Shown here: in pieces, positions 1-64,000 of the stretch
Numbering within the stretch: position 1 is the first letter of the stretch
Layout: every line of letters starts with the position of its first letter
Source: Gammaproteobacteria bacterium
GTDB lineage: Bacteria; Pseudomonadota; Gammaproteobacteria; Nevskiales; Nevskiaceae
Assembly: GCA_022599775.1 (NCBI GenBank)
Contig: JAHZLQ010000023.1
Span: 1 to 64,000, forward strand
Direction: 5' to 3'
DNA: 64,000 nucleotides
Notes under the pieces: generated by a model
Seen by the model: only the letters and a program-made list of their open reading frames with translations
What the model was told of the DNA's origin: nothing
Database searches by the model: none
Made by a program: the position numbers and the translations under genes

Positions 1-521
1 CGCGCGCCCTGCAAGACTACGGCGCCTACATCGTCGACATGGCGGACACCTGGTGTCTCTACCTCGACTACAACGCGCGCGGCGAGATCAGCGGGTTCAA
101 CTCCGGTGCATTCACCAGCGCGGTGTGGGGTTCGCTGGTGCGCGTGACCAACAACAGCGCGGGATCTGTCGGGGGCGGCGGAACCCCTCTCGGCGCCACC
201 CAAAGACGCCAGACCCTCGACGCGTCATCGAAGGAATCCAGATCGGAGCCTAAACGCGTGGGCACGCTACGCTTTGCCCACCCTACGGCCCTGGGTACAC
301 GACAAAACCGTAGGGTGGGCAAAGGCCGCAGGCCGTGCCCACGCGGGCACGGTCACCACAAGCACGTGGACACGCGAGCAAGCCAGTCATGCTTAGCCTC
401 CACGCAACCCCACAATCCGCGCAGTCCGCCGGAACCGGACACTGGCTGCGCCCCCTCCACTGCTGGCCCCGCCAAACCCTCGCCAGCCTGCGCAAACACG
501 ACGCCGTCATCCGCGTGCTGA
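1..521 (+). CDS. C-terminal part of a protein of unknown function (5' end outside window)
   Basis: The open frame enters the window already running (first full codon at 3). The first ~55 residues look like real protein, with the pattern ALQDYGAYIVD near the start and a Gly-rich end; this style is seen at the C-terminus of secreted proteins. After about position 250 the frame has no stop. It reads through the inverted repeat at 255-370 and about 130 nt into the following XdhC gene, ending at 521. The tail after residue ~80 is therefore repeat-encoded and probably not ancestral. Function not recognised; whether the tail is made is unknown. Confidence 0.45.
   Translation, partial: RALQDYGAYIVDMADTWCLYLDYNARGEISGFNSGAFTSAVWGSLVRVTNNSAGSVGGGGTPLGATQRRQTLDASSKESRSEPKRVGTLRFAHPTALGTRQNRRVGKGRRPCPRGHGHHKHVDTRASQSCLASTQPHNPRSPPEPDTGCAPSTAGPAKPSPACANTTPSSAC
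255..370. repeat. Split copy of the 87-bp inverted repeat element
   Basis: The right half of the element (CGCGTGGGCACG... to CCCACCCTACG) lies at 255-287 and the left half (CGTAGGGTGGGCAAA...) at 309-370. This order is reversed relative to the intact copies at 4206, 7844 and 8156. It could be the junction of two adjacent degraded copies. It sits immediately upstream of xdhC, so it supplies that gene's leader. Confidence 0.8.
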
Positions 522-1486
522 TCGCGGCCGTCCGCGGCTCGGCGCCGCGCGAGGCGGGCGCCTGCATGCTGCTGGCCGGCGACACGCTGTACGGCACCGT
601 CGGCGGTGGCAATCTCGAATGGCAGGCGCTGCGCGCCGCCCGCGATCTGTTGGACGGTGACGCGAACGCCCGCGTGCAAAAACTGATACTCGGCATCGAA
701 CTCGGCCAATGCTGCGGCGGCGTGGTCGAAATCTGGCTGGAGCGCTGGACCGGCGCAGACCGGCCGCTGCTCGAACGACTCGTCACCGAGCAGCAAACCG
801 GCAAGCCGCTATGGCTGCGCAGCACCCTGCGCGGCGAACGCATCGAAACCCGCAGCATCGTGGCGGCTCCTTCACTGGCTCGCGTCACACTGCATCGTGA
901 CCGTGATAGCGCCGAACTGCTCGAACGCCTCGACGACGCCCGCCAGCCGCTGTGGCTGTACGGCGCCGGACACGTCGGTCAGGCCTTGGTGCGTGTGCTG
1001 GCCGAACTGCCGCTGCAAGTGACCTGGATCGATGCGCGCCCCGGCGTGTTCCCGACCGGTCTGCCGGAATCGGTGACGCCGCGCGCCACCGCGCCGCTGG
1101 CGGTGCAGCACGAGGCACCACCCGGCGCCGCGCACATCGTCATGACGCATGATCACGCGCTGGACTACGCGCTGGTGCTGGCCCTGCTGCAACGCGGCGA
1201 CGCGCGCTACCTCGGCCTGATCGGCTCGGACAGCAAGGCCGCGCGCTTTCGTTCGCGGCTGCGCCGCGACGGCATCGACGAGGCGCGCATGGCCCGCCTT
1301 ACCTGCCCGATCGGCGTGCCCGGAATCGACAGCAAATGGCCCGGCGCGATCGCCGTGGGCGTGGCCGCGCAAGTCATGCAGACGCTGAGCGCCACATCCG
1401 ACAAAACCACCTCGCCGGCGCCGCAGCCGATCGAGTCTCCCTGCAACACCGAGCAGTGCCACGTATGCAAAACCCGGCAGACCTGA
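389..1486 (+). CDS. xdhC: XdhC family molybdenum-enzyme accessory protein
   Basis: This family inserts sulfurated Mo cofactor into xanthine dehydrogenase-type enzymes. The N-terminal XdhC/CoxI domain has RGSAPREAGACMLL and GTVGGGNLEWQAL. The C-terminal Rossmann domain has LWLYGAGHVGQAL and YLGLIGSDSKAARF. An ATG at 335 is in frame, but its 18 residues come from the repeat, so 389 is preferred (365 aa); no clear Shine-Dalgarno is seen for either. The last residues are Cys-rich (CNTEQCHVCK), which is unusual for the family. It overlaps the next gene by 22 nt. The cognate dehydrogenase is not in the window; context points to purine catabolism. Confidence 0.85.
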   Translation: MLSLHATPQSAQSAGTGHWLRPLHCWPRQTLASLRKHDAVIRVLIAAVRGSAPREAGACMLLAGDTLYGTVGGGNLEWQALRAARDLLDGDANARVQKLILGIELGQCCGGVVEIWLERWTGADRPLLERLVTEQQTGKPLWLRSTLRGERIETRSIVAAPSLARVTLHRDRDSAELLERLDDARQPLWLYGAGHVGQALVRVLAELPLQVTWIDARPGVFPTGLPESVTPRATAPLAVQHEAPPGAAHIVMTHDHALDYALVLALLQRGDARYLGLIGSDSKAARFRSRLRRDGIDEARMARLTCPIGVPGIDSKWPGAIAVGVAAQVMQTLSATSDKTTSPAPQPIESPCNTEQCHVCKTRQT

Positions 1487-3009
1487 ACGCACCGCGCCTG
1501 GTATTGCGCGGCATCTCCAAGCGCTATCCCGGCGTGGTCGCCAACGATGGCGTGGACCTGTGCGTGCAGCGCGGCGAGATTCACGCGCTGATGGGCGAAA
1601 ACGGCGCCGGCAAGAGCACGCTGATGAAAATCGTCTACGGCGTGACGCGCCCCGACGAAGGCCACATCGAATGGGAAGGCCAGGCGGTGACGATCGCCAA
1701 TCCGAAAGCGGCGCGCGCGCTGGGCATCGGCATGGTGTTCCAGCACTTTTCGCTGTTCGAAACCCTGAGCGTGGCCGAGAACATTTCGCTGGCGCTGGAC
1801 CAGCGCGAGCCGCTGCCGCAACTCGGCGAGCGCATCCGCGAGGTCTCGCAGCGTTACGGCCTGCCGGTGGACCCGCAACGCCTGGTGCACAGCATGTCGG
1901 TGGGCGAGCGCCAGCGCGTGGAGATCGTGCGTTGCCTGTTGCAGCAACCGCGTCTGCTGATCATGGACGAGCCGACTTCGGTGCTGACGCCGCAGGCGGT
2001 GCGCGTGCTGTTCGAGACCCTGCGCCGGCTCGCCGACGAGGGCGTGAGCATTCTCTACATCAGCCACAAGCTCGACGAGATTCGCGAGCTGTGCGGCACC
2101 GCCACGGTGCTGCGCGGCGGCCGCGTCAGCGGCACCGCCACACCGGCCGACGAGAGCAATGCCAGCCTCGCGCGGCTGATGATCGGAAACGAACTCACCG
2201 AATGCAGCCTGATTCCGCGCGAGGCCGGTGAGATCAAGCTGGAGCTGACCAATCTGACGCTGGCCTCGCCGGATCCTTTCGGCACCTCGCTGCACAACAT
2301 CGACCTGCGCGTGCGCAGCGGCGAGATCATCGGCATCGCCGGCGTTTCCGGCAACGGCCAGGCCGAGCTGATGGCGGCGATCTCCGGCGAGACGCCGTGC
2401 ACGGATGCCGGTCAGGTCCGGCTCTGCGGCCTGCCGGTGGCGCAGTCCGACCCGGCGCGGCGCCGCGATCTCGGCCTGGCCTTCGTTCCCGAGGACCGCC
2501 TCGGTCACGGCGCGGTGCCAAGCCTGAGCCTCGCCGACAACGCCCTGCTCACCGGCGCCGCGAGCATGGTGCGCCGCGGCCTGGTGAAGATGCGCACGGC
2601 GCGCGCCTTCGCCGAACGCGTGATCGACACCTACAAGGTCAAGTGCAACGGCACGGCCGCGCTGGCCAGCAGCCTCTCCGGCGGCAACCTGCAGAAGTTC
2701 ATCGTCGGCCGCGAGATCAGCCACGAGCCCAAGGTGATGCTGGCCGCGCAGCCGACCTGGGGCGTGGACGTGGGCGCCGCGCAAATGATCCGGCAGGCGC
2801 TGATCGACCTGCGCGACCGCGGCGGCGCGGTGCTGGTGGTGTCCGAGGAACTCGACGAACTGTTCTCGATCTGTGATCGCATCGCCGTGATCGCACAGGG
2901 CCGGCTGTCGCCGCTGCGCAAACCGGCCGAGACCAGCATCGAGGAAATCGGCAGCTGGATGGCCGGCGGTTTCATCGAGCACGAGGAGGCCGAGCGTGTT
3001 GCGGCTTGA
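1465..3009 (+). CDS. ABC transporter ATP-binding protein, nucleoside/sugar type (two ABC domains)
   Basis: This is a 514-aa fusion of two ATPase domains, as in RbsA/NupO-like importers. Domain 1 has Walker A GENGAGKST, signature MSVGERQRVEIV and Walker B LLIMDEPTS. Domain 2 has GVSGNGQAE in the Walker A position, signature LSGGNLQKF and a degenerate Walker B ending AAQPTWGVD, as is normal for the second domain of this family. The start at 1465 lies inside the end of xdhC. The two permeases follow. Given the surrounding urate, guanine and allantoin genes, purine base or nucleoside uptake is inferred. No BMP-type binding protein is present here. Confidence 0.88.
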   Translation: MQNPADLNAPRLVLRGISKRYPGVVANDGVDLCVQRGEIHALMGENGAGKSTLMKIVYGVTRPDEGHIEWEGQAVTIANPKAARALGIGMVFQHFSLFETLSVAENISLALDQREPLPQLGERIREVSQRYGLPVDPQRLVHSMSVGERQRVEIVRCLLQQPRLLIMDEPTSVLTPQAVRVLFETLRRLADEGVSILYISHKLDEIRELCGTATVLRGGRVSGTATPADESNASLARLMIGNELTECSLIPREAGEIKLELTNLTLASPDPFGTSLHNIDLRVRSGEIIGIAGVSGNGQAELMAAISGETPCTDAGQVRLCGLPVAQSDPARRRDLGLAFVPEDRLGHGAVPSLSLADNALLTGAASMVRRGLVKMRTARAFAERVIDTYKVKCNGTAALASSLSGGNLQKFIVGREISHEPKVMLAAQPTWGVDVGAAQMIRQALIDLRDRGGAVLVVSEELDELFSICDRIAVIAQGRLSPLRKPAETSIEEIGSWMAGGFIEHEEAERVAA

Positions 3010-4066
3010 GAAACGCCCCGAACCCTCGGGCGCGATGCGCCTGGCCTCGCCGCTGATCGCGGCGGCGGCGATGCTGGTCACCGGCCTGCTGATCTTCCTG
3101 ATCCTCGGCAAGAATCCGGTCGAAGCCTTCCAGGTGTTCTTCATCAAGCCGCTGAACAGCATTTACGGCTTGGGCGAACTGCTGCTCAAGACCACGCCGC
3201 TGCTGCTGTGCGCGCTGGGCCTGGCGATCGGCTTTCGCGCCAATGTCTGGAACATCGGCGCCGAGGGCCAGCTCATCGTCGGCGCGCTGGCCGGCACCGG
3301 CGTGGCGCTGGCCTGGGGCGAGAGCGAATCGTCGTGGATCTTGCCGGCGATGCTCGTTGCCGGGATCATCGGCGGCATGCTGTGGGCGGCGATTCCGGCG
3401 CTGCTGCGCACCCGCTTTCACACCAACGAAATCCTCACCAGCCTGATGCTGGTCTACATCGCGCAACTGCTGCTGGCCTGGCTGGTGCACGGCCCCTGGC
3501 GCGACCCGATGGGCTTCAACTTTCCGCAGTCGCGCCTGTTCGAGGAGTGGGAACTGCTGCCGATTCTGTGGGACGGCACGCGCGTCAACACCGCGTTCCT
3601 GATCGCACTGCTGCTGGTCGCCGCGTCCTGGTTCTTCACGCAGAAGACTCACGCCGGTTTTCGCATGCAGGTTTCCGGTCTGGCGCCCGCGGCGGCGACT
3701 TACGCCGGCTTCGGCGAAAAGCGCAACATCTGGCTGGCGCTGCTGATCAGCGGCGGAACGGCGGGCCTAGCCGGCATCGCCGAAGTGGCCGGGCCAATCG
3801 GCCAGCTGCAGCCGCAGATCTCGCCCGGCTACGGCTTCGCCGCGATCATCGTCGCCTTCGTGGGGCGGCTGCACCCGGTGGGCATCCTGCTGGCCTCGCT
3901 GTTGATGTCGCTGCTGTATCTCGGTGGAGAGCAGGCGCAAATGAGCCTGGCGCTGCCTTCGGCGATCACCGGGCTGTTTCAGGGATTGTTGCTGTTCTAT
4001 CTGCTGGCGGCGGATCTGTTCGTGAACTTCCGGCTGCGGGTCAGAACCGTGGCGGGAGCAGCGTGA
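2996..4066 (+). CDS. ABC transporter permease (BMP/nucleoside family, subunit 1)
   Basis: A polytopic inner-membrane permease of 356 aa with about nine hydrophobic segments, of the BPD_transp_2 type found in RbsC/YufP-like systems. The motif [14 protein letters not shown] is characteristic of the nucleoside subgroup. It starts with GTG at 2996, preceded by GAGGAGG at about 2983, and overlaps the ATPase stop by 14 nt, so the two are translationally coupled. The second permease should follow directly, but a 250-bp repeat-filled gap now separates them. Confidence 0.87.
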
Positions 4067-4108
4067 TGGCGAACCGCATTCCGCGCTGCGCGCGGCCCTC
4101 TCCCCTAA

Positions 4109-4134
4109 CCCCTCTCCCGCATGCGGGAGAGGGG
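4109..4134. repeat. 26-bp perfect palindrome (CCCCTCTCCCGC.GCGGGAGAGGGG)
   Basis: A fully self-complementary 26-bp hairpin in the gap between the two permease genes. It belongs to a common proteobacterial intergenic repeat style (CCCTCTCCC...GGGAGAGGG); a relative is at 21551-21571. It could act as an attenuator or mRNA stabiliser within the transporter operon. Confidence 0.75.
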
Positions 4135-4148
4135 AGCTTTTGCTGTGG

Positions 4149-4200
4149 CTTTTCGCTGTTCGGGCCCCTTCGGAAGCGCCGGGCGGGGCGTCGCGCGCAG
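4149..4200. repeat. 52-bp dispersed repeat, copy 1
   Basis: This block, with core CCTTCGGAAGCGCCGGG and ending GCGCGCAG, recurs with few changes at 7941-7992. In both places it lies near an 87-bp element: upstream of it here, downstream at 7844. It may be part of a larger composite element. Confidence 0.7.
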
Positions 4201-4205
4201 ACGAC

Positions 4206-4292
4206 CGTAGGGTGGGCAAAGGCCGCAGGCCGAGCCCACGCGGGCAAGGTCACCACAAACGCGTGGGCACGCTGCGCTTTGCCCACCCTACG
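4206..4292. repeat. 87-bp inverted repeat element, copy 1
   Basis: It begins CGTAGGGTGGGCAAA and ends with the exact reverse complement TTTGCCCACCCTACG. An inner second pair, GCCCACGCG and CGCGTGGGC, makes a long imperfect stem-loop. It is the same length as the copies at 7844 and 8156. It splits the two permease genes and ends 24 bp before the second permease ATG. Confidence 0.9.
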
Positions 4293-4316
4293 AATTGCGC
4301 GGAACCGGTGCGCCTC

Positions 4317-5243
4317 ATGACCACTGATCAAATCATCGCGATCCTCGTCAGCACCGTGGTCGCCGCCACGCCGCTGATCTATGCCGCGCTCGGCGAACTG
4401 GTCACCGAAAAGGCCGGCGTGCTCAACCTCGGTGTCGAAGGCATGATGCTGATCGGCGCAGTGGCGGCCTTCGCCGTCGGCCTCAGCACCGGCAGCCTCG
4501 CACTCGGCTATCTCGCCGCCATCGCGGCCGGCGTGCTGATGTCGCTGATCTTCGGCTTTCTCACGATCACGCTGCAAACCAATCAGGTCGCCACCGGCCT
4601 GGCGCTGACGCTGTTCGGCGTGGGCCTGTCCTCGTTCGCCGGGCGGCCCTTCGTCGGCCAGCCGATCAGCCCGGTGCCGGCACTGGACATTCCCGTGCTA
4701 TCGGACATTCCGCTGCTCGGGCCGCTGCTGTTCAAATACAACCTCGTGGTCTACGGCTCCATCGTGCTGTTCTTCGCGGTGCAGTGGTTCCTCACGCGCT
4801 CGCATTGGGGACTGCTGACGCGCGCGGTCGGCGAGGCGCCCGGCGTGGCGCATGCGATCGGCCGGCCGGTGACGCTGGTGCGCTACGCCGCGGTGATGTT
4901 CGGCGGCGCCTGTAGCGGCGTCGCCGGCGCCTATCTTTCGACCGCGCTGACACCGATGTGGGTGGAGTCGATGAGTTCCGGCCGCGGCTGGATCGCGCTG
5001 GCGCTGGTGGTGTTCGCCACCTGGAAGCCGCTGCGCGTGCTGCTCGGCGCCTACCTGTTCGGCGGCGTCACCGTGCTGCAGCTGTACGCCCAGGGCTTCG
5101 GCCTGCATGTGCCGTCCGAATTCATGTCGATGCTGCCGTACATCGCCACCATCGTGGTGCTGGTGCTGATCTGCCGCGACGGCAAGATCATCCTGCTCAA
5201 CCAGCCGGCCGCACTCGGCAAGCCCTACCACCCGGACCTCTGA
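4317..5243 (+). CDS. ABC transporter permease (BMP/nucleoside family, subunit 2)
   Basis: The second permease of the importer, 308 aa and polytopic, with the family hallmark ALGELVTEKAGVLNLGVEGM near the N-terminus. The ATG at 4317 is chosen because upstream in-frame residues are encoded by the 87-bp repeat. It ends 7 nt before puuD. Together with the double ATPase and first permease it forms a heterodimeric channel, probably for purine nucleosides or bases (inference from neighbours). Confidence 0.87.
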   Translation: MTTDQIIAILVSTVVAATPLIYAALGELVTEKAGVLNLGVEGMMLIGAVAAFAVGLSTGSLALGYLAAIAAGVLMSLIFGFLTITLQTNQVATGLALTLFGVGLSSFAGRPFVGQPISPVPALDIPVLSDIPLLGPLLFKYNLVVYGSIVLFFAVQWFLTRSHWGLLTRAVGEAPGVAHAIGRPVTLVRYAAVMFGGACSGVAGAYLSTALTPMWVESMSSGRGWIALALVVFATWKPLRVLLGAYLFGGVTVLQLYAQGFGLHVPSEFMSMLPYIATIVVLVLICRDGKIILLNQPAALGKPYHPDL

Positions 5244-5250
5244 ACCGCGC

Positions 5251-6492
5251 ATGGACGCCTATCTGTTCGACTGGTTGAGCCTGCTGGGGCGCTGGGTGCA
5301 CCTCATCACCGGCATCGCCTGGATCGGTGCCTCGTTCTACTTCGTGTGGCTGGACAATCATCTGCTCAAGCCTGCAAACCCGGCGGACGCCGCCAAGGGC
5401 GTCGGCGGCGAACTGTGGTCGGTGCACGGCGGCGGCTTCTACCATGCGCAGAAGTACGCGCTGGCCCCGGCGCAAATGCCGGGATCGCTGCACTGGTTCT
5501 ATTGGGAGGCGTACAGCACCTGGCTGTCCGGCTTCTTCCTGCTGTGCGTGCTGTACTACCGCTCGCCCGAGGTGTACATGATCGACCCCGCGGTCGCGGC
5601 GCTGGCCGGCTGGCAGGCGGTGGCGATCGGCCTGGGCTCGCTGCTCGCCGGCTGGGCGGTCTACGACGGCCTGTGCCGCTCGCCGCTGGGGCGCGACGAC
5701 CGCGCACTCGCCGCGGTGCTGGCGCTGCTGCTGTGCGCCGCCGCCTGGGGACTGTGCCAGGTGTTCTCGGGACGCGGCGCCTTCCTGCATTTCGGCGCGA
5801 TGATGGCGACAATCATGGCCGCCAACGTGCTGATGGTGATCATTCCGGGGCAGCGCAAGAACGTGGCCGCGATGTCGCGTGACGAGGCGCCCAATCCGGT
5901 CTACGGCGCGCGCGGCAAACAGCGTTCGGTGCACAACACCTATTTCACGCTGCCGGTGCTGTTCACGATGATCAGCAACCACTACGCCATGACCTACGGC
6001 GGCGCGTACAACTGGCTGGTGCTGATCGGCCTGTGCTTCGCCGGCGCCGCGATCCGCGCCTGGTTCGTGGCACGCCACAAGGCGCACGAGCGCGGCGGCA
6101 AGACCTCGCCGCTGCCGGCGATTGTCGGTGTGCTGGCGATCCTCGTCGTGGTCGTGGCATTGCGGCCGACACCGCCGGCAGCGGCCCAGGTCACAGCCGC
6201 AGACGACACCGCGAGCACCGAAACAGTCGAGGTTCCGAGCTTCGAGCGCGCCCAGGCCATCGTCATCGAGCGCTGCGCCGGCTGCCACGCCGAACAGCCG
6301 ACCCAGCCCGGTTTCTACAGCGCGCCGCTGGGCATCGAACTCGACACGCCGGAGACGCTGCTGGCGCATCTCGAACAGGTGCGCCAGCAGGTCGCCAGCC
6401 GCGCCATGCCGATCGGCAATCTCACGAAGATGACCGATGCCGAACGTGCGCAGCTGATCGCCTGGATCGACGCTGGAGCGCCGCAGCCATGA
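5251..6492 (+). CDS. puuD: Membrane-bound urate hydroxylase with C-terminal cytochrome c domain
   Basis: Oxidises urate to 5-hydroxyisourate at the inner membrane and passes electrons to the respiratory chain instead of making peroxide. The N-terminal ~300 residues form a multi-helix membrane domain with the family motif ITGIAWIGASFYFVWLDN. A linker leads to a cytochrome c domain with the heme site CAGCH at residues 342-346 and a likely axial Met in the RAMPIGN region. Length 413 aa fits PuuD. Its product needs HIU hydrolase, which is absent from the window. The stop overlaps the start of guanine deaminase (ATGA). Confidence 0.92.
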   Translation: MDAYLFDWLSLLGRWVHLITGIAWIGASFYFVWLDNHLLKPANPADAAKGVGGELWSVHGGGFYHAQKYALAPAQMPGSLHWFYWEAYSTWLSGFFLLCVLYYRSPEVYMIDPAVAALAGWQAVAIGLGSLLAGWAVYDGLCRSPLGRDDRALAAVLALLLCAAAWGLCQVFSGRGAFLHFGAMMATIMAANVLMVIIPGQRKNVAAMSRDEAPNPVYGARGKQRSVHNTYFTLPVLFTMISNHYAMTYGGAYNWLVLIGLCFAGAAIRAWFVARHKAHERGGKTSPLPAIVGVLAILVVVVALRPTPPAAAQVTAADDTASTETVEVPSFERAQAIVIERCAGCHAEQPTQPGFYSAPLGIELDTPETLLAHLEQVRQQVASRAMPIGNLTKMTDAERAQLIAWIDAGAPQP

Positions 6493-7796
6493 GCGCGCAA
6501 CTGACAGCCCATCGCGGCGCGCTGCTGCATTTCCTCGCCGACCCCGGCGAACACGACGAGGCCGGCGCCTACGAGTACTTCGAGGACGGCCTGCTGCTGG
6601 TCACCGACGGTCGCGTGCAGGCTGCCGGACCGGCCGCGCAACTGCTGGCGACGCTGCCGGCCGAGACCGACATCGTCGAGCATGCAAACGCGCTGCTGCT
6701 GCCGGGCTTCATCGACACGCACATTCACTATCCGCAGACCGAGATCATCGGCTCCGGCGGACGCCAGTTGCTGGACTGGCTCAGCGACTACACCTTTCCG
6801 GCCGAGGCGCGCTTCGGCGACGCCGCCTACGCACGCGGGGTCGCGGACTTCTTTCTCGACGAACTGCTGCGCAACGGCACCACCACCGCGCTGGTGTTCG
6901 GCACCGTGCACAGGACCTCGGTGGACGCCTTCATGCAGGCCAGCCAGTCGCGCGGCCTGCGCATGATCGCCGGCAAGGCGATGATGGACCGCCACTGCCC
7001 CGAGAACCTGCGCGACACCGCCGCCTCCAGCGACCGCGACAATCGCGCGCTGATCGAACGCTGGCACGGCACGGAGCGCCTGCACTACGCGATCACGCCG
7101 CGCTTCGCCGTGACCTGCTCGGACGCGCAGATGCAGGCCGCCGGGCAGCTTGCCGCCGAACATCCGGATGTCTACGTGCACAGCCACCTCGCCGAGAACT
7201 TCGGCGAGATCGACTGGGTGCGCGAACTGCACCCCTGGAGTCGCAGCTACCTCGATGTCTACGACCGTTACGGTCTGGTGCGCGAACGCTCGGTCTACGC
7301 CCACTGCCTGCACCTGGACGAGACCGACCGTGCACGCATGCACGAAGCGCAGGCCGGCATCGCCTTCTGCCCGACTTCGAACCTCTATCTCGGCAGCGGC
7401 CTGTTCGACATCGCCGCCACCGACGCCGCCGGTGTGCGCTTCGGCATGGGCACGGACGTCGGCGGCGGCACCAGCTTTTCGATGCTGCGCACGCTCGGCG
7501 AGGCCTACAAGGTGGCGCAGCTGCGGCAGCAGACGCTGACGCCGCTGCGTGCCTTTTATCTGGCGACGCTGGGCGGTGCGCGCGTGCTGCACCTGGACGA
7601 TCGCATCGGTTCGTTCCGCGCCGGCAACGAAGCCGACTTCGTGGTTCTCGACCTTGCGGCCACGCCCTTGCTGGCGCGGCGCAGTTCCCAGGCGCGCACG
7701 CTGGGCGAGACGCTGCTATTGGCGATGACGCTGGGCGACGATCGGGCGATTCGGCGGTGTTATGTCATGGGAGAAGCCGTAGAGATGGCGGCCTGA
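6489..7796 (+). CDS. guaD: Guanine deaminase
   Basis: Hydrolyses guanine to xanthine and ammonia. It is a 435-aa amidohydrolase-superfamily enzyme with the metal-binding HxH in GFIDTHIHYPQTE, then HSHLAEN, the HCLHL segment and GTDVGGG holding the catalytic Asp. ATG at 6489 overlaps the puuD stop. With puuD and the importer it funnels guanine via xanthine and urate into the ureide pathway. Xanthine to urate needs a dehydrogenase encoded elsewhere. Confidence 0.92.
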   Translation: MSAQLTAHRGALLHFLADPGEHDEAGAYEYFEDGLLLVTDGRVQAAGPAAQLLATLPAETDIVEHANALLLPGFIDTHIHYPQTEIIGSGGRQLLDWLSDYTFPAEARFGDAAYARGVADFFLDELLRNGTTTALVFGTVHRTSVDAFMQASQSRGLRMIAGKAMMDRHCPENLRDTAASSDRDNRALIERWHGTERLHYAITPRFAVTCSDAQMQAAGQLAAEHPDVYVHSHLAENFGEIDWVRELHPWSRSYLDVYDRYGLVRERSVYAHCLHLDETDRARMHEAQAGIAFCPTSNLYLGSGLFDIAATDAAGVRFGMGTDVGGGTSFSMLRTLGEAYKVAQLRQQTLTPLRAFYLATLGGARVLHLDDRIGSFRAGNEADFVVLDLAATPLLARRSSQARTLGETLLLAMTLGDDRAIRRCYVMGEAVEMAA

Positions 7797-7843
7797 ATGA
7801 TGAAAGCAGAATCAATGAACCGTTCCGAACATTCCGACCGTTC

Positions 7844-7930
7844 CGTAGGGTGGGCAAAGGCCGAAGGCCGTGCCCACGCGGATCGCCGCGCCCAAGACGC
7901 GTGGGCACGCTGCGCTTTGCCCACCCTACG
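7844..7930. repeat. 87-bp inverted repeat element, copy 2
   Basis: Same 15-bp termini and 87-bp length as the copies at 4206 and 8156. The left arm reads CAAAGGCCGAAGGCCGTGCC. The loop segment GGATCGCCGCGCCCAAGA differs from copy 1 but resembles copy 3. Confidence 0.9.
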
Positions 7931-7940
7931 GGTGCTTCTG

Positions 7941-7992
7941 CTTTTCGCGGTTTGGCCCCCTTCGGAAGCGCCGGGTGGGGTGCCGCGCGCAG
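7941..7992. repeat. 52-bp dispersed repeat, copy 2
   Basis: Near-identical partner of 4149-4200, here 10 bp downstream of an 87-bp element. Confidence 0.7.
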
Positions 7993-8155
7993 CGGGATGT
8001 CCTTTCTTTTCGTCTCGTCTCGATGGACAAGCAAAGAAAAGGGACCCGGCGCCGAAGGGCGCCGGAACCGGTCGCAAACGTCTCCGAATGACGAAAGACC
8101 CTCGACGTCGAATCGAAGCCGCCACACCTTCACGACAAGCATGCCCACCAAGCTC

Positions 8156-8242
8156 CGTAGGGTGGGCAAAGGGCGCAGCCCGTGCCCACGCGGGTCGCCG
8201 CGCCCCGGACGCGTGGGCACGCTGCGCTTTGCCCACCCTACG
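8156..8242. repeat. 87-bp inverted repeat element, copy 3
   Basis: Termini and length as in the other two intact copies. It ends 27 bp before the GntR ATG. Confidence 0.9.
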
Positions 8243-8269
8243 GATGGTTGCGAACACCGGAGCCAGCGC

Positions 8270-9022
8270 ATGAGCGCCGAAATCGCCGGCTTTCCGCTGC
8301 GCCGCGCCGGCCGCGGCAAACGCCCGTCGGCCCCGGACGCCGTGACGGAAACCGACGTCGACCAGGCCTACGAACGCATCTGCGAGGCGATCATGGATCA
8401 CAGCCTGCCGCCGGAAACGCGGCTGGTCGAAACCAAGCTGTGTGAGATCTTCTCGCTGGGCCGCACGCGCGTGCGGCAGGTGCTGCAACGCCTCGCCAAC
8501 GAGCGTCTGGTCACCCTGATGCCGAACCGTGGCGCCGTGGTGTGCAAGCCGACCACACAGGACGCGCTGGACGTGTTCGAGGCGCGGCGCCTGCTCGAGG
8601 CCGGCATCGTCGCCAAGTTCGTGCAGGTGGCCACCGATGCGGACATTCAGCGCGTGAGCGCGATGCTCGAAGCCGAACAGGACGCGTGGAAACGCCGCGA
8701 CCGCCGCGCGATGATCCGCCTGTCCGGCGAATTCCATCTGCTGCTGGCGGAGATCGCCGGCAACCATACCCTGCTCGAACTGCTGCGCGAACTGGTCTCG
8801 CGATCCTCGCTGATCGTCGCCGTCTATCAGGCGCCCGGCGCGTCGAGCTGCCCGCCCGACGAACACAGCTCGCTGTACCAGGCGCTGCTGGCGCGCAGCG
8901 CGAACGCCTCCGGACTGATGCTCGAACATCTCGACCACGTACTCGGCGAACTGCAGCTCGAAGAACCCGAAACCCCGGGTGTGGATCTTTACAGCGTGCT
9001 GGCACCGCCGGCACGCACCTGA
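8270..9022 (+). CDS. GntR family transcriptional regulator (FCD type)
   Basis: 250 aa with an N-terminal winged helix (about residues 25-90, LCEIFSLGRTRVRQVLQRLA) and a C-terminal all-helical FCD ligand domain with FHLLLAEIAGN. FCD domains usually bind a metal and a small organic acid. It lies between guaD and the allantoin genes, so a role as purine/ureide regulator responding to an intermediate such as allantoate is inferred. ATG at 8270 is the first start after the repeat; upstream in-frame residues are repeat-coded. Confidence 0.85.
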   Translation: MSAEIAGFPLRRAGRGKRPSAPDAVTETDVDQAYERICEAIMDHSLPPETRLVETKLCEIFSLGRTRVRQVLQRLANERLVTLMPNRGAVVCKPTTQDALDVFEARRLLEAGIVAKFVQVATDADIQRVSAMLEAEQDAWKRRDRRAMIRLSGEFHLLLAEIAGNHTLLELLRELVSRSSLIVAVYQAPGASSCPPDEHSSLYQALLARSANASGLMLEHLDHVLGELQLEEPETPGVDLYSVLAPPART

Positions 9023-9053
9023 ATACCCAACGAAACCGCCCCCCAAACCCGAC

Positions 9054-9092
9054 CGCCGAATCTAAACGCCGAATCTAACCGCCAACTCTAAC
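9054..9092. repeat. Three tandem 13-bp units directly upstream of puuE
   Basis: Units CGCCGAATCTAAA, CGCCGAATCTAAC and CGCCAACTCTAAC lie head to tail at 9054, 9067 and 9080, ending one base before the GTG start of puuE. They replace the place where a Shine-Dalgarno would be expected. Copy-number change by slippage could alter the leader length. Confidence 0.85.
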
Positions 9093-9093
9093 C

Positions 9094-10041
9094 GTGAATC
9101 CCGACGACCCGAACTACCCCCGCGATCTGATCGGCTACGGCCGCACGCCGCCGCATCCGCAGTGGCCGGGCGGCGCGCGCATCGCCGTGCAGTTCGTGCT
9201 CAATTTTGAGGAAGGCTCGGAGAACTCGGTGCTGCACGGCGATGCCGCCTCGGAGACCTTCCTGTCGGAGATGTACAGCCCGCAGGCCTTCCCGATGCGC
9301 CACCAGAGCATCGAATCGCTCTACGAATACGGCACGCGTGCCGGCTTCTGGCGCGTGCTGAGGCTGTTCGAATCGCGCGGCCTGCCGCTGACGATCTTCG
9401 GCGTGGCGATGGCGCTGGCGCGCCATCCGGAAGCACTTGCGGCCTGCCGCGAACTCGGCCATGAGATCGCCTGCCACGGCCTGCGCTGGATCAACTACCA
9501 GTTGATCGACGAGGCCACCGAACGCGCGCACATGGCCGAGGCCGTGAACATCCTGCGCACACTCAGCGGCGAGGCGCCGCAGGGCTGGTACACCGGCCGC
9601 GACAGCCCCAACACGCGCAAGCTGGTGGTCGAGCACGGCGGCTTCGTCTACGACGCGGATTCCTATGCCGACGATCTGCCGTACTGGACGCGCGTGGACA
9701 CTAAGCAAGGCGTGAAGCCGCATCTGGTGGTGCCGTACACGCTAGACACCAACGACATGCGCTTCGCCAGCCCGCAGGGTTTCGCCACCGGCACGCAGTT
9801 CTTCGAACATCTGCGTGACGCCTTCGACGTGCTTTATGCCGAAGGCGACCCGAACGGCCTCAACGCGCCGAAGATGCTGTCGATCGGCCTGCACAACCGC
9901 ATCATCGGCCGGCCGGCGCGAATGGCGGCGCTGGCGCGCTTTGTCGATCACCTGCAGGCCCACGAGGACGTCTGGGTCTGTCGCCGCATCGACATCGCAC
10001 ACCACTGGATCGAGCGCTTCCCGGCGGAGTCCACGGCGTGA
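9094..10041 (+). CDS. puuE: Cofactor-independent allantoinase PuuE (polysaccharide-deacetylase fold)
   Basis: Hydrolyses allantoin to allantoate. 315 aa with a NodB-like fold and the PuuE-typical segments YPRDLIGYGRTPPHPQWPGG at the N-terminus, ELGHEIACHGLRW and GWYTGRDSPNTR. This family is unrelated to the amidohydrolase-type AllB. It starts with GTG at 9094 straight after a C/A-rich 13-bp tandem repeat and has no visible ribosome site. Its stop overlaps the GTG start of the next gene by 4 nt, so the three following steps are probably co-translated. Confidence 0.92.
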   Translation: MNPDDPNYPRDLIGYGRTPPHPQWPGGARIAVQFVLNFEEGSENSVLHGDAASETFLSEMYSPQAFPMRHQSIESLYEYGTRAGFWRVLRLFESRGLPLTIFGVAMALARHPEALAACRELGHEIACHGLRWINYQLIDEATERAHMAEAVNILRTLSGEAPQGWYTGRDSPNTRKLVVEHGGFVYDADSYADDLPYWTRVDTKQGVKPHLVVPYTLDTNDMRFASPQGFATGTQFFEHLRDAFDVLYAEGDPNGLNAPKMLSIGLHNRIIGRPARMAALARFVDHLQAHEDVWVCRRIDIAHHWIERFPAESTA

Positions 10042-11789
10042 GCGCAGACCCGCGCCTCGAGCTGGCGGCGCTCAATCGCGCATCGGCCACCGACTTCGCC
10101 GCCCGGCTCGACGGCATCTACGAACACTCGCCGTGGATCGCCGAACGCGCAGCGGTCGCACGACCGTTCGCCTCGCGTCTGGAATTACTGGCGGCGATGC
10201 AGGCGGTGGTGCTGGCCGCGATGACGGACGAACAGCTGGCACTGGTGCGCGCGCATCCGGAACTGGCCGGCAAGGCGGCGGTGCGCGGCGAACTCACGGC
10301 CGAATCCACGCGTGAACAGGCCGGCGCCGGCCTGTCCGAATGCAGCGCCGAGGAATTCGAACGTCTGCAAACGCTCAACGAGGCCTACAACACGCGCTTC
10401 GGTTTTCCGTTCGTACTCGCGGTCAAGGGCCATGACCGAAGCTCGGTGCTGCGGGCCTTCGAGCAGCGCCTGAACAACGACCCCGAAACCGAGCGGGCGA
10501 CCGCGCTGGCACAGATCGAACGTATCGCCGAATTCCGCCTCGCCGAGCGCCTGCGCGAACCGATGGGCGACAGCATCCTCGCCATGGCCGATCATCTACG
10601 TCAGTACTCCGACGATGCGGACGCGCTGAGCTGCACCTATCTCGGCGCGGCCCATCGCGCGACCGCGCAACGGCTTTGCGACTGGATGCGCGCGGCCGGA
10701 ATGCAGGCGCATATCGACGCCATCGGCAACGTCGTCGGCCGCTGGTCCTGCGGCCGCCCGAACGCAAAGACGCTGCTGATGGGCTCGCACTACGACACCG
10801 TGGTCAACGGCGGTGCCTACGACGGCCGTCTCGGCATCCTGCTGCCGATCGCCGTGGTCGAGCAGCTGCGCCACAGCGGCGTGACGCTGGACTACGATCT
10901 GGAGATCATCGGGTTCGGCGACGAGGAAGGCGTGCGCTTCGGCTCCACCTATCTCGGCAGCCGCGCCGTCACCGGGCAGTTCGACATGGGCCTGCTCGAC
11001 CGGCAGGACGCGGACGGCATCAGCCTGCGCCAGGCATTGACCGCCGCCGGACTCGATCCGCAGGCGATTCCCGCGCTGGCACGCGACCCTGAATCGGTGC
11101 TGGGCTATCTCGAAGTCCACATCGAACAGGGTCCACAACTGCTGGACGAGGACTTGCCGCTGGGCGTGGTCACGGCGATCAACGGCAGCCAGCGCTTCCT
11201 GATCCGAATCGAAGGCACCGCTGGCCACGCCGGCACCGTACCCATGCACCTGCGCCATGACGCGGCCGCAGCCGCAGCCGAAATCCTGCTCTACACCGAA
11301 CAGCGCTGTGCCGGCGTTCCGGGACTTGTCGGCACCGTCGGCCGACTGCAGGTGCCGGGCGGCGCGGTCAACGTGATCCCCGGCCGCTGCGAACTGTCGC
11401 TGGATGTGCGCGCGCCCGAGGACGCCACGCGCGACGCCGCCGTGGCCGACATCATCGCCGAGATCGAACGCATCCGCGTCCGGCGCGGCGTGCGCATCGA
11501 ACTCGAAGAAGTGCTCAAGGGCGCGGCCACGCCCTGCGCGCCGACGATCCGTCAGGCGCTGGCCGACAGCATTCGCCACGTCACCGGCCGCGATGCCGTG
11601 CGCCAACTGGCCAGCGGAGCCGGTCACGACGCGGTGCCGCTGGCGGCATTGACGCCGACCGGCATGCTGTTCGTGCGCTGCGGCAACGGCGGCATCAGCC
11701 ACCATCCCGATGAAACCCTGAGCGAACTCGACGCCGACATCGCCGCGCGCGTGGTCGCCGATTTTCTCGTGCGCCATCCGGCCCCATGA
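10038..11789 (+). CDS. uraD-allC: Bifunctional OHCU decarboxylase / allantoate amidohydrolase
   Basis: A 583-aa fusion. Residues ~1-170 are an OHCU decarboxylase (UraD) with the conserved HPELAGKAA and a QTLNEAYNTRFGFPF segment; it converts OHCU to S-allantoin. Residues ~180-583 are an M20-family allantoate amidohydrolase with metal ligands in MGSHYDTVVNGGAYDG, GFGDEEGVRF, LEVHIEQGP and the final GGISHHPDE. The two activities flank PuuE in the pathway, so the fusion links the steps before and after allantoinase. GTG start at 10038 overlaps puuE; the stop overlaps the next gene. Such fusions are known in other bacteria. Confidence 0.9.
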   Translation: MSADPRLELAALNRASATDFAARLDGIYEHSPWIAERAAVARPFASRLELLAAMQAVVLAAMTDEQLALVRAHPELAGKAAVRGELTAESTREQAGAGLSECSAEEFERLQTLNEAYNTRFGFPFVLAVKGHDRSSVLRAFEQRLNNDPETERATALAQIERIAEFRLAERLREPMGDSILAMADHLRQYSDDADALSCTYLGAAHRATAQRLCDWMRAAGMQAHIDAIGNVVGRWSCGRPNAKTLLMGSHYDTVVNGGAYDGRLGILLPIAVVEQLRHSGVTLDYDLEIIGFGDEEGVRFGSTYLGSRAVTGQFDMGLLDRQDADGISLRQALTAAGLDPQAIPALARDPESVLGYLEVHIEQGPQLLDEDLPLGVVTAINGSQRFLIRIEGTAGHAGTVPMHLRHDAAAAAAEILLYTEQRCAGVPGLVGTVGRLQVPGGAVNVIPGRCELSLDVRAPEDATRDAAVADIIAEIERIRVRRGVRIELEEVLKGAATPCAPTIRQALADSIRHVTGRDAVRQLASGAGHDAVPLAALTPTGMLFVRCGNGGISHHPDETLSELDADIAARVVADFLVRHPAP

Positions 11790-13060
11790 CTCCGAAGATG
11801 ATCGACGACCGAACCCGTGACCGCCTCGCCGCCCAGGTCGCAGCCGACTTTCCGGCCGCCTGTCGTTTCCTCGCCGAACTGGTGCGCATTCCCACCGACA
11901 ACCCGCCGGGCGACTGCGCGGCGCATGCGCTCAAGGCGGCGGCGCTGCTGCGCGAACTCGGCTTCGAGGTGGAGGAGTATCCGGTGCCCGAAGCCGTGGC
12001 GCACGAAGCCGGCATGATCTCCGCCACCAACCTGATCGTGCGCCAGCGCTTCGGCGAGGGCGGCCCCTGCATCGCGCTCAATGCGCACGGCGACGTGGTG
12101 CCGCCCGGCCGCGGCTGGACGCAGGACCCCTACGGCGCCGCCATCGTCGACGACCCGCAGCACGGGCCGGTGATGCTTGGCCGCGGCGTCGCCGTCAGCA
12201 AGTCGGACTTCGCCACCTATACCTACGCGCTGCTGGCCTTGAAGAAACTCGCCGCCACCGGTGCGGCGCTCAAGGGCAGCATCGAACTGCACTTCACCTA
12301 CGACGAGGAAGTCGGCGGCGACATCGGCCCGCGCCGGCTGCTTGAGCAGGGACTCAGCAAGCCCGACCTCGCGCTCGGCGCGGGCTTCGCCTACGCCGTG
12401 ACCACGGCGCACAACGGCTGCCTGCATCTGGAAGTGACGGTGCACGGCAAACAGGGCCACGCCGCCATGCCGCAGTCCGGCGTCGATGCGCTGGCTGCCG
12501 CGACCACGATCCTGCAGGCGCTGTACGCCTCGCGCGATGTCCTTGCGACGCGTCACTCGCAAACCCACGGCATCGACCACCCCACGCTCAACGTCGGCCT
12601 GATCGAGGGCGGCATCAACACCAACGTGGTTCCGGACCGCGTCAGCTTTCGCATCGACCGCCGCATGATTCCGGAGGAATCGCCGGAGGCCGTGGAGACC
12701 GAGTTACGTGCGCTGATCGAATCCACGGCCGCCACGATCCCCGGCATTCGCATCGAGATGCGGCGCCTGCTGCTGGCACTGCCGCTGGTCAAGCTGCCGG
12801 GCGCGGACAGACTCTGCGAGAGTCTGCAGCGCTACGGCGAACACTTCCTCGGGACGCCGGTGATCGAGCACGGCGTGCCGCTGTATACCGACGCGCGTCA
12901 CTACACCGCCGCCGGCATTCCCACCGTGCTCTACGGCGCCGGCCCGCGCACGCTCGGCGAGGCCAACGGCCATGCGGCCGATGAGTGTCTGCGCCTGAAC
13001 GACCTCAAGGCGGCGACGCAGACCGTGGCCTGCGCGCTGGCGGAATGGATGCAGGGCTGA
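11786..13060 (+). CDS. M20 family metallohydrolase, possibly acting on a ureide intermediate
   Basis: 424 aa of the ArgE/DapE type. Metal-site motifs are ALNAHGDVVPPG, TYDEEVGGD and HGKQGHAAMP, followed by the dimerisation domain. At the usual DMKGG position it has the divergent GRGVAVSKSDF. It overlaps the stop of uraD-allC by 4 nt and ends the operon. The pathway as encoded stops at ureidoglycine/ureidoglycolate, and no AllA or UGHY gene is visible, so a ureidoglycolate (amido)hydrolase role is a reasonable guess. An amino-acid deacylase is the alternative. Confidence 0.75.
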   Translation: MTPKMIDDRTRDRLAAQVAADFPAACRFLAELVRIPTDNPPGDCAAHALKAAALLRELGFEVEEYPVPEAVAHEAGMISATNLIVRQRFGEGGPCIALNAHGDVVPPGRGWTQDPYGAAIVDDPQHGPVMLGRGVAVSKSDFATYTYALLALKKLAATGAALKGSIELHFTYDEEVGGDIGPRRLLEQGLSKPDLALGAGFAYAVTTAHNGCLHLEVTVHGKQGHAAMPQSGVDALAAATTILQALYASRDVLATRHSQTHGIDHPTLNVGLIEGGINTNVVPDRVSFRIDRRMIPEESPEAVETELRALIESTAATIPGIRIEMRRLLLALPLVKLPGADRLCESLQRYGEHFLGTPVIEHGVPLYTDARHYTAAGIPTVLYGAGPRTLGEANGHAADECLRLNDLKAATQTVACALAEWMQG

Positions 13061-13096
13061 GCGCTGACGTCCCGCCGGTAAGGCTAAGATGCCGCG

Positions 13097-13423
13097 ATGA
13101 ATGCACTCAGCGCCGCACTGCCACGCCCCCAGGCCGACGGATTTTTTCAGTGGCTGGGCAATATCCTCGGCTCCCTCATCCGCTTCATCGTCGAGGCACT
13201 GGCGACGATCCTCGGCTTCATCCGTTCGGCGATCTCGGATTTCGTGACCGGCGTCGCGCAGGCCTTGGGCATTTCCGATTCCATCGTCGGCTTGCTGCCT
13301 TTGATCCTGGGCCTGCTGCTGCTCTACGCCGCGCTGCGCGCCTACGTGAAACGCGGCTTCGTACGCGGTACGGTGTTCCTGCTGATTGGTCTGAGCCTGC
13401 TGAGTTGGCTGATCGGCGCCTGA
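13097..13423 (+). CDS. Small membrane protein of unknown function
   Basis: 108 aa. An amphipathic or hydrophobic stretch (LGNILGSLIRFIVEALATIL) is followed by two hydrophobic helices (GLLPLILGLLLLYAAL and GTVFLLIGLSLLSWLIG) separated by a basic loop. There is no recognised domain. The next small membrane ORF begins 28 nt downstream, so the two may work together. Confidence 0.6.
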   Translation: MNALSAALPRPQADGFFQWLGNILGSLIRFIVEALATILGFIRSAISDFVTGVAQALGISDSIVGLLPLILGLLLLYAALRAYVKRGFVRGTVFLLIGLSLLSWLIGA

Positions 13424-13450
13424 CATGAACCGTCCGCCGGAGGATGACCG

Positions 13451-13627
13451 ATGAACGAACGCGAATCACCAAAGCCCAAGTCACGCCAATTCATGGGACT
13501 GGGCATCGCGCTGGGCGCCGGAATCGGAACCGCGATGGGCGTGACGTTCGGCGATATCCCGATCGGCGTGGCGCTGGGGGTGGGGATTGGCGCCGCCGTG
13601 GGTGCAGTGCTTTCGCGGCGCAGATAG
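13451..13627 (+). CDS. Small glycine-zipper membrane protein
   Basis: 58 aa, starting MNERESPKPKSRQFMGLG. Two Gly-rich hydrophobic helices (GLGIALGAGIGTAMGV and VALGVGIGAAVGAVL) end in SRRR. GxxxG spacing suggests tight helix packing. GGAGGATG lies a few bases upstream of the ATG. Function unknown; it pairs with the preceding 108-aa membrane protein. Confidence 0.6.
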   Translation: MNERESPKPKSRQFMGLGIALGAGIGTAMGVTFGDIPIGVALGVGIGAAVGAVLSRRR

Positions 13628-13841
13628 CGCCGCGTCCTACATCGAACGTGACGTTCCGCGCGTCCGTTTGTCGGTCTATTCCTACGCTCCGGCGCTTGTC
13701 CGAATCAGCTTACACAAGCCGTCCGTAATGGCTGACGTCCGGTTCGGGGATCCTGGCATGGAATCTGGCGGGCCGGGCTTACGCGAATAGCCCTCTGGAT
13801 TCCAGATCAGACCTGTGGCCTGCCCCGCCCGCTTCAAAAAA

Positions 13842-14498
13842 TCAGGCGGCGCCGGCCGTCGGGCACGCCGCTCCGGTTTCGATCCAGGCCTGGATCAGGG
13901 CGCCGAATGCGGCCTGCGTGCCCGGAACCGCCTCACGATCGCTTCCCGGATTCCAGCCCCAGCCCACCAGCGAGTCCTCGGCCATGTGGTGATGCAGCGC
14001 TTCCAGGTCCTTGCCACCATTGCGGTCCGGATCCTGAATCTGTTCACAGATTTCGGTGATGGTCCGGCCCTGCCAAGCCATTTCGATCGGCGCCAGATGC
14101 CATTCGGGGTGTCCGGGCACGCCGGAGGCGGCGAAGTTCTCGTCCTGATGGCAGGTATCGCAGCGCATGCCGACGACGCCGTGGTTGTCCTTGCCGCGCG
14201 CCACCGGCGGATTGTGCGTATGCATGTCCGTGCCCTGCGTCGGCGTATTGCTGGCCGGGTGGCAGTTCACGCAGCGTGGATGGCCGATGACCTTGAACGC
14301 TTCGACGAACAGGGCGCGCGAGCGCTCGCTTTCGTCGTCGATGCCATCGAAACTGGCGACCTCGCGCAGGTCCCCGCCGGGGCCGCTGGTGTCTACGATC
14401 TCGTGCGATTTTGATTCGCCGCAGCCGGCCAGTCCCAGACAGAGCAATACCGCAGGAATCCAGAATCGACGGGGCAACGGTTGTGGAGGAACATTCAT
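13842..14498 (-). CDS. Diheme cytochrome c lipoprotein
   Basis: 218 aa, with start chosen at 14498 because AAGGAGA precedes it. A lipoprotein signal ends LGLAGC with the lipidated Cys at residue 26. Two heme-binding motifs, CVNCH (76-80) and CDTCH (113-117), give a periplasmic diheme c-type cytochrome. It is transcribed away from the isoquinoline-oxidoreductase-like genes, whose Mo subunit carries a Tat signal. The inferred role is electron acceptor or relay for that enzyme. Confidence 0.8.
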   Translation of the reverse strand: MNVPPQPLPRRFWIPAVLLCLGLAGCGESKSHEIVDTSGPGGDLREVASFDGIDDESERSRALFVEAFKVIGHPRCVNCHPASNTPTQGTDMHTHNPPVARGKDNHGVVGMRCDTCHQDENFAASGVPGHPEWHLAPIEMAWQGRTITEICEQIQDPDRNGGKDLEALHHHMAEDSLVGWGWNPGSDREAVPGTQAAFGALIQAWIETGAACPTAGAA

Positions 14499-14589
14499 CG
14501 GGGGTCTCCTTGCCATCGGCCTAGCGTCGTACCCGTCGACGCCGGCTGGCAGGGCATTCTGAAGATCGAAAACCCGCGCGCCGCTGAAC

Positions 14590-14618
14590 GTTACCTCACG
14601 GTAACAGTTTTTGGTTAC
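14590..14618. promoter_or_regulatory. Candidate operator: GTTACC palindrome in a divergent promoter
   Basis: The perfect inverted repeat GTTACCTCACGGTAAC lies at 14590-14605 and a further half-site GGTTAC at 14613-14618, in the gap between the diheme cytochrome and the oxidoreductase genes. The symmetry is of the kind bound by TetR-like dimers. No regulator gene adjoins it, and which regulator binds is unknown. Confidence 0.45.
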
Positions 14619-14750
14619 TCTATGCCGAAGAAGCCCAGCGCCACATCCCGGTGAAGAAGACCGCGAACATCGCGGAATCGCCGGTCTGCTGGACTGGAAC
14701 AAGGCACGCGCCGTGCCGCATATCCGCACGGCCTACCCATGGAGACGAGC

Positions 14751-15209
14751 ATGCCCAGCCTGAAGGTCAACGGCCAGATTCATCAAGTCGAGGTCGATTC
14801 GGATACCCCCTTACTCTGGGTTTTGCGCGACGAACTGGGCCTGACCGGCACCAAGTTCGGCTGCGGCATCGCCCAGTGCGGCGCCTGCACCGTGCACGTC
14901 AACGGTTCGCCGTTGCGGTCCTGTTCGGCGCCGTACTCGATCGCGCAGAACGCCGAGATCACGACCATCGAGGGCCTGTCATCGAACGCCGCCAAGGCGG
15001 TGCAGGCAGCCTGGGTCGAACTCGACGTGGTGCAATGCGGTTACTGCCAGTCCGGTCAGATCATGTCGGCGGTGGCGCTGCTGGAGCAGATTCCGAAGCC
15101 GACCGACGATGACATCGATGGCGCGATGGCCGGCAACATCTGCCGCTGCGCGACCTATCAACGCATTCGCGCCGCGATTCATCGCGCCGCGGAACAGATG
15201 ACGGCCTGA
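14751..15209 (+). CDS. iorA: Molybdenum hydroxylase 2Fe-2S subunit (IorA/isoquinoline oxidoreductase type)
   Basis: 152 aa with two [2Fe-2S] sites: an N-terminal plant-ferredoxin type ([15 protein letters not shown]...C) and a helical C-terminal site ([10 protein letters not shown] ... NICRC). It passes electrons from the Mo subunit encoded next to an external acceptor. GGAGA at 14741 supports ATG 14751; an in-frame ATG at 14739 is the alternative. The true substrate (N-heterocycle or aldehyde) cannot be read from sequence. Confidence 0.9.
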
Positions 15210-15221
15210 GGACGACGCACC

Positions 15222-17441
15222 ATGAAATTCCTGGACTCCGATACCCTGGCTCGCGAACTCCACACGCTCGGCGGCGGGCTCGACCGACGCAGCTTTCTCA
15301 AGTCCGCCGGTGCCGCCGGACTGGTCATGGGCGTTTATCTCGCATCGCCCGGCCGTGCACGCGCGGCGCAAACGGCCGACACCCAATTCGCGCCGAACGC
15401 CTTTGTGCGCATCGGACCCGACGACACGGTGACGCTGATCGTCAAGCATCACGAGATGGGCCAGGGCGTGACCACAGGCCTGACCACGATCCTCGCCGAG
15501 GAACTCGACGCCGATCTCGCCCGCGTCCAAGCGGAGTACGCTCCCGCCAATGCCAAGCTCTACGGCAACCTCAACATGGGGGGCATGCAGGGCACCGGCG
15601 GCTCGACCGCGATCGCCAATTCCTGGATGCAGATGCGTCATGCCGGCGCCACCGCGCGGGCGATGCTGGTGGAGGCCGCAGCCAAGCGCTGGGGGGTTCC
15701 GGCAAAGCAGATCACGGTGAGCAAGGGCGTGGTGTCGGGCGGCGGCAACTCCGCCACATTCGGCGAGCTGGCCGAGGATGCGGCGACGCTGCAGCCACCG
15801 AAGAACGCACCGCTCAAGGATCCCTCGAAGTTCGTCTACGTCGGCAAGCGCAATACGCATCGTCTGGATTCCCCAGCCAAATGCAACGGCACGGCGACCT
15901 ACACGATCGACGTGAAACTCCCCGGCCTACTGACGGCGGTGATCGCGCGACCACCGGCGTTCGGTGCCAGCCTCAAGTCCTTCGACGCAGCCGAGGCGCT
16001 CAAGGTCAGCGGTGTCGTCGATGTCGTGAAGATCCCCGAAGGCGTGGCGGTGGTCGCAAAGTCGATGTGGCCGGCCCTGAAGGCACGCAAGCTGCTGAAG
16101 CTGGAGTGGGACCGCAGCGGTGCCGGCCCGGTGTCCAGCGAGGCGCTCTACGAGGAATACGAAGCGATGACCGACCAGGCCGGCGCCGTCGTCGTGGCCT
16201 CGGACAAGACCCAGAGCGGACTCGACGGCGCCGAGACCACCCTCGAGGCGGTGTACCGCCTGCCATACCTCGCACACGCCTCAATGGAGCCGATGAATTG
16301 CGTGGCCTGGCTGCACGACGGGAAGCTGGAAACCTGGGGTGGCCATCAATTCCCGTCGATGGACCTTCCCAAGGCGGCCGAGGCCTCCGGGCTCAAGCCC
16401 GAACAAGTTTCACTCAATCCCCTGATCTCGGGCGGCAGCTTCGGCAGGCGCGCCAATGCCTGGGCCGACTTCACGGTGGAAGCCGTCAACGTCGCCAAGG
16501 CGATGAAACAGAAGAGCGGGAGCGAAGCGCCGATTCGGGTGCAGTGGAGTCGCGAGGATGACATGCAGGGCGGCCTCTACCGCCCGCTGTACGTCCACAA
16601 GGCGAAGATCGGTCTCAACGGTGAGGGCGCCATCACCGCGTGGCAGCACAGCATCGTCGGCCAGTCGATCATGGGCGCCACGGACATCATGGCCGGCAAC
16701 GTCAAAAACGGCGTGGACGAATCGACCAGCGAAGGGGTCGAACCCACGCCCTACGCAATTCCGGCGTTCTCGGTGACCATGCATTCGCCGAAGCAGGCGG
16801 TGCGTCCGCTGTGGTGGCGTTCGGTCGGCAACACGCATACCGGCTTCGTCATGGAAACCCTGATGGACGAACTGGCCGAAAAGGCCGGACGCGACCCTGT
16901 GGAATTCCGCCTGGCGCTGCTCGACGAAGCGCCGCGCATGGCCGGCGTGCTCAAGCTGGCGGCCGAGAAGTCCGGCTGGGGCAACAAGCCCAAAGCCGGC
17001 CGCGCGCTCGGCGTGGCCGTGCATTTCTCGTTCGACTCCTACGTCGCGCACGTGGCCGAAGTCTCGATCGGCAAGGACGGCCTGCCGCGCGTGCATCGCC
17101 TCACCGTCGCCGTGGACTGCGGTGTTCCGGTCAACCCCGACCAGATCGCGGCGCAGATGGAAGGCGGCGCGGGCTTTGCCCTGGCCGCCGCGCTGTACGG
17201 CGAGATCACGATCGAGAACGGTGTGCCCAAACAGAGCAACTTCCACGACTACCAAGTATTGCGGATTCCCGAGATGCCGAAGGTGGAGGTGCACATCGTG
17301 CCGTCGCAGGAGCAGCCCACCGGCGTCGGAGAACCCGGCGTGCCGCCGTTGGCACCGGCCGTGGCCAATGCGGTGTACAAGCTCACCGGCAAACGCGTAC
17401 GTCAACTGCCGTTCACGCGCGCCGGGCTGGCCAAGGCCTGA
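15222..17441 (+). CDS. iorB: Molybdopterin-binding subunit, isoquinoline 1-oxidoreductase beta type
   Basis: 739-aa catalytic subunit of a xanthine oxidase-family hydroxylase. The N-terminal Tat-type signal contains DRRSFLKSAGAAGLVMG, indicating folded export with its cofactor. Mo-site segments include GGSFGRRANAW and the C-terminal VGEPGVPPLAPAVANA, with the active-site Glu. There is no FAD subunit, as in IorAB, so electrons probably leave through the 2Fe-2S subunit to a cytochrome. It lies 12 nt after iorA and its stop overlaps the next start (TGATG). Confidence 0.9.
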   Translation: MKFLDSDTLARELHTLGGGLDRRSFLKSAGAAGLVMGVYLASPGRARAAQTADTQFAPNAFVRIGPDDTVTLIVKHHEMGQGVTTGLTTILAEELDADLARVQAEYAPANAKLYGNLNMGGMQGTGGSTAIANSWMQMRHAGATARAMLVEAAAKRWGVPAKQITVSKGVVSGGGNSATFGELAEDAATLQPPKNAPLKDPSKFVYVGKRNTHRLDSPAKCNGTATYTIDVKLPGLLTAVIARPPAFGASLKSFDAAEALKVSGVVDVVKIPEGVAVVAKSMWPALKARKLLKLEWDRSGAGPVSSEALYEEYEAMTDQAGAVVVASDKTQSGLDGAETTLEAVYRLPYLAHASMEPMNCVAWLHDGKLETWGGHQFPSMDLPKAAEASGLKPEQVSLNPLISGGSFGRRANAWADFTVEAVNVAKAMKQKSGSEAPIRVQWSREDDMQGGLYRPLYVHKAKIGLNGEGAITAWQHSIVGQSIMGATDIMAGNVKNGVDESTSEGVEPTPYAIPAFSVTMHSPKQAVRPLWWRSVGNTHTGFVMETLMDELAEKAGRDPVEFRLALLDEAPRMAGVLKLAAEKSGWGNKPKAGRALGVAVHFSFDSYVAHVAEVSIGKDGLPRVHRLTVAVDCGVPVNPDQIAAQMEGGAGFALAAALYGEITIENGVPKQSNFHDYQVLRIPEMPKVEVHIVPSQEQPTGVGEPGVPPLAPAVANAVYKLTGKRVRQLPFTRAGLAKA

Positions 17442-18400
17442 TGCCCGAAACGACGCCGCGCATCCCGGCCAGCACGCGCATAGCGGACTGGCCGGACTGG
17501 CCGGAGTATGGCCTGGTCGACGATCTGCTGCCGACGCTGGAGCGCTGGCTCGTCGACGGCCGCCGCTTCGCGCTGGCCACGCTCGTCGAGATCGAGGGCA
17601 CCTCGCCACGCCCTCTGGGCTCCGAAATGGCGATCAATGATCTCGGAGAATGCGCCGGCTACGTCTCGGGCGGTTGCGTCGAAGCCGAAGTGGCGCAGCA
17701 GGCCCTGGGCGTGCTCGCCGACGGCGAACCGCGCTATCTCGACTACGGCGCCGGCAGCCCGGTGCTGGACATCCAGCTCGCCTGTGGCGGGCGCATCGGG
17801 ATTCTGGTGCGAACGCTGCGCGACGCACCGGCGCAGGTCGCGCGATGGCGGCAGACGCGCGATGCGCGGCGTCCGCTGACGGTGGTCACCGACTGGAGCG
17901 TCGGGCAGCGCAAAGGCGAGATCGCCCGACAGTATCGACCGACCACGCGGCTGGTGATCGCCGGCGGCGACCCCGTCAGCCTGGCCTTGGCGCGACTGGC
18001 CGATGCCTTCGGCTTCGAGATCGTACTGCTGCGGCCCAACGGCCCCGAAGCGCCGCCGCAGGGCATTCGGCTGCTCGCCTACGACCGCCGCCCGATCGAA
18101 CAGGCGCTGGCCGACCTGAAGCTCGACGCCTGGTGCACGGTCTACACACTGACGCACGACGCCGATACCGACCACGCCGTGCTGATGCACGCCCTCGATT
18201 CCCCGGCGTTCTGCATCGGTGCGCTCGGCAGCCGCCGCAAGTCCGAACTGCGCCTGCAGCGCCTGCTCGACGCCGGGCTAACTCGCGAACAGCTCGCACG
18301 TCTGCACACCCCGGCCGGTCTGCCGATCGGCGGTTCGACGCCGCAGGAAATCGCGCTCTCGATCCTGGCGCAGATCGTCTCGCAACGTGAACAGGCCTGA
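17441..18400 (+). CDS. XdhC family accessory protein, second copy
   Basis: 319 aa. N-terminal XdhC/CoxI segment EGTSPRPLGSEMAINDLGE followed by GYVSGGCVEAEV; C-terminal Rossmann part with RLVIAGGDPVSLAL and IGALGSRRKSELRL. It is co-translated with the Mo subunit, so it is probably the dedicated cofactor-maturation factor for this enzyme. It is clearly diverged from the XdhC at 389-1486. Confidence 0.88.
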   Translation: MPETTPRIPASTRIADWPDWPEYGLVDDLLPTLERWLVDGRRFALATLVEIEGTSPRPLGSEMAINDLGECAGYVSGGCVEAEVAQQALGVLADGEPRYLDYGAGSPVLDIQLACGGRIGILVRTLRDAPAQVARWRQTRDARRPLTVVTDWSVGQRKGEIARQYRPTTRLVIAGGDPVSLALARLADAFGFEIVLLRPNGPEAPPQGIRLLAYDRRPIEQALADLKLDAWCTVYTLTHDADTDHAVLMHALDSPAFCIGALGSRRKSELRLQRLLDAGLTREQLARLHTPAGLPIGGSTPQEIALSILAQIVSQREQA

Positions 18401-18989
18401 TCGCTTCGCGATCGTGGTGCTCGCCGCCGGCCGCTCGCGTCGCTTCGGTCGCGGCAACAAACTGCTGGCATCGGTCCGCGGTCGCCCGCTGATCCAGCGT
18501 GCCGTCGTCGCCGCCTGCCACTCGCGGGCTTTGCCGGTGATCGTCGTCACCGGCCATCAGGCGCCTGGCTTACGTCAAGCGATCCTGCCCTGGCGCCGCC
18601 GACTGCGCTTGGTGCACAACCGCCACTATCGCAGCGGCATGGCCGGTTCATTGCGCTGCGGACTGCGCGCCGTGCCCACTTGGTGCAGCGGCGTGATCGT
18701 GGCGCTGGGCGACATGCCGGACATTCGGGCCGGCGACGTGAATCGCCTGATCCGACACTGGCGCCCCGGCGATTCGGCCGTCGTGCCCTATACGGACGGC
18801 GTACGCAGCAACCCGGTGCTGCTACACCGAGAACTGTTCGAGGCGCTGCAAACGCTCGAAGGTGACCGGGGCGCGCGCAAGATCCTGGCGCGCCCCGAAG
18901 TCGCAGACCGGGTTCGCCGCATCGCCGGCCAAGGCCAGCATCGGCGCGACATCGACACGCGCGGCGACTGGCGCCGCCTGGGCCGCTGA
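18387..18989 (+). CDS. mocA: MocA-like molybdenum cofactor nucleotidyltransferase
   Basis: 200 aa, NTP-transferase fold. The nucleotide-binding loop is LAAGRSRRFGRGNKLL, followed by ALGDMPDI with a metal-binding Asp, and SNPVLLHRELF. It probably forms the cytosine (MCD) cofactor used by xanthine oxidase-type enzymes, in contrast to MobA at 19932 that makes the guanine form. GTG start at 18387 overlaps the XdhC stop by 14 nt. Confidence 0.82.
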   Translation: MNRPDRFAIVVLAAGRSRRFGRGNKLLASVRGRPLIQRAVVAACHSRALPVIVVTGHQAPGLRQAILPWRRRLRLVHNRHYRSGMAGSLRCGLRAVPTWCSGVIVALGDMPDIRAGDVNRLIRHWRPGDSAVVPYTDGVRSNPVLLHRELFEALQTLEGDRGARKILARPEVADRVRRIAGQGQHRRDIDTRGDWRRLGR

Positions 18990-18993
18990 AGCC

Positions 18994-19470
18994 CTATGGC
19001 ACCGGTAGACTTGAGCAGTCGCGCGTCCAGGTCCACCGGCGGGGCTCGGCATCCTCGGCGCCGCCGTCGACCGTGGCCTGCAAGGTGTCCGCATCGATCA
19101 GGCGATAGCGAATGCGCTGTGGACAATCATGCTGAGGATTGACGAATTCGACGCTGGTCTCCGTCAGCGTGGAGGCATGAAAACTCACGGCGCCATGCCC
19201 GCCGGGCTGCGCCCGATAGACCCAATGGTCGCCGTCACGCTCGATGCGCAGAAACTCGAATCCACGCAGCTGATCGCCACGGCTGTCGCGGTGCAGGCCC
19301 AGCAGCATGCCGGCGCGCGGCGACGTCCAGATTTCCTCGTTGAAGTCGCCGTGGTTGCTGCCGCACCAATGGCCTTCCAACCAAGTCAGTTCGTCCGAGG
19401 CAGCGGCATGGCCGGCTATCGCCATCCATCCAATGCCGCCAAGGCAAGTCTTGCGCGCAGAAGCAATCAT
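18994..19470 (-). CDS. Exported DUF6265-like protein
   Basis: 158 aa. A probable N-terminal export signal (ending near AGHAAAS) is followed by WLEGHWCGSNHGDFNEEIW, typical of DUF6265 proteins, a beta-rich lipocalin-like fold of unknown role. Its start overlaps the modE stop by 4 nt, so it is probably co-transcribed with modE. It is convergent with mocA, 4 bp apart. Confidence 0.72.
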   Translation of the reverse strand: MIASARKTCLGGIGWMAIAGHAAASDELTWLEGHWCGSNHGDFNEEIWTSPRAGMLLGLHRDSRGDQLRGFEFLRIERDGDHWVYRAQPGGHGAVSFHASTLTETSVEFVNPQHDCPQRIRYRLIDADTLQATVDGGAEDAEPRRWTWTRDCSSLPVP

Positions 19471-19823
19471 TTCGAGAACAGCTCGTCCAGACGCCGATCC
19501 ATCGCCTTCAGATGCTGCACCTGCTCGCTCTCCATGGTCCGGAACACCGCCACCAGTCGCTCACCAAATCCGGTCAGCGTGGCGCCGCCACCGCCGCGCC
19601 CACCAGTCGATCGCGACACCACCGGCTCGGGTGCGCGCTGGTTCATCGCGTCCACGGCATCCCAGGCGGCGCGATAGCTCATGCTCATGGCGATCGCCGC
19701 CTGCCGGATCGACCCTGCTTCCGCGATCCGCTCAAGCAACTCGATACGACCGCGTCCCGCCAGGCTCTTGCCGCCGGCCATCAGCCAGATGCTGGACTGC
19801 AGGGAAATTCCGCAATCGTTCAT
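19467..19823 (-). CDS. modE: Short ModE family regulator (DNA-binding domain only)
   Basis: 118 aa. Winged helix of the ModE/LysR-type N-terminal class: GRIELLERIAEAGSIRQAA, then MSYRAAWDAVDAMNQ and GGRGGGGATLTGFGERLV. The molybdate-binding Mop/TOBE tail of E. coli ModE (262 aa) is missing. It is divergent from the Mo-cofactor and molybdate-transport operon that it presumably controls. An alternative ATG at 19881 would add 19 residues and cover the putative operator. Confidence 0.82.
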   Translation of the reverse strand: MNDCGISLQSSIWLMAGGKSLAGRGRIELLERIAEAGSIRQAAIAMSMSYRAAWDAVDAMNQRAPEPVVSRSTGGRGGGGATLTGFGERLVAVFRTMESEQVQHLKAMDRRLDELFSK

Positions 19824-19864
19824 GAGGCGCTCTGGCGGATCGTCAAATTCGTGATCACGAACAT

Positions 19865-19888
19865 CGTTATATATACTCATGCACAACG
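19865..19888. promoter_or_regulatory. Candidate ModE operator
   Basis: CGTTATATA followed by an imperfect mirrored half ending ACAACG, between modE and mobA. The left half matches the ModE half-site style (CGNTATAT); the right half is weak. The divergent modE/mob-moa-mod promoter is where such a site would be expected. Confidence 0.45.
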
Positions 19889-19931
19889 CCGGTCCGACCG
19901 ACCGGCAACCGATTGGAAGGAAGCTCCCACA

Positions 19932-20512
19932 TTGTCTCCCGAACTGACAAGCCACGAATCCGCGACCGGCGTGATCCTCGCCGGTGGCCGCGGCCTGCGC
20001 GTCGGGGGCATGGACAAGGGCCTGATCGAATGGCGCGGCCGGCCCTTGATCGAATATGGGCTGGACTGTTTGAGGGCGCAGACCTCGAAGCTGCTCATCA
20101 GCGCCAACCGCAATCTCGAACGCTACCGCGCCTACGGCGTTCCGGTGCTCAGCGACGACGCGCCCGGCTATCCCGGTCCGCTCGCCGGCATGCTCGCGGC
20201 CGCACGGGCCGCGGACACGCCATGGATCGTCTGCGCGCCGTGCGACATGCCACAACTGCCGGCGGACGCGGTCCGAAGACTGCTCGCGGCCGCGCGTGAG
20301 CAACAGGTCTGTGCGGCCTATGCCGTGTGCCGCGGCGATGCGCTGTATCCGCTGTGCGTCTTCGAGCGTGCGCTGATTGCCTCGCTCCACGAAGCCGCCG
20401 CCAGCAACGATCGCTCCGTGCGTGGATTCCTGCAGCGCAACAACGCCGCATGCGCGGACTTTTCGGACTGCGGCCTGCGCAATCTGAATACACCGCAAGC
20501 GCTGGAGGCGGC

Positions 20513-20516
<4 letters not shown>
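19932..20516 (+). CDS. mobA: Molybdenum cofactor guanylyltransferase MobA
   Basis: Adds GMP to molybdopterin to give the MGD cofactor. 194 aa, with VILAGGRGLRVGGMDKGLIE at the N-terminus and CAPCDMPQLP around the metal-binding Asp. No ATG fits. TTG at 19932 is chosen because AAGGAAG ends about 8 nt before it. First gene of the operon; it overlaps moaA by 4 nt. Confidence 0.88.
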
Positions 20517-21517
<1,001 letters not shown>

Positions 21518-21520
<3 letters not shown>

Positions 21521-21582
21521 GGTGGGCAAAACGAAGCGTGCCGGCTTGCCCCCTCTCCCTCTGGGAGAGGGCCGGGGTGAGG
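21518..21582. repeat. Repeat fragments between moaA and moaD
   Basis: TAGGGTGGGCAAA at 21518-21530 matches the end of the 87-bp element and includes the moaA stop codon. CCCTCTCCC-TCT-GGGAGAGGG at 21551-21571 is a 9-bp hairpin of the same style as 4109-4134, followed by GGGGTGAGGG. The otherwise tightly packed operon has its only large gap (154 bp) here. Confidence 0.7.
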
Positions 21583-21674
21583 GCGAACGTCTCATGCAGT
21601 CTCCGCGTACGAGTGAACGCCGGGCGCCCTCATCATCCCCGTCTTGCCAGACACAAGCGCTCAAGCAAATCGAC

Positions 21675-21917
21675 ATGAACATCCAAATCCAGTTCTGGGG
21701 CGTCGCCGCCCGTCTTGCCGGCACCGAGCGTCGGGACCTTGCTCTGCCCGAATCGGCGACCGTCGCCGACGTCGCCGCGGCCCTCGCCGGCTCCGCCGAG
21801 CTGGCGCGCGAACTCAAGCGCTGCGCCTTCGCCATCGGCGACGAGCTGGTGCCGCGCACGCATGCCCTGAAAAACGGCGATACGCTCGCCGTGTTGCCAC
21901 CCGTCTCCGGAGGCTGA
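21675..21917 (+). CDS. moaD: Molybdopterin synthase small subunit MoaD
   Basis: 80-aa ubiquitin-fold sulfur carrier ending in the required Gly-Gly (VLPPVSGG), which is thiocarboxylated to supply the dithiolene sulfurs. It is followed 2 nt later by its partner moaE. The adenylating enzyme MoeB is not in the window. Confidence 0.92.
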   Translation: MNIQIQFWGVAARLAGTERRDLALPESATVADVAAALAGSAELARELKRCAFAIGDELVPRTHALKNGDTLAVLPPVSGG

Positions 21918-21919
21918 AG

Positions 21920-22435
21920 ATGGATTCGCCACGTCCCGACACCCTGACCGAACACCACATCCGCAGCACGCCGCTGTCGCTGGACGCGATGCTGGCCGAT
22001 ACCGAGCGCGAGGATTGCGGCGCGCTGGCGATCTTCGCCGGCACGGTACGCAACCACCACGAAGGCAAGCCGGTCACGCATTTGGTGTACACCGCGCATG
22101 CGGCGCTGTGCGAAAAGCTGATCGCCGGCATCGAGGCTGAAACGCGCGAACGCTTCGGCGTGCCAATCTGCCGCATCCAGCATCGCATCGGCGAACTCGC
22201 GGTCGGCCAGAACGCGATCCTGGTGGTGGTGCGTTCGCCGCACCGGGCCGAGGCCTTCGCCGCGCTGCGCCACGCGGTGGACGCGACCAAGCATCGTGCG
22301 CCGATCTGGAAAGAGGAGTTCTACGCCGACGGCAGCAGCGCCTTCGTCACCGGCTGCTGCATCGCGCCCGACGGCGAAGCGCCGGAACACGAACACTCGC
22401 ACCCACATACCCATACCGCGGAACACGCCCACTGA
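21920..22435 (+). CDS. moaE: Molybdopterin synthase catalytic subunit MoaE, with His-rich tail
   Basis: Converts cyclic pyranopterin phosphate to molybdopterin with MoaD. 171 aa. Family segments are AIFAGTVRNHHEGKPV, VVVRSPHRAEAF and the conserved lysine region APIWKEEFYADG. The last 16 residues, EHEHSHPHTHTAEHAH, contain seven His and extend beyond the normal end of MoaE; a metal-binding role is possible. GGAGGCTGAAG precedes the ATG. Its stop overlaps the next ATG. Confidence 0.92.
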   Translation: MDSPRPDTLTEHHIRSTPLSLDAMLADTEREDCGALAIFAGTVRNHHEGKPVTHLVYTAHAALCEKLIAGIEAETRERFGVPICRIQHRIGELAVGQNAILVVVRSPHRAEAFAALRHAVDATKHRAPIWKEEFYADGSSAFVTGCCIAPDGEAPEHEHSHPHTHTAEHAH

Positions 22436-23373
22436 TGCGCGACATCACGCTCAAACCGACCACGCTGCGCAGCGCCCGCGCTGCCGGCTTCGTCAAACTG
22501 CCGCCGGAGACGATTGCGGTGGTCCGCAGCGGCGAGGTCGAAAAGGGCGATGTCTGCGGCGCCGCCAAGCTGGCCGGGATGATGGCGGTCAAACGCACGC
22601 CGGACCTGCTGCCGCACTGCCATCCGATCGGCGTGCTCAAGACCGAAATGGACGCGCAGGTCGTGGACGATGGCATCGAACTGTCCGCCGAAGTGCAGAC
22701 CATCGCCGCCACCGGCGTGGAGATGGAAGCGCTGACGGCGGTGTCCATCGCCGCGCTCACGGTCTACGACATGCTCAAGGCCTACGCGCCGGCCGAGGCG
22801 ATGAAGATCGGCAATATCCGCCTGCTGCAGAAAAAGGGCGGCAAGTCGCATTTCAAGCGCGCGCTCAAGGATGCACTGGGCGGTGCACGCGCGGCGGTGC
22901 TGGTGCTATCGGACACCGTCGCCGCCGGTAGGAAACCGGACACCGCCGGCGCCTCGGTGCGCGATCGGCTGGCCGAGGCCGGCTTCGACATCGTCGCCTA
23001 TGACATTGCACCGGATGAGCCCGAGCAGATTCGCGCCTGGGTGCAGGCCTGGATCGAGAAGAAGGCCGACTTCGTGGTCACCGTCGGCGGCACCGGTTTG
23101 GGCCCGCGCGACAAGACCGTGGAAGCGGTCCAGCCGCTACTCACAACCGAACTGCCCGGCTTCATGGAGACGGCGCGCGCCTTCGGTCAGGCCCGCACGC
23201 CCTACGCCATGCTGTCGCGCGGCATTGCCGGCCTGTCGGGCAGCACCTTTGTCGCCACCTTTCCCGGCTCGCGCAAGGGCGCCGAGGAAACCCTGGCGGC
23301 GGTGTTGCCGGGGCTGGTCCATTTGATAGAGGTGTGCCGCATCGCAAGACCGCACGAGGGCGGCTACGAATGA
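22435..23373 (+). CDS. moaCB: Bifunctional MoaC-MoaB/MogA fusion
   Basis: 312 aa. Residues ~1-150 are MoaC (cyclic pyranopterin monophosphate synthase) with LLPHCHPIGVLKTEM and TGVEMEALTAVSIAAL. Residues ~155-312 are a MoaB/MogA-type adenylyltransferase with LVLSDTVAAGRKPDTAG, VTVGGTGLGPRD and FPGSRKGAEE. Such fusions exist elsewhere and join the first-stage synthase with the adenylylation that precedes Mo insertion by MoeA. Confidence 0.9.
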   Translation: MRDITLKPTTLRSARAAGFVKLPPETIAVVRSGEVEKGDVCGAAKLAGMMAVKRTPDLLPHCHPIGVLKTEMDAQVVDDGIELSAEVQTIAATGVEMEALTAVSIAALTVYDMLKAYAPAEAMKIGNIRLLQKKGGKSHFKRALKDALGGARAAVLVLSDTVAAGRKPDTAGASVRDRLAEAGFDIVAYDIAPDEPEQIRAWVQAWIEKKADFVVTVGGTGLGPRDKTVEAVQPLLTTELPGFMETARAFGQARTPYAMLSRGIAGLSGSTFVATFPGSRKGAEETLAAVLPGLVHLIEVCRIARPHEGGYE

Positions 23374-24149
23374 AGTCTCGGCTGCGAGCATCGGCCTGGC
23401 TGATGCTGACGCTGCCGGGCTTCGCCGCACAGGCCGCGGACGCCACGATCGCGGTGGCGGCCAATTTCGCGGCGCCCGTGGAACAGTTGGTCGAGGCGTT
23501 CGAACAGCAGACCGGCCACAGCCTGCGCGTGTCCAGCGGATCCACCGGCAGCCTGTACACGCTGATCACACAAGGCGCCCCGTTCGACTTGTTGATTGCC
23601 GCGGATCAGGCACGCCCGCAGCGGCTGGTCGACGAAGAACTGGCGATGCGTGGGACACGCTGCACCTACGCCGTCGGCCGGCTGGTGCTGTGGAGCCGCG
23701 ACGCCGACCGCATCGGCGACGATCCCAAACCGGCGCTGACCGACAGCGCCCTGCGCCATCTCGCGATCGCCAACCCGGACACCGCACCCTACGGTGCGGC
23801 GGCGCGCGAAGTGCTGACAAGACTCGGGGTCTGGACCCAGCTGCAATCCAGGCTCGTGCGCGGCATGGACATCGGCCAGACTTACCACATGGTCGCCACC
23901 GCCAACGCCGAACTCGGCTTCGTCGCTGCATCCTCGCTCGCCGCCGCCGGTGACGAAGCCGGCGGCAGCCGCTGGAACGTGCCGGACGCTCTGCACACGC
24001 CGCTGGCGCAGGATGCCGTCCTTCTGGAGCGCGGGCGCAACAACGCGGCGGCCATCGGCTTTATGCGCTATCTCGGCAGCGAGGACGCGCGAGGCACGAT
24101 CCGCCGTTACGGCTACGAGATCGCCGCGGATGCGGCCTGCGGTTCGTAG
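23370..24149 (+). CDS. modA: Molybdate-binding periplasmic protein ModA
   Basis: 259 aa with a cleavable signal ending near GFAAQAAD. The type-II binding-protein core has AVAANFAAPVEQLVEAFEQQ and the oxyanion-contacting SSGSTGSLYTLI and IANPDTAPYGAAA. It captures molybdate (or tungstate) for ModBC. Start at 23370 overlaps the moaCB stop by 4 nt. Confidence 0.9.
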   Translation: MKSRLRASAWLMLTLPGFAAQAADATIAVAANFAAPVEQLVEAFEQQTGHSLRVSSGSTGSLYTLITQGAPFDLLIAADQARPQRLVDEELAMRGTRCTYAVGRLVLWSRDADRIGDDPKPALTDSALRHLAIANPDTAPYGAAAREVLTRLGVWTQLQSRLVRGMDIGQTYHMVATANAELGFVAASSLAAAGDEAGGSRWNVPDALHTPLAQDAVLLERGRNNAAAIGFMRYLGSEDARGTIRRYGYEIAADAACGS

Positions 24150-24157
24150 CGCCTGAA

Positions 24158-24829
24158 ATGGCCGATCTCGAACCGATCTGGCTGACGCTGAAACTGGCGA
24201 CTGCCACCGTCATCGCCCTGCTGATCGTCGGCACGCCAATGGCCTGGTGGCTGGCGCATACCCGCAGCAAGGCGCGCGTGTGGATCGAATCGGCGGTGGC
24301 GATGCCGCTGGTGCTGCCGCCGACGATACTCGGCTTCTACCTGCTGATCGTGCTCGGCCCCACGGGGCCGCTGGGCGGACTGTGGTTGGACCTGACCGGC
24401 GGCACCCTGACCTTCTCGTTCAGCGGTCTGGTGCTGGCCTCGGTGTTCTATTCACTGCCGTTCGTGGTGCAACCCTTGCAGACCGCATTCGAGGCGATCG
24501 GCCGCAGGCCGCTGGAAGCGGCCTGGACCCTGGGCGCGTCCCGGCTCGATGCGTTCTTCACGGTCGCGGTGCCGCTGGCGAAACGCGGCTTTCTGACGGC
24601 GGCGGTACTGGGCTTCGCCCACACGCTCGGCGAATTCGGCGTGGTGCTGATGGTCGGCGGCAGCATCCCGCAGGAAACACGCGTGGTCTCGATCGCGATC
24701 TTCGAGGCCGTGGAACGCCACGACTATGCGGCGGCCCATCAGCTTTCGGCATTGATCGTGCTCGTATCCTATGTGGTGCTGATGGTGGTCTACGGACTCA
24801 ATCGGCGCTTCCCGATGGTGGTCCGCTGA
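24158..24829 (+). CDS. modB: Molybdate ABC transporter permease ModB
   Basis: 223-aa inner-membrane permease with about five hydrophobic helices. The motif MPLVLPPTILGFYLL and the cytoplasmic EAA loop (EAAWTLGASRLDAFF) are typical of ModB. It starts 9 nt after modA. Confidence 0.92.
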   Translation: MADLEPIWLTLKLATATVIALLIVGTPMAWWLAHTRSKARVWIESAVAMPLVLPPTILGFYLLIVLGPTGPLGGLWLDLTGGTLTFSFSGLVLASVFYSLPFVVQPLQTAFEAIGRRPLEAAWTLGASRLDAFFTVAVPLAKRGFLTAAVLGFAHTLGEFGVVLMVGGSIPQETRVVSIAIFEAVERHDYAAAHQLSALIVLVSYVVLMVVYGLNRRFPMVVR

Positions 24830-24836
24830 ATCAGGA

Positions 24837-25529
24837 ATGAGCGACAACGAACTCCAGATCGACTTCAGCCTGAGTCGCCCCCCGCAATTGCTGCGAATGT
24901 CCACGCATCGCCGCTGGAACGGCATTCTCGGCGTCAGCGGGCCGTCTGGCGCCGGCAAGACCAGTCTGCTGCGCGTGCTGGCCGGACTGGAGCCCCAAGC
25001 GCGGGGCCGCGTGCTTTTCAATGGCGAAGTGCTGCAGGACAGCGCGCAAGCCATCTTCATTGCCCCGCACCGGCGGCGGGTCGTCGCGGTGTTCCAGGAT
25101 GCGCGCCTGTTCACGCATCTGGACGTTCTCGGCAACCTTGCCTACGCCGCCCGCCGCGCCACCGCCACGCCCGCGCTGGATCGCGACACCGTGATTGCAC
25201 TGCTGGGTCTGGCGCCCTTGCTGCAACGCAAGGTCGACGGACTCTCCGGCGGCGAGACGCAGCGTGTGGCGATTGCTCGCGCGGTGCTGGCGGCACCTCG
25301 ACTGCTGCTGCTCGACGAGCCGGTGTCCGCTCTGGACGCGCGCGGCCGCGACGACGTGCTGAGCTGCATCGAGCGCGTGCGAGACGCGAGCGGCCTGCCA
25401 ATGCTATATGTGAGCCACGCCGATGCCGAACTGCGGCGATTGGCCACCCAAATTCTGGCTTTGGAGACCGAAGCGTACGGCGCATCCTGCGACGAAACGC
25501 CGCCCGGTACGATGGTAGACCCATGCTGA
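24837..25529 (+). CDS. modC: Molybdate ABC transporter ATPase ModC, short form
   Basis: 230 aa. Walker A GPSGAGKTS, signature LSGGETQRVAIARA, Walker B LLLLDEPVSALD. The usual ~120-residue C-terminal molbindin (TOBE) domain of ModC (about 350 aa) is absent. It overlaps moeA by 7 nt. Confidence 0.88.
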   Translation: MSDNELQIDFSLSRPPQLLRMSTHRRWNGILGVSGPSGAGKTSLLRVLAGLEPQARGRVLFNGEVLQDSAQAIFIAPHRRRVVAVFQDARLFTHLDVLGNLAYAARRATATPALDRDTVIALLGLAPLLQRKVDGLSGGETQRVAIARAVLAAPRLLLLDEPVSALDARGRDDVLSCIERVRDASGLPMLYVSHADAELRRLATQILALETEAYGASCDETPPGTMVDPC

Positions 25530-26719
25530 AAAGTGTCGAAGAGGCGCTCAATCTGATCGCTGCGGCGACCCAACCGCTGCATGCCGTACGCGTACCCCTG
25601 ACCGAAGCCGTGCACTGCGTCTTGGCCGAACCGGCGCGCGCGCATTTCGATCTGCCGCGCTTCACACAAAGCGCCGTGGACGGTTACGCGCTGCGCCATC
25701 AGGATCTGACGGCACTGCCGCAGACCCTGCCGCTGAGCGGCCACGTCGCCGCGGCGGCGCAGTCGCAGGCACCGGACCTCAAGCCCGGCACGGCGATGCG
25801 CATCCTCACCGGCGGCATGCTGCCGACCGGTGCCGACACGGTGGTCCGCCAGGAGAAAACCCGCAAGCAGGACGCCGCCATCGACATCGTCGAAGCGGTC
25901 GGTCCCGGCACCGACATTCGTCCGCAAGGCGAGGAATGCCGTGAGGGCAGCGTCATCGCCAAGGTCGGGACCCTGGTCACGCCGGCGCTGATCGCTCCGC
26001 TGGCGACGGCCGGCGTCGAGAATGTCAGCGTGCGCCAGCCGCCGCGTATCGTGGTTCTGACCACCGGCGACGAAATCGTGTCGGATGGCAGCAAGCTGCG
26101 ACTGGGCCAAATTCCGGATTCGAATGGCCCACAGCTGGCCGCATGGTTGACGTCCTGGGGCATACCGCCGCTGCGTGTGGAGCATGTCCCTGACCACGAG
26201 GAGGACACCCGCAATGCTCTGGAACGGGCGTTCGCAGACGCCGACATGGTGCTGAGCTGCGGCGGCGTCTCGGTCGGCGACCATGACTACATTCCGGCCG
26301 CGGCCAGGGCCATCGGCGCACGCGAGGTGTTGTGGAAGGTTGCGCAGAAGCCCGGCATGCCACTGTTTGTCGCCGAGCGCGCTGGCCGCCTGCTGTTCGG
26401 CTTGCCCGGCAATCCGGGCTCGGTGCTGGTCAACCTGCTGATCTACGTGCGCACGGCGATCCTGCGCATGCAGGGCATGGAGCCGCCGCGCGAATGGTCA
26501 CGGTTCGCGACCGTCAAGGGCGCGACGATCCAGCCAGAACCGACCCGGGTACGCTGGGTGCGCGGCATCATCGACTACACCGACGACGGCCGCTGCAATT
26601 TCGAAGCCCTGGGCGGACAGGCCTCGCACATGCTCGGCAACCTGGCGCAGGCCAATGCCCTGGCCCGAATACCACGCGGCAGCACGGCACCCACCTGGGT
26701 GCGGTGGATGCCGATTTAG
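25523..26719 (+). CDS. moeA: Molybdopterin molybdenumtransferase MoeA
   Basis: 398 aa. Inserts molybdate into adenylylated molybdopterin. Family segments are FTQSAVDGYALR, RILTGGMLPTGADTVV, VLTTGDEIV, SCGGVSVGDHDY and LFGLPGNPGSVLVN. Last gene of the nine-gene operon. A MerR-type gene follows on the opposite strand. Confidence 0.93.
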   Translation: MLKSVEEALNLIAAATQPLHAVRVPLTEAVHCVLAEPARAHFDLPRFTQSAVDGYALRHQDLTALPQTLPLSGHVAAAAQSQAPDLKPGTAMRILTGGMLPTGADTVVRQEKTRKQDAAIDIVEAVGPGTDIRPQGEECREGSVIAKVGTLVTPALIAPLATAGVENVSVRQPPRIVVLTTGDEIVSDGSKLRLGQIPDSNGPQLAAWLTSWGIPPLRVEHVPDHEEDTRNALERAFADADMVLSCGGVSVGDHDYIPAAARAIGAREVLWKVAQKPGMPLFVAERAGRLLFGLPGNPGSVLVNLLIYVRTAILRMQGMEPPREWSRFATVKGATIQPEPTRVRWVRGIIDYTDDGRCNFEALGGQASHMLGNLAQANALARIPRGSTAPTWVRWMPI

Positions 26720-26753
26720 CTCAGGCAGCGCCCCAATGCCGGTGCGGGCTTTC

Positions 26754-27770
26754 TCAGCCTCGTGCGCGACGCAGCGCCTCCAGATCGCGTTCCAGCGCAT
26801 AGAGGTCCTGCGGCATCAGGGCGCCGATCTGGCGCAGTGCGCGTGCATGGCCGGGCACCGCCTTGCCATTGACGAAAATCGGCACGGAGTCCGACAGCTT
26901 CTCGCGCAGGCGCAGCAGCTGCGCGGAGATATCCTGAGCGCCCGACCCGCCCGACAGGTTCAGCACGACACCGCGCGCCTGCGACACATCGGCTGCAAAC
27001 ACGATCTCTTCGGACGCCAGACCGGCGCCGGGATACATCACCGACCAACCGGCCCGCGCCGCGACCACCGCCGCCGCCAGCGCGCCGACTTCCTGGTGCT
27101 GTCCGCAGTGCGAAGTCACCAGCAATACCGGCCCCTCGCTGCTGTCGTTGATGTCCTGCAACAGACGGCCCAGCGCGGTCCGCAACTGAGTGCCGACAAA
27201 GTGTTCATGGCAGGCACGCATGCGGCCGACATGACGGCGTTCGGCCACCGCGTCGAGCAGCGGCTGCACGAAACGCTCCATGACCGCGACTAGCGAATGC
27301 TGCGTGAAGGCACGGGATGCGACCTGCAGCAAGCCGGTGCCATCCAGCCGCGCCACCGTATCCACCGCCAGATCCAGCATCTGCGGCAGCGTGGCGCTGG
27401 CGTCGACGGACGTGGCCCGGCCCGCACTGCGGCTGATCGACAAGCCTTCGTCGCGCAACAGCTGAGCCAGGCGCTCGTCGTCCATCTGCGCCACGTCGCC
27501 GATCCGCCATCCGGCTTCCGTGACCCGGCGCAACAACGTCAGGCGCGCGATTTCCCCGTCCGAATACATCCGTCGCGCGGTGTCCGAACGATCCGGCTGC
27601 ACGGCCTCGTAACGCTTTTCCCAGGCACGGATCACATGCGTACTCAAACCGCTGCGCCGCGCCGCGACCTGAATCGGATGCTGCGCCATGACCGCGTCCA
27701 CTCGAGCTAGGTTCGACATTCTTGTTTTCATTCCCAATCGATATTCAGGCGCATGCCCGGGATGGTTCAT
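26754..27770 (-). CDS. MerR family regulator with cobalamin-binding-like domain
   Basis: 338 aa. N-terminal MerR helix-turn-helix (GLSTHVIRAWEKRYEAVQP), a helical bundle with a HEHFVGTQL segment, then a Rossmann-like domain (VLLVTSHCGQHQEVGALAAA ... VMYPGAGLASEEI). The layout matches CarH/LitR light- and B12-dependent repressors. By eye, the histidine expected in the GxxHxxG cobalt-binding motif is Gln (G-Q-H-Q-E-V-G). GAGG upstream supports 27770; starts at 27731 and 27719 are possible. No carotenoid gene is adjacent. Confidence 0.78.
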   Translation of the reverse strand: MNHPGHAPEYRLGMKTRMSNLARVDAVMAQHPIQVAARRSGLSTHVIRAWEKRYEAVQPDRSDTARRMYSDGEIARLTLLRRVTEAGWRIGDVAQMDDERLAQLLRDEGLSISRSAGRATSVDASATLPQMLDLAVDTVARLDGTGLLQVASRAFTQHSLVAVMERFVQPLLDAVAERRHVGRMRACHEHFVGTQLRTALGRLLQDINDSSEGPVLLVTSHCGQHQEVGALAAAVVAARAGWSVMYPGAGLASEEIVFAADVSQARGVVLNLSGGSGAQDISAQLLRLREKLSDSVPIFVNGKAVPGHARALRQIGALMPQDLYALERDLEALRRARG

Positions 27771-27875
27771 GCAAACCTCGACAAATGCCGCTTTGGCTTA
27801 GAACAGTGATACGGGTCTGACCGGCCTTTGGATGCGGCCGGCCGGTGAACGGTTCGACACGCTTACAATCTCCTT

Positions 27876-29210
27876 ATGGAACTTCTCGAATCACCGGCAC
27901 TGGCGGCGGCCTGCAGCCTCGTCCTGGGCGTGCTGATCGGCATCGTCGTCACCGGACTGCTGCTACGGGGTCGCCTGCTGCGCAGTGACGCCCAGGCCGA
28001 CGCGCAGCGCACCGAACTCGAACGGCAACGTGAACAGATCGACCGCGCGCAGGCGGAAAGTCGGCGTCTCGACAGCGAACTCGCCGCCAATCGCGCCACA
28101 CTGGCCGCGCAGCTCGAATCCTCCGCCGAGAAGCTCAAGCTGCTGGAATCCACGCGCGAGGAAATGACCACGCGTTTCAAGCAATTGTCGCAAGAGATCC
28201 TCGAAGAAAAGTCCAAACGATTTTCCGAGAGCAACCGCGAACAGATCGAAAACCTGTTGAATCCGCTACGCGAACGCATCGGTCATTTCGAACTGCAGGT
28301 CAAACAGACCTACGAGCACGAAACCCGCGATCGCCTCGCGCTCAAGTCGGAAATCGTCAATCTGCAGAAGCTCTCGCAACAGGTGTCCTCGGATGCCAAT
28401 AACCTCGCTAACGCACTGAAGGGCGAAACGAGGACACAGGGCGCCTGGGGCGAGATGATTCTGGAACGCATCTTCGAGCTGTCCGGGCTGGAGCGCGGGC
28501 GCGAATACGAAACCCAGGTCAACATCAGTATCGAAGGCGGCCGGCGGCGCCCCGATGCGGTGGTGCACCTGCCGGACGGACGCGACGTGATCGTGGACGC
28601 CAAGGTCTCGCTGACGGCGTTTTCCCGCATCGGAGCGGCGCTGGACGACAACGAGCGCCGCCAGCAGCTGGCCGAACACGTGCAATCGGTGCGCAGTCAC
28701 ATCAAGGGACTGTCGGTCAAGGAATACCAGGCGCTACCGGGCATCGAATCGCTGGACTTCGTGCTGATGTTCGTGCCGTCCGAAGCCGCCTACATCGAAG
28801 CCCTGCGGGCCGCGCCGGATCTGTATGAAGATGCGCTGGCGCGCAACGTGGCGCTGGTGTCGCCATCGACCCTGCTGCCGACGCTGCGCACCGTGGAAAA
28901 CCTCTGGAAAATCGAACGCCAGGGCCAGAACGCGCAAAAGATCGCCGAAGAGGCCGGCAAGCTCTACGACCAGTTCGTGCTGTTCGAGATGGCGCTGTCG
29001 GACGTCGGCGACAAGCTCGGCAAGGCCCAGAACGCCTACGACACAGCGCGCAAACGCCTCATCGACGGCCGCGGCAACCTCGTGCGCCGCACCGAGCAAC
29101 TGCGGCTGATGGGCGCCCGCGCCAGCAAGGCGCTACCGGCCGGTCTGGTCCGCGAGGCGAACGAGGACGATGAGACGCTTGAGGCGCCGGACGAGGCTGA
29201 AGGAAGCTGA
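27876..29210 (+). CDS. rmuC: DNA recombination protein RmuC
   Basis: 444 aa. One N-terminal membrane helix (LVLGVLIGIVVTGLLL), a long coiled coil (about 30-120), then the RmuC nuclease-like domain with GAWGEMILERIFELSGL, PDAVVHLPDGRDVIVDAKVS and a VSPSTLLPTLRTVENLW segment. It is thought to limit inversions at short inverted repeats. Convergent with arsS. Confidence 0.92.
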   Translation: MELLESPALAAACSLVLGVLIGIVVTGLLLRGRLLRSDAQADAQRTELERQREQIDRAQAESRRLDSELAANRATLAAQLESSAEKLKLLESTREEMTTRFKQLSQEILEEKSKRFSESNREQIENLLNPLRERIGHFELQVKQTYEHETRDRLALKSEIVNLQKLSQQVSSDANNLANALKGETRTQGAWGEMILERIFELSGLERGREYETQVNISIEGGRRRPDAVVHLPDGRDVIVDAKVSLTAFSRIGAALDDNERRQQLAEHVQSVRSHIKGLSVKEYQALPGIESLDFVLMFVPSEAAYIEALRAAPDLYEDALARNVALVSPSTLLPTLRTVENLWKIERQGQNAQKIAEEAGKLYDQFVLFEMALSDVGDKLGKAQNAYDTARKRLIDGRGNLVRRTEQLRLMGARASKALPAGLVREANEDDETLEAPDEAEGS

Positions 29211-29234
29211 GTCTCAGGGCTGAAAGGCAACAGC

Positions 29235-29362
29235 TTTTGTCTCGCGCTAAGCCGCTAAGCCGCTAAGCCGCTAAGAAAAATAAAAATCCATAAAAACAAC
29301 AGGATTCAACTGATCTTCTTGTTGCTTCTCTTCGCGGCTTTGCGTCTTTGCGCGAGACAAAA
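29235..29362. repeat. Inverted repeat element with internal 8-bp tandem array
   Basis: TTTTGTCTCGCGC at 29235-29247 is the exact reverse complement of GCGCGAGACAAAA at 29350-29362. Inside the left end GCTAAGCC repeats 3.75 times (29246-29275), followed by an A-rich stretch. It fills the gap between the convergent rmuC and arsS genes, so the folded RNA could end transcription from both sides. Confidence 0.8.
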
Positions 29363-29367
29363 ACCGG

Positions 29368-30399
29368 TCAAGCAGTTGCCCCGCCACAGGAACTGCCGCC
29401 GCCGGCGGTGCAGCCGAAGCAGTGCGAGGCGAAGACGATGCGGCGCTGCATCAGGCGTTCGTAGTCGAAGTCGAACACCGTCATGTCGCCGACCGCCGCC
29501 GGCAGTTCCAGCATCTGGTTGAAGTCGCAGTCATAGAGCCGGCCGTCGTGGCTGACCGAGATCAGATTGCGACACATCACGCCTGCGGCCGCCGCCGGGT
29601 TGAAGGCGGCCAGCAGCTTGTCCATGTAGGCCGCGTACTGTCCGGATTTTTCCAGGTGCAGGCGGAAGCGGTGAATCGGCATGTTGGTGATCGTGAACAA
29701 ACCGTTGAAGCGCAGGCCGAGCTTGCCGAGCTCGCGCCGGAAGTCGGTTTCCAAGACGGTCTGCGCCGCCGGCAGGTAAGGCCCCGCCGGGTTGTAGACG
29801 AGATTGATGATCAGACCGCTGTCCGCCTGTCCGTAACCGACTGCATTGAGCTGCCGCAAGGCCTCCACGCTCTTTTCGAATACGCCCTTGCCGCGCTGCG
29901 CATTGGTGAAGTACGGCTGGTAGTACGGCAGCGAAGACACCACTTCCACGCCCTGGGCGGCGAACCATCCCGGCAGATGCCCCATTGACCGGCCATTGAG
30001 TGGATGACCGTCGAACTGCACGGTGAGGTTGTGCCGCACCATGACCTTGCGGCCCAGGGCGCGGGCACGAATCACCAGTTCCTCGAACTGCGCGTGCAGT
30101 TCCGGGGCGCCGCCGGTGATGTCCAGCGTGCCGATCTGCGGATGGGTTTCGAGGATGCGCAGGCAGGCGTCCACGGCCTGCGGGCTCATCGCTTCGGTGC
30201 GCGCCGGCGAGGCATCCACGTGGCAATGCCGGCAGGCCTGGTTGCAGAGCTTGGTGATGTTGAGCTGCAGGGTATCGATCGCCAGCGGCGGCAGATCCAG
30301 GCCGCGTGTACGCAAGGCTGTCTCGAAGTCGTGATCGGCGGTTTCCGCCTCAAGCTCGCTCAGGGGGATTGCGGACAAGACTGTGCTAGCCCCGGTCAA
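29368..30399 (-). CDS. arsS: Arsenosugar-type radical SAM protein ArsS
   Basis: 343 aa. Radical SAM motif CNQACRHCH, followed by DITGGAPEL and a C-terminal domain whose Cys-rich end (HCFGCTAGGGSSCGG) is diagnostic for the ArsS family. ArsS makes the ribosyl-dimethylarsinate precursor of arsenosugars. Its start overlaps the stop of the peroxidase-like gene. The expected methyltransferase ArsM is not in the window. Confidence 0.87.
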   Translation of the reverse strand: MTGASTVLSAIPLSELEAETADHDFETALRTRGLDLPPLAIDTLQLNITKLCNQACRHCHVDASPARTEAMSPQAVDACLRILETHPQIGTLDITGGAPELHAQFEELVIRARALGRKVMVRHNLTVQFDGHPLNGRSMGHLPGWFAAQGVEVVSSLPYYQPYFTNAQRGKGVFEKSVEALRQLNAVGYGQADSGLIINLVYNPAGPYLPAAQTVLETDFRRELGKLGLRFNGLFTITNMPIHRFRLHLEKSGQYAAYMDKLLAAFNPAAAAGVMCRNLISVSHDGRLYDCDFNQMLELPAAVGDMTVFDFDYERLMQRRIVFASHCFGCTAGGGSSCGGATA

Positions 30400-30752
30400 A
30401 GCGTCAGCTTCTTGATGTGATTCTGCATCTGCACACTGTGCACCAGAGTGATACCGGCCTGCATCACCGCCGCCACGTGTACCGCCTCCATCATCTGCTC
30501 AGGATTGGAGCCGGCTTCCAGGCAGGCGGTGGTATAGGCGTCGATGCAGTACGGACACTTCATCGCATGGGCCACAGCCAGCGCGATCAACGCCTTCTCG
30601 CGCTTGGACAGCGCGCCATCGGTGGCTGTGACGGCGCCGTAGTACTTGAAGAACAAGTCAGCGTGTTCAGGGCCGTGCTCGCCAATGTTGCCGAACTTGG
30701 CAAGATCCGCGGGATCGAAATAGCCGGCACTACTGCCGGAGGTGTTGCTCAT
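30396..30752 (-). CDS. Carboxymuconolactone decarboxylase-like protein linked to arsenosugar synthesis
   Basis: 118 aa. AhpD/CMD fold with the CPYCIDAYT redox pair and a C-terminal HSVQMQNHIKKL segment. This matches the peroxidase-like protein that regularly accompanies arsS. ATG at 30752 is chosen over 30779 because AGGAC precedes it. It is upstream of arsS with a 4-nt overlap. Confidence 0.85.
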   Translation of the reverse strand: MSNTSGSSAGYFDPADLAKFGNIGEHGPEHADLFFKYYGAVTATDGALSKREKALIALAVAHAMKCPYCIDAYTTACLEAGSNPEQMMEAVHVAAVMQAGITLVHSVQMQNHIKKLTL

Positions 30753-30882
30753 GTCTGCTGTCCTGTGATCCGGGGACATCAGCGTTCACCCGAGCCGACT
30801 TCAAGTCAAACCTTGTGACAGGTTCAGCGCAAGCTCACCGCGAGCGACGAGGATGCAATCCTCAGCCGAAGGAGAGCCCGTG

Positions 30883-31245
30883 ATGACGATGAAACTGATT
30901 CCGTTCGAAGCCGACAACGTGGTGGCCATCCAGACCGAAGGCAGGATCGCGAGCGACGATTACGACGTCGTCCTGGCGGACGTGCAAGACAAGCTGCAAA
31001 GACATTCCAAGCTACGCATCTATGTCGAAATGGCCACCTTCACCGGCATCTCCGCCGAAGCCTTTTTCAAGGACCTGAAGTTCGGTCTCGGCCACATGGA
31101 CCGATTCGACCGTGAAGCTGTGGTCACCGACAAGGCTTGGATGCAGCGCTTCGCCAGCGCAGCGGACAAACTGCTTCCAGGCATCGATATCAAGGTCTTC
31201 GCCAGCCAGGACAAGGACGTCGCACGGGACTGGGTCGTCGCCTGA
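30883..31245 (+). CDS. SpoIIAA-like (STAS-like) protein
   Basis: 120 aa of the DUF3478/SpoIIAA-like family, with KLRIYVEMATFTGISAEAF and KVFASQDKDVARDWV near the end. Such proteins are small cytosolic alpha/beta folds of unknown role, sometimes linked with lipid binding or stress. GAAGGAGAG precedes ATG 30883. Confidence 0.78.
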   Translation: MTMKLIPFEADNVVAIQTEGRIASDDYDVVLADVQDKLQRHSKLRIYVEMATFTGISAEAFFKDLKFGLGHMDRFDREAVVTDKAWMQRFASAADKLLPGIDIKVFASQDKDVARDWVVA

Positions 31246-31251
31246 TTCCGC

Positions 31252-31647
31252 TTATCGCACCGCGTCGCCCACACGCCGCAGCTCGTAGTCCAGCTCGGTA
31301 TCGGCGATAGGCTTGCCGTCGCGGTCGTACATTCTGAGCGTCTGCGAGTCCGCAACGGCGAAGAAGCGATCGCCACTACCGCCCTTGAGCCGGATCAATC
31401 CCTGATCGTCGCGCATCCACTGGCCGGTGGTCACGATCGGTTGCGTGCTGCGCGAGAGATAGGTTTCGGACAAACGGAACAAGCCGTCCTGAGACAGGAA
31501 CAGCTCGGTCTTAATGCCCGGGCAGTCGGCGCAGGGAATCACGCCTTCGTAGTTGCCGTAGACCGCGGTCGCGCCGCCACTGGTTCCGCCGCAGGCGGAC
31601 AGCGCCAGAAGAATGAATGCAAGCAGAGGTCGAAAGATCACTGACAT
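31252..31647 (-). CDS. NlpE-like outer membrane lipoprotein
   Basis: 131 aa. Lipoprotein signal with lipobox LSAC, then the NlpE N-terminal signature YEGVIPCADCPGIKTEL with its CxxC. It lacks the second domain of E. coli NlpE, as is common in other gammaproteobacteria. A possible start at 31656 has no spaced ribosome site; ACGGAG fits 31647. Convergent with the STAS-like gene. Confidence 0.75.
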   Translation of the reverse strand: MSVIFRPLLAFILLALSACGGTSGGATAVYGNYEGVIPCADCPGIKTELFLSQDGLFRLSETYLSRSTQPIVTTGQWMRDDQGLIRLKGGSGDRFFAVADSQTLRMYDRDGKPIADTELDYELRRVGDAVR

Positions 31648-31692
31648 TGGAATCATCTCCGTCCGGTCGGCGCCGACACCAGGGCCGGCGTG

Positions 31693-32589
31693 CTACAGCA
31701 GCAGATGCGCCAGCGGCACACTGAGCAAGGAAACCAGAGTACCCACACCGACGATGCTGTTGGCAAGCCTGGGATCGAGACCGAACTGTCCGGCAAGAAT
31801 GCCGGCCGAGACCATCGGCGCCATCGCTGCTTCCAGCACGCTGACGGTCAGCGGCAGGCCACGAATCCCCAGCGGCACACCGACCAGCCACACCAGCAGC
31901 GGCGCCAGCATCAGTTTCCAGCCCAGACCCAGCACCAGCGGCGCACGCTGGCCACTCCCGAAACCCAGCTGAAACTGCAGGCCGACCGAGAACAGCGCCA
32001 GCGGCGTCAGCGTGCTGCCGAGGCGCGTGAGCACCTCGTCCACGATCGGTGGCCAACCGCCGGCCGCGGCGGCAATGAGTCCGATCACCAGACCGATGAA
32101 TGGTGGGAATGTCAGTACGCGTCGGGCGATCGCGCGCGGATGCGGTTCGCGCCCGGCGTAGATCGCCGCAGCCACCACGGCGCCGGTGGACAGAACAATG
32201 AAGGTGCCGAGCTGGTCACCGAGCACCGCCAGCCCCATCGCCTCACGCCCGCGCAGGGCTTCGATCAGCGGATAACCCATGAAGGCGGTATTGCCGAGCC
32301 CGCAGGTCAGCACCACGGCGCCAATGCGGCCGCGCGACCAGTGCAGACGCCGGCCGATCCGGTCGAACAGCAACCAGGAGCCGATGAACACCAGCCAGGG
32401 CGACAGCGCGAGATACCAGACGTCCAGACGGAAATCGAGTTTCGGCAACAGCTCCATGACCAGCGCAGGCAACGCCAAGTCGATGATCCAGGTATTGATC
32501 ACGGCGGGCGCATCGCGCGGCAGACGGCCCGAACGCGCGAACAGCACGCCGAGCCCCAGGCAGATCAGCAGTAGCAGGAACGAGGACAT
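31693..32589 (-). CDS. AEC family transporter
   Basis: 298 aa and polytopic (about ten helices). Auxin-efflux-carrier fold with the broken-helix region LGNTAFMGYPLIEAL and a second conserved stretch LEAAMAPMVSAGILAGQFG. Members export or import organic acids and amino acids. Its substrate cannot be predicted here. Confidence 0.82.
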   Translation of the reverse strand: MSSFLLLLICLGLGVLFARSGRLPRDAPAVINTWIIDLALPALVMELLPKLDFRLDVWYLALSPWLVFIGSWLLFDRIGRRLHWSRGRIGAVVLTCGLGNTAFMGYPLIEALRGREAMGLAVLGDQLGTFIVLSTGAVVAAAIYAGREPHPRAIARRVLTFPPFIGLVIGLIAAAAGGWPPIVDEVLTRLGSTLTPLALFSVGLQFQLGFGSGQRAPLVLGLGWKLMLAPLLVWLVGVPLGIRGLPLTVSVLEAAMAPMVSAGILAGQFGLDPRLANSIVGVGTLVSLLSVPLAHLLL

Positions 32590-32690
32590 GAGAAACGTGT
32601 ACGGATCGAGGCGCGCATTCTACGCACCCGCGCGGCCGGCATCGCCGGATCGCGACCAAGGTCTGAGCGCAGAGCGGCTGACGAACCGAT

Positions 32691-34217
32691 TTATTTCAGC
32701 AGGCGGTCGAATCCGAAGCTGCGTGGATTCAGCACGTTGTTCGGGTCCAGGCGCCGCTTCTGGCCCAGCAAGCCTTCCAGCGTCTCGGGTGCCGTATGCG
32801 CCGCATACTCCTCGGCCCATTTCGGACCGATGCCGTGCTCGGCGCTGAAGGTCCCGCCGTGGGCCAGCGTGACGTCGATCACGCGGCGGATCAGTGCGGC
32901 CGCGCTGCCCTTGACCGGCGATTCGCGCGTACCCAACAGATGCAGATGCGCGCCACCGACGCCGGCATGACCAAAAGCAATCAGCTGGATCTGCGGAAAA
33001 TCGGCTTCGAGCTGAGCCTGCAATCCGGCGAGATAGTCGCCGAATACCGCCACCGGCGTGGCCGTATCGAAGCTCAGCCGGCCACCGCCGAGTTCGCGCA
33101 TGCGATGGTTGCTGGCTTCGGTAATCGAATGACGGATCGCCCTGAGCACCGGCAGCGGTGCATAGCCGATCTGCTCATCCTGCAACTCCAACTCACCCGC
33201 CAGGAATTCGTAGAGACGCGCCGCCAGATCGATGTTGGGGTCCGGCGTCTTGAGCTGCAGCAACACGAAGATGGGCGCGCCGGGATCGGTCTCGAATGGC
33301 CAACGAAAGGCGTCGCCGCGCAGGCCACGCACCAGTTGCAGCGCGCTGCGGCCGATGAACTCGTATTCCTCGACCTCGCCCGGAAAGGCGGCGCGCGCGG
33401 CGCTCAGTATCCGCATTGCGGCCGGCATGTCGGCCACCGGCAACATCGCGGCTTCGCGCTGCATCGGCACCGGAAATGTTCTCAGGCGTACTTGCGTGAT
33501 CACCCCGAAGGCACCCTGGCTGCCGATCAGTCCCCAGGCGGTATTCACGGAAGCGGAATCGATGGCCAGCGTATCGGTCGCCGGCAGACGCCAGCTGGCC
33601 GCGCTGCAATTGCCGCTGGGCTCACCATTGCCCCAATAGCCGGACGCCGAGACGCACATGTGCGCGGCCGTGCCGTAGCACACGGCATTGGCGCCGGCCG
33701 AGGCATTGGCGACACAGGCGCCGACCGTGGCGGCGCTGCTTGAGCCCATTTCCATCGGAAACATCAGATCGATCGGCGCGAGAATCTGGTTGAGCGCATC
33801 CACTGCCATCGCGCCCTCGACGAGGATGCTGGCGCCGTCGACGGACGGCTTGCCTGCGTCGCGCCACCAGGCCGCCAGGGCATCGCCGTGCGCCTCGGGG
33901 GCCAGGCCGGTCTCGAAATCGAAACTGCGTCCGTCCGCCAGACTGAAGCTCAGCGGCTGTTGCAGCTTTTCCAGCGACAGCACGATCTCGCCTTCGGGAC
34001 GTTGCGCCTCGACCAGGCCGGTACGACCGGAGCTGATGACCAGCCGCGCACCCGTCTCGTTGGCGGTGCGCAACATCTCGCCGACTTCCGATTCGCTGGC
34101 CGGAAGCAGCAGACCGGCAGCCTTTCCGGGCTCGCCACGTTCGGGGATTTCGTAGGCTTGCAGACGCTCGGGCGCGTCGCTGTAGTGATTCGAAAACCGC
34201 TGTTGCAGCGTGCTCAT
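32691..34217 (-). CDS. FAD-binding oxidase/dehydrogenase, GlcD/D-lactate dehydrogenase type
   Basis: 508 aa. N-terminal PCMH-type FAD domain (LLLPASESEVGEMLRTANE, ISSGRTGLVEAQRP, SSSAATVGACVANASAG) and a C-terminal FAD-oxidase domain with FGHAGVGGAHLHLLG and the catalytic AEHGIGPKW. Oxidises a 2-hydroxy acid. The exact substrate is open, and there is no GlcE/GlcF next to it. Confidence 0.85.
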   Translation of the reverse strand: MSTLQQRFSNHYSDAPERLQAYEIPERGEPGKAAGLLLPASESEVGEMLRTANETGARLVISSGRTGLVEAQRPEGEIVLSLEKLQQPLSFSLADGRSFDFETGLAPEAHGDALAAWWRDAGKPSVDGASILVEGAMAVDALNQILAPIDLMFPMEMGSSSAATVGACVANASAGANAVCYGTAAHMCVSASGYWGNGEPSGNCSAASWRLPATDTLAIDSASVNTAWGLIGSQGAFGVITQVRLRTFPVPMQREAAMLPVADMPAAMRILSAARAAFPGEVEEYEFIGRSALQLVRGLRGDAFRWPFETDPGAPIFVLLQLKTPDPNIDLAARLYEFLAGELELQDEQIGYAPLPVLRAIRHSITEASNHRMRELGGGRLSFDTATPVAVFGDYLAGLQAQLEADFPQIQLIAFGHAGVGGAHLHLLGTRESPVKGSAAALIRRVIDVTLAHGGTFSAEHGIGPKWAEEYAAHTAPETLEGLLGQKRRLDPNNVLNPRSFGFDRLLK

Positions 34218-34336
34218 TCGGTACGATTCGGGCGTATGGACGCCCCTGGCAATACGGAAGCGCTCAGTCTATCAGCCTGCCGTCCTGCACCGGGACCGGC
34301 ATGGACAAGCCACGCCCACGGACCAACAATCGGCCG

Positions 34337-34786
34337 ATGAGCGAACCGATCACCCCACGGACCGAGCAGGCACTGGTCGAAGCGGCGCAACTCGGAATGC
34401 GCCGGGCGTACACGCCTGTCAGCGGATTCGCGGTTGGCGCAGCGGTGCTGAGCGTCAGCGGCACGATCTATCCGGGCTGCAATGTCGAAAGCGTGATTTC
34501 GGGCATGGGCGTGTGTGCGGAGCGCTGCGCGATCGATCACGCGGTTGCCAACGGCGAATACCGGTTTTCGGCGATCGCGGTGATCTCCGCCAAATCCGAG
34601 CCACTGTCGCCCTGCGGCATGTGCCTGCAGTACATCGGCGAGTTTTCGCAGGTCGCCGGGACCGACATCACGATATTGATGTTCGGCGCCGACGGCCGTC
34701 TGCGGCGCAGCAGCGTGCGCGCGATGTCCCACGCGATCTTCGGACCCGACGACCTTGGCCTCGATCTGAGCCGCTATCGCGAATGA
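34337..34786 (+). CDS. cdd: Cytidine deaminase
   Basis: 149 aa. Zinc site CAERCAID (catalytic CAE) and PCGMCLQYI. It is the short tetrameric type. ATG 34337 begins MSEPITPRTEQ; 34301 is an in-frame alternative. Deaminates cytidine and deoxycytidine in pyrimidine salvage. Convergent with the large lipoprotein, 13 bp apart. Confidence 0.88.
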   Translation: MSEPITPRTEQALVEAAQLGMRRAYTPVSGFAVGAAVLSVSGTIYPGCNVESVISGMGVCAERCAIDHAVANGEYRFSAIAVISAKSEPLSPCGMCLQYIGEFSQVAGTDITILMFGADGRLRRSSVRAMSHAIFGPDDLGLDLSRYRE

Positions 34787-34799
34787 GCCCGATGCAGCC

Positions 34800-37028
34800 T
34801 CAGCGATTGATCGTCCGCTCCCACATCTGCAGGTACAGCTCGGCGGAATTGTAGAGATCGGTGATGGCCTGCTCGCCACCTTCGATCCGCACCGCCTCGA
34901 CCCAGTCGGCGATCATGCCGTACTGCGCCAGGCCTTCGGAGTTGATGTCGAAGTAGCGGCCGCCTTCGGGCACCGCGCTCTGTTCGAACACCAGAGGCTG
35001 CAGACCATCGAACTGGGGTCCCCAGCCCGGGCCGCTGAACAGGGTGAACGGATACTGCACGGGCTCGGCATCCGAGCCGCGCGGCGGCGACTGATGCGCC
35101 AGGCCGTTCATGTCGGCACCGTAGCCCATCGCGAACAGATAGTCGGGACTTTTGACGGTGCGCAGCAGTTCGCGCTGTTCGTTGTACTTGATGCCATTGC
35201 CCTTGGCCGGATACAGCAGGCCGCCATCGGCGAGCAGGCGTCGCGCCTGTTCCATGCTGATGCCGCCGTGGCCGCCGTGCGTCGAAACCAAGGGATACGC
35301 CGGGCTGCGTTCTTCGGCCATATCGAGCAGCTGGGTCTTCATCTTGAGGTCCATATGGTCGACCTCGATGATGATCTTCTTGTCCATCAGCCGCTCCATT
35401 GCGTAGCGGCCCAGGTCCGTAAACCAGCGCGAGTTGCATTGCTTGCCGGTGGGATACAAGGGCACCAGCCCTTGCGTCAGATTGGTCAGCAGATCCACCA
35501 AGGGATTGAGCGAATCGACCGGCAGCGAGGTGGTCATGTCCGCACCGGCGTCGAAGAAGTACGGCTGATCGGGGCAGGTATAGGTTTCCCAGAAGCCAAG
35601 GGTATCGACGAAGTTGCCCACGTTGAGAATCAGTCCGTCAAAGATGCCGTTGCCGCCGAGGCTGTTGTCGAATTCGTGCAGCGGGAACATCTGCCGTACG
35701 CCCAGGTTGTAGAGACGGTCCAGCTGAGTATCGATCTCGGTTTTGTCACAACCGTTGATATCCGGCGTAAGTCCGCCGACCTTGATGACCTGACAGTTGA
35801 AGATGTGCGAAATCTCGATGCCCAGCACCACTGCGAGCTTGCCCTCATTGATGATGGAACGCGCCTCCTGCGGCGACTCGACGATACGGAACCAACCCTT
35901 GCCGGGGCCACCGGACTGGGCATCGATGTAGTCCTCCAGATCGTGCATGTACTGGATCTGCTCGATCGAGCTTTCCATTTCGTTGCAGCGCGGCGGCACC
36001 ACCAGCTCGGTCAGGTTGTCCACGATGCCGCTGACGTCGATGTCCAGTGCATTGGCCACATCGACCACCGATTGCAGCGTGCACAAGACCTGGTTCTCGA
36101 CCAGATCGTTGACCATGATGCGCATACCGGCCATGTACGCACGTTCGATCCAGCGGTAGTACATGCCCTCGTGCATCAGCGAATTGCGATTCGGCCAGTC
36201 GACGAAGGTCGGCCACCCCTGGGTGTCATGGGCCGCCAGCGGGTTGACGCTTTCGCCCCCCATCAGATTGCCCACCAAATCCAGTATGCCGTTTGGACCG
36301 TGCTGCACACTGCAGTCACCTAGCGCTTCGGTCACACCGTATTTGTGGAACGGCTGCCCGTAATGTCCACCACCAAGGAAGGTGGTCGCACTGGCATGGG
36401 CATGCACTTCGGCGAAGCCGAGTACCGGCTGGTCTACGCCGCGGCCCTTAAAGGTCTGTCCTTGCACATCGAGCGCAATCTCGGGGAACGGTACGCAACC
36501 GCGTGCCGCGGCGAACGCGAAATCGAACGGTTCGGTCGCCAGCTCGAACAGACCGCTTTCCTCGTTGACGGCGAGATAACGGTCGGCCAGTTCGGAATAC
36601 AGCGTGAATTGGGCATCTCCGTGTTCGAGGACGGTCCAGTCAGCCTCGGCACAGGGGTCAGCCACACTGCCTACGAGCGTCCGGGTCTCACCCAGTGCCG
36701 CCGCTCCGCTGACGGCGAGCATCGTCTCATTGTCGGAATAGAGGAAATACTTGCCGAGCGCAGTCGGCTTCATGAACAGCGGCGTGGCGGCAGCGACATC
36801 GCCAGCGGCGGCGATATAGCCGCCCTCATCGTCACGCAACGCGTACTCGCCACTATCGACCGCCTGCAGGGCGTAACAGCCATTGGCCATGTCGTAACGC
36901 GTCAACGGCGCTGGCGTCGGATCCGGGTCCTGCGGCGTATCGCCACCTCCGACCTCGCTCGACCCGCCGCATGCCCCCAGCAACAGCGCGGCACCCAACA
37001 GCGCCGTCCGACATCCGTGTCGCTTCAT
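34800..37028 (-). CDS. Large lipoprotein with membrane-dipeptidase (M19)-like domain
   Basis: 742 aa. Lipobox LLGAC (Cys20), then a ~180-residue beta-rich N-terminal region. From about residue 200 an amidohydrolase-like domain has FAEVHAHAS, VLGIEISHIFNC, MFPLHEFDNSLGG, IIIEVDHMDLKMKTQ and STHGGHGG, which supply potential metal ligands. The match to peptidase M19 is suggestive, but it is far longer than standard dipeptidases (~350 aa). Probably anchored to the outer membrane. Substrate unknown. Confidence 0.65.
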   Translation of the reverse strand: MKRHGCRTALLGAALLLGACGGSSEVGGGDTPQDPDPTPAPLTRYDMANGCYALQAVDSGEYALRDDEGGYIAAAGDVAAATPLFMKPTALGKYFLYSDNETMLAVSGAAALGETRTLVGSVADPCAEADWTVLEHGDAQFTLYSELADRYLAVNEESGLFELATEPFDFAFAAARGCVPFPEIALDVQGQTFKGRGVDQPVLGFAEVHAHASATTFLGGGHYGQPFHKYGVTEALGDCSVQHGPNGILDLVGNLMGGESVNPLAAHDTQGWPTFVDWPNRNSLMHEGMYYRWIERAYMAGMRIMVNDLVENQVLCTLQSVVDVANALDIDVSGIVDNLTELVVPPRCNEMESSIEQIQYMHDLEDYIDAQSGGPGKGWFRIVESPQEARSIINEGKLAVVLGIEISHIFNCQVIKVGGLTPDINGCDKTEIDTQLDRLYNLGVRQMFPLHEFDNSLGGNGIFDGLILNVGNFVDTLGFWETYTCPDQPYFFDAGADMTTSLPVDSLNPLVDLLTNLTQGLVPLYPTGKQCNSRWFTDLGRYAMERLMDKKIIIEVDHMDLKMKTQLLDMAEERSPAYPLVSTHGGHGGISMEQARRLLADGGLLYPAKGNGIKYNEQRELLRTVKSPDYLFAMGYGADMNGLAHQSPPRGSDAEPVQYPFTLFSGPGWGPQFDGLQPLVFEQSAVPEGGRYFDINSEGLAQYGMIADWVEAVRIEGGEQAITDLYNSAELYLQMWERTINR

Positions 37029-37073
37029 GGTAAGTCTCTCCCAGATTCCCTAGCCGATACTGCTCATATACAG

Positions 37074-37109
37074 GGCTGGATTTTTCCAGCCGAACAGTGT
37101 CATTCACTG
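37074..37109. promoter_or_regulatory. Two adjacent small inverted repeats in a divergent promoter
   Basis: GGCTGGA-TTTT-TCCAGCC (37074-37091) and CAGTG-TCATT-CACTG (37095-37109) lie between the lipoprotein at 34800-37028 and the cupredoxin-like gene. They could be operators or an mRNA hairpin. The first also resembles a short terminator stem, but it lies upstream of both genes. Confidence 0.4.
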
Positions 37110-37125
37110 GTCATACTAAGACTCG

Positions 37126-37593
37126 ATGAACATCAAGAGGCTGACATTTACCGCCATCGGTCTGCTCGTGCTGATCGGCCTTTTCCTATGGATGAAGCCG
37201 GCGCCAGAGCCGGCCGCGAAGGCTCCACTCGCGGCAGAAGAAATGATCGAAGGCTCGGCTCCGGCTGCGGCCGTGCAATCCGACATTCCTGAACTCAATG
37301 GAAGCGATGGAACCGTTCCGGCACTGCAGCCGCAGCGTTTCGAGTGGACGGTGTGGAACGGTCGCCGTGTGTCGGGGCCGGAGCGGGTCGTCGTCCAGGT
37401 CGGTGACACGGTGTCGCTGACGCTGCACTCCGATCAGCCCGAGGAGCTGCACCTGCATGGCTACGACCTTCATCAGCATGTGCACGCAAACCAGGCGGCG
37501 ACACTGGAGTTCATCGCCAAACATGCCGGCCGTTTCGCGCTGGAGCTGCATCATTCCGACGTCGAACTGACCGTCGTGGAAGTGCGACCCTGA
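37126..37593 (+). CDS. Membrane-anchored cupredoxin-like protein
   Basis: 155 aa. A single N-terminal hydrophobic helix (LTFTAIGLLVLIGLFLWM) tethers a periplasmic domain. An Ala/Pro-rich linker leads to a ~90-residue beta domain with HLHGYDLHQHVHAN and FALELHHSDVELTVVEV, the layout of EfeO/CzcE-like cupredoxins. His and Asp are present in place of a full blue-copper set, since no Cys is seen. The stop overlaps the next ATG by 1 nt. Confidence 0.7.
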   Translation: MNIKRLTFTAIGLLVLIGLFLWMKPAPEPAAKAPLAAEEMIEGSAPAAAVQSDIPELNGSDGTVPALQPQRFEWTVWNGRRVSGPERVVVQVGDTVSLTLHSDQPEELHLHGYDLHQHVHANQAATLEFIAKHAGRFALELHHSDVELTVVEVRP

Positions 37594-39071
37594 TGGACCG
37601 CCGCAGGCCCCCACGCTGGCGGAGCCTGACGGCGCTGGCATTGATGGGGGTACCGTCTGCTGCATTCGCGCATTCCTTCGGGCAGGTCTACAACCTGCCG
37701 GTCCCGGTGTGGCTCTATCTGTATGGCGCCGCCGCCGCGCTCGTCTTGTCTTTCATCGTGGTCGGCTATTTCGCGACGGAAAGCGACAACGAGCATCCGG
37801 CACATGGCATCGAGCTTGGCGAAAGCGTGGGCGTCCGCCTACTACGTCGCATTCGGCTGATGGGATTGTTGCGCATCGTCGCCGTGCTGATGCTGGTGCT
37901 GTGCATCGTCAGCGGACTGTTCGGCACCCGGAATGCCTACGGCAATTTCAACATGACTTTTTTCTGGGTCGTGTTCATCCTCGGCTTCGGCTACTTCACG
38001 GCGATCTGCGGCGACAGCTATGCCGTACTCAGCCCTTGGCGCACGCTCGCCGACCTAGTTGGTCGGTTTTGGGGTTCGTACGCACGCGGGCGCCTGCGCT
38101 ACCCGCCCTGGCTCGGTTATTGGCCGGCGCTGCTGCTGTACATGGGTTTCGTATGGATCGAGCTGTTCGGCAATACGCGACCGTACTCGCTGTCCGTGAT
38201 CCTGGCGGTCTACACCGTACTCAACCTGATCGGCGTCTGGCTGCTTGGCAAGACAGCTTGGTTTCGTTACTGCGAATTCCTGGGCGTCTATTTCCGGCTG
38301 CTGGCCAAAGCGGCGCCGATTGAATACCGTCCGGGAGAACCCGGGTCTGGACGCCTGCGTCTACGCTGGCCCTTTTCTGGCCTGCTTGAAGAGCGGGCTG
38401 ACAGCATCAGCCTGCTGCTGTTCGTGCTGTTCATGCTGTCTTCGACCGCCTTCGACGGCTTGCACGAAACCGTCATCTGGATGAGCTGGTTCTGGCTGGA
38501 TATCTACAAGTCGCTCACGCCCTGGATCAGCCCCAATCCATTCATGGCTTACCCGACGCTGCGCAAGCTCTACCTGAGCTACCAGACCATGGCGCTGGTG
38601 CTGTCACCTTTCCTTTACCTGATGACCTACCTGCTGTTCGTCTGGCTGGCGAAACGCGCTGCACGCAGCACACTACCGCTTCGGGCACTGGCGCTACGCT
38701 TCACCTATTCGCTGATTCCTATCGCGCTGGTCTACAACATCACGCACTACTACACACTATTGCTGACGCAGGGTCCGAAGATCATCAGCCTCACCTCCGA
38801 TCCGCTGGGCCGGCGCTGGGACTTGTTCGGCACTGCCGGCTGGTTTCGCGCACCGTTCATTCCTGACATGGGGACGGTCTGGAATGTACAGGTGGGCCTG
38901 ATCGTGCTCGGGCATATGGTCAGCGTTTATCTTGCGCACGTGGAAGCCCTGCGCCTGTTCCCTAAGCGCTCGCAGGCCATAGTGAGTCAGCTGCCAATGC
39001 TGTTGCTGATGGTGTTGTTCACCACGGCGGGGTTGTGGATACTCTCGCAGCCGATCAAGCCGGGCGCATAG
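37593..39071 (+). CDS. Polytopic membrane protein of unknown function, partner of the cupredoxin-like protein
   Basis: 492 aa with about eleven to twelve hydrophobic helices. The N-terminus has a signal-like start and then AHSFGQVYNLPVPVWLYLY, a pattern I recall from a family of bacterial membrane proteins sometimes labelled fenitrothion hydrolase, a label with weak support. His residues near helix starts (AHS, LHETV, ITHYYT, LGHMVSVYLAH) could bind metal or heme. Coupling to the cupredoxin-like gene suggests a shared metal or redox function (inference). Confidence 0.6.
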   Translation: MDRRRPPRWRSLTALALMGVPSAAFAHSFGQVYNLPVPVWLYLYGAAAALVLSFIVVGYFATESDNEHPAHGIELGESVGVRLLRRIRLMGLLRIVAVLMLVLCIVSGLFGTRNAYGNFNMTFFWVVFILGFGYFTAICGDSYAVLSPWRTLADLVGRFWGSYARGRLRYPPWLGYWPALLLYMGFVWIELFGNTRPYSLSVILAVYTVLNLIGVWLLGKTAWFRYCEFLGVYFRLLAKAAPIEYRPGEPGSGRLRLRWPFSGLLEERADSISLLLFVLFMLSSTAFDGLHETVIWMSWFWLDIYKSLTPWISPNPFMAYPTLRKLYLSYQTMALVLSPFLYLMTYLLFVWLAKRAARSTLPLRALALRFTYSLIPIALVYNITHYYTLLLTQGPKIISLTSDPLGRRWDLFGTAGWFRAPFIPDMGTVWNVQVGLIVLGHMVSVYLAHVEALRLFPKRSQAIVSQLPMLLLMVLFTTAGLWILSQPIKPGA

Positions 39072-39179
39072 CGCGCACCGACGCCTTCCCTACACAGCTC
39101 ATTGCGCACAGATCGCCGACACGATCCGGAATCCGTGCGAGCTTCGGTGGCCGTATGGATCCCGGGCAAGCCCCCCCAC

Positions 39180-39203
39180 AAAAAAGGGCGCCCGAAGGCG
39201 CCC
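39180..39203 (-). terminator. Rho-independent terminator of the OmpA-like gene
   Basis: Read on the minus strand, GGGCGCC-TTCG-GGCGCCC is followed by TTTTTT, 20 bp past the OmpA-like stop codon. Confidence 0.88.
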
Positions 39204-39222
39204 TCAATCCTGCTGTTGAGGC

Positions 39223-40359
39223 TTATTTTCCGAGCACCCGGAATTCCACGCGGCGGTTCTGTGCGCGCCCGGTCTCGGTGCTGTTGTCGGCGACCGGATC
39301 TTCCTCACCGTAGCCACGCGAGCTGAGCTGGCTGCTCGATACGCCCTGGCTGATCAGGAACTCACGCACCGCGGCAGCGCGACGATCCGACAGCTTCATG
39401 TTGTAGGCGTCGCTGCCCTTCGAGTCGGTATGACCGGCGATTTCGACCTTCATGCTGGTCTGGTCGCTCAGGCCACGGGCCACCTTGAGCAGCGATTCCT
39501 TCGCGCTCGCCGTGAGCTGTGCCGAATCGAACTCGAAGTTCACGTTCTGCAGCACGATGGTCTGCTTCTCGATCACGCAACCCGTCGAATCAACCCGCAA
39601 TCCGACCGGTGTGTTCGGGCACCGATCCATGTAGTCCGGCACCTTGTCGCCATCCGAATCCAGCGGACAACCGCGCGAGTCGACACGCACGCCGGCCGGC
39701 GTGTTCGGACATTGGTCGACACGGTCGAGCACGCCGTCTCCGTCCGAGTCGGGCGGTGGTGGTGGCGGAGCCGGAGGCGGCGGAGCCGGCGGTTCCGGCT
39801 TGTCGCCGAGCGCGACCTGAACACCGAGGTTGACCATCAGATCACCGAGCGGATCGGAACCTGGAACCGCGCCGAAATCGCTGTCGATGTACTGGTAGCG
39901 AACGTCGGTGCGCATCGCCACACGGTCGGAGATGTCACCCAACAGGCCGAGGCCGGCGTTGAGGTAGTAGTCATCGTCGGACTTCGCGGCGAGATTCTGG
40001 TGCACGTAACCACCGCCCAGCAACGCGAACGGTCGAATCGCGGACTGTGTGAACGGGAACATCAAGTCGGCGGACAAGCCCGAGGTATGATCCTTGTGGC
40101 TGTCGACTTCGTGCTCGGTGAAGTAACCGAAGCCACCGAGTTCGAGATTGACCCAGCGACTCAGCGGAACACCGTAGAGCAGGCGTCCACCCCAACCGTA
40201 GTCATTGTTGTAGCGATCAGTATCGGGGCCGATGTAGCTGCCGAGAATGCTGACGTATGGGCGTGAATCGTAGTCCTGGTCCCTGTCCTGGGCGTGACTC
40301 GCACCGATCGGTGCGAGTATCGCCAGCGAACAGGCCAGCATTGTTTTTGGCGCTTTCAT
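39223..40359 (-). CDS. OmpA family porin with thrombospondin type-3 repeats
   Basis: 378 aa. Signal peptide ending ASHAQ, an eight-strand beta-barrel region (about 25-195), a Pro-rich linker (PAPPPPAPPPPPPDSDGDG), two calcium-binding TSP3 repeats (DSDGDGVLDRVDQCPNTP and DSDGDKVPDYMDRCPNTP) and a C-terminal OmpA peptidoglycan-binding domain (AGHTDSKGSDAYNMKLSDRR, ending GRAQNRRVEFRV). This resembles OprF. GGAGA supports ATG 40359 over 40377. A terminator follows. Confidence 0.9.
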   Translation of the reverse strand: MKAPKTMLACSLAILAPIGASHAQDRDQDYDSRPYVSILGSYIGPDTDRYNNDYGWGGRLLYGVPLSRWVNLELGGFGYFTEHEVDSHKDHTSGLSADLMFPFTQSAIRPFALLGGGYVHQNLAAKSDDDYYLNAGLGLLGDISDRVAMRTDVRYQYIDSDFGAVPGSDPLGDLMVNLGVQVALGDKPEPPAPPPPAPPPPPPDSDGDGVLDRVDQCPNTPAGVRVDSRGCPLDSDGDKVPDYMDRCPNTPVGLRVDSTGCVIEKQTIVLQNVNFEFDSAQLTASAKESLLKVARGLSDQTSMKVEIAGHTDSKGSDAYNMKLSDRRAAAVREFLISQGVSSSQLSSRGYGEEDPVADNSTETGRAQNRRVEFRVLGK

Positions 40360-40486
40360 GGGATCTCCATTGAACACGGTTATCCCCCCGTGGCCGCGGA
40401 TTGTAGCGACACTTTCACATTTCAGAAATCATCTGCGGTTAAGGCAGTAAATGATTGATACCAATCGATCTATGCCTACCACAATC

Positions 40487-43400
40487 TCACTGAAAATCGC
40501 GTGAATGCGTCGGCAGGGCACCCAGCCATTCGCTGACATCACGAAAGCGTTCGACCACGATGTGAATCACACCGCTGACATTCTGCAGGCGTCCGCGTGC
40601 CAGCAACAGACGCCCGCCCAGAACCGCCTCGCGCTGTTCGTCCAGCAGTTGCACACGAATTACCAGATTGTGGAATCCCGTCTCGTCCTCCAGCGTCATG
40701 AACATCGTGCCCTTGGCGGTCTGCGGCCGCTGGCGGTTGATGACGAGTCCGCCGACGCGCACGGCAACACCGTCCGGCAACTGCGGCAATTCTTCGGCGC
40801 GGCGCAGCCGCAGGCGATCCATGCGCGGGCGCAGCAAGGCCACCGGATGGCGCCGAAGCGTCAGCCCGGTGGCCTCGTAGTCGGCCACGATATCCTCGCC
40901 TTCACGCGGCACCCGCGAGGCAAGCGGCGCTTCGGGTGCGGCATGTCCGGCCAGCAGGCCCGGCAGTCGCTGCACGCCGAGCGCGGCCCAGCGCGCGGCG
41001 TGGCGGTGACCGGCGATCGGGCGCAGCGCGTCCGCATCGGCCAGCGCGCGTCGCTCCCGCGCGTTCAAGGCGGCGCGATGACAGAGATCGTCGACATCGC
41101 TGAACGCCCGGCTCGTCCGCGCCAGTTCGATACGTCGCGCCGCCGCCTCGTTGAATCCCTTGACCAGTGCCAGGCCCAGGCGCAGCGCCGGTGCGCCCCC
41201 TGTTGCGGGTTCCAGGCCGGACTCCCACAGACTGGCGCTCACAGCCACGGGGCGCACCTCCACGCCGACACGCCTCGCCTCACGCACCAGTTGCGCCGGC
41301 GCGTAGAAGCCCATCGGCTGGCTGTTGAGCAGGCCGGCAAAGAACGCCGCCGGGTGATGGCACTTCAGCCACGACGAGGCATAGGCCAGCAGCGCGAAAC
41401 TGGCGGCATGCGATTCTGGGAATCCGTAGTCGCCGAAACCCAGAATCATCTCGAAGATACGTCTGGCGAAATCCGGGGTATAGCCGTTCTGCGCCATGCC
41501 CGCGTACAGGCGATCGCGGATCGGCTCCAGACCGCCCTTGTGCTTCCACGCGGCCATCGAGCGTCGCACCTGGTCGGCTTCGCCGGGCGTGAAATTGCCG
41601 GCCACCATGGCGATTTCGATTACCTGTTCCTGGAACAGCGGCACGCCCAGGGTGCGGCTCAGCACCGCCTCCAGTTCGGGGCGCTCATAGCGCGGTGCCT
41701 CCTTGCCTTCGCGGCGCCGCAGATAGGGGTGCACCATGCCGCCCTGGATCGGCCCCGGCCGCACGATCGATACCTGGATCACGAGATCGTAGTAGTTCTT
41801 GGGCTTGAGCCGCGGCAGCATCGACATCTGCGCGCGCGATTCGATCTGGAATACACCCACCGTTTCGGCGCGCTGGATCATCGCGTACGTGGCCTCATCA
41901 CCTTCCGGAATGTCTTTCAGCGCCAGGGGCGCGCCGCGCCAAGCCGAGATCATTTCCAGGCTGCGCCGGATCGCCGAGAGCATGCCCAGGGCCAGCACGT
42001 CGACCTTGAGCAGGCCCAGGGCTTCGAGATCGTCCTTGTCCCACTGAATGATGGTGCGATCCGGCATGGCTGCGTTCTCGACCGGCACCAGTCCATGCAG
42101 CGGCGTCTCTGAAATGACGAAACCGCCGACGTGCTGGGACAGGTGTCTGGGCATGTCGATCAGTTGCCGGACCATGTCGATCCACAGGCGCACACGCGGC
42201 GCCTCGGCGTCGATGCCGAGCACCCGCAGGCGATCGCTCAGCTGTTCCGGCGTATCCCACCAGGCCAGTGATTTGGCCATGCGGTCGATCAGGTCCGGCG
42301 ACTGGCCCAGCGCGCGACCGACATCGCGAACCGCCATGCGCGGACGGTAGTGAATCACCGTGGCGGCGATCGCGGCACGGTCACGGCCATATTTTTCGTA
42401 GATGTACTGAATCACCTCCTCGCGGCGCTGGTGCTCGAAGTCCACATCGATGTCCGGCGGCTCCTTGCGTTCGCGCGACATGAAGCGCGCGAACAACATG
42501 CGCGAGCGATCCGGGTCGACTTCGGTGATACCGAGGACGAAACAGACCAGCGAATTGGCGGCGCTGCCACGACCCTGGCACAGAATTCCCCGGCTGCGTG
42601 CCCAGCGCACCACATCCTCAACCGTCAGGAAGAAATGCTCGCACTGTCGCTCCGCAATCAGCGCCAGTTCGTCCTCGATACCTTGGCGATTCCGCGCACT
42701 GACGCCTTCGGGCCAGCGGTTCGACATGCCCTGTTCGCACAGGTGGCGCAGCCAACTGATGGAGGTGTGTCCTGCGCCGACGACCTCGTGCGGATACCGG
42801 TAGTGCAGCTGATCGAGCGTGAATCCGCAGCGGTTCGCAATGTTCAGACTCTCGGCGATCCAGCCCGATGGATACAGGGATTGCAGCGCAGGCAGAGTGC
42901 GCAGATGACGTTCGCCATTCGGGAACAAGACCTCACCGCATTCAGCCACCGGCTTTCCGACACGGATCGCCGTCATCAGGTCCTGCAACTGGCGACGCGC
43001 GCGCACATGCATGTGTACGTCGCCAGCGGCGACGATGCGAAGTCCGCTGGACTGTGAAAGCGCAAGCAGGCGTTCGATGCGACGCGGCTCGTCACCGTCG
43101 CGATGCAGTTCGGCGGCGATCCGGGCGCGGCCACCAAACGTCGAGCCGATCCAGTCCGCGTGCGTCTCGTCCTCCGGAATCCACAGCACCAGCGCCCGCG
43201 TCGCCAATTCCTCGACATCCACCCGATGCAGGCGATAGCCGCCCTTGCGCGTCGCGCGCCGGCCGCGCGTGATCAAGGCGCAGAGCTCGCTGTAGGCGCC
43301 GTGATCGGGCGCCAGCAGCACCAGTTTCGGACCGTCCCGCAATCGGATCTCGGTGCCGACGATCAGCTTGAGCCCGGCGTCCCTGGCCGCAACATGCGCC

Positions 43401-43546
43401 CGCACGACGCCCGCCATCGAACATTCGTCGGTGACCGCCAGCGCCGCGTAGCCCAGCGCCGATGCACGCGCCACCAGCTCTTCGGCATGCGAAGCGCCGC
43501 GCTGGAACGTAAAACAGGAGAGGCAGTGAAGTTCGGCGTAGGACAA
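40487..43546 (-). CDS. dnaE2: Error-prone DNA polymerase DnaE2
   Basis: About 1019 aa. PHP domain (YAELHCLSCFTFQRGASH), catalytic palm with PPDIDVDFEHQRR carrying the three Asp, FQEQVIEIAMVAGNFTPGEAD, and a C-terminal OB fold (MFMTLEDETGFHNLVI). Part of the ImuB-DnaE2 SOS mutasome. TTG at 43546 puts the start 2 residues before YAELHC as in relatives; ATG at 43612 would overlap the toxin gene by 59 nt. A toxin-antitoxin pair lies between it and imuB. Confidence 0.9.
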   Translation of the reverse strand: MSYAELHCLSCFTFQRGASHAEELVARASALGYAALAVTDECSMAGVVRAHVAARDAGLKLIVGTEIRLRDGPKLVLLAPDHGAYSELCALITRGRRATRKGGYRLHRVDVEELATRALVLWIPEDETHADWIGSTFGGRARIAAELHRDGDEPRRIERLLALSQSSGLRIVAAGDVHMHVRARRQLQDLMTAIRVGKPVAECGEVLFPNGERHLRTLPALQSLYPSGWIAESLNIANRCGFTLDQLHYRYPHEVVGAGHTSISWLRHLCEQGMSNRWPEGVSARNRQGIEDELALIAERQCEHFFLTVEDVVRWARSRGILCQGRGSAANSLVCFVLGITEVDPDRSRMLFARFMSRERKEPPDIDVDFEHQRREEVIQYIYEKYGRDRAAIAATVIHYRPRMAVRDVGRALGQSPDLIDRMAKSLAWWDTPEQLSDRLRVLGIDAEAPRVRLWIDMVRQLIDMPRHLSQHVGGFVISETPLHGLVPVENAAMPDRTIIQWDKDDLEALGLLKVDVLALGMLSAIRRSLEMISAWRGAPLALKDIPEGDEATYAMIQRAETVGVFQIESRAQMSMLPRLKPKNYYDLVIQVSIVRPGPIQGGMVHPYLRRREGKEAPRYERPELEAVLSRTLGVPLFQEQVIEIAMVAGNFTPGEADQVRRSMAAWKHKGGLEPIRDRLYAGMAQNGYTPDFARRIFEMILGFGDYGFPESHAASFALLAYASSWLKCHHPAAFFAGLLNSQPMGFYAPAQLVREARRVGVEVRPVAVSASLWESGLEPATGGAPALRLGLALVKGFNEAAARRIELARTSRAFSDVDDLCHRAALNARERRALADADALRPIAGHRHAARWAALGVQRLPGLLAGHAAPEAPLASRVPREGEDIVADYEATGLTLRRHPVALLRPRMDRLRLRRAEELPQLPDGVAVRVGGLVINRQRPQTAKGTMFMTLEDETGFHNLVIRVQLLDEQREAVLGGRLLLARGRLQNVSGVIHIVVERFRDVSEWLGALPTHSRDFQ

Positions 43547-43553
43547 TGCGGTG

Positions 43554-43814
43554 CTAGCTGAGCAACTTGTCGTAGTCCGCGTGACTACCGATCCAGAACC
43601 ACAAAACGCCATCCGCTACCGGAGTGCCCAGGGCGCGATAGCGCGCTCCTACGCGAACGCTGCGAAATCGCCCGCCGGCAACGGCCTTGAACTGCAGGGA
43701 AGGATGCGCTGGATTCTGTTTGAGTAGATCGAAATTACGTCGCGCCAGCATCTGGATGGGTACCGGCATGGAATCGAAGCACTGCCAGAATTTTGCGGAG
43801 GCAAAATGCCTCAA
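43554..43814 (-). CDS. RelE/ParE-like toxin
   Basis: 86 aa. Small basic protein of the RelE/HigB fold: FKAVAGGRFRSVRVGARYRAL then VLWFWIGSHADYDKLL, the typical beta-strand and C-terminal ending of this family. TTG start at 43814 overlaps the antitoxin stop (TTGA). Expected activity is mRNA cleavage at the ribosome or another cell-arresting target. Located in the middle of the imuB-dnaE2 cassette, 7 bp from the preferred dnaE2 start. Confidence 0.78.
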   Translation of the reverse strand: MRHFASAKFWQCFDSMPVPIQMLARRNFDLLKQNPAHPSLQFKAVAGGRFRSVRVGARYRALGTPVADGVLWFWIGSHADYDKLLS

Positions 43815-44011
43815 ATTTCACGAACCTTGCCACCACGGTATTCGGCAAGTGCCTCCTCGGCCAGGGCATCCAGCTTTCCGGAACTCGCATCGGCCTCCAG
43901 CCGCGAGTCCCATCTCGCCGAATCGAATTGGGCGAACCAGCGACGAAGCTCGGCCAAGTCTCCCGGCGGCAAGCGTTCGATCGCCTTTTCGATGTCGTCT
44001 ACGGTACTCAT
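43811..44011 (-). CDS. Antitoxin partner of the RelE-like toxin
   Basis: 66 aa, starting MSTVDDIEKAIERLPPGDLA. It is mostly helical and acidic, with DALAEEALAEYRGGKVREI at the C-terminus, a pattern of small antitoxins upstream of RelE/ParE toxins. No DNA-binding domain is evident. ATG 44011 is preferred over 44077, with CGAGGG upstream. Co-translated with the toxin. Confidence 0.75.
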   Translation of the reverse strand: MSTVDDIEKAIERLPPGDLAELRRWFAQFDSARWDSRLEADASSGKLDALAEEALAEYRGGKVREI

Positions 44012-44089
44012 GGCGATAGCCCTCGAACGGATCGACGCAAGCATACCAAGCTCACTTTTTCCAAGGGAAGCCGTCAACCGCGCCGCAAT

Positions 44090-45526
44090 TCACGCCCACA
44101 AGCCCTGGAGAAACCAGGCGTCGTTGGCGCGATCCCGATACACCCACAGACGCATGCCTGGGGCAGCTTCGGCAACGTAGTAGTCACGCGAAACATCGTT
44201 GCTGTCCCACCAGCCGGACTCGATACGTTCGGCCGGCCCCAGCCCGGACGGTGCGCGTGACAGCGGGCGCGGCGGATCGAGCAGCCAGGTCGGGCGCGCC
44301 ATGGCGCGTGGCGGCATTGCGACCGACGGTCCGGGTTCGGCCTGCGGCGGCAGTGCCTGCCAGCTTTTCTCGGGACGCGGATCGGCGACCAGGCCCAGAT
44401 TCCAGACCGCTTCCGCGCCGAGGCGCGCGATCAGTTTCTCCACGGTGTCGCGCCAGGCCTGGGCCTGCTGCTGACGACCATCGAACAGATCGAATTGGAC
44501 CACGTCCGGCGCCGCGAACCGCTCGGCCACGAGTTCGATCCCACGCACCGGCGCCTCCAGCTTGAAGCGTTCCAGACGCTCACGCAGCAGCAAACCCAGT
44601 TGTCCGGCATCGCTCGTGGACGTCGCCAGCTGCAGTTCGAGCACGCTGTCGGGACGCCGCGGATGCGCCAGCCGCAGCGACAGCTGCTGCACGCCGGTAT
44701 CGCGCGCGCGCAGGTAGTGCTGCAATTCTCCGAGTAGACGCCGCAGCGGAAACTGCAGACCTTCGGTATGAGTGATCTCGCCGAACAGCTCGAAACGACG
44801 CCGATAGACCGGCGGCGGTTGCAGCGCGCGGCGCGGATCCGGGCGGCGGCCGCTGAGACGGGACAGGTAGTCGACCAGCCCGGCATCGAAGCGATGCGCC
44901 AGCACGTCCGATGGCAGCGCCAGCAGTTCGCCGAGACGCTCGAAACCACTGCCACGCAGGGCCGCGATGCGATCAGGCATCAACGGCAATCGGGCCAGCG
45001 GCACGGCATCGAGCCAGCGCCGGTGTTCGGGCGCGTCTTTCAAAACCGCGCCGTCACCACCGACCGCCGCCAGCAAGGCCGCCTCCGGCGTCGAAGCCAC
45101 GCCGCGCGCCAGCGGCATGGACCAGGCCTGGGCCCGTTCCAGATCCAGTTGCGCGAGCAGTCCGTCCAGCCCGCCGAACAGTCTCAGACTGGCCCCGATC
45201 TCGACCCAGACGAGCGGCAGCGGCACGCCATAGTCCCAGTTCGACTCGCGGGTCTCCAGGCTCACCGGCTGACCGAAACGATAGGCCCAATAGGCCAGAT
45301 GCCGGAGCATCTCGGCTTCCGCCTCGCGCTCGCGAGGATGCGCTTCGATGCCCGGATACAGCGCCTGCACCTGGGCCAGATCGGTGCCGGGCGTCACGCG
45401 CTCGTCGGTACAGGCCAGCACCCAGCGGCGGCTGCCACGACGCTCGGTGACGGCGAGCGTGCGGCCGGGCGGCGGCATCAAGGCCGCCAGGGACAATCGC
45501 GTGGGATGCAGACACAGCCACAGCAT
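44090..45526 (-). CDS. imuB: ImuB, Y-family polymerase-like mutasome protein
   Basis: 478 aa. Y-family fold that starts MLWLCLHPTRLSLAAL and lacks the catalytic acidic residues of DinB, as expected for ImuB. The beta-clamp-binding motif QFDLFD is present near residue 350 and the C-terminus has SRDYYVAEAAPGMRLWVYRD. It links DnaE2 to the clamp during SOS mutagenesis. Its start overlaps the VOC gene stop. No imuA is found upstream. Confidence 0.9.
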   Translation of the reverse strand: MLWLCLHPTRLSLAALMPPPGRTLAVTERRGSRRWVLACTDERVTPGTDLAQVQALYPGIEAHPREREAEAEMLRHLAYWAYRFGQPVSLETRESNWDYGVPLPLVWVEIGASLRLFGGLDGLLAQLDLERAQAWSMPLARGVASTPEAALLAAVGGDGAVLKDAPEHRRWLDAVPLARLPLMPDRIAALRGSGFERLGELLALPSDVLAHRFDAGLVDYLSRLSGRRPDPRRALQPPPVYRRRFELFGEITHTEGLQFPLRRLLGELQHYLRARDTGVQQLSLRLAHPRRPDSVLELQLATSTSDAGQLGLLLRERLERFKLEAPVRGIELVAERFAAPDVVQFDLFDGRQQQAQAWRDTVEKLIARLGAEAVWNLGLVADPRPEKSWQALPPQAEPGPSVAMPPRAMARPTWLLDPPRPLSRAPSGLGPAERIESGWWDSNDVSRDYYVAEAAPGMRLWVYRDRANDAWFLQGLWA

Positions 45527-45942
45527 CAGCCGGGATTCGGTTCGGCGATTTCGTCATAGCCGCGCCCCAGCATCGTAAGCAGACAGAAGCCATGCCCGAA
45601 CGGGTCGGCGAGATGCGCGATACGGCCCCAGACATGGGTTTGAATCGTGTCTTCGAGCACGGCGCCAGCGGCCACCGCGCGGGCTACGGCGGCGTCGACG
45701 TCGTCGACCTGGAAATCGAGATGCACCGGCGTCCAGTGGCGCGCGTAGTCGCGTGACTGGCTGATGCGACTGGCGGCCGGGCTGCCCGCCGGTTTGACCA
45801 GCAAAAACACCGGGCAGGCGGCACCGCGAAGTTCGACGCCACTGGAGCCGAAGCGCCGGCAGACACTCAGGCCGAGCGCCTGCAAATAGAAGGCTTCGGC
45901 CCGGCCGAGATCGTCGACATCGATATTGACGAGCAGCTTCAT
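45526..45942 (-). CDS. VOC/glyoxalase superfamily protein
   Basis: 138 aa with paired beta-alpha-beta modules: VNIDVDDLGRAEAFYLQALG, then VHLDFQVDDVDAAVARA, and DPFGHGFCLLTMLGRGY near the end. It is a metal-dependent lyase or dioxygenase-like fold of unknown substrate. Overlaps imuB by 1 nt, so it is probably the first gene of the same transcript, an odd place for a mutasome. Confidence 0.8.
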   Translation of the reverse strand: MKLLVNIDVDDLGRAEAFYLQALGLSVCRRFGSSGVELRGAACPVFLLVKPAGSPAASRISQSRDYARHWTPVHLDFQVDDVDAAVARAVAAGAVLEDTIQTHVWGRIAHLADPFGHGFCLLTMLGRGYDEIAEPNPG

Positions 45943-46021
45943 CAGGGAGCTCCGCAGAAGCCGCCAGCTTATCGCCGACGCGCAATCAAGGCCATGTGGG
46001 CGAAGCCTGCCGAGGGTCCGG

Positions 46022-46405
46022 CTACTGCGTCTTGAGCTGCGACTGGACCTTCTGCGCGACCTCGGGATTGGTCTGCATGGCCAGGTAGATTTCCTGATAG
46101 CGCGACACGGTCAGTCCGTTGTCCTCGATTGCCGCCTTCATGTCCTCGGCGGCGTCCTGCTTGATTTCGGTCTGTGCCTGGGCGTCTCCGGCGGCCTTGA
46201 GCTTCGGCTGGACTTCGACATTGATGCGCCGCACATCCTGCGCGGAAGCAACGAACTGGTCGATCTCCGCCTCGCTGACGGGCGTGACCTGCGGGGTCTG
46301 AGTCATCGGTGATTGCGGCGACGCCGGTTCCTGCTGCTGGGCAAATGCCAATGGCGCGGTGGCCAGGCTCGCCAGCACGATGCCGACAGTGAGGTGCTTG
46401 CGCAT
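46022..46405 (-). CDS. Secreted DUF4168 protein
   Basis: 127 aa. Signal peptide (ending LAFAQQQ) and a helical DUF4168 domain with VSEAEIDQFVASAQDVRRI and NGLTVSRYQEIYLAMQ. AGGAGATTCAG precedes ATG 46405. Found in the envelope of many proteobacteria; role unknown. Confidence 0.8.
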   Translation of the reverse strand: MRKHLTVGIVLASLATAPLAFAQQQEPASPQSPMTQTPQVTPVSEAEIDQFVASAQDVRRINVEVQPKLKAAGDAQAQTEIKQDAAEDMKAAIEDNGLTVSRYQEIYLAMQTNPEVAQKVQSQLKTQ

Positions 46406-46423
46406 CTGAATCTCCTGTTTCGC

Positions 46424-46454
46424 AAAAAGAAAAAGGGGCAGATCACTCTGCCCC
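46424..46454 (-). terminator. Terminator after minE
   Basis: On the minus strand GGGGCAGA-GTGA-TCTGCCCC is followed by TTTTCTTTTTGCG, 32 bp beyond the minE stop. Confidence 0.85.
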
Positions 46455-46485
46455 CTCATTTGCGACCGACTGACTGCCGACAAGT

Positions 46486-46749
46486 TCAATCCTTGTCCGG
46501 CAAGACGATATTCATCTCCAGAACTTCACAACCGTCTTCGCGCTGCACATTGACCTGCACCGCGCTGTCGGCCACCTGGATATAGCGGCGAACCACGCCC
46601 AGCAGCTCCTCGCGCAAATTCGGCAACCAGTTGGGTCCGTTGGCACGGCCTTCGCGCTGATGCATGACCACGACCTTGAGCCGCTCGCGCGCCAGCGAGG
46701 CGGACGCGCCTTTCTTGTCGTCACTGCGGAATAGTTTCAGCCAGTCCAT
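46486..46749 (-). CDS. minE: Cell division topological factor MinE
   Basis: 87 aa. N-terminal MinD-contacting segment with ARERLKVVVMHQRE and a C-terminal dimerisation domain. Drives MinCD oscillation. Its start coincides with the minD stop by one base. Confidence 0.94.
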   Translation of the reverse strand: MDWLKLFRSDDKKGASASLARERLKVVVMHQREGRANGPNWLPNLREELLGVVRRYIQVADSAVQVNVQREDGCEVLEMNIVLPDKD

Positions 46750-47561
46750 CAGGCGCCTCCAAACAATCGACCCAGCAAGCCCTTCTTGTCAGCGCTCAGG
46801 AAACGCATCGGCTTGTCTTCGCCAAGGAAGCGGGCCACCAGATCACTGTAGGCCTGGCCGGCGTCCGAGGTATCGTCGGCGATCACCGGGGTTCCCGCGT
46901 TCGACGAGGTCAATACCGCCTGCGACTCGGGGATCACGCCCATCAGCGGAATCGCCAGAATGTCGGTGACGTCCTCCACCGACAGCATCTCGCCCTTGGT
47001 GACGCGCGCCGGGTTGTAGCGCGTCAGCACCAGATGTTCCTTGATCCGGCCTTCGCCCTTTTCGGCCTTGCGGGTCTTGCTCGACAGCAGACCCAGCACG
47101 CGATCGGAGTCACGCACCGAGGAGACTTCCGGATTGGTCACGACCAGGGCCTCATCGGCGAAATACATCGCCATCAGCGCGCCCTTCTCGATGCCGGCCG
47201 GCGAATCGCAGATGATGAATTCGAATTCCTCGGCCAGTTCCTTGAGCACGCGCTCCACGCCTTCCTCGGACAGCGCGTCCTTGTCGCGGGTCTGGCTGGC
47301 GGCGAGGATCGACAGGGTTTCGATGCGCTTGTCCTTGATCAGCGCCTGGCGCAGCGTCGCCTCGCCCTGGATCACGTTGACGAAGTCATAGACCACGCGA
47401 CGCTCGCATCCCATGATCAGATCGAGATTGCGCAGACCCACGTCGAAGTCGATGACCACGGTCTTGTGGCCGCGCAACGCCAGGCCGGTGGCGAACGAGG
47501 CACTCGTGGTGGTTTTACCGACGCCGCCCTTGCCGGACGTCACTACAACGATTTTTGCCAC
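46749..47561 (-). CDS. minD: Septum site-determining ATPase MinD
   Basis: 270 aa, exactly the usual length. Deviant Walker A KGGVGKTTT, DFDVGLRNLDLIMG, and a C-terminal amphipathic helix (KKGLLGRLFGG) for membrane binding. GTG start at 47561 is supported by AAGGAG; the open frame extends to 47645 but that region is not MinD-like. Confidence 0.95.
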   Translation of the reverse strand: MAKIVVVTSGKGGVGKTTTSASFATGLALRGHKTVVIDFDVGLRNLDLIMGCERRVVYDFVNVIQGEATLRQALIKDKRIETLSILAASQTRDKDALSEEGVERVLKELAEEFEFIICDSPAGIEKGALMAMYFADEALVVTNPEVSSVRDSDRVLGLLSSKTRKAEKGEGRIKEHLVLTRYNPARVTKGEMLSVEDVTDILAIPLMGVIPESQAVLTSSNAGTPVIADDTSDAGQAYSDLVARFLGEDKPMRFLSADKKGLLGRLFGGA

Positions 47562-47628
47562 TGCTGCTCCTTGGAAAGGTTTGGGCCCGCCTCGGACCGG
47601 GTGCCCGGCGGGTTCCCTTGATTCGGGG

Positions 47629-48327
47629 TCAGTCGAGCTTTTCAATCATCAGCTTGCCGCGATCCAGGAACACCTGCACGGCCTTGCCGCGCAAATTGCC
47701 CTGCATCTGCTCGGCGACGGCATAGACGCCGGCCACCGCCACCAGCTCGGCTTCGAAATGCCGACAGAAAATCCGGGCGTTCTCGTCACCCTTGGCGCCA
47801 GCGATGGCGCGCCCGCGCAGAGAACCGTAGACATGGACGCAGCCGTCCGCAATCACCTCGGCGCCGACGCTGACGCTGTTGACGACCACCACATCGGCGC
47901 CTTCGGCGTAGATCTGCTGACCGGAGCGCACCGGTTCCAGCGCCATGCGCGCCGGCTTGTGTGCGGCCGGCGCGGCCGCCGCTGGCGGCGGCGGTGCGGC
48001 ACGCGGTGCGCGGCCGGCGCCCAGACTGGCCTCGTCGAGCACCGCCAGCCCGAGTTCACGCGCCGCCTCGCCAAGCGGCCCTTCGAGCACCGCGAGCGGT
48101 TGCAGGCCGATGTCGCGCATCGGCGCCAGCAGCGCCGCGAGGTCGGCCGCTTCGGCGGCATCCAGCACCACCGGCATGCCGGCCACCGAATCCGGCATCT
48201 GGCGCGCCCATTCCTGCAACTGCGCCGTTGCCGCCGCAGTATCCGCCGCCCGCAGTTTGATGCGGGTAACGGAGAGCATTTGCCCCTTGAGTTCAAGCGC
48301 AGCGTGTTTGGAAGCCATGATGTTCAT
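47629..48327 (-). CDS. minC: Septum site-determining protein MinC
   Basis: 232 aa. N-terminal FtsZ-inhibiting domain, Ala/Pro-rich linker (RAAPPPPAAAAPAAHKPA), and a C-terminal beta-helix with GSLRGRAIAGAKGDENARIF. An alternative start at 48318. Operon order minC-minD-minE is as in E. coli. Confidence 0.93.
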   Translation of the reverse strand: MNIMASKHAALELKGQMLSVTRIKLRAADTAAATAQLQEWARQMPDSVAGMPVVLDAAEAADLAALLAPMRDIGLQPLAVLEGPLGEAARELGLAVLDEASLGAGRAPRAAPPPPAAAAPAAHKPARMALEPVRSGQQIYAEGADVVVVNSVSVGAEVIADGCVHVYGSLRGRAIAGAKGDENARIFCRHFEAELVAVAGVYAVAEQMQGNLRGKAVQVFLDRGKLMIEKLD

Positions 48328-48483
48328 TTAAAGTGATGATGCAAGTATCGCCCAGCGACTGTGCCGGCCGCGAGTGGTGCACAATTTGCAATGCGCTCAG
48401 GCATCGTCCGCCGAAGCGCACGCACTGCCCGCTTGGCTTGCCAATCGGGCGAACACACAGAGCAACGGAAATCCACGTTCGCC

Positions 48484-51400
48484 ATGAGCATCCACGTCGC
48501 GCTGACGCATCGTACCGAATACAGCTATGACCGCCCGGTCACGCTGTCGCCGCAGGTCATCCGCCTGCGCCCGGCGCCGCACGCCAAGACGCGGGTGTTG
48601 TCGTACTCGCTCAAGATCGAACCCGATCCGCACTTCCTCAACTGGCAGCAGGACCCGCACAGCAACTGGCAGGCGCGCGTCGTGTTTCCGGAAAAGGTTA
48701 CGAAATTCCAGGTCACCGTGGACCTCGTTGCCGAAATGGCGGCGTACAACCCCTTCGACTTCTTCGTGGAACCGAGCGCCGACACGTTCCCGTTCCGCTA
48801 CGACGAGGCCCTGGTGGAGGATCTCAAACCGTTCCTGAGACCCGCGCGTGTCGGCCGCCGCCTTGAGAAATACCTGAAATCGGTGCCGCGCAAGGCCGAC
48901 AAGACCATCGACTTTCTGGTCGAAATCAATCAGACCTTGCAGCAGCACGTCAAATACCTGATTCGCATGGAACCGGGCGTGCAGACGCCGGAAGAAACCT
49001 TGACCGCCGGTTCCGGCTCGTGCCGCGACTCGGCCTGGTTGCTGGTGCAGATCCTGCGCAATCTCGGCCTGGCGGCGCGCTTCGTATCCGGCTACCTGAT
49101 CCAGCTCAAGCCGGACGTGAAGTCGCTGGACGGCCCCAGCGGTGCCGAGTTCGACTTCACCGACCTGCACGCCTGGACCGAGGTCTACCTCCCCGGTGCC
49201 GGCTGGGTCGGCCTGGACCCGACCTCGGGCCTGCTCACGGCGGAAGGCCACATCCCGCTGTCGGCCACGCCGGAACCGGCCTCGGCGGCGCCGATCAGTG
49301 GCGCCGTGGACGAATGCGAGGTCGAGTTCGGACATCACATGGATGTGCGCCGCCTGTACGAGGCGCCGCGCGTGACGCAGCCCTACCGCGAAACGCAGTG
49401 GGCCGATGTCGATGCGCTCGGTGCGGCAGTGGAAACCAAGCTGAACGATCTGGACGTGCGCCTGACCATGGGCGGCGAACCCACCTTCGTCTCTCTGGAT
49501 GACATGCAGGGCGAGGAATGGAACATCGCGGCGGTCGGCCCGACCAAGCAGAAGCTGGCCTACGATCTGCTGCTGCGCTTGCGCGACCGCTTCGCGCCTG
49601 ATGGCCTGATCAGCTACGGCCAGGGCAAATGGTATCCGGGTGAATCATTGCCACGCTGGGTGTACACGCTGTACTGGCGCGGCGACGGCAAGCCGATGTG
49701 GACCACGCCGCTGCCGGAAGACGCCAAATCCGCCACCAATGAAATGGCGGAGCGCTTCATCCTCGGCCTGGCCAAGCGACTTTCGGTGGCCCCGGAGAAC
49801 GTGCTGCCGGCCTACGAGGACGCCTATTACTACATGCATCGCGAGCGGCTATTGCCGAACAACGTCGATGCGATCAAGAACAAGCTCGGCGACCCCGAAG
49901 AACGCGCGCGCCTGTCCCGCGTGTTCGAACGCGGGCTCGACACGCCGCGCGGCTACGTGCTGCCGGTGCAGCGCTGGCAGGCGCTGGCGGGCCGCCCCTG
50001 GATCAGCGAGCGCTGGAATTTCCGCAACGGCAATCTGCTGCTGATTCCCGGCGACTCGCCGATCGGCCTGCGCATGCCGCTGGACGCCCTGCCGTGGCTG
50101 CCGGCGGCGGAATATCCGTTCGCGGTCGTCGCCGACCCGACGCGGCAGGTGCCGCCGCTGCCGGACCGCGATCCTTCGCGCCAGCCGTTTCTGCAGTCCC
50201 GCGGTCAGCCCGATGCGCGCAGCGAACAGCGTCTCACCGAGGAGCGGCGCCAGCCGAAGCCCGAGCCGCGGGGCGCGCACTACCAGGGCGGCAACGTCCG
50301 CACCGCCCTGTCGGTGGAGGCGCGTGACGGCCGGATCAATCTGTTCATGCCGCCGGTCGAAACCACCGAGGACTTCCTCGACCTGATCGCCGCCGCCGAG
50401 GACGTGGCCGCCGAAATCGGGGCGCCGCTGCGCATCGAAGGTTATCCGGCGCCGAGCGACGGCAGGCTCAACCTGATCAAGATCACCCCGGACCCGGGCG
50501 TGATCGAGGTCAACATCCACCCGGCGCATTCCTGGGAGGAACTGCGCGAAAATACCCTGGCGATCTACGAGGAAGCGCGGCTGTCGCGCCTGACCACCGA
50601 GAAGTTTCTGATCGACGGTCGCGCCGTCGGCACCGGCGGCGGCAACCACATCGTGGTCGGCGCCGCGCATCCGAGCGACAGCCCATTCCTGCGGCGACCC
50701 GACGTACTCGCCAGCATGATCCGTTTCTGGCAGAACCATCCCTCGCTGTCCTACCTGTTCTCGGGCATGTTCATCGGCCCGACCTCGCAGCATCCGCGTA
50801 TCGACGAAGGCCGCGATTCGCAGCTCTACGAAGTGGAGTTGGCGCTGTCCGAAATTCCCGAGCCGGGCGGCGCCATCCAACCCTGGCTGGTCGACCGCAT
50901 CCTGCGCAATCTTCTGATCGACCTGACCGGCAACACCCACCGCACCGAAATCTGCATCGACAAACTCTATGCGCCGGAATCGGCCACGGGCCGCCTCGGT
51001 CTGGTCGAGTTTCGGGGCTTCGAGATGCCACCGCATCCCTTGATGAGCCTGACCCAGCAGCTGCTGGTACGGGCGCTGATCGCGTGGTTCTGGGAGCAGC
51101 CGTACAAGCGGCCTCTGGTGCGCTGGGGCACGCAACTGCACGATCGCTTCATGCTGCCGCACTACGTCTGGCAGGACTTCAAGCAGGTGCTGGAGGAGCT
51201 GCAACTGGCCGGCTATCCGTTCGAGTCCAGCTGGTTCGACCCGCATTTCGAATTCCGTTTCCCGCGACATGGCTCCGTGCAGTTCGGCGACATCGAGCTG
51301 GAGCTTCGCCATGCGCTCGAACCCTGGCCGGTGCTCGGCGAGGAAGCCGGTGGCGGCGGCACCTCCCGCTACGTCGATTCCTCGCTGGAACGCCTGCAGG

Positions 51401-51801
51401 TGCGCGCCAGCGGGCTCAATGGCGATCGCTACTGGGTGGCCTGCAACGGCCGCGCGGTGCCGCTGGCGGCCACCGGTACCGAAGGCGAATCGGTGGCCGG
51501 TGTGCGCTACCGGGCCTGGCAGCCCTGGTCCTGCCTGCATCCCACGATCGGCATGCACGCACCGCTGACCTTCGACCTCTATGACACCTGGAACCGGCGC
51601 GCCGTCTCCGGCTGCGTCTATCACGTGGCGCATCCGGCCGGGCGCAATTACGAGACCTTCCCGATCAACGGCCTTGAGGCGGAATCGCGGCGATTGTCGC
51701 GCTTCGAACGCCAGGGGCAGACGCCGTCCTACTACGACTGCGTGCCGCCTGCGGTGGACCGCGAATACCCGTGTACACTGGATTTGCGCAAGCGAAGCTG
51801 A
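48484..51801 (+). CDS. Transglutaminase-like / DUF2126 fusion protein of an Anbu cluster
   Basis: 1105 aa. Residues ~1-290 carry a bacterial transglutaminase N-domain (ALTHRTEYSYDRPV) and core with the Cys-His-Asp triad at Cys180 (GSGSCRDSAW), His229 (DLHAWTEVYLPG) and Asp245 (GLDPTSGLL). The remaining ~800 residues are DUF2126 (LTMGGEPTFVSLDDMQGEEW, YGQGKWYPGESLPRW), a glutamine-synthetase-like amidoligase type in published predictions. ATG at 48484 precedes MSIHVALTH; upstream residues look noncoding. Its neighbours are ATP-grasp, alpha-E and Anbu genes. Confidence 0.85.
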   Translation: MSIHVALTHRTEYSYDRPVTLSPQVIRLRPAPHAKTRVLSYSLKIEPDPHFLNWQQDPHSNWQARVVFPEKVTKFQVTVDLVAEMAAYNPFDFFVEPSADTFPFRYDEALVEDLKPFLRPARVGRRLEKYLKSVPRKADKTIDFLVEINQTLQQHVKYLIRMEPGVQTPEETLTAGSGSCRDSAWLLVQILRNLGLAARFVSGYLIQLKPDVKSLDGPSGAEFDFTDLHAWTEVYLPGAGWVGLDPTSGLLTAEGHIPLSATPEPASAAPISGAVDECEVEFGHHMDVRRLYEAPRVTQPYRETQWADVDALGAAVETKLNDLDVRLTMGGEPTFVSLDDMQGEEWNIAAVGPTKQKLAYDLLLRLRDRFAPDGLISYGQGKWYPGESLPRWVYTLYWRGDGKPMWTTPLPEDAKSATNEMAERFILGLAKRLSVAPENVLPAYEDAYYYMHRERLLPNNVDAIKNKLGDPEERARLSRVFERGLDTPRGYVLPVQRWQALAGRPWISERWNFRNGNLLLIPGDSPIGLRMPLDALPWLPAAEYPFAVVADPTRQVPPLPDRDPSRQPFLQSRGQPDARSEQRLTEERRQPKPEPRGAHYQGGNVRTALSVEARDGRINLFMPPVETTEDFLDLIAAAEDVAAEIGAPLRIEGYPAPSDGRLNLIKITPDPGVIEVNIHPAHSWEELRENTLAIYEEARLSRLTTEKFLIDGRAVGTGGGNHIVVGAAHPSDSPFLRRPDVLASMIRFWQNHPSLSYLFSGMFIGPTSQHPRIDEGRDSQLYEVELALSEIPEPGGAIQPWLVDRILRNLLIDLTGNTHRTEICIDKLYAPESATGRLGLVEFRGFEMPPHPLMSLTQQLLVRALIAWFWEQPYKRPLVRWGTQLHDRFMLPHYVWQDFKQVLEELQLAGYPFESSWFDPHFEFRFPRHGSVQFGDIELELRHALEPWPVLGEEAGGGGTSRYVDSSLERLQVRASGLNGDRYWVACNGRAVPLAATGTEGESVAGVRYRAWQPWSCLHPTIGMHAPLTFDLYDTWNRRAVSGCVYHVAHPAGRNYETFPINGLEAESRRLSRFERQGQTPSYYDCVPPAVDREYPCTLDLRKRS

Positions 51802-51927
51802 TCGATGGACCTGCGATCGACGAACCTGCACGCGTGGCAAGAACATTGCGACTGCCCGATTCAGGCATGCGATCCACCGAATCCGATTCGCGTCCAAAAC
51901 TCATACAAGACAGGAGCGCCGTAAGGC

Positions 51928-53445
51928 ATGGCGATCGATTGGCGGAAGTACCAGTCGGACACCTATGACGAATTGTTCGAAGCGCCGGGCGTGCCGCGTC
52001 CTGCGGCGAAACAGCTGTGCGACTACCTGGATGACCTGTCCACGCAGGATCTCGCAGAGCGCCGCCTGGCCGCCGAACTCGCGATCAAGGTGATGGGCAT
52101 TTCGTTCACGGTCTACACCGAGGGACGCAATGTCGATCGTGCCTGGCCGTTCGACCTGATTCCGCGCGTGATCGCCAAACCGGAGTGGGACCGTACCGAG
52201 GCCGGCCTGAAGCAGCGCGTTACCGCGCTCAATCACTTCATCGCCGACATCTATTCCGAACAGAAGATCATCAAGGATCGCGTGTTCCCGAAATGGGTAC
52301 TCGCCGACTCACAGAATTTCCGCAAGCAGTGCGTCGGCCACAAGACCGGAAACGGCGTGTGGGCCCACATCTGCGGCTCCGACCTGGTGCGCAACATCGA
52401 CGGCACGATGTACGTGCTCGAAGACAATCTGCGCGTGCCGTCCGGCGTGTCCTACATGATGGAGAACCGCGCCGTGACCAAGCGCGTGTTTCCGGAGCTG
52501 TTCGAGACCACCACGATTCTGCCGGTCGACGACTACCCCGCGCAGCTCTACGACATGCTGGCCGGACTCTCGCCGCGCAGCGGCGATGTTCCGAACATCG
52601 TGCTGCTGACGCCGGGCATCTACAACAGCGCCTATTTCGAGCACTGCTATCTGGCGCAGCAGATGGGAATCGAGCTGGTCGAAGGCCCGGATCTGTTCGT
52701 GGATGATGATGACTGCGTCTACATGCGCACGATCTTCGGCCCGGAGCGGGTCGACGTGATCTACCGCCGCATCGACGACCTGTTCCTCGATCCCGAGGTC
52801 TTTCACCCCGATTCGATCCTCGGCGTACCCGGCCTGATCCGCGCCTGGCGGGCCGGCAAGGTCGGGTTGGCCAATGCGCCGGGCGCCGGCGTCGCCGACG
52901 ACAAGGTGGTCTACGCCTACGTACCGGCGATGATCAAGTACTACCTGGGCGAGGAGCCGATCCTGCCGAACGTGCCGAGCTTTCTGTGCGCACGCGACAA
53001 GGACCGCGAGCATGTGCTCGCCAATCTCGACAAGCTGGTGGTCAAACCGGCCAACGAATCCGGTGGCTACGGCATGCTGATCGGCCCCAAATCGACCAAG
53101 AAGGAGCGCGAGAAATTTCGCGAGCTGATTCAGTCCAATCCGCGCAACTACATGGCGCAGCCGACACTGTCGCTGTCTACTGCGCCCACTCTCGTCGACG
53201 GCGGGGCCGAGCCGCGCCATCTGGACCTGCGACCGTTCATCCTGTCGCGTGACCAGCCGTACGTCACCATGGGCGGCCTCACCCGCGTGGCGATGGTCAA
53301 GGGCTCGCTGGTGGTCAACTCCTCGCAGGGCGGCGGCGCCAAGGACACCTGGGTGGTCGATTTCGACGATCACGAATCGATGACGCAGGCGCAGTCGGGA
53401 ACCGGCGGTTCTCAAAAACAATCGCAACGCGGAGGACGCCGCTAA
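51928..53445 (+). CDS. Circularly permuted ATP-grasp protein
   Basis: 505 aa. CP_ATP-grasp family (DUF404/DUF407), with [38 protein letters not shown] and [20 protein letters not shown] holding the nucleotide and metal residues. Enzymes of this class are predicted to form peptide-like amide bonds. C-terminal tail is Gln/Gly/Ser-rich. GGAGCGCCGTAAGGC precedes the ATG. The stop overlaps the alpha-E start by 1 nt. Confidence 0.88.
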
Positions 53446-54374
53446 TGCTCTCGCGGGTCGCTGACGACATCTACTGGTTCGGTCGCTATCTGCAGCGCGC
53501 CGAAAGCACGGCGCGACTGATCAACGTCAACACCCAGCTGATGCTCGACCTGCCGAAGAAGATCCAGTTCAGCTGGGATTCGCTGGTGGACATCGTCGGC
53601 GGCCAGCAGGACTTCCGGCGGCTGTACGACAATGCCGAGGAAACCGACGTGGTGCGCTTCCTGCTGCTCGACGACGAAAATCCCGGATCGGTGATCACCT
53701 CGCTGCATCGCGCCCGCGAAATCCTGCGCACCACGCGCGACACCATGCCACGTGAGACCTGGGAGAAGGTCAACGACCTCAACCTGTTCGTCCAGGGCAG
53801 CGGCGAACGCGTGCTGAGCCGGCGCTATCGCGCCGATTTCCTGGCGCGCGTGATGGACCAATGCCTGACGGTGTGGGGCGCGATCTACGCCAGCATGACG
53901 CGCGATGTCGCGTTTCAGGTGCTGCGTATCGGCTCCAACCTGGAGCAGGCGGACATGACCACACGCATCATCGATGTCCGCTCCACCGGTCTGATCCAGT
54001 CCGCGCACGGCGAGGAGCTGCGTCCGTTCGACAACATCCAGTGGATGAGCGTGCTGCGCTCCCTGGCGGGGCTGCAGATGTACCGGCGTGACGTGCGCCT
54101 GCGGGTCACCGGCCCGCACGTGCTGCGCTATCTGCTGCAGAACCGGGACTTCCCGCGCTCGGTCACGCATCATTTCCTGCGCATCGAGAAACTGCTGCCG
54201 CAGCTGCCGAACAAGCGGCCGGTGGAACGCGCGCTGCAACGGGTGAAGGCGCTGACGCGCGATGCGGATATCGACGCCCTGGTCGAATCCGGGCTTGGCG
54301 ATTTCATGGACGAGATCCAGATCGGGATCGGTCGTCTGCATCAGGAAATCGCCGGCAGCTACTTCAGCTCATAG
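53445..54374 (+). CDS. Alpha-E domain protein (DUF403)
   Basis: 309 aa and almost all helical. Starts with the family hallmark [20 protein letters not shown] and ends with LGDFMDEIQIGIGRLHQEI. Alpha-E proteins always sit next to ATP-grasp and transglutaminase genes and are thought to be part of a peptide-synthesis complex. Convergent with the Anbu gene, 63 bp away. Confidence 0.9.
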   Translation: MLSRVADDIYWFGRYLQRAESTARLINVNTQLMLDLPKKIQFSWDSLVDIVGGQQDFRRLYDNAEETDVVRFLLLDDENPGSVITSLHRAREILRTTRDTMPRETWEKVNDLNLFVQGSGERVLSRRYRADFLARVMDQCLTVWGAIYASMTRDVAFQVLRIGSNLEQADMTTRIIDVRSTGLIQSAHGEELRPFDNIQWMSVLRSLAGLQMYRRDVRLRVTGPHVLRYLLQNRDFPRSVTHHFLRIEKLLPQLPNKRPVERALQRVKALTRDADIDALVESGLGDFMDEIQIGIGRLHQEIAGSYFSS

Positions 54375-54437
54375 GCGGCAGCTCACAGGCCGCCACGCCG
54401 AATGACGGTTCGCGGCGATATCGCGACCCGCCCCCGT

Positions 54438-55244
54438 TCAGACGATGCGCCGCACCGGTGGCTGATCCGGCTTGATCTCGTCGATCAACATGTCCTGCTG
54501 CGGCGAGACTTCCGATTCCCATTCGAAGCGCGGCAGATTGGTGAAGATCGCCGCGATATTGCGCGCCCAGGATTCCTTGAGGGAGGCGTAGAACGGCGTA
54601 TCCAGGTCCAGGCGCAATTTTTGATCGATCTGCATGCCGTCGGTGCGGATGATCGACAGGTCCAGCGGCGGACCGACCGAAATGTTCGATCGCATCGTCG
54701 AATCCAGCGAAACCAAGGCGCAGCGCGCGGCGTCTTCCAGACTGGTGTCCTCGTGGATGATGCGATCCAGAATCGGCTTGCCGTACTTGTTCTCGCCAAT
54801 CTGCAGGTACGGCATCTCCGGTGAGGAAGCGATGCAATTGCCTTCCGGATAGATCATGTACAGCGCCGGCTCCTCGCCCGCGATCTGCCCACCCAGAATC
54901 AAGGTGGTGCGCAGGTCCACCCCCCCGAACTGCGACTGCTGCGACACGCCTTTCTGGGCGTTGACCGACAGCGAGCCAACATACTCGGCGGCATCGTACA
55001 TGTGCTTGGCCAGCATCAGGCTCATCGGCACTACCGGCGCCGCGAGGTCGCGGCGGATCTGCGTCAGCACGGACTGCGTGGTCGCCAGATTGCCGGCCGA
55101 CATCAGTACGAACACCCGTTCCCCGGGGTATTCGAACACGTGCATCTTGTTATAGGTGCGGACATCGTCCACCCCGGCGCTGGTACGCGTATCGGAGGTG
55201 AAAACGAGTCCATCATTGACCTTGATGGCGACGCAATACGTCAT
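54438..55244 (-). CDS. Anbu-type proteasome-like protease
   Basis: 268 aa. Proteasome beta-subunit fold (COG3484 type). The first residues are MTYCVAIKVNDGLVFTSDTR, so the processed N-terminal Thr would be the nucleophile, followed by the Ser/Asp stretch of the active site. DLRTTLILGGQIAGEEPALY and LSIIRTDGMQ are typical. An upstream in-frame stretch to 55409 is not conserved-looking. Known to form a helical ring. Encoded opposite its usual operon partners here. Confidence 0.9.
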   Translation of the reverse strand: MTYCVAIKVNDGLVFTSDTRTSAGVDDVRTYNKMHVFEYPGERVFVLMSAGNLATTQSVLTQIRRDLAAPVVPMSLMLAKHMYDAAEYVGSLSVNAQKGVSQQSQFGGVDLRTTLILGGQIAGEEPALYMIYPEGNCIASSPEMPYLQIGENKYGKPILDRIIHEDTSLEDAARCALVSLDSTMRSNISVGPPLDLSIIRTDGMQIDQKLRLDLDTPFYASLKESWARNIAAIFTNLPRFEWESEVSPQQDMLIDEIKPDQPPVRRIV

Positions 55245-55441
55245 GTTCTGCTTGGCATGGCCCTGGGTCCGGACTCTGGCCGGGCTCTGGTCTGTAGGTT
55301 TGAAATCCCGCGCGCGGCACGGCGCCTTTGACCGTCGGCACCGCTGACCCCGCTCGGAGGGTAACAGGAACAAGCATAACTTGTGCCCGTCTTGGTGCAC
55401 ATGCAACACTCGATTTCAGCTGCTCAACTTTGGTGCACCGC

Positions 55442-56035
55442 ATGGCAAGTATCGACTTCTACTGGGACGCCGCAAGCCCCTACACCTATCTGGCCGCGAC
55501 CCAGATCGGCGCCCTGGTCGACCGCCACAAGGCCACGCTGAACTGGAAGCCGTTTCTGCTCGGCGCGACGTTTCAGGCCACCGGCAACAAAATGCCCGCG
55601 GCGATTCCGGCCAAGGGCAAGTACCTGTTCAAGGACGTGAAGCTCTGGGCGGCCTACTACGGCGTGCCATTGAACTGGCCTCAGGTCTTCCCGGTCAACA
55701 GTCTATTGGCGCAGCGCGCCGCCTGCGCGATCGGCGATGAGCGCGCGTCCGACTGGGCACTGGCGGTGATGCGCGCCTACTGGGTGGACGGCAAGGACAT
55801 TGGTCAGACGGAGGTCGTCGAAAGCGTGCTGCGCGAGCACGGTTTCGACGCGCCTGCGGTACTCGAGGCAGTGCAGACGCCGGCCGTCAAGCAGCAACTG
55901 AAGAGTAATACCGAGGAGGCCGTGGCGCGCGGCGCCTTCGGCGCGCCGACCTTCTACATCGACGAGCAGATGTTCTGGGGTAATGACCGTCTGCCGCTGA
56001 TGGACGTCTGCTTGTCGGGCAAACTCGCTGCGTGA
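55442..56035 (+). CDS. 2-hydroxychromene-2-carboxylate isomerase / DsbA-like GST-kappa family protein
   Basis: 197 aa. Thioredoxin-like fold beginning IDFYWDAASPYTYLAATQI, with the active-site region SPY and the C-terminal GAFGAPTFYIDEQMFWGNDR. Family members isomerise hydroxychromene carboxylates in naphthalene-type degradation or act as GST-kappa. Substrate unknown. The stop overlaps the next GTG start. Confidence 0.85.
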   Translation: MASIDFYWDAASPYTYLAATQIGALVDRHKATLNWKPFLLGATFQATGNKMPAAIPAKGKYLFKDVKLWAAYYGVPLNWPQVFPVNSLLAQRAACAIGDERASDWALAVMRAYWVDGKDIGQTEVVESVLREHGFDAPAVLEAVQTPAVKQQLKSNTEEAVARGAFGAPTFYIDEQMFWGNDRLPLMDVCLSGKLAA

Positions 56036-56889
56036 GCGCGCCGCGTTCCGAGTTTCTGCGCCTGCGCGGCCTGAGGTTTCACGTGCGACGCCTCGGCGCG
56101 GTCGATCGCCCCTGGCTGTTCGTGCTGCACGGCTGGTCGGACACCGCCCGGACCTTCGAACCGATGTTGGCGCCTCTGGCCGAGCACTGGCAGATCGTCG
56201 TTCCCGATCTGCGCGGTTTCGGGCACAGTCAGTGGCGCGGTGATACCTACTGGTTCCCGGACTACGTCGCCGACGTGGACGCGCTGGTCGCGCACTATTG
56301 CGGTTCGGAGCCCTTGTGTCTGGTCGGCCACAGCATGGGCGCACAGATCGCGAGTCTCTACGCCGGGCTGCGGCCGGAACGGGTCAAGCGCCTGGCCCTG
56401 CTCGATGGTCTGTTCATGCAGGACATGCCCCTGGACGGCGCCGCGAAGCGGTATCGCGGCTGGCTGGACTCGCTGGCGCGACCACCGGACGTCAAACGCT
56501 ACGCCAGCGCGGAAGCCTTCGCCGCGATCATCGGCCGGCTCTATCCGCGCTTGTCCGGCCCCAGGGCCGAATGGGTATCGCGTCGCTGGTCACGCCCGGA
56601 TGCTGGCGGCGGCGTCACGGTACTCGCCGATCCGATACACCGGATGAATACGCCGCTGCCCTACCAACTGGAACATTCCCGGGCGATCTGGCGTGAGGTG
56701 CGGGCACCCACGCTGCTGGTCGACGGTGCACAATCACCGTTCGTGCTCGCCACACCCACAGACTTGCGCCAGTCCACCTTGGACTGCTTCGCCGACCACC
56801 GCCATGAGGTGATCGCGGATGCCGGTCACATGCTGCACCTCGACGCCCCCGAGGCGACTGCGACTCTGCTGCGCGAGTTCCTGGCTTGA
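56032..56889 (+). CDS. Alpha/beta hydrolase
   Basis: 285 aa. Nucleophile elbow GHSMGAQIASL, oxyanion segment LHGWSDTARTF, acid in LVDGAQSP and the final His in DAGHMLHLDAPE. GTG start at 56032 overlaps the isomerase stop. Esterase or epoxide/haloalkane hydrolase-like; specificity is not readable. Confidence 0.86.
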   Translation: MSAPRSEFLRLRGLRFHVRRLGAVDRPWLFVLHGWSDTARTFEPMLAPLAEHWQIVVPDLRGFGHSQWRGDTYWFPDYVADVDALVAHYCGSEPLCLVGHSMGAQIASLYAGLRPERVKRLALLDGLFMQDMPLDGAAKRYRGWLDSLARPPDVKRYASAEAFAAIIGRLYPRLSGPRAEWVSRRWSRPDAGGGVTVLADPIHRMNTPLPYQLEHSRAIWREVRAPTLLVDGAQSPFVLATPTDLRQSTLDCFADHRHEVIADAGHMLHLDAPEATATLLREFLA

Positions 56890-56997
56890 GGAGCGGTTCG
56901 GCCCGGGCATCGGCTACCCTATGCACCCTTTTGGGGACGCTCCTGGCCGGCGCCACGACCGCGCCGCCGGGTCGTCCATCCCGATGAACAGGTGAAC

Positions 56998-58302
56998 ATG
57001 AACGTGGCGAAACTGTTGGTCATCGGCGGCGGCGGCCGCGAACACGCGCTGGCGTGGAAACTGGCGCAGTCGGCGGAGGTGCGGGAAATTCTGGTCGCGC
57101 CTGGCAATGCCGGCACCGCCGGCGAGGCCAAGTGCCGCAATGTCGCAATCCCCGCCGAAGACGTAGAAGCCCTGCTCGAACTCGCGCAACTTGAAGCCGT
57201 CGATTTCACCGTGGTCGGCCCGGAAGCACCGCTGGCACTCGGCATCGTCGACCGTTTCACGGCCGAAGGACTGCGCATCTTCGGCCCGACGCGCGCGGCC
57301 GCGCAACTCGAGTCCTCCAAGGCCTACACCAAGGATTTTCTGGCCCGCCATCGAATTCCAACGGCGGGCTATGCAGTGTTTACCGAAGTCGAACCCGCGC
57401 TGTCCTACATCAAGGCCCGCGGCGCGCCCATCGTGATCAAGGCCGATGGCCTCGCGGCCGGCAAGGGCGTGGTCGTGGCGGTCTCGGTGGACGAGGCCAG
57501 CGATGCGGTGCGCGGCATGCTCGGCGGCGACAGGCTCGGTCAGGCCGGCGCACGCGTCGTGATCGAGGATTTTCTGAGCGGCGAGGAAGCCAGCTTCATC
57601 ATCGTGGCCAGCGGCCGCGACTACGTGGCGATGGCGACCAGCCAGGACCACAAACGTATCGGCGATGGTGACACCGGCCCGAACACCGGCGGCATGGGCG
57701 CCTATTCACCGGCTCCGGTGGTCACGCCCGAAGTCGATGCCCGCATCCGCCGTGAAGTCATCGAGCCGACGCTCGCCGGCATGCTGGCGGATGGCGTGCC
57801 GTTCACCGGTTTTCTCTACGCAGGACTGATGATCACACCGGACGGCGCGCCGTCGGTGATCGAGTTCAATGTGCGCTTCGGTGACCCCGAAACCCAGCCG
57901 GTGCTGTTTCGCCTGCAATCGGACCTGCTCGGCCTGCTTCAGGCCGCCGTCGACGGAAAACTGGCCGCGATGCCGGCCCCGGCGTGGAATCCCGAACCCG
58001 CCCTGGGCGTGGTCATGGCTGCGGGCGGCTATCCCGGCAGCTACCGCAAAGGCGTCGCGATTCAGGGACTGGAACGAGCGCACGCCACCAACGTCAAGGT
58101 GTTTCACGCGGGCACGGCCGAATCGGACGAGGGCGTCGTCACCGCGGGCGGCCGCGTGCTCTGCGTATGCGCGACCGGCGCCAGCGTCGAGGCGGCCCGG
58201 GCCGAGGCGTATGCGGCCGTCGCAAAGATCGGGTGGGACGGCATGCAGTATCGCCGCGACATCGGTTGGCGCGCCATCGAGCGCGAAAAGGAGCATAGAT
58301 GA
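56998..58302 (+). CDS. purD: Phosphoribosylamine-glycine ligase
   Basis: 434 aa. ATP-grasp enzyme of de novo purine synthesis, with LVIGGGGREHALAWKL, PIVIKADGLAAGKGV, DTGPNTGGMGAYSP and FNVRFGDPETQ. ATG 56998 fits with AGGTG upstream; an in-frame GTG lies at 56992. The stop overlaps the GST start. purH is not adjacent. Confidence 0.94.
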   Translation: MNVAKLLVIGGGGREHALAWKLAQSAEVREILVAPGNAGTAGEAKCRNVAIPAEDVEALLELAQLEAVDFTVVGPEAPLALGIVDRFTAEGLRIFGPTRAAAQLESSKAYTKDFLARHRIPTAGYAVFTEVEPALSYIKARGAPIVIKADGLAAGKGVVVAVSVDEASDAVRGMLGGDRLGQAGARVVIEDFLSGEEASFIIVASGRDYVAMATSQDHKRIGDGDTGPNTGGMGAYSPAPVVTPEVDARIRREVIEPTLAGMLADGVPFTGFLYAGLMITPDGAPSVIEFNVRFGDPETQPVLFRLQSDLLGLLQAAVDGKLAAMPAPAWNPEPALGVVMAAGGYPGSYRKGVAIQGLERAHATNVKVFHAGTAESDEGVVTAGGRVLCVCATGASVEAARAEAYAAVAKIGWDGMQYRRDIGWRAIEREKEHR

Positions 58303-58895
58303 GGCTGTTCTATTCGTTGACTTCGCCATTTGCGCGCAAGGTTCGGCTGTTGGTGCAGGAACTCGGAATGGCCGATCGCATCAGCGGTGTCACCGTCGAT
58401 CCCTGGAATGACGAGAGCCTGCGCGCGATCAATCCGCTGTGTCAGGTTCCGGCGCTGGAACTCGACGACGGCAGCACCTTGTTCGATTCACCGCTGATCT
58501 GCGAATACCTGGATGCGCTGGGCGGCTCGCGCTTTTTCCCGGCACCGGGTCCGGCACGCTGGACGGCATTGCGCCGGCAAGTGCTGGGCGACGGTATTTG
58601 CGATGCCGCGATCCGCCGGCGCCTGGAGCTGAACCGGCCGGAGGCGCAGCGTTCGAACGCCGTCATCGCGCGGCAGATTCTGGCCGTCAACAGCGCGCTG
58701 GACTCGGCCGAAGCCGATGTGCCGGAAGAAGGCAGCTTCACCATCGGCGAAGTGTCCCTGGTCTGCGCGCTGGCCTACCTCGACCTGCGCTTCGCCAAGG
58801 ATGAATGGCGGGAAAAGCGGCCCGGACTGGCGGCCTGGTACCGGGCGATCTGCGCGCGTCCCGCGATTCTGGCGACGGCGCCACCGAGCGCTTGA
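58299..58895 (+). CDS. Glutathione S-transferase family protein
   Basis: 198 aa. N-terminal thioredoxin-like GST domain (LFYSLTSPFARKVRLLVQEL, QVPALELDDGSTLFDSPLI) with a catalytic Ser, and an all-helical C-terminal domain. Similar to the YibF group. Coupled to purD by a 4-nt overlap and followed by a shared terminator. Confidence 0.88.
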   Translation: MRLFYSLTSPFARKVRLLVQELGMADRISGVTVDPWNDESLRAINPLCQVPALELDDGSTLFDSPLICEYLDALGGSRFFPAPGPARWTALRRQVLGDGICDAAIRRRLELNRPEAQRSNAVIARQILAVNSALDSAEADVPEEGSFTIGEVSLVCALAYLDLRFAKDEWREKRPGLAAWYRAICARPAILATAPPSA

Positions 58896-58918
58896 TCGTC
58901 GCACCGGGCATCACCCAC

Positions 58919-58948
58919 AAAAAAAGGCGCCACGCAGGCGCCTTTTTT
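58919..58948. terminator. Bidirectional terminator between GST gene and rho
   Basis: AAAAAAA-GGCGCC-ACGCA-GGCGCC-TTTTTT: a symmetric stem with T-runs on both strands, serving the plus-strand GST gene and minus-strand rho. Confidence 0.93.
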
Positions 58949-58967
58949 GATTTCGGGCGGTGAAGCC

Positions 58968-60458
58968 TCAGTTGCGCTTCATCGCGTCGAAGAACTGCGA
59001 GTTGGTCTTGGTCTGCTTCATGCGGTCGATCAGCAGTTCCACCGCGCCGACCTCGTCCATGTCGTGCAGCAGCTTGCGCAGGATCCAGACCTTCTGAAGG
59101 TCACCGGCATCCATCATCAGCTCTTCCTTGCGAGTGCCCGAGCGGTTGATGTTGATCGCCGGGAAGATGCGCTTCTCGGCAATGCGGCGCTCCAGATGGA
59201 TTTCCATGTTGCCGGTGCCCTTGAACTCCTCGTAGATGACTTCATCCATCTTCGAGCCGGTATCGACCAGCGCCGTGGCGATGATCGTCAGCGAGCCGCC
59301 TTCCTCGACGTTGCGCGCGGCACCGAAGAAGCGCTTGGGCTTCTGCAGGGCATTGGCGTCGACACCGCCGGTGAGCACCTTGCCGGAGCTGGGCGCCACG
59401 GTGTTGTAGGCACGCGCCAATCGCGTGATCGAGTCGAGCAGCACCACCACGTCGCGCTTGTGCTCGACCAGACGCTTGGCCTTCTCGATCACCATTTCGG
59501 CAACCTGTACGTGACGCGCCGCCGGCTCGTCGAAGGTCGAAGCCACGACTTCGCCGCGCACCGTGCGCTGCATGTCGGTGACTTCTTCCGGGCGCTCGTC
59601 GATCAGCAGCACGATCAGATAGACGTCCGGATAGTTCGCCATCAGCGACTGCGCCATGTTCTGCAGGAAGATCGTCTTGCCGGCCTTGGGCGGCGACACG
59701 ATCAGGCCACGCTGGCCTTTGCCGAACGGCGCCACCAGATCGATGATGCGCGCGGTGATGTCTTCGGTGGAGCCGTTGCCGCGCTCCATCTGGAATCGCG
59801 AATCCGGGAACAGCGGCGTCAGGTTCTCGAAGTTGACTTTCTTCTTCGAGACTTCCGGCGCCTCGTAGTTGATGGTGTCGACCTTGAGCAGCGCGAAATA
59901 GCGCTCGTTGTCCTTGGGCGTGCGGATTCGTCCGGCGATGGTGTCGCCGGTGCGCAGGCTGAAGCGGCGAATCTGGCTGGGCGACACGTAGATGTCGTCC
60001 GGACCGGCGCTGTAGGAGCTGTCCGGCGCCCGCAGGAAGCCGTAGCCGTCCTGCAGGATTTCCAGCACGCCATCGCCGTAGATCTGCTCGCCACGGCGCG
60101 CCGCGGCCTTCAGCAACTGGAAGACGATGTCCTGCTTCTTGTTGCGCGAGATGTTCTCGATGCCGAGATTTGTCGCCATTTCCAGCAACTCGGACGCCGT
60201 CTTGCGCTTGAGATCGGAAATATTGAGAACCTTGGGCGGCGGCGGTGGCAGCGGCTGGCCGTCCGGGCCGATGACCGGCTCGGGCATACCCACGGCGAGC
60301 GCAGCGGCTTCTTCTTCTTCGGTCAGGTCATCCCCCATCATCGGGGCGGGACGAGGACCTCCACCACCGCCGCCGCGCTTGCCGCGCTTTTCTGTGTCCC
60401 CGCCATTTCCATTGGCATCGAACGAATGATTCTGACGAGGGCGACGACGTGGTTTCAT
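58968..60458 (-). CDS. rho: Transcription termination factor Rho
   Basis: 496 aa versus 419 in E. coli. The core starts near residue 77 ([18 protein letters not shown]), with RNA-binding GYGFLR, Walker [12 protein letters not shown] and [13 protein letters not shown]. The extra N-terminal ~77 residues are basic, then Gly-rich, then acidic and Pro-rich ([14 protein letters not shown]). It is 3 bp from trxA stop, so the two are co-transcribed. Confidence 0.95.
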
Positions 60459-60461
60459 GAT

Positions 60462-60797
60462 TTAGGCTGCGGTAACGTGGGGTGTCACAAAGGCGGTGAG
60501 CTGTGCCTTGTGCACGGCTCCCACCTGAGTAGCGGCGGGTTTGCCATCCTTGAACAGGATCATTGTGGGGATGCCGCGGATCGCGAACTTCTGCGGCGTT
60601 TCGGTATTTTCATCGACATTGAGCTTGACGACCTTGAGCTTGCCGACGTTCTCGCCCGCCACCTGATCAAGGATCGGGGCGATCATGCGGCATGGGCCAC
60701 ACCATTCGGCCCAGAAGTCCACAAGGACGGGAATGTCGCTCTTCAGGACATCCTGCTCGAAGCTGGCATCGGTCACGGCGGAAATGTTTTCGCTCAT
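60462..60797 (-). CDS. trxA: Thioredoxin 1
   Basis: 111 aa with the redox site [10 protein letters not shown] and the cis-Pro [15 protein letters not shown] 60797 has TTTGGAG upstream. The trxA-rho order and divergence from rhlB match the E. coli arrangement. Confidence 0.95.
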
Positions 60798-61068
60798 CGG
60801 ATTACTCCAAAGGACGCAAAGGAAAGCCAAACGAATGGCGCAATCTACTGGTTCGCTAATCCTGATCCCTCAGTACGCAACAGCGCGGCTGGGCCGCGGG
60901 CGCTACTGTTGGGCTGTTATGATGGTGTTCTTGGGGATTGCGATGCAGCCGTTCAACCGCTTTGCCTCGGTCTGAATCGAGCGACAGGCGACGGGACGGC
61001 GTAGGAGTTGCGGCTATTGGAGCCGATCCGGCGCCGCATTGCAAGCGCTCCCGCCCATAAAAGAACCT

Positions 61069-62331
61069 ATGCAAGACGACCATCTATCCGACGTACGCTT
61101 CGAGCAGCTCAATCTTGACCCCCGGCTGCTCGCCAATCTCCAGACTCTGGGCTTCGACCGCTGCACGCCGATCCAGGCCAAAAGCCTGCCCCTGGCGCTG
61201 GCCGGACGCGATGTCGCCGGCCAGGCGCAGACCGGCACCGGCAAGACCGCGGCCTTTCTGCTGGCGATTCTCGACCGCCTGCTGAAATCGACTGCCAAGG
61301 GCGAACCGGGTGCGCCGCGATCGCTGATTCTCGCGCCGACTCGCGAGCTGGTGGTGCAGATTCACAAGGACGCCGAAGAACTGGCGCGCAACACCGGCCT
61401 CAAGATCGCGGTGGTCTACGGCGGTACCGGCTACGAATCGCAGCGCCAGGAGCTGTCGGCCGGGGTCGACATCCTGATCGGCACCCCGGGCCGCCTGATC
61501 GACTACCTCAAGCAGAAGGTCTACACGCTGCGCCACATCGAAGTGGTGGTGCTCGACGAAGCCGACCGCATGTTCGATCTCGGCTTCATCAGCGACATCC
61601 GTTTCATGCTGCGACGCATGCCGCCGGCTACGCAGCGCAGCAACCATCTGTTCTCGGCCACGCTGTCGCACCGCGTCATGGAGCTCGCCTACGAGCACAT
61701 GAACAGTCCGACGCGCATTACCGTGGAAGCCGAACAGCTCACCGCGGACCGCGTGCGCCAGTCGCTGATCCATGTCGCCAACGACGAAAAGCTGAAGATG
61801 CTGGTCGGCCTGATGCAACACCACGCGCCCAACCGCACCCTGGTTTTTGTCAACACCAAGCGCACCGCCGAGCACGTGGAAGACACCCTGCGCGCCAACC
61901 AGTTCGAAGCCAGCACCCTGTCCGGGGACGTACCGCAGCCGAAGCGGCTCAAGCTGCTCGAACAGTTCAAGAGCGGCGAATTGCCAGTGGTGGTGGCGAC
62001 CGATGTCGCCGCGCGCGGCCTGCATATCGATGGCGTGACCCACGTCATCAACTACGACCTGCCGCAGGATCCGGAAGACTACGTGCACCGCATCGGCCGT
62101 ACCGCGCGCGCCGGCGCCGAGGGCGACGCGATTTCGCTGTGCTGCGAAACCTGGGTCTACTCGCTGCCTGACATCGAACGTTACCTGGGTGCGCGCATCC
62201 CGGTGATGACCGGTGTCGACGACATCATGCCCAAGGACTTCGTGAGCGCACCACGACGGCCGCGCGACCCGAATCGGGCGCCGCGACGGGGTGGCAACAA
62301 TGGCGGTGGCCGGCAACGCGTTCGCCGATAG
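61069..62331 (+). CDS. rhlB: ATP-dependent RNA helicase RhlB
   Basis: 420 aa DEAD-box helicase. Q motif and motif I AQTGTGKT, DEAD at VVLDEADRMFD, SAT, and HRIGRTARAG. The basic Arg/Gly C-terminal tail (RRPRDPNRAPRRGGNNGGG) is RhlB-like. Acts with RNase E in mRNA decay. ATG 61069 chosen over a TTG at 61039. Confidence 0.92.
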   Translation: MQDDHLSDVRFEQLNLDPRLLANLQTLGFDRCTPIQAKSLPLALAGRDVAGQAQTGTGKTAAFLLAILDRLLKSTAKGEPGAPRSLILAPTRELVVQIHKDAEELARNTGLKIAVVYGGTGYESQRQELSAGVDILIGTPGRLIDYLKQKVYTLRHIEVVVLDEADRMFDLGFISDIRFMLRRMPPATQRSNHLFSATLSHRVMELAYEHMNSPTRITVEAEQLTADRVRQSLIHVANDEKLKMLVGLMQHHAPNRTLVFVNTKRTAEHVEDTLRANQFEASTLSGDVPQPKRLKLLEQFKSGELPVVVATDVAARGLHIDGVTHVINYDLPQDPEDYVHRIGRTARAGAEGDAISLCCETWVYSLPDIERYLGARIPVMTGVDDIMPKDFVSAPRRPRDPNRAPRRGGNNGGGRQRVRR

Positions 62332-62382
62332 CGCACGCAATCGGCTTGATCCTGGCTCCACGCGGCATTCGGTGATCCGGCG

Positions 62383-62423
62383 TGGATTCCGGGTTCCCGC
62401 GGCGCGGACCGTGGAATGACGGG
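62383..62423. repeat. Possible palindromic intergenic repeat (GGATTCC...GGAATGACG)
   Basis: GTGGATTCCGGGTTCCCGCG followed by GTGGAATGACGGG resembles the widespread GGATTCC/GGAATGACG proteobacterial repeat. The stem is imperfect and only one copy is seen in the window. Confidence 0.35.
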
Positions 62424-62572
62424 ATTGACGATCACACTCACACGCCTCAAGGACTCACAGGCCAAGCCCGTAGAGCTGAACAGGTTTTTTCAGGGCGAGT
62501 TCACAGCACCGGCTTAGGGTGAACCCCATCGGAAGACACACATTCCAAGTCCCCGACAAGGAGGTTCATCCC

Positions 62573-63463
62573 ATGAACAAGAAAACGACCCCAATCATCG
62601 CGCCGGCCATCATCGCGCTCGGTCTGATGTCCGCACCGGTCTTCGCTGGCGACGTGCTCGGCACCGAATCCGAGGGTGCCGACTCGGTTGAGCTCGGTGG
62701 CAACGCCGACAGCAGCTTGAGCGACCGTACCGGCGAACTGCGCTCCGACTTTGAAGATGCGCGCGCCGAGCGCATGGAATCGCGCGGCGACCTGCGCGAG
62801 CAGCTGCAAGACTCGGCGGATGATGCACAGTCCCGCTTGAGTGATGCGCGATCCGAAGCCGAGGACAGCGAGCTCTCCGAAATGGATGCCGGTGACGGCG
62901 GGCTGCAGGACTCTCTGCCCGGCCTGAGCGATCTCGACCATGAGACGGAGGTTTCGCGCGACGATGACGGCGTGGACCTCAGCTCCAGCACCAGCGGTAC
63001 GCTCGGGGAACAGTCCGTCGAAAGCAGCAGCGAGTTCCATTCGAGCCGCGAAAGTGAAGACGGCAGTCGCTCGGTGAATCGTGAAGCGAGCGGACAATTG
63101 AGTGCCGGCGATTTCGAGGCGGGCTACGACAGCAGCGCCGATCGTTCGTCCTCGGTTTCGCGTAGCGATGCGGGCGTCGACATCGAACGCAGCGCTAGCA
63201 CCAATCGTGAAGCCGCGCTCAACGATTCCAGCGTAGGCATATCTACCGAAAGCTCAAGCTCGCGCAGTATCGAAACCTCGATGCCTGAAGGTGAAGTGGG
63301 TGATGGTGAGATGCTTGACCGTGACGCGGCGTTCGCCGAATCCGACATCGGCGAGGGCGACTCGGAACTGAGCGACTCGTCGAACGATTCGAACGACGAC
63401 ACCACCACCGCTTTCGGCGACACCGACAGCAGCGATTCCGATCTGAGCACCACCGGCGGCTGA
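62573..63463 (+). CDS. Highly acidic, lysine-free secreted protein of unknown function
   Basis: 296 aa. Strong ribosome site (AAGGAGG) and a signal peptide ending SAPVFAG. The mature ~270 residues are Ser/Asp/Glu-rich and low in complexity, with many SSS, DS and RS/RE pairs and an end of DTDSSDSDLSTTGG. I find no Lys, Trp or Cys and a single Tyr after the signal. A short helical-looking part (about 50-105: RSDFEDARAERMESRGDLRE) precedes the disordered part. No recognised family. Possibly calcium-binding or an adhesive/antifreeze-like disordered protein (guess). Confidence 0.65.
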   Translation: MNKKTTPIIAPAIIALGLMSAPVFAGDVLGTESEGADSVELGGNADSSLSDRTGELRSDFEDARAERMESRGDLREQLQDSADDAQSRLSDARSEAEDSELSEMDAGDGGLQDSLPGLSDLDHETEVSRDDDGVDLSSSTSGTLGEQSVESSSEFHSSRESEDGSRSVNREASGQLSAGDFEAGYDSSADRSSSVSRSDAGVDIERSASTNREAALNDSSVGISTESSSSRSIETSMPEGEVGDGEMLDRDAAFAESDIGEGDSELSDSSNDSNDDTTTAFGDTDSSDSDLSTTGG

Positions 63464-63562
63464 TCGAAGGCGAGCCGAGCGGTAGGGACGCGAGGGCGGA
63501 GCATTCGATTCAGCCTGCAGTCCGCAGCGCTACGGTAAGTCTGACACCCAAGCGTCCAGACA

Positions 63563-63593
63563 AAGGACCGGAGTCCATCGGGCTCCGGTCCTT
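63563..63593. terminator. Hairpin, likely terminator of the acidic-protein gene
   Basis: AAGGACCGGAG and CTCCGGTCCTT form an 11-bp perfect stem with a 9-nt loop, 100 bp past the stop. There is no T-run, so it could instead be a stabilising or Rho-linked structure. Confidence 0.55.
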
Positions 63594-63677
63594 CCGTGTC
63601 TATAGCCGGGCCAGCCGAAAGCCCGCTCCAACGGGGATGACGCCCCCGTCAAGGAACTCAAAAAAGGGAACTTCACC

Positions 63678-64000
63678 ATGGCTATCGATCTGCCGCCGCC
63701 ACCAAGCCCGGTACAAACCGAAGTGTCCGCATTGCAGGGACGCAGCGCCCTATACGATGGCCAGCTTGGGAAGCTGGCGGTACATATCGTGGGTGACACG
63801 GCACTCGCCTTGCTCGACTTCACCGATCCGATCCAGCGATCCGAAACCGCATCCGACGTGGTGCGCGCCGTTGCACAACACGTCTACCGCGCCGGCTATC
63901 CGGCTGCCGAAATCAGCTACGCGAGCACTGAGGACACGCTGTTCATCGGCGTGACACTGGCGCACGTCGCCGCCGTGGAGATGCCCGCACCGGTCGCGCG
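63678..64000 (+). CDS. N-terminal part of a protein of unknown function (runs off window)
   Basis: 107 codons, open to the edge, starting MAIDLPPPPSPVQTEVSALQ after AAAAGGGAAC. The region HIVGDTALALLDFTDPIQRS and VYRAGYPAAEISYASTEDTL has a beta-alpha-alpha-beta feel, as in POTRA domains of two-partner secretion or BamA-like proteins. There is no obvious signal peptide, so this is only a guess. It follows the acidic secreted protein in the same direction. Confidence 0.5.
   Translation, partial: MAIDLPPPPSPVQTEVSALQGRSALYDGQLGKLAVHIVGDTALALLDFTDPIQRSETASDVVRAVAQHVYRAGYPAAEISYASTEDTLFIGVTLAHVAAVEMPAPVA

Follow-up and report, generated by a model that had tools for sequence, protein, structure and literature searches.

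A toxin–antitoxin pair between imuB and dnaE2 in a gammaproteobacterium with a separately encoded imuA

Organization of the locus

The window, that is, the whole stretch of 64,000 nucleotides analyzed in this work, carries on its minus strand a tightly spaced run of genes in the order VOC, imuB, antitoxin, RelE-fold toxin and dnaE2. The features of this run are the following:

45526–45942, minus strand: VOC/glyoxalase-like protein of 138 aa, encoded at the head of the run; Pfam Glyoxalase_6, 5.5e-19
44090–45526, minus strand: imuB (478 aa), catalytically inactive Y-family homolog; 32–55% identity to imuB of relatives, QFDLF motif
44040–44048, minus strand: TGG-TATGCT, an extended -10-like element ahead of the antitoxin gene and candidate promoter of the pair; read from the sequence
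43811–44011, minus strand: antitoxin (66 aa); homolog located just 5' of the toxin at 79 of 80 loci
43554–43814, minus strand: RelE/ParE-superfamily toxin (86 aa, TTG start); PF24732 ParE_like, 1.2e-7, and fold model
43547–44089, minus strand: putative inserted segment, from imuB stop to dnaE2 start, about 543 nt; relatives have a 4-nt overlap or short spacing
40487–43546, minus strand: dnaE2 (imuC), 1019 aa from TTG; PRK05672, 1422 bits; 57–67% identity to relatives

The VOC stop and the imuB start overlap in TGATG, the antitoxin starts 78 nt past the imuB stop, the TTG start of the toxin shares 4 nt with the antitoxin stop, and the TTG of dnaE2 (43546) lies 7 nt past the toxin stop. The order, strand and tight joints described in a first-pass annotation of this DNA were thus borne out, and gene order and gene identities also confirmed its reading that a toxin–antitoxin (TA) pair interrupts the imuB-dnaE2 cassette. 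The same annotation placed the VOC gene where imuA would be expected. Indeed, imuA is missing from that position, but the VOC gene is no replacement for it, as imuA sits elsewhere in the genome (see below). The notion that the VOC gene might be a diverged imuA, or a relic of it, was ruled out by the Glyoxalase_6 match, which denotes a different fold family.

ImuB and DnaE2 are intact

Homologs of ImuB were found in 50 of the 61 genomes searched (this one included), nearly all of them adjoining imuA. The Pfam match of the protein encoded here is weak (IMS_C, 0.002); it shows full-length homology to the ImuB of relatives, and its clamp-type (β-clamp-like) motif, QFDLF, aligns with their conserved Q-x-DLF. 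DnaE2 matches the NCBIfam error-prone polymerase model PRK05672 well above its cut-off (1422 versus 939 bits), and its polymerase core is intact, with both PDIDVDF and KVDVLAL present. As judged from the sequence, the TTG at 43546 is most likely its true start, because the residues that follow, SYAELHC, are those with which DnaE2 begins in relatives; an alternative in-frame ATG is found at 43612, within the toxin gene. Neither ImuB nor DnaE2 is damaged by the intervening segment, and the context of the imuB stop is conserved.

imuA is encoded at another site

The first-pass annotation regarded the cassette as normally contiguous, and the relatives agree: in other members of the family and the order, imuA directly precedes imuB in a single (lexA2-)imuA-imuB-dnaE2 run, and in several of them the end of a LexA-like gene lies ahead of imuA. 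The annotation also reported that there was no imuA, which holds for the locus but not for the genome, since a profile search recovered a full imuA on contig C42 (G000, 140607-141140; NF033429, 205.8 bits, cut-off 150). This orphan imuA is a solitary gene flanked by a lipase-like gene and, in convergent orientation, a fatty-acid CoA ligase gene (both names assigned by eye from translations). The sister species has an intact imuA, 98.5% identical, at the corresponding site, in a region of about 10 kb over which the two genomes are 95% identical. Given that imuA is alone on another contig and at the same site in the sister, the cassette must be regarded as split. The genome contains only one LexA and only one S24 peptidase which, together with the synteny of imuA in the sister, indicates that lexA2 is gone and that imuA probably left the cassette before the two species diverged. 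The gene positions are as read, and the direction of change in the location of imuA is inferred from parsimony.

Therefore, the contiguous operon that is common, but not obligatory, for the ImuA-ImuB-DnaE2 mutasome is not found here, as imuA lies apart and the TA pair separates imuB from dnaE2. Membership in a mutasome is compatible with this layout, because split cassettes are known (PMC3901139, PMC10421592): Mycobacterium has imuA'-imuB apart from dnaE2, and Myxococcus xanthus has imuA-imuB apart from dnaE2 (PMC10421592, PMC3901139, PMC12288472; original description, as cited in PMC10421592, in Erill 2006).

The toxin–antitoxin pair is an ordinary stand-alone module

The AlphaFold2 model of the toxin has a pLDDT of 95.6, and a fold search with it retrieved RelE, YafQ and YoeB at Z scores of 10–11. 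These relatives came from the fold search alone, as a search of PDB sequences with the toxin profile returned nothing relevant; the antitoxin had no match in Pfam. The pair shares with RelBE, DinJ-YafQ and YefM-YoeB the toxin fold (Z about 11), an antitoxin gene that comes first and overlapping frames. In contrast with those systems, its toxin is only ~10–20% identical to solved toxins and belongs to PF24732, and its antitoxin lacks a Pfam model. The predicted fold of the toxin makes cleavage of ribosome-bound mRNA, as by RelE and YafQ, its most likely activity.

A search of public genomes yielded 80 relatives of the toxin, spread over many phyla, and at 79 of these loci an antitoxin gene lies directly upstream, mostly with a stop/start overlap. 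None of the 80 has imu genes nearby within the fetched DNA. Within the order, the toxin is matched in 4 of 85 genomes, and only one of the 85, the genome under study, carries the pair between imuB and dnaE2. A sample of the class gave matches in 19 of 274 genomes (this one included), with no imu gene near the other fetched matches. Overall, linkage to imu was seen at no other locus among about 100 sampled copies. Since the pair is free-standing across phyla and not linked to imu in any other copy sampled, a cassette-specific function is unsupported. The literature searches returned no paper whose title or abstract deals with a TA pair placed within an imu cassette. Two other origins were considered and set aside. 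As a component of a defense system, the pair gave no convincing PADLOC match (a Cas11e hit of 0.004 over 32 residues was taken as spurious), and, as to a plasmid origin, there were three distant plasmid relatives only, all in cyanobacteria.

The leaders of homologous units suggest that such a module brings its own promoter. A -10-like hexamer lies between -60 and -15 of the antitoxin start in 36 of 73 units, compared to 6 of 73 in a control region further upstream and to 18.9 expected by shuffling. The copy in the window has an extended -10, TGG-TATGCT (44048–44040), which is weak and lacks a -35, and a full sigma-70 consensus was not found upstream of the antitoxin; the element is thus a candidate promoter in this copy.

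The imuB/dnaE2 joint tolerates insertions

A 4-nt overlap (ATGA or GTGA, in the forms GCATGAGC or GCGTGAGC) often joins the stop of imuB to the start of dnaE2 in relatives, and it is followed by SYAELHC, the same residues found after the TTG here. The GC content of the TA pair is 58.7%, compared to 65.3% for the 64-kb window, a modest departure, as about 4% of windows are equally low. Neither a target-site duplication nor the end of a mobile element was found around the insert.

Other genes occupy the same joint in related genera. One genus has a VOC/glyoxalase gene there (L007 944-1282, L009 3105-3443), ~29% identical to the VOC gene located upstream of imuB in the window. Another has an antisense peroxiredoxin gene (L025 2938-3495, L022 3035-3616), and a third a cation-exporter-like gene, in a gap of 1288 nt (L032). 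Three related genera thus have other genes in this joint, which tolerates insertions; its interruption is neither rare nor specific to toxins.

LexA boxes

The first-pass annotation proposed that the toxin might come under SOS control and suggested looking for a LexA site upstream of 45942. No box of the CTGT-N8-ACAG type precedes the VOC-imuB run, where the top-scoring 16-mer within 260 nt is a background match, whereas lexA of this same genome carries a perfect box, CTGTTCAATTGAACAG. SOS control of the pair is therefore unsupported, as the distribution of the pair described above also argues.

Two other sequences were noted. The best LexA-like 16-mer nearby (43502–43517, one mismatch) falls within dnaE2, at its 5' end, and is probably fortuitous. 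A palindrome, CTTTTCATATGAAAAG (L087 6521-6536), with the shape of a degenerate LexA box, precedes the start of the orphan imuA by ~25 nt and is kept in the sister species; its reading as a LexA-type box is only suggestive.

The sister species has lost the cassette

In the sister species (G001, contig C36; L089 12101-13260) the VOC gene is decayed, and residues 1–77 of ImuB are joined to residues 254–450 of DnaE2. The 3' end of dnaE2, some 45 nt, is found on another contig (L111, around 2996), beside an unrelated gene, and neither the toxin nor the TA pair was found in that genome. This picture of a wrecked cassette carries some risk of assembly error, as it involves a contig break. The imuB and dnaE2 fragments shared by both species show a dN/dS of about 0.11–0.14, indicating that constraint acted on both genes until recently. 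As the sister lost the region, the TA pair could in principle predate the split of the two species. The gene next to the dnaE2 tail is PhoX-like, by eye, and the broken contig ends in foreign sequence that might be an insertion element, 46 nt of it recurring once elsewhere in the sister genome.

A proposed history of the locus

These observations can be integrated by assuming a single insertion of an ordinary stand-alone TA module into an imu cassette that was already split and still intact, a history that we consider probable. In this scheme, an ancestral lexA2-imuA-imuB-dnaE2 operon would have been reorganized within this genus, losing lexA2, with imuA ending alone at another chromosomal site and imuB-dnaE2 coming to lie behind the VOC gene. 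Within the lineage of this genome, a two-gene type II unit with a RelE/ParE-fold toxin would then have entered the former overlap of imuB stop and dnaE2 start. The antitoxin should neutralize the toxin and, together with it, repress the promoter of the pair. Assembly of the mutasome would still be possible, because imuA, imuB and dnaE2 are all full length in this genome and keep their conserved motifs; ImuA would come from its own locus, with ImuB as the clamp-binding scaffold and DnaE2 as the polymerase. Translation of dnaE2, once coupled to that of imuB, would have to re-initiate downstream of the toxin gene, on a transcript that would probably stem in part from the TA promoter. The arrangement has the appearance of a chance event of insertion, observed in a single genome: the pair would be a passenger whose placement is tolerated, and no evidence of selection to serve the cassette was seen. 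The course of events in the sister species is in keeping with a cassette that this genus can do without.

The same arrangement might amount to a rewiring, in which dnaE2 became the third cistron of an autoregulated TA operon, its synthesis following antitoxin breakdown (under stress or translation arrest) and being uncoupled from imuA and LexA. We regard this as doubtful. If dnaE2 were driven in this way, growth arrest, and not DNA damage, would be what governs mutagenesis, and the locus would be a natural setting in which to ask whether the mutasome depends on coupled SOS expression. In any other case, it provides a clean example of TA modules settling in operon joints and leaving the genes unbroken, as well as of a stepwise dismantling of imu by lexA2 loss, separation of imuA, insertion and, in the sister, loss.

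Simple decay, with imuB-dnaE2 as a dying remnant and the TA pair and VOC gene as debris, would account for the separated imuA, the lost lexA2 and the truncated and fused fragments of the sister. It is nevertheless improbable, given the full-length genes with their conserved motifs and the constraint recorded by the dN/dS values. Nor does the pair seem to act as an addiction module guarding imuB-dnaE2 from deletion, a stabilizing role also raised in the first-pass annotation: the cassette is intact here, with the pair, and destroyed in the sister, without a copy of it, but this is a comparison of one case against one, the cassette is stable in many relatives that lack the pair, and the loss in the sister took the whole region, with which a copy of the pair may also have gone; we consider such a role quite improbable and the claim unsupported. 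Finally, that the pair has a working role within the cassette, co-transcribed with imuB-dnaE2 under SOS control and halting growth or translation during lesion bypass, is very unlikely, because the single strand, tight spacing and overlapping joints that would suggest it are countered by the missing LexA box before the VOC gene, by the confinement of the arrangement to a single genome of the order with none of the other 80 copies linked to imu, and by the unrelated genes that occupy the same joint in relatives.

Comparison with known imu cassettes

The locus can be set beside the proteobacterial lexA2-imuA-imuB-dnaE2 (imuABC) cassette, which in Pseudomonas putida is transcribed as a single transcript (PMC3901139), and whose contiguous homologs occur in the family and order of this host. 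As in that cassette, imuB and dnaE2 lie on one strand and in the usual order; here, in contrast, lexA2 is absent, imuA is at another locus, a VOC gene stands in front and the TA pair separates imuB from dnaE2. With the split cassettes of Mycobacterium and Myxococcus it shares the separate encoding of members of one mutasome, but the separated member is imuA, and imuB stays with dnaE2, interrupted by the TA pair.
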